A stretch of DNA of 11,256 nt from a bacterium. Its GTDB lineage: Bacteria; UBP14; UBA6098; JAFGQG01. Below, piece after piece: positions 1-11,256 of the stretch. The DNA is taken from the NCBI GenBank assembly GCA_016930435.1, contig JAFGGQ010000027.1, forward strand, positions 1-11,256, written 5' to 3'. Every line of letters starts with the position of its first letter. Position 1 is the first letter of the stretch. Below the pieces are notes generated by a model. That model was given only the letters and a program-made list of their open reading frames with translations, had not been told where the DNA came from and did no database searches. The translations under genes were made by a program, and so were the position numbers.

Positions 1-64
1 ATATTTCAGGCATTATAGTTAATTTCAACTGAATTAAACGGGATAATGTTCAGCCTGGAAGCTT

Positions 65-129
65 GAAAAAACGAGGCGGTTGAAAACACTGGCAGGGATC
101 AGGGGAAAAAACTCCACCCTTCTAACCGC
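65..129 (-). terminator. possible weak terminator after the last rhodanese gene
   Basis: On the minus strand a 6-bp stem (GCGGTT at 129-124 with AACCGC at 81-76) is followed four bases later by a run of six T (70-65). The loop is long (42 nt), so this is weak for an intrinsic terminator. It lies about 30 nt after the stop of the lipoprotein rhodanese, where an operon end would be expected. Nothing else convincing is seen in 1-160. Confidence 0.25.
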
Positions 130-160
130 ATTCAGGATCGGTTATAAACTCAAAAGAACC

Positions 161-1132
161 CTATAGAGCGCCGCCGCTCTCGTAAGCGTAGTTGTAGGAT
201 CCAGTCCATTTATTGCTGGTCAAATCATTGTAGATCATCGCATTTACTCCATATTTAATGCTTTTAGCATCGAAACCTAATACGGTGAGGTAGGCAGTTA
301 CAAAGGAGGAGGTTTGTCCGGTCCAGCAATAAGTGACTATCGTTTCATCGGGGTCAAGATTCCCGAATCCGTCGGCAGCGATGGTCAGGTTCTCCTTGAT
401 GCGGTATGCACCAATAATATGGCCGTATATATTCACATCAATTTGCACCCAATAGTTATTAATGAAATAACTGGCAGGAAAGACTAATACATCCATAGCA
501 TTAATTCCCTTGAATCCATCCGCCAGCATTACCGCAATCCTTTCATGCAATATACCATCTCCGTCTTCGGCTGTAGTGATAAATCCAGGATAATTAAAGG
601 TTTGTACGTTCTCTACAGGATCGGTACTCCAGTTAGAATGACCTAATGCTATATTACCGGTATTGGTGCTCCATTTATCAAAATCGCCATGCCAGGAACT
701 CATCCCGAACTTCAAGCTCATCGCATCAGGATACCCTCCCAGGCGAAGCGCGACCACGGCATGAGCAGCAGATTGACCAGTATAACAAACAACAAGAATC
801 GGCAAGCCATAAAGGTTATTCTGAGCTTCCTCTAAAACCTGGCCTAAAGTAGTATTTACCGCCCCGGGAATATGTCCTCGTTGAAAAGCAGTATCGGCTC
901 TGATATCCATAATGTAATAGGAATCCTCACTTCCATGAACAGTGGGTGCATCAATTATCCAGCCACTTAATATATCGTCCAGATCCATATTATTTGAAGA
1001 CAGATAAGAGGTTAGTGTTTCAAAAGCATCGCTGTTGTGTTCCTCTGCTAAATCAATGCATCCACCGGTTAATACCAGTATAGCAATGCAGATTTTTATA
1101 AGGGGATAGTATATCCACTTCTTATTTCCCAA
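161..1132 (-). CDS. lipoprotein with two rhodanese modules
   Basis: Likely envelope sulfurtransferase that carries sulfane sulfur as a cysteine persulfide. Residues 1-24 form a hydrophobic signal ending LTGG before Cys25, a plausible though imperfect lipobox. The first rhodanese module (about 45-155) has the DIR and GHIPGA motifs and an active loop CYTGQSA at Cys116. The second (about 185-305) has loop CWTGQTS at Cys269, but its N-terminal half is degenerate: GHIIGA is kept, while the usual acidic D-x-R motif is not evident. The start is TTG (1132-1130), chosen because AAAGGAG sits five bases upstream and the signal peptide follows directly. A 148-nt spacer separates it from the NifU-like gene, so it may have its own promoter. 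The overall plan resembles the other lipoprotein rhodanese at 3707-4714. Substrate is not determinable. Family assignment is secure; the function is inferred. Confidence 0.88.
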   Translation of the reverse strand: MGNKKWIYYPLIKICIAILVLTGGCIDLAEEHNSDAFETLTSYLSSNNMDLDDILSGWIIDAPTVHGSEDSYYIMDIRADTAFQRGHIPGAVNTTLGQVLEEAQNNLYGLPILVVCYTGQSAAHAVVALRLGGYPDAMSLKFGMSSWHGDFDKWSTNTGNIALGHSNWSTDPVENVQTFNYPGFITTAEDGDGILHERIAVMLADGFKGINAMDVLVFPASYFINNYWVQIDVNIYGHIIGAYRIKENLTIAADGFGNLDPDETIVTYCWTGQTSSFVTAYLTVLGFDAKSIKYGVNAMIYNDLTSNKWTGSYNYAYESGGAL

Positions 1133-1209
1133 TTTTTCTCCTTTATTCGGTGCAAAACGATTTTCAGGTAGATTTCGTGAATAAAATTAAAATACGGTTT
1201 GAGTTATTA

Positions 1210-1246
1210 TAATGATTGTAATAAAAGATATTTTCCCCAATCATTA
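1210..1246. repeat. 9-bp inverted repeat upstream of the 161-1132 gene
   Basis: TAATGATTG (1210-1218) and CAATCATTA (1238-1246) are perfect inverted copies with a 19-nt spacer. On the minus strand the downstream arm partly overlaps a TATAAT hexamer (1211-1206), with no good -35 found upstream. It could be an operator over a promoter, or a chance dyad in AT-rich DNA. Confidence 0.3.
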
Positions 1247-1280
1247 GTAGAAATAATAAAAACCAAGTGTTATCGAAAGA

Positions 1281-1505
1281 TCAGCCCAGTTCTACCTTGG
1301 AGATCTCGGGTATCTGCAATTTAAGCTCTTTTTCTATGAACATCAGCAGGGTGATCCTGGAAAGAGGACAACATTCACAGGCCCCGTAAACCCGGACTAA
1401 CACTAAATTATTATCCGCAATTTCAACGAGTTCAACACTGCATCCGTTTGGAGCAATCTTTGGCTGGATAGACTGCTCAAGTATCCTTTCGATTTTCTCG
1501 CGCAT
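1281..1505 (-). CDS. NifU C-terminal-domain-like protein
   Basis: A stand-alone 74-residue protein matching the NifU C-terminal (Nfu-type) domain, which in characterised members binds a transient [4Fe-4S] cluster at a CxxC pair and delivers it to target proteins. The helical N-terminus (EKIERILEQSIQPKIAPNG) leads into a beta segment and then the motif GACECCP, giving Cys43 and Cys46 as the CxxC pair with an extra Cys45 between them. Another cysteine, Cys22, replaces part of the usual acidic GGD region. It has no signal peptide, so it should be cytoplasmic although its neighbours are exported. Start ATG at 1505 has a modest AGAGG upstream. It could serve maturation of the nearby iron-sulfur proteins or act as a sulfur acceptor; the second idea is speculation. 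Confidence 0.82.
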   Translation of the reverse strand: MREKIERILEQSIQPKIAPNGCSVELVEIADNNLVLVRVYGACECCPLSRITLLMFIEKELKLQIPEISKVELG

Positions 1506-1546
1506 TAATGCCTCTGGCTATTTTCAATATTGATACCGATCCACCG

Positions 1547-1576
1547 AGGGGGAGGAATTCGGTGATTCCTCCCCCT
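1547..1576. repeat. strong GC-rich hairpin after the sulfurtransferase gene
   Basis: A perfect 12-bp inverted repeat (1547-1558 with 1565-1576) with a 6-nt loop lies 13 bases past the stop of the sulfurtransferase gene and 41 bases before the NifU-like start. No T-run follows on either strand, so it is not a classical intrinsic terminator. It may act as an mRNA 3'-end stabiliser, a processing site, or a U-tract-less terminator. Confidence 0.6.
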
Positions 1577-1589
1577 GATCAGAAATAGA

Positions 1590-2462
1590 TTATTCTACCG
1601 GGTTGGCGCTGTCAGCGGTCCACTCGTACATTGCGCCGTCATAAACTTTAACATTGGAGTATCCCAGAATATCTTTCAGAACCATAAATACGCCTCCGGC
1701 TCTGATGCTGGTTTCACAATATAGGATGACTTCTTTATCAGAAGATACGCCAGCGCCTTTGAATATCTTTTCGAGTTCCTCTTTAGGTTTCAAGGTTCCC
1801 TTTTTCTCATCAAAACAGAGTTTGTATTCCAGATTTATTGCGCCGGGGATATGGCCTTTACGTGTGATTTCACCCTTCTCGCCATCGTATTCCTCTTTGC
1901 TGCGGACATCGACTAAGACTGCGCCGGCATCCTTGTAATGGGCTTTCATGTAATCTGTATCCACAAAAATGGCAGCGTTAGGCTTGGCATTGAAAGTAAC
2001 AGCATTGATTTCAGGAAGATCCCCTGTAACTGGTTTACGCGCAGCTTGCCACATTTTCATACCGCCGTCCATATACCATACGTTCTCGGCTCCCAGGTAG
2101 GAAAGGATATAATATATTCTACCTGCGGCGATGTTATCTCCGCCATCGTAAACGATTATAGTATTGGTTTCGGAGATGCCTTTTGCGCCCAACATTTTAG
2201 CGATTTCAAGAGGATCGATCAGAATACCAATCATATCCCCAGCTTTATAGAAATCCTTATGATTGACGTTTACAGCGCCTTTAATATGCACTTTGGAGTA
2301 GTCATCCGGAGTCCTTGCGGAGACGAAGACAACTCCCTCTTTATCCATCAGGTCTGCTGCATCTTTAGCACTGATGATTCCTTTACCGGCATAGGCGAAG
2401 GAAACAGCAACTAAGAGCAACCCTATGATGATCGGTGCATTTCTTCTGAGCATGTTTCTCAT
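1590..2462 (-). CDS. exported two-domain thiosulfate sulfurtransferase (rhodanese)
   Basis: A tandem-domain sulfurtransferase of the TST/SseA type, 290 residues, near the usual size of that family plus a signal. Residues 1-25 form a Sec signal (RR near the start, hydrophobic core, AYA before Gly26), so it acts in the periplasm. The N-terminal domain (about 28-150) is the usual non-catalytic partner, with Asp106 where the active cysteine would be (VYDGGDN). The C-terminal domain (about 163-285) carries DVR (185-187), GHIPGA (203-208) and the active loop CETSIRA at Cys249. That loop differs from the CG-S/T-GVTA loop of mercaptopyruvate enzymes, so thiosulfate or polysulfide is a likelier donor. 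Start ATG at 2462 has AAGGAGG five bases away. It lies 32 nt after the porin stop, probably co-transcribed. Confidence 0.9.
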   Translation of the reverse strand: MRNMLRRNAPIIIGLLLVAVSFAYAGKGIISAKDAADLMDKEGVVFVSARTPDDYSKVHIKGAVNVNHKDFYKAGDMIGILIDPLEIAKMLGAKGISETNTIIVYDGGDNIAAGRIYYILSYLGAENVWYMDGGMKMWQAARKPVTGDLPEINAVTFNAKPNAAIFVDTDYMKAHYKDAGAVLVDVRSKEEYDGEKGEITRKGHIPGAINLEYKLCFDEKKGTLKPKEELEKIFKGAGVSSDKEVILYCETSIRAGGVFMVLKDILGYSNVKVYDGAMYEWTADSANPVE

Positions 2463-2494
2463 TATACCTCCTTGGTTAATATAGATTTAAAGTA

Positions 2495-3586
2495 CTACTG
2501 AAATCTTGCCTGGAATTGGATCAGTATCTCATCGTTCCGAAGATCAACTCCATCGGTGGCGAGATAATCGGCGACATAACGGTAGTTGACCTGAATCCGT
2601 GACCACTCGTTAATAAAGTAATTGAAGCCAAAGGTAATAATGGAATATTCATTATTATCCACGTTGTTGTCCGGATCGAACATTTCATATTTAATGATCG
2701 GTTGCAGGTTCCATGGGGTCATATACATAGCCTGTACGAATAAACCGCTGCTCTTTGTGGTATCCGGTGTTCCGGGAACGAAAGATGTATCGATGTGGGT
2801 TCCGGAACAGTCGGTTGTAGTATCAATAACAGTCATCCCTTGAGTTTCGGGTTTTTTGAAGTCGCCCATAATATATTCACCCTGGAGAAGGAAGTCCTTG
2901 TATTTAAGCTGTAATTCGCCACCGAAGTTGGTTATTTTGTTATCCTCTTCCAGTTTTCCCGTCGGTTTGGAGTTGCCCATATTAAAGCTGCCGCCCAGAG
3001 AAGCATATTCGATGGGTGATAATACTACTCTGCCGACGATATTCTTGCCGTCGTTATCGTCCCTGACACCCATTCCATTACCGTTTAATACAGCAAAGTT
3101 ATAGGACACCAGGTCATTATAATGGCCCATCAGCCATAGTCCAAGATCCCTCTGTGGTCCGGCTAACTCCTCCACAACCATGGACCTTTTGATGGTAAAC
3201 AATCCTGAGCAGGCAGTATTCTGTTCGAGGCTGAATGGAGACTTATTCTGTCCAACAGAAATTTTCAGATAAGGATCAAACCGTGTATAGGTAAAAATAC
3301 CGTCCAATACGCCAGGGTTTCCCAGGAATGGGCTCAGCTCAAGGCAGAGATAATAATTCACGTCATAAATCAGATCGCCAAACATGGCTATTCGCGCTCT
3401 TCTCATGGTGAATGACCAGTCATAAGCGGTATCCGCTGCAGTTTGTTTTATCTCCACTTCGGGTTGAAAGAATCCGGCAATATTCAATCCTTCATCTCCA
3501 CCGCCTCCCATACAACCCTGGGCATAGACCATACCTGCGCTTAACAAAAAGCTCAATAGTATTATTAGTAGAATTGGTTTTTTCAT
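2495..3586 (-). CDS. phosphate-selective porin O/P-like outer-membrane channel
   Basis: A predicted outer-membrane beta-barrel of the OprO/OprP type, 363 residues. It begins with a signal peptide (lysines, hydrophobic stretch, VYA near residue 22) and a short glycine-rich segment. Family features include the paired-arginine region MRRARIAMFGD (about 61-71), FSLEQNT in the early barrel, and alternating aromatic strands to a C-terminal strand ending ARFQ, with phenylalanine penultimate. Barrels of this family let anions across the outer membrane; OprP itself prefers phosphate. Setting among rhodanese genes suggests an anionic sulfur compound such as thiosulfate or polysulfide, which is inference. 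Cys25, just after the signal, is unusual but lacks a lipobox. Start ATG at 3586 has AAGGA seven bases upstream, preceded by a large hairpin. Confidence 0.82.
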   Translation of the reverse strand: MKKPILLIILLSFLLSAGMVYAQGCMGGGGDEGLNIAGFFQPEVEIKQTAADTAYDWSFTMRRARIAMFGDLIYDVNYYLCLELSPFLGNPGVLDGIFTYTRFDPYLKISVGQNKSPFSLEQNTACSGLFTIKRSMVVEELAGPQRDLGLWLMGHYNDLVSYNFAVLNGNGMGVRDDNDGKNIVGRVVLSPIEYASLGGSFNMGNSKPTGKLEEDNKITNFGGELQLKYKDFLLQGEYIMGDFKKPETQGMTVIDTTTDCSGTHIDTSFVPGTPDTTKSSGLFVQAMYMTPWNLQPIIKYEMFDPDNNVDNNEYSIITFGFNYFINEWSRIQVNYRYVADYLATDGVDLRNDEILIQFQARFQ

Positions 3587-3604
3587 CTCTATTCCTTGTA
3601 AATT

Positions 3605-3641
3605 ATAGAGGTAAAGATAGTATTTCTATCTCTACCTCTAT
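3605..3641. repeat. long hairpin in the leader of the porin gene
   Basis: Arms 3605-3619 and 3627-3641 are inverted copies with one mismatch in 15, extended by one inner G-C pair, leaving a 5-nt loop. The hairpin ends 18 nt before the porin start codon on the minus strand. The following bases are AATTTACAAGG, too few T for a clear terminator. It may stabilise the porin mRNA, control its translation or attenuate read-through from the upstream rhodanese. Confidence 0.6.
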
Positions 3642-3706
3642 TTTCTATTAATAATTCATATAATGTCTAAATGCTCATTTCTATTAACATTACAGCATTC
3701 AGTTGA

Positions 3707-4714
3707 CTACGGAGTGTCACCGGTATTCACTTCGTAGTCTCCCCAATCATCCTCATTAAAGGGATTACTTGCCCTGACATCAGCATTATTGGTCCAGGAC
3801 ATGATACCCCATTTCAGGTTTTTAGCTGTATAGCCTAACAGGTTCAATACAGTAGCAGCATATCCGCCAGTATGGCCGGTATAGCAATAAACCACGATGG
3901 TTCGGTCTGTAGGCAGTTTTTTCAGTTCAAGCGTATCTGAAGCTAAATCACTCCAGGGAATATTATATGCGCCCGGGATATGACCTATGGCATAATGCGT
4001 CGCGGATCTTACGGAGAGCACAAAGGGATCATTATCCTCATCTCCGTCATTAAGAAGGGAATCCAGATCGGCGGCAGTTATGGTCAATGGTACTGATGCC
4101 TGGGTTAAATAATCTTCCGCTGCCTGACGGGCAACTTCATTTATGCCGCCCTCAAGGGTCTTGAGAACGGTAAGTTTATCCGCATCATACACTTCTTTCC
4201 ATGGAATGTTCTCAGCCCCCGGGATATGACCTATAGCATAATGCGTCGCGCTCCGTACGCTCAATATCTGGGACCTTTCCTCCCCATTGATTTCGTCATA
4301 CAGGGTAATCGCAGAATATGTAACCGGGTCAATAGAATTCAGAGCATCATCCAGAATACCCAGTAATTCACTATCGAAATCGGGTAGATCATTATCAGCA
4401 GGATAGTCTTCAATTGTAGTTTCTGTTGCAGCGCCTATGCATTCTGTTTCTGTATAGGGGCTTGTAGCCCTGACATCCTCGTCTTTGGTCCAGGACATGA
4501 TCCCGAATCTTAAATTGGAAGCGTCATAGCCCATGGCTTTCAGGCACATAGTTGCCGCAGCACCACTATGCCCGGTATAGCAATATACGACCACTTTGTC
4601 GGTTAATGTAGGTTCATCGGGTTCTTCAGCTTCCTCTTTACAGCTCATGAACAAGCAAAAAGATAAACCCACTATCAAGGTAACAAGTATGGTCATCCAT
4701 CTTTTTTTAAACAT
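3707..4714 (-). CDS. lipoprotein with permuted plus normal rhodanese modules
   Basis: Envelope lipoprotein, 335 residues. The signal has a hydrophobic core and LFMSC lipobox, lipid Cys25. Only about 20 residues later comes a rhodanese C-terminal half with active loop CYTGHSG (Cys45) and GIMSWT. Then follows a rhodanese N-terminal half (SVR and GHIPGA at 152-167) with no catalytic loop after it. A complete module follows (about 209-310), with SVR, GHIPGA and loop CYTGHTG at Cys277. The halves therefore occur in the order C-N-N-C, so the first module looks circularly permuted. I chose ATG at 4714 because AGGAG (4724-4720) is spaced five bases from it but overlaps the in-frame GTG at 4720. Two catalytic cysteines suggest sulfur transfer at the membrane; donor and acceptor are unknown. 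It is 111 nt from the upstream gene. Confidence 0.87.
   Translation of the reverse strand: MFKKRWMTILVTLIVGLSFCLFMSCKEEAEEPDEPTLTDKVVVYCYTGHSGAAATMCLKAMGYDASNLRFGIMSWTKDEDVRATSPYTETECIGAATETTIEDYPADNDLPDFDSELLGILDDALNSIDPVTYSAITLYDEINGEERSQILSVRSATHYAIGHIPGAENIPWKEVYDADKLTVLKTLEGGINEVARQAAEDYLTQASVPLTITAADLDSLLNDGDEDNDPFVLSVRSATHYAIGHIPGAYNIPWSDLASDTLELKKLPTDRTIVVYCYTGHTGGYAATVLNLLGYTAKNLKWGIMSWTNNADVRASNPFNEDDWGDYEVNTGDTP
3972..4004. repeat. direct repeat copy 1 inside the permuted rhodanese gene
   Basis: A 33-bp stretch matching 4218-4250 at 32 of 33 positions, 246 bp apart and in the same frame. It encodes the ATHYAIGHIPG part of the complete rhodanese module near the protein's C-terminus. 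Confidence 0.9.
4218..4250. repeat. direct repeat copy 2 inside the permuted rhodanese gene
   Basis: Partner of 3972-4004, encoding the same segment in the isolated N-terminal half-module. The single difference is a silent third-position change (GCC against GCT). The adjoining five codons encode the same LSVRS residues but use mostly different codons. Confidence 0.9.
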
Positions 4715-4825
4715 TTTCACTCCTGTTAACGTTATGGTTAAAGATTTTTAGAAAATATAGTTCCTTAGATAGTTATCCTCCTTTTAGGTTATATATTACA
4801 GGTCAATATCGCTTTATGTTAAGTT

Positions 4826-5341
4826 TTATCCTCCGCATCCGCCTGAAGATACCGGTGCTTCTTCTTCAACTTCGGCGTCCGGGTCTTCCCACAACCGGTA
4901 ACCTCCTTTAAGGTTTTTTACATTGGTATAGCCCAGTTTAATAAGGGTTTCAGCAGCAAGCGCTCCCCTTTTGCCGCGGTGGCTGTAAACAACGATTTCC
5001 TCGTTTTTTTCGGGCATGAACAGGCCCCAATCATCCCAGAATGATTCATCGCCGATTTTGAATTCCAGATTGCCCCTGGGGATATTGAGTGACCAAGGAA
5101 TATTTCCTTCATCAAATTCGTCTGGTTCTCGAACATCTATAAGGACGAAGATCTCTTCTGCGTCAACTTTAGCGTGAAGTTCATGGCCTGTGATCTCGGG
5201 GAGGCCCATATTTGCTTCCGCTACCATTTCCTTGGCGCTTCCATAGGTTTTAGGGGCATTACCGTCAATACCTGCCCCTCCGCAACCTATAAGGTATGCC
5301 ATTAAAGTGGCCAGGAGTAAGAATAAAAAAGATTTTTTCAT
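4826..5341 (-). CDS. lipoprotein rhodanese lacking catalytic Cys, with GGCGG tail
   Basis: A 171-residue envelope lipoprotein with signal peptide and lipobox ending LIG-Cys20. A single rhodanese domain spans about 48-155: DVRE at 69-72, GNIP in place of GHIPG, and the active loop YSHRGKRG in which Ser120 (AGC) replaces the catalytic cysteine. It cannot be a normal rhodanese. After an acidic linker the protein ends exactly in SSGGCGG, with Cys169. This matches the C-terminal GGCGG arm on which SoxY carries sulfur intermediates, suggesting this protein is a tethered carrier using the rhodanese fold for docking (inference). Cys20 is lipidated, so Cys169 is the only free thiol. Start ATG at 5341 has AAAGGAGG seven bases upstream. 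It lies 13 nt after the YedE gene, so the two are surely co-transcribed. Confidence 0.9.
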   Translation of the reverse strand: MKKSFLFLLLATLMAYLIGCGGAGIDGNAPKTYGSAKEMVAEANMGLPEITGHELHAKVDAEEIFVLIDVREPDEFDEGNIPWSLNIPRGNLEFKIGDESFWDDWGLFMPEKNEEIVVYSHRGKRGALAAETLIKLGYTNVKNLKGGYRLWEDPDAEVEEEAPVSSGGCGG

Positions 5342-5354
5342 CGGTTAGCCTCCT

Positions 5355-6566
5355 TTATATTGCAGAGAATTTCCCTGTTCTCTCGTTCCACTTGACAAAG
5401 AGATACCAGAGTAAAATAATTACCAGCAGAAGTAAAACCGTACCCCAGTATTTGAACACATCGGGCAGGAATACAGTTTTTTGAGCCCATTCCGGCAATA
5501 GATGTGAGAACCCGGGAACGATGAACTTTTTAGAGATAGGGGCCATAAGTATGAATCCCAATCCTGCGAACCAGAGTTTGATCTGTCCTTCTCCTATTCG
5601 CCACAGTGTTCCTACCGCACAGCCTCCGGCGATTACCATCCCAATACCGAAAATAATGCCTCCGATCAGGGCTTTTAGCCAGAAGTGAGGATATACCCAG
5701 GTAAGGGCTAACACTCTGGCAGCGCCGGGGGTAGAAGCTCCAACTCCCATATATTTGATTACAGTGAAGCCGAACAGGGTAACCAGCAATGTGAGCATAA
5801 TTGCAACCGGGGCTTCTGATTCACCGGTCATAAAGGGTTCCCGGAATGAACGCGTAACGCAGAAACGGGAGCGTTGACATACCAGTCCAAGAAACAGACC
5901 AATAATAGCGAACCAGGTCAGCACGTTATCATTTTTGAACAGTCTTGATGCGCCGATAAGCAGGAAAGCAAATATGATTACGCCCAGCATTGGTTGCCAT
6001 ATACCTCCCTTACCTTTTGCGGCAAGGATGGTCAGGCTTTTTCCGGAACTCATTTTGGGCAGTTTTTCCATTTCCCACAGCAGGTATCTCAGGGCTAACC
6101 AGGCTCCTATAATGAATCCCAAGCCTATGAAAATAGCCCCGGCGTTCAAAGCGGGGATACCACTGAGAAAACCACCAACTGTGCAACCAATTCCCAGGGT
6201 GCAACCCAATGCCATGAATATCCCGCCGATGAAACCCTTTAACATCTCCCCCGCGGGAGGGATGCGCAGGGCAAATTCTCTGGAGAGCAGGGCTCCCAGC
6301 AATGCTCCCAGCAGGGTCATCGTACCCAGCAATCCATACAAATTATGGTGTACCGGGGCAATATTTTTCAACCCGAATATGCCTATCGCCTGATATAGGT
6401 TCTCACCCCAGTTAATATACGTTCCACTGCCGCCCCAGGGGGATTTAACCAGAAAGAGGCAGATGTTCAGTGTAGCCAGGATAAGGCCTCCTACCCACAT
6501 TGGCCAGCTTTTGCCAAAAAAGGTATTCCATAACTGGCGCCAGGCTCTATTCTTTTTCTCAGACAT
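5355..6566 (-). CDS. yedE: YeeE/YedE-family thiosulfate/sulfur-compound permease
   Basis: Inner-membrane protein of the YeeE/YedE family, 403 residues with about nine to ten hydrophobic segments. A characterised member (TsuA of Spirochaeta thermophila) imports thiosulfate using conserved cysteines. Two pseudo-repeated halves are visible: GCTLGIGCTVGG with Cys122 and Cys128 in the first, and GGCAVGTLWRIGEG with Cys316 in the second. Between them is CQRSRFC (Cys230, Cys236) followed by the family's TRSFREPF signature. These cysteines could pass sulfane sulfur rather than intact thiosulfate. Start ATG at 6566 has TAGGAGG seven bases upstream. It sits between TusA, the likely cytoplasmic acceptor, and the GGCGG lipoprotein on the outer face, which supports sulfur import. 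Substrate is inferred from family and neighbours. Confidence 0.9.
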   Translation of the reverse strand: MSEKKNRAWRQLWNTFFGKSWPMWVGGLILATLNICLFLVKSPWGGSGTYINWGENLYQAIGIFGLKNIAPVHHNLYGLLGTMTLLGALLGALLSREFALRIPPAGEMLKGFIGGIFMALGCTLGIGCTVGGFLSGIPALNAGAIFIGLGFIIGAWLALRYLLWEMEKLPKMSSGKSLTILAAKGKGGIWQPMLGVIIFAFLLIGASRLFKNDNVLTWFAIIGLFLGLVCQRSRFCVTRSFREPFMTGESEAPVAIMLTLLVTLFGFTVIKYMGVGASTPGAARVLALTWVYPHFWLKALIGGIIFGIGMVIAGGCAVGTLWRIGEGQIKLWFAGLGFILMAPISKKFIVPGFSHLLPEWAQKTVFLPDVFKYWGTVLLLLVIILLWYLFVKWNERTGKFSAI

Positions 6567-6626
6567 AAATTTCCTCCTAAATATAAGGATAATGCAGTTG
6601 AAGGGCCTACGTTAGGAAATATTAGT

Positions 6627-6860
6627 TTACGCCTTTTTAATGTAAAATTTGCTATGATCTCCGAGATCTTCTAAGCCTAAGAATTCATTCCCGGTCTTTT
6701 CACACCAGCCAGGAATATCCGTCTTGGAACCAGGGTCAGTACCTAATATCTCCAGCACCTCCCCACTGCTCATATCCTTGATTGCCTTGGCCATCTTCAA
6801 AATCGGCATGGGACAGGATAGTCCTCTGCAATCTAAGGTTTGATCTACTTTTACGTCCAT
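6627..6860 (-). CDS. tusA: TusA-family sulfur carrier protein
   Basis: A 77-residue cytoplasmic TusA/SirA-family protein, the usual length. The N-terminal strand leads into DCRGLSCPMP, the signature CPxP motif with Cys16 as the persulfide-carrying residue; Cys11 and Cys53 are additional. TusA proteins receive sulfane sulfur from desulfurases or rhodaneses and hand it on, for tRNA thiolation or for dissimilatory sulfur pathways. Pairing with a YedE permease and many rhodaneses points to the dissimilatory role. Start ATG at 6860 has AAAGGAGGT a few bases upstream. It is the first gene after the terminator at 6908-6957, so it probably opens a new transcription unit, though no clear promoter is visible in the short leader. 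YedE follows 60 nt downstream. Confidence 0.95.
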   Translation of the reverse strand: MDVKVDQTLDCRGLSCPMPILKMAKAIKDMSSGEVLEILGTDPGSKTDIPGWCEKTGNEFLGLEDLGDHSKFYIKKA

Positions 6861-6907
6861 TTCCTTACCTCCTTTGGGTTTTAGTTTATTGTTTTACAAG
6901 CTTTCTT

Positions 6908-6957
6908 AAAAAAACAGGCCAATAAGCTATCTAACCTTCTAAATAGTCTATTGGCCT
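6908..6957 (-). terminator. intrinsic terminator closing the hdr operon
   Basis: On the minus strand a 9-bp perfect stem (AGGCCAATA with TATTGGCCT; 6957-6949 with 6924-6916) continues inward through one G-T wobble, one mismatch and four more pairs. One G then seven T follow (6915-6908). It lies 65 nt after the DUF2294 stop and about 48 nt before tusA, so it separates the two units. Confidence 0.8.
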
Positions 6958-7021
6958 ACTTAATAACCAGCATATTGCTTTTTATTCAGTCAACCAAAAC
7001 AAATTGCTTAACCTAATTAAA

Positions 7022-7408
7022 TTATATTACCATGCTTGTTTTAAATAAAAGATCCTCCACGTTTTGATCGAGGCAAAATATGATGAACATTTCCCTGTTA
7101 CTTGTGTTAAGGTCGGTAAAAATATTCTCTACTTCAGCATTTAGGGCTTGTTTTATAATCCGGTGCAATGATGTCTTTGATCGTGCGAAGAGACAAGCCC
7201 GGCATTGCTTGACAAGAGTTACTCCCTCCGGGTCTATTGCCAGGTTCTGTTCAGTTAAAGTAAGTACTCCTTTCATTCTGATAATGACCAGATCCTTAAT
7301 TATATAGCATTTAACCTCTTCAGGGCCCTTTCCAACACGGCTCTTTTCAAATTTGGTTATCGATTCAGCTATTTCCGCCTCGATCTGGCCTTTACTCCGG
7401 GTTTCCAT
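7022..7408 (-). CDS. DUF2294 / MpsC-like protein
   Basis: A 128-residue soluble protein resembling the DUF2294 family (also called the MpsC domain). Recognisable family features are the opening GQIEAEIAESITKFEKS, then GKGPEEVKCYIIKDLVIIRMKGVLT, and the later EGVTLVKQCR helix. Family members in Gram-positive bacteria lie near MpsAB, linked to membrane potential or bicarbonate uptake; their biochemical role is not settled. Three cysteines (two in QCRAC, about 68-71, and one in the IIFC strand) are not something I know as family-conserved. I chose ATG at 7408, whose A is the last base of the mvhD-like stop (TGATG); a TTG one codon upstream is possible. It has no strong ribosome site, so translation is probably coupled. 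It is the last gene before the terminator. Confidence 0.68.
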   Translation of the reverse strand: METRSKGQIEAEIAESITKFEKSRVGKGPEEVKCYIIKDLVIIRMKGVLTLTEQNLAIDPEGVTLVKQCRACLFARSKTSLHRIIKQALNAEVENIFTDLNTSNREMFIIFCLDQNVEDLLFKTSMVI

Positions 7409-7833
7409 CAAATAAAAACTTTGCTTTTTACAGGATTTGGTCCCTTTTTTCTGGTATTTTCAGTATATTCAGTTATTACACTGGCGAAACGGGGTCCTTC
7501 CGAAGCGGATATCCATGATAACCGCAGCCGTTCGGGTTCCAAACCCAGTGATTCGAAGATGGTTTTCATCATAGCCATTCTTCTTCTTGTATAATAGTTA
7601 CCTTCGATATAATGGCAGTCACCGGGATGGCAGCCCCCGATCAACACAGCATCAGCGCCACGAAGATAAGCAGTGATCAAAAAGACCGGATCCACCCTGC
7701 TGGAACACATTACCCGGATCGGCAAAACGTTCGGAGGATATTGCAGCCGGCTGGTTCCTGCAAGGTCCGCACCCGCATAAGTGCACCATTTGCAAAAGAA
7801 TCCAACTATCCTGGGCTCAAAAGTATCGCTCAT
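7408..7833 (-). CDS. mvhD: MvhD/FlpD-like [2Fe-2S] electron-transfer adaptor
   Basis: A 141-residue protein of the MvhD/FlpD family (hydrogenase iron-sulfur subunit), which carries a [2Fe-2S] cluster and passes electrons from a hydrogenase or formate dehydrogenase to HdrA. Motifs: FFCKWCTYAGADLAG with Cys14 and Cys17, VMCSSRVDP with Cys43, and GGCHPGDCHY with Cys68 and Cys73, the five conserved cysteines. Length is typical for the stand-alone form. Start ATG at 7833 has GAGGAGA upstream. It follows the second FrhB-like gene by 31 nt and overlaps the next gene by one base. With HdrA in the same operon it supports a flavin-based electron-bifurcating or confurcating complex, but no hydrogenase or formate dehydrogenase large subunit appears in the window. 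Confidence 0.93.
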   Translation of the reverse strand: MSDTFEPRIVGFFCKWCTYAGADLAGTSRLQYPPNVLPIRVMCSSRVDPVFLITAYLRGADAVLIGGCHPGDCHYIEGNYYTRRRMAMMKTIFESLGLEPERLRLSWISASEGPRFASVITEYTENTRKKGPNPVKSKVFI

Positions 7834-7864
7834 CTTTTCTCCTCTATGTTAGCCAATATTTTGC

Positions 7865-8983
7865 TTATTTATCCTCGATCTCCTCAAATTCCTGCTTCTC
7901 AAATTTGGTCAATGGTATCTTCTCTTCCAGATCCTTGCCGGGAATATATTTAAATAAATCCTGGATGGCTTCACCGACCTTGCTGAATATGGTGGAAACC
8001 GGGATCTCAACCGGACAGACATCGGAACATAATCCACAGGAAACACAAGAGATGCCCATGTGAGATAACCGACCTATATGAAAGAGCAATGTGTTCGGGG
8101 GAACCCTTAAGCCGCCCCTCTTGATGATCTCCGCTTCAAAAATGTTCGGTTCGAACTCATGATCCTTGGATTCAAAATCACAAAGGATGCAATAGCATAT
8201 CGGGCAAGTATTGCTGCATCCATGACAGCCAATACAACGCCCGAAAACATCGATCAAATTGTCTATCCCATAGATATCCGCATTGATTGATTCAAAAAGA
8301 CCGTCTTTAGCCTTTTGGCGCAAGGCTTTAAGGTCCTGAGCAGTCTTGGGGTCAGCCTTTGTTTCGGTCCATTTTACGTCAAAGCCATCCAGAATGCTTT
8401 CTCCTTTATCGGTCATTACGGTTATCTGGCAAGTCTGATCCAGGTCTTGACCAATAAGATCAAAGCTAATATCGGCTGTATAAGGTTCAAAATGAATGCA
8501 AGCCTTGCAGGTAGGCCGGACTTTATCCGGAATCTGGTTTTTTCTGACCGCACCCCAGTATGCCTTAATATCCTGGTCCAGGTTGCCATTCAAATAGGAG
8601 TCGAAGGTAAGCACTCCGCCGCAACTATGTGATATGATCAGGAGGTTATCTAAATGTCCTTGCTCCCTTTTAACCAGTTCTACAAAAGCCCTTAATTCGC
8701 AAGGTTTCAGAACCACTGCTATGGGCGCACTAATTGGGCCTTTCAGGGTAAGATAAGAGACCAGTTTACCGGCGTTTGCGGGCATCAGGGGGAAGAATGG
8801 CAAAGCGTTGTCCAATTCTTCCGTACTGGAAATCAGGGAATAATTGAGGGTATAATCTTGGTCAGTTGCCACGGTTTTGCTGAGGGCCATTACCGCTTTT
8901 GCCTTGCCGCTTTCCAGAAGGTGTTTAAGGAAATCCTGAAGGCATTTTTCCGCACCTTTATTCGTTTTCAGAATTTTACTCAT
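7865..8983 (-). CDS. FrhB/FdhB-like iron-sulfur oxidoreductase subunit, paralog 2
   Basis: A 372-residue cytoplasmic iron-sulfur protein. The N-terminal half resembles the C-terminal domain of F420-type FrhB/FdhB subunits, with the marker KPCELRAFVEL around Cys95, SCGG at Cys121 and a CxxC at Cys159/Cys162. The C-terminal half has two cluster motifs: a dense CIGCHGC...CPICYCILC run (Cys250, 253, 256, 260, 263, 265, 268) and CVSCGLC...CP (Cys313, 316, 319, 323). The order, FrhB-like then ferredoxin-like, is the reverse of classical FrhB. Start ATG at 8983 overlaps the upstream stop by four bases (ATGA), with AGGAGA ahead. It is a clear paralog of the protein encoded just upstream. It may oxidise NAD(P)H or another carrier for HdrA; a bound flavin is plausible but not visible from sequence. 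Confidence 0.78.
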   Translation of the reverse strand: MSKILKTNKGAEKCLQDFLKHLLESGKAKAVMALSKTVATDQDYTLNYSLISSTEELDNALPFFPLMPANAGKLVSYLTLKGPISAPIAVVLKPCELRAFVELVKREQGHLDNLLIISHSCGGVLTFDSYLNGNLDQDIKAYWGAVRKNQIPDKVRPTCKACIHFEPYTADISFDLIGQDLDQTCQITVMTDKGESILDGFDVKWTETKADPKTAQDLKALRQKAKDGLFESINADIYGIDNLIDVFGRCIGCHGCSNTCPICYCILCDFESKDHEFEPNIFEAEIIKRGGLRVPPNTLLFHIGRLSHMGISCVSCGLCSDVCPVEIPVSTIFSKVGEAIQDLFKYIPGKDLEEKIPLTKFEKQEFEEIEDK

Positions 8984-10185
8984 TGATCTTCTCCTGATTC
9001 AAGTACATCTTTACACATAGAGCACACTTCCGGGAGTTCTTTATCCTCCTGGTAAATTCGCATGGGAAGAGTTTCATCAAGATTTCTACCCGCTGCATAT
9101 TCGAATGCCTGTTGGGTCTGATCCGAACTGAAGGCAAAAACCTGTCCTACTATGATATCCATGGGGCAGGCGTCCTGGCAGGTGCCGCAGGATACGCAGG
9201 AAAGAGACATGTGAGAGAGTCTGCCAATCTGGAAAAGCAGTGAATCCGGTTTGAACCAAAGACTACCCTTCTTCATGGAGCGTTCCAGGTAAGTATCTGC
9301 GGAATGCTTGAGCATTTCAGAGTCGAAATAGCATTTCTGACAGTAGCATACCGGGCATACTCTCATGCAATTATGACAGTTTATACAAAAGGCAAATGCT
9401 TTAGGGAACTTCTCCGGTCCGCTGATTTCCTTATCCAGCTTTTCATGGGCAGTTTTGCGTTTCCCACACTTTTGGGCGTTAATTTCTTTGACCTTTGATT
9501 GCCATGTTTGAGTATCGGAACTGAGTGCCTGGCCGGTTTTCTCCAGTAGTTCATTACCAATATCACTGAACGGGATCAACAGCCCTTTATTCTCAGGTAC
9601 TCCCAGCAGGGCAAAATGTATATCCGGGAAAGTGGCGTTATCCACATCTATCGGCGCACTCATCTTATCACAGATCTGACAAACAGGCCGCATTTGAGGG
9701 CTGAGAAAATCACCCTTTTCCAGTAATTGCTGGAATTGGGTTTCCCCTTTTTCCGGATCTGAAAACCAATCCTTAAGGGGGATAACCCCGGGACAATCAA
9801 GGGTGATAAAAACGACTTTTTCCATATCCAGTTGCTTTAATTTGCATAACTCTATAGCTGCTCTCTGTTCGCAAGGTCTCAATACGGCACCGATCCTGAG
9901 GTCTGGTGCACCATGTTTAGTGATACTGGAGAGCGCCCTTGCCCCCTGAACAGGCATGATAGGGGCGAAGGGATTAGCATCCTCCAGCAGAGATTTATCT
10001 TTGACCAGGACCCAGGCATAGGAGTCACCCGCGGGAACCTTCATGGGGATCAGCAAGGCATCCAGGAGCCCATTATCGAGGGTCTCCCGGAGAAACGAGA
10101 GTAACGCTCCCCGGGCTCCTTCAGCCAAACTTAGAGGGGCTCCCTTTAAGTCTATGGAGTCCGAACTTTTGTTTCCACTAACCAT
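8980..10185 (-). CDS. FrhB/FdhB-like iron-sulfur oxidoreductase subunit, paralog 1
   Basis: A 401-residue paralog of the next gene, same architecture. The FrhB/FdhB-like N-terminal half has LRPCEQRAAIEL at Cys105, DCPG at Cys131 and CxxC at Cys169/Cys172. The cluster region has CINCHNC...CPVCYCQKC (Cys267, 270, 273, 277, 280, 282, 285) and CVSCGTC...CP (Cys330, 333, 336, 340). Unlike its partner it has an extra C-terminal CSMC pair (Cys388, Cys391). The shared block LLFQIGRLSHM before the second cluster is nearly identical in both proteins. Start ATG at 10185 has AAGGAG upstream, 28 nt after the HdrA stop. The duplication suggests a heterodimer, or two electron inputs on one HdrA. Alternatives are relatives of AsrA- or sulfhydrogenase-beta-type ferredoxin subunits, which share the two-cluster layout. 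Confidence 0.78.
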   Translation of the reverse strand: MVSGNKSSDSIDLKGAPLSLAEGARGALLSFLRETLDNGLLDALLIPMKVPAGDSYAWVLVKDKSLLEDANPFAPIMPVQGARALSSITKHGAPDLRIGAVLRPCEQRAAIELCKLKQLDMEKVVFITLDCPGVIPLKDWFSDPEKGETQFQQLLEKGDFLSPQMRPVCQICDKMSAPIDVDNATFPDIHFALLGVPENKGLLIPFSDIGNELLEKTGQALSSDTQTWQSKVKEINAQKCGKRKTAHEKLDKEISGPEKFPKAFAFCINCHNCMRVCPVCYCQKCYFDSEMLKHSADTYLERSMKKGSLWFKPDSLLFQIGRLSHMSLSCVSCGTCQDACPMDIIVGQVFAFSSDQTQQAFEYAAGRNLDETLPMRIYQEDKELPEVCSMCKDVLESGEDQ

Positions 10186-10213
10186 TAAATTCTCCTTATC
10201 ACAAGAATTATTT

Positions 10214-11256
10214 CTATCTCAATGCTTCAATAACTTCCTTGTAGAGTTCCGAAGTAGTAAAGTGCTTTGCCCGAATGGCGTTCGAAGGACAGCTTCCGGC
10301 GCAGTTCCCGCAGCCACGGCAGATCGCCTCATTGACTACCGATATACCCTTATTTTCATCATAACTTATAGCACCGTAACAGCATACAGTCAGGCAGGTT
10401 TGGCAACCCGTACAGAAAGCTTCGATTACTTCGGAAACCTTGACTTCCGGCTCTAATTTGCGTCCCGGAACCAGACTGGCAAATATTTTGCCCGTAGCCG
10501 CCTGAGCCTGCATAACCGATTCCACAATGTTCTTGGGACCCTGAGCGCAACCTACCGCAAAAATCCCATCCATGGGAGTGGCAATTGGATTCAACTTCTC
10601 ATGAGCCTCTTTGAAAAAACCTGTGCTGTGGAGTGGAACATTGATAATCTCCGCTACAACCGGGGTGGAAATTGCCGGTTTTATTCCCGGAGCTAAAATG
10701 ACCATATCCACGCTCAACTTTTCTTCTTTACCCGAGATCGATTTGTAAGCAATGTTAACCTGGCTACCGGAGGAGGTTATTTTGCTAACTTCCTGAAGAC
10801 GGATAAAATTGACTCCCTGCTCCACGGTTTGCTGATAATACTTCTGATCCTTCTCATGGGGAACACAGATATCCCGGTGCAATTCGTGAATCTCGATGCC
10901 GGATACTTTCGCCTTTAAATACTGAGCGATCTCCATGAGATTGGTACAGCAGACCTTTGAACAATAGCCCATTTCCTCGCGGCCAACGCAATGAACAAGG
11001 GCTACTGATTTTGGGGTCTTTCCATCCTTCAGGGTTAATTTACCATCGCTGCCCATCATCTCGACTACTTCCTCGGAAGTGACTACATTATCAACACTGG
11101 TATAACCCCATTTTTCCATTCTCGTAGGATCGTAAAAGTCAAAACCGGTGGCGATAACCACCGCTCCAGCAACCAAGTTTCTTTCTGCTCCTTCCTCGCC
11201 ACCCGATTTCAGGGTTATTTCATAATTTCCGAAGAAACCAATAACCCTATCAACAG
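10214..11256 (-). CDS. hdrA: HdrA-like flavin/iron-sulfur subunit, N-terminus outside window
   Basis: The C-terminal 346 residues of an HdrA-like heterodisulfide reductase subunit; the frame stays open to the window edge, so TTG at 11176 is an internal leucine, not a start. HdrA holds FAD and iron-sulfur clusters and is the site of flavin-based electron bifurcation. Visible marks are the end of the FAD-binding fold (GAVVIATGFD), HCVGREEMGYCSKVCC with the HdrA-specific cysteines at visible residues 89, 98, 102, 103, a second nucleotide-fold stretch ending GIFAVGCAQGPKNI, and two C-terminal ferredoxin motifs. The first ferredoxin motif reads CTGCQTCLTVCC, with cysteine where proline is normal; the second, CRGCGNCAGSCP, is canonical. 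It ends TAG at 10214. As first visible gene of the operon it anchors the Hdr module; HdrB/HdrC are absent downstream. Confidence 0.92.
   Translation of the reverse strand, partial: VDRVIGFFGNYEITLKSGGEEGAERNLVAGAVVIATGFDFYDPTRMEKWGYTSVDNVVTSEEVVEMMGSDGKLTLKDGKTPKSVALVHCVGREEMGYCSKVCCTNLMEIAQYLKAKVSGIEIHELHRDICVPHEKDQKYYQQTVEQGVNFIRLQEVSKITSSGSQVNIAYKSISGKEEKLSVDMVILAPGIKPAISTPVVAEIINVPLHSTGFFKEAHEKLNPIATPMDGIFAVGCAQGPKNIVESVMQAQAATGKIFASLVPGRKLEPEVKVSEVIEAFCTGCQTCLTVCCYGAISYDENKGISVVNEAICRGCGNCAGSCPSNAIRAKHFTTSELYKEVIEALR

Follow-up and report, generated by a model that had tools for sequence, protein, structure and literature searches.

Among the described systems close to the protein analysed here is SoxY (SoxYZ, PF13501), with which it shares a C-terminal GGCGG arm bearing one reactive cysteine, a predicted location outside the cytoplasm and a sulfur context. 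The sulfur-binding role of the SoxY cysteine is established (PMC6067878), and the route by which periplasmic sulfane sulfur passes from a carrier into the cytoplasm has been described as unknown, even for SoxYZ (PMC11582611). The single-domain rhodaneses GlpE, PspE and TSTD1 (PF00581) share its fold and the position of its active loop, and the rhodanese-like selenoproteins of forms 1-5 likewise combine a rhodanese domain with selenocysteine (Sec, U) in some members (PMC13188914, Table 1). As regards gene order, the comparable set is the YTD cluster of sulfur disproportionators, which consists of yedE, tusA, dsrE, chp1 and chp2 and has been described in complete form only from Desulfobacterota and Nitrospirota (PMC12998232, PMC13047784).

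The protein nevertheless differs from each of these. In contrast to SoxY, it has a rhodanese fold, a lipobox, a gene adjacent to yedE and relatives with Sec; unlike GlpE, PspE and TSTD1, its lineage has serine in place of the loop cysteine and bears the reactive residue on a C-terminal arm. The motifs of the rhodanese-like selenoproteins (UxxS, UxxG, CxU and UxxxxU) include no C-terminal GGU(G/D) (PMC13188914). SoxY-type GGCGG arms and Sec rhodaneses are each known separately, and their combination on one rhodanese lipoprotein appears to be new: literature searches returned no description of a rhodanese lipoprotein with a GGCGG-type arm or of Cys/Sec exchange in such an arm, and the tailed rhodaneses score below the cut-off of every NCBIfam model.

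The window, a stretch of 11,256 nucleotides, comes from a genome bin of 2.85 Mb in 180 contigs that is about 90% complete, and all genes discussed lie on its minus strand. The tailed gene (4826-5341) starts with ATG behind an upstream AAGGAGG and encodes 171 amino acids, in which Pfam finds the Rhodanese family alone (residues 53-152, E=1.1e-18) and no SoxY domain (PF13501). An AlphaFold2 model with a pLDDT of 86 matches 2hhg, 6mxv and GlpE in Foldseek, whereas the last 15 or so residues fall to a pLDDT of 40-58; the rhodanese domain is confidently predicted, and the C-terminal tail is predicted to be flexible. The hydrophobic N-terminal segment ends in LIGC and qualifies as a lipoprotein signal peptide, and the lipobox cysteine, Cys20 (codon 5282-5284), which is invariant in the A3 alignment group, would tether the protein to a membrane; the residue at position +2 after it is glycine here and aspartate in the protein of relative L006. 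The active-site loop VVYSHRGKRGALAA (YSHRGKRG, residues 119-126, 4964-4987) places Ser120 (4982-4984) where active rhodaneses have cysteine, and the protein ends in the arm SSGGCGG (4829-4849), whose Cys169 is encoded by TGC (4835-4837) and not by TGA. With C20 and C169 as the only cysteines, the original prediction of a lipoprotein with a cysteine-free loop and a single free thiol in a SoxY-like tail is borne out on the protein itself.

The gene lies directly 3' of yedE (5355-6566), assigned by Pfam and by alignment with StTsuA of Spirochaeta thermophila, and upstream of yedE follow tusA (6627-6860; Pfam TusA, 6.5e-26), an MpsC-family gene (7022-7411), flpD/mvhD (7408-7833), two Fe-S protein genes (7865-8983 and 8980-10185, with weak matches to AsrA- and ShyB-type subunits) and a gene for an HdrA-like flavoprotein/ferredoxin (10214-11254, judged by sequence) that extends beyond the end of the window and is syntenic in L006. 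On the other side, in order of transcription, come a rhodanese lipoprotein with the loops CYTGHSG and CYTGHTG (3707-4720), an OprO/P-type porin (2495-3586), an SseA-like two-domain sulfurtransferase with a signal peptide and the loop CETSIRAG (1590-2462), a NifU-like protein and a further rhodanese lipoprotein with the loops CYTGQS and CWTGQT (161-1132), so that three other rhodanese-type genes lie near the tailed one. A rhodanese lipoprotein also comes after the tailed gene in relatives. The side-by-side position of yedE and tusA recalls the YTD cluster, as does dsrE, which is absent from the window and present in several relatives (L007 by the Pfam family DrsE_2; L006 and L013 by sequence); here, however, the genes next after yedE form a module made up of the tailed rhodanese, a rhodanese lipoprotein, the porin and the SseA-like protein. 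With this arrangement the range of YTD-like gene sets widens from the described phyla to uncultured ones.

Within the phylum of the window, 17 genomes were examined and the gene was found in three besides the window genome, each time right after yedE. These orthologs are 54-59% identical to the window protein, carry serine in the loop (YSRKG, YSQKG and YSMKG) and all end in SGGCGG; C20 and C169 are the only cysteines conserved among the four proteins, and the sequences encoding the tail differ in synonymous codons. Since the window protein as sole query of genome contigs gave no match, a second scan used a YedE alignment over named genomes and yielded 80 loci. Searches with rhodanese queries gave matches in 17 of 124 genomes of Cloacimonadota, 4 of 13 of Delongbacteria, 38 of 393 of Bacteroidales and 1 of 245 of Neomarinimicrobiota; Fermentibacterota, archaea and Desulfobacterota were covered by the YedE scan only, and their loci showed no tailed rhodanese. 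Among the 1,375 non-overlapping open reading frames of all loci, the C-terminal motif occurs only in these rhodaneses and in one short spurious frame; the tail, shared with the three orthologs, is more than a chance occurrence. One tailed rhodanese from a locus labelled Armatimonadota (L024) groups within Cloacimonadota in the tree, and its bin or contig is likely mislabelled.

The census of the yedE-type proteins (group A) comprises 69 distinct members from at least six phyla. Their tails contain cysteine in 54 cases and an in-frame TGA in 10, and are missing in 5, so that 64 of the 69 have Cys or Sec at this position; the loop residue is cysteine in 60, serine in 6, and threonine, glycine and aspartate in one each. 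All nine members without loop cysteine retain the tail. Bacteroidota have a second paralog (group B, n=22), in which the 20 complete members all have the tail cysteine and three proteins have a loop cysteine. The loop cysteine was lost at least six times in a tree of 91 proteins, and the tail is kept in 26 of 26 complete homologs that lack it. The expectation that loss of the loop cysteine would co-occur with the tail therefore stands in one direction, as no protein lacking the loop cysteine is without a tail, and fails in the other, as most tailed homologs keep it. A tie between the two features was rejected, for the split (26:0 without loop cysteine versus 58:5 with it) is not significant at about 0.17 (one-sided, hand-computed, relatedness ignored). 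Nor does the loss of the loop cysteine define the class, as had been supposed, because 60 of 69 yedE-type homologs retain that residue; it is the arm that does so. On these comparisons the tail is real and old, with the arm as the constant part and the loop cysteine as a dispensable one. L121, which had been taken as tail-less, was rejected as such, its intact tail sitting in another frame behind a frameshift. Four Bacteroidota homologs of group A are truly tail-less; three of them adjoin yedE, and in these three loci the next paralog ends in PEGC.

The proximity to yedE is equally constant. As had been anticipated from the window, 53 of the 54 group A members whose tail has at least one residue after the Cys or Sec (GC/UG) lie directly 3' of yedE; the remaining one is found at a contig edge. 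This adjacency is not merely a product of the YedE-based search, because 27 of the 53 were found by rhodanese query. Where the fetched stretch contains no yedE, as for eleven Bacteroidales members, the protein terminates in GGC or SGSC or is tail-less.

Ten distinct sequences, six from Cloacimonadota and four from Delongbacteria, have an in-frame TGA at the position of the tail cysteine, and their ends read GG-TGA-GAY-stop, GG-TGA-GGN-stop or, in L038, GG-TGA-GGC-GGG-stop, the last of which gives GG-U-GG, the exact counterpart of GGCGG. Each of the ten has a SECIS-like hairpin after the TGA. Because the MAFFT alignment put the hairpins of L114 and L116 out of place, pairing was scored in a hand-set register; there, every one of the ten sequences forms five stem pairs, and each position is represented by three pair types. 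The loops are AGUU, AGUUU, AGGUU, AGGUG and UGUAC, with G at the second position, and in the nine scanned sequences the loop starts 16-21 nt after the TGA. The published bSECIS model prescribes a loop of 3-9 nt, a stem of 4-16 bp, a G in the first two loop positions, a spacing of 16-37 nt and an energy of at most -7.5 kcal/mol (PMC13188914); the geometry of the hairpins agrees with it throughout, and the energy is reached by five of the ten folds (L031, L100, L114, L115 and L116). The scan detected the hairpin in nine of nine TGA forms versus 14 of 77 non-TGA homologs (p about 2e-6, relatedness ignored). Among the six TGA genomes tested, which did not include those of L100 and L114-L116, tRNA-Sec scores over its cut-off in all six and SelB in five, with a partial SelB in the sixth (G029). 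In the window genome and its close relatives, no SelB exceeds the cut-off and no tRNA-Sec was found save one marginal match in G012. The exchange of Cys for Sec marks the tail residue as reactive, and the tail very probably performs the sulfur chemistry. Standard annotation would take the TGA for the end of the Sec forms and lose the arm.

The exchange is not confined to the arm. With TGA read as U across all loci and aligned to the window proteins, it falls on rhodanese C169, YedE C316 (codon 5619-5621), porin C260 and FlpD C68 (in GGCHPGDCHY), besides a few sporadic positions, and the TGAs of the neighbouring genes are followed by hairpins of the same kind as those of the arm. YedE C316, C128 and C236 align with Cys91, Cys293 and Cys22 of StTsuA, with the protein halves in swapped order; Cys91, whose position is occupied by alanine in 6lep, is indispensable for transport (PMC11582611). 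C316 is encoded by TGA in L034, L042 and L050 (AGGUAVG), loci with a cysteine arm on the rhodanese, and in this small sample no locus combines a Sec-containing YedE with a Sec arm. L050 (genome G035) has TGA in both YedE and FlpD and neither tRNA-Sec nor SelB over the cut-off, its bin being probably incomplete. FlpD C68 is TGA in eight relatives. Porin C260 aligns with GGG(C/U)(G/D) or GGCGG of relatives and is TGA in L025, L032, L038 and L042, whose porin is a candidate outer-membrane selenoprotein; in a model of moderate quality this residue sits at a hairpin tip, which by strand counting is probably extracellular. The table of a review lists FlpD and YedE among selenoproteins, and Table 1 of the same article contains neither an OprP-type porin nor a rhodanese with a GGU(G/D) tail (PMC13188914). 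As for other cysteines of the porin, the predicted mature N-terminus in the window, QGCMGGG, presents a second glycine-flanked one, and ten relatives all share C25 and C126.

We consider it probable, at roughly 0.6, that the window protein is a tethered periplasmic sulfane-sulfur carrier that passes sulfur to YedE/TusA by a SoxY-like mechanism on an unrelated fold. The lipobox cysteine would anchor the carrier in a membrane, the rhodanese domain would serve as a folded body for docking and cargo binding, and the thiol of Cys169 on the flexible arm would carry sulfane sulfur in persulfide or thiosulfonate form. In most relatives the loop cysteine could load its own arm intramolecularly; in the window lineage, since the loop is dead (Ser120), the arm would be loaded in trans by the Cys-loop rhodaneses at 3707-4720 (a candidate donor adjacent to the tailed gene), 1590-2462 and 161-1132, or else polysulfide or thiosulfate taken in through the porin would load it directly. 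The arm would then hand the sulfur to the adjacent YedE, and TusA would receive it inside for Hdr/FlpD-type proteins. The computed support consists of the conservation of the tail, the Cys/Sec exchange together with SECIS-like hairpins and Sec machinery in relatives, the yedE adjacency, the repeated loss of the loop cysteine with the tail kept and the predicted flexibility of the tail; the cargo, the direction of transfer and the partners of the arm are inferred. Against this reading stand the tail-less Bacteroidota homologs and the lack of a true match for DsrA, AprA or SoxY in the window genome. DsrA was not found in 13 genomes and AprA in one Bacteroidales genome only; the SoxY search had no match in 12 genomes, and its control genomes were equally without one.

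The exchange of Cys for Sec shows a reactive residue and not sulfur as the cargo, and a thiol-redox arm would look alike. In the main rival, albeit an unlikely one, the tail is no sulfur carrier but a thiol or selenol arm whose targets for reduction would be disulfides or persulfides of YedE, the porin or neighbouring proteins. Mammalian thioredoxin reductase has a comparable C-terminal arm, Gly-Cys-Sec-Gly. In favour of this rival, redox sites typically use Sec, the arm here is glycine-flanked and C-terminal, and porin and YedE exchange Cys for Sec too. However, a redox cycle normally needs a second thiol, which the window protein does not offer, and the context is one of sulfurtransferases, YedE and TusA. 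It is very improbable that arm and YedE instead import selenium compounds. The YedE family does include putative selenium transporters (the model match lying far below the cut-off) and Sec-using relatives exist, yet the window genome and its close relatives keep the whole cluster with the near-absence of Sec machinery noted above, and the rhodanese, TusA, DsrE and Hdr-like neighbours indicate sulfur.

Equally little weight attaches to the reading in which the TGA of Cloacimonadota and Delongbacteria is an ordinary stop behind a shorter tail ending in SGG. About half of the hairpins are indeed weaker than the bSECIS energy limit, but in all ten sequences the frame behind the TGA closes after a single codon for G or D, or after GG in L038, where this restores the arm exactly, and the covarying hairpin at fixed spacing, its rarity among non-TGA homologs and the Sec machinery of the genomes tested speak for decoding. 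Least probable of all is a functionless degenerate rhodanese, the tail of which would be inherited baggage or a C-terminal anchoring signal; the catalytic cysteine is gone in the window lineage, but both tail and fold persist across phyla while their codons change synonymously, the tail is not preceded by a hydrophobic or basic stretch such as known C-terminal sorting signals have, and Sec would hardly be spent on mere baggage.

Beyond the single carrier, we give an even chance to a Sox-independent relay across the whole envelope, in which sulfur would pass from the glycine-rich Cys/Sec hairpin of the porin over lipoprotein rhodaneses with swinging GG(C/U)G arms to the Cys/Sec site of YedE and to TusA inside, with several sulfur-handling cysteines replaced by Sec in some lineages and the tailed rhodaneses constituting a new selenoprotein family. 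In almost all genomes that encode it, the candidate tethered carrier adjoins a channel gene; it offers one residue to mutate, and the Cys/Sec exchange points to residues in arm, channel and porin that may touch the cargo.

Four of the Bacteroidales loci without yedE (L138, L140, L142 and L144) encode rhodanese lipoproteins ending in GGC that adjoin a cytochrome b561-type gene, identified by Pfam in L138 and by sequence in the others, together with a multihaem-like protein recognised by sequence; the b561-type gene is followed by a rhodanese lipoprotein and a porin in three of the four loci and by an SseA-like gene in the other one. This may be the same module attached to a different partner. 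In a SAR324 bin, a locus lacking a tailed rhodanese encodes near yedE a protein with SoxY and desulfoferrodoxin Pfam matches that ends in AAGGC (L062:10699-11163); a true SoxY in this place fits a functional replacement, as if either carrier could fill the slot. In Thermoplasmata (L048:5545-8574 and L049), the gene after yedE encodes a protein of about 1,000 residues that looks secreted and consists of many rhodanese repeats.
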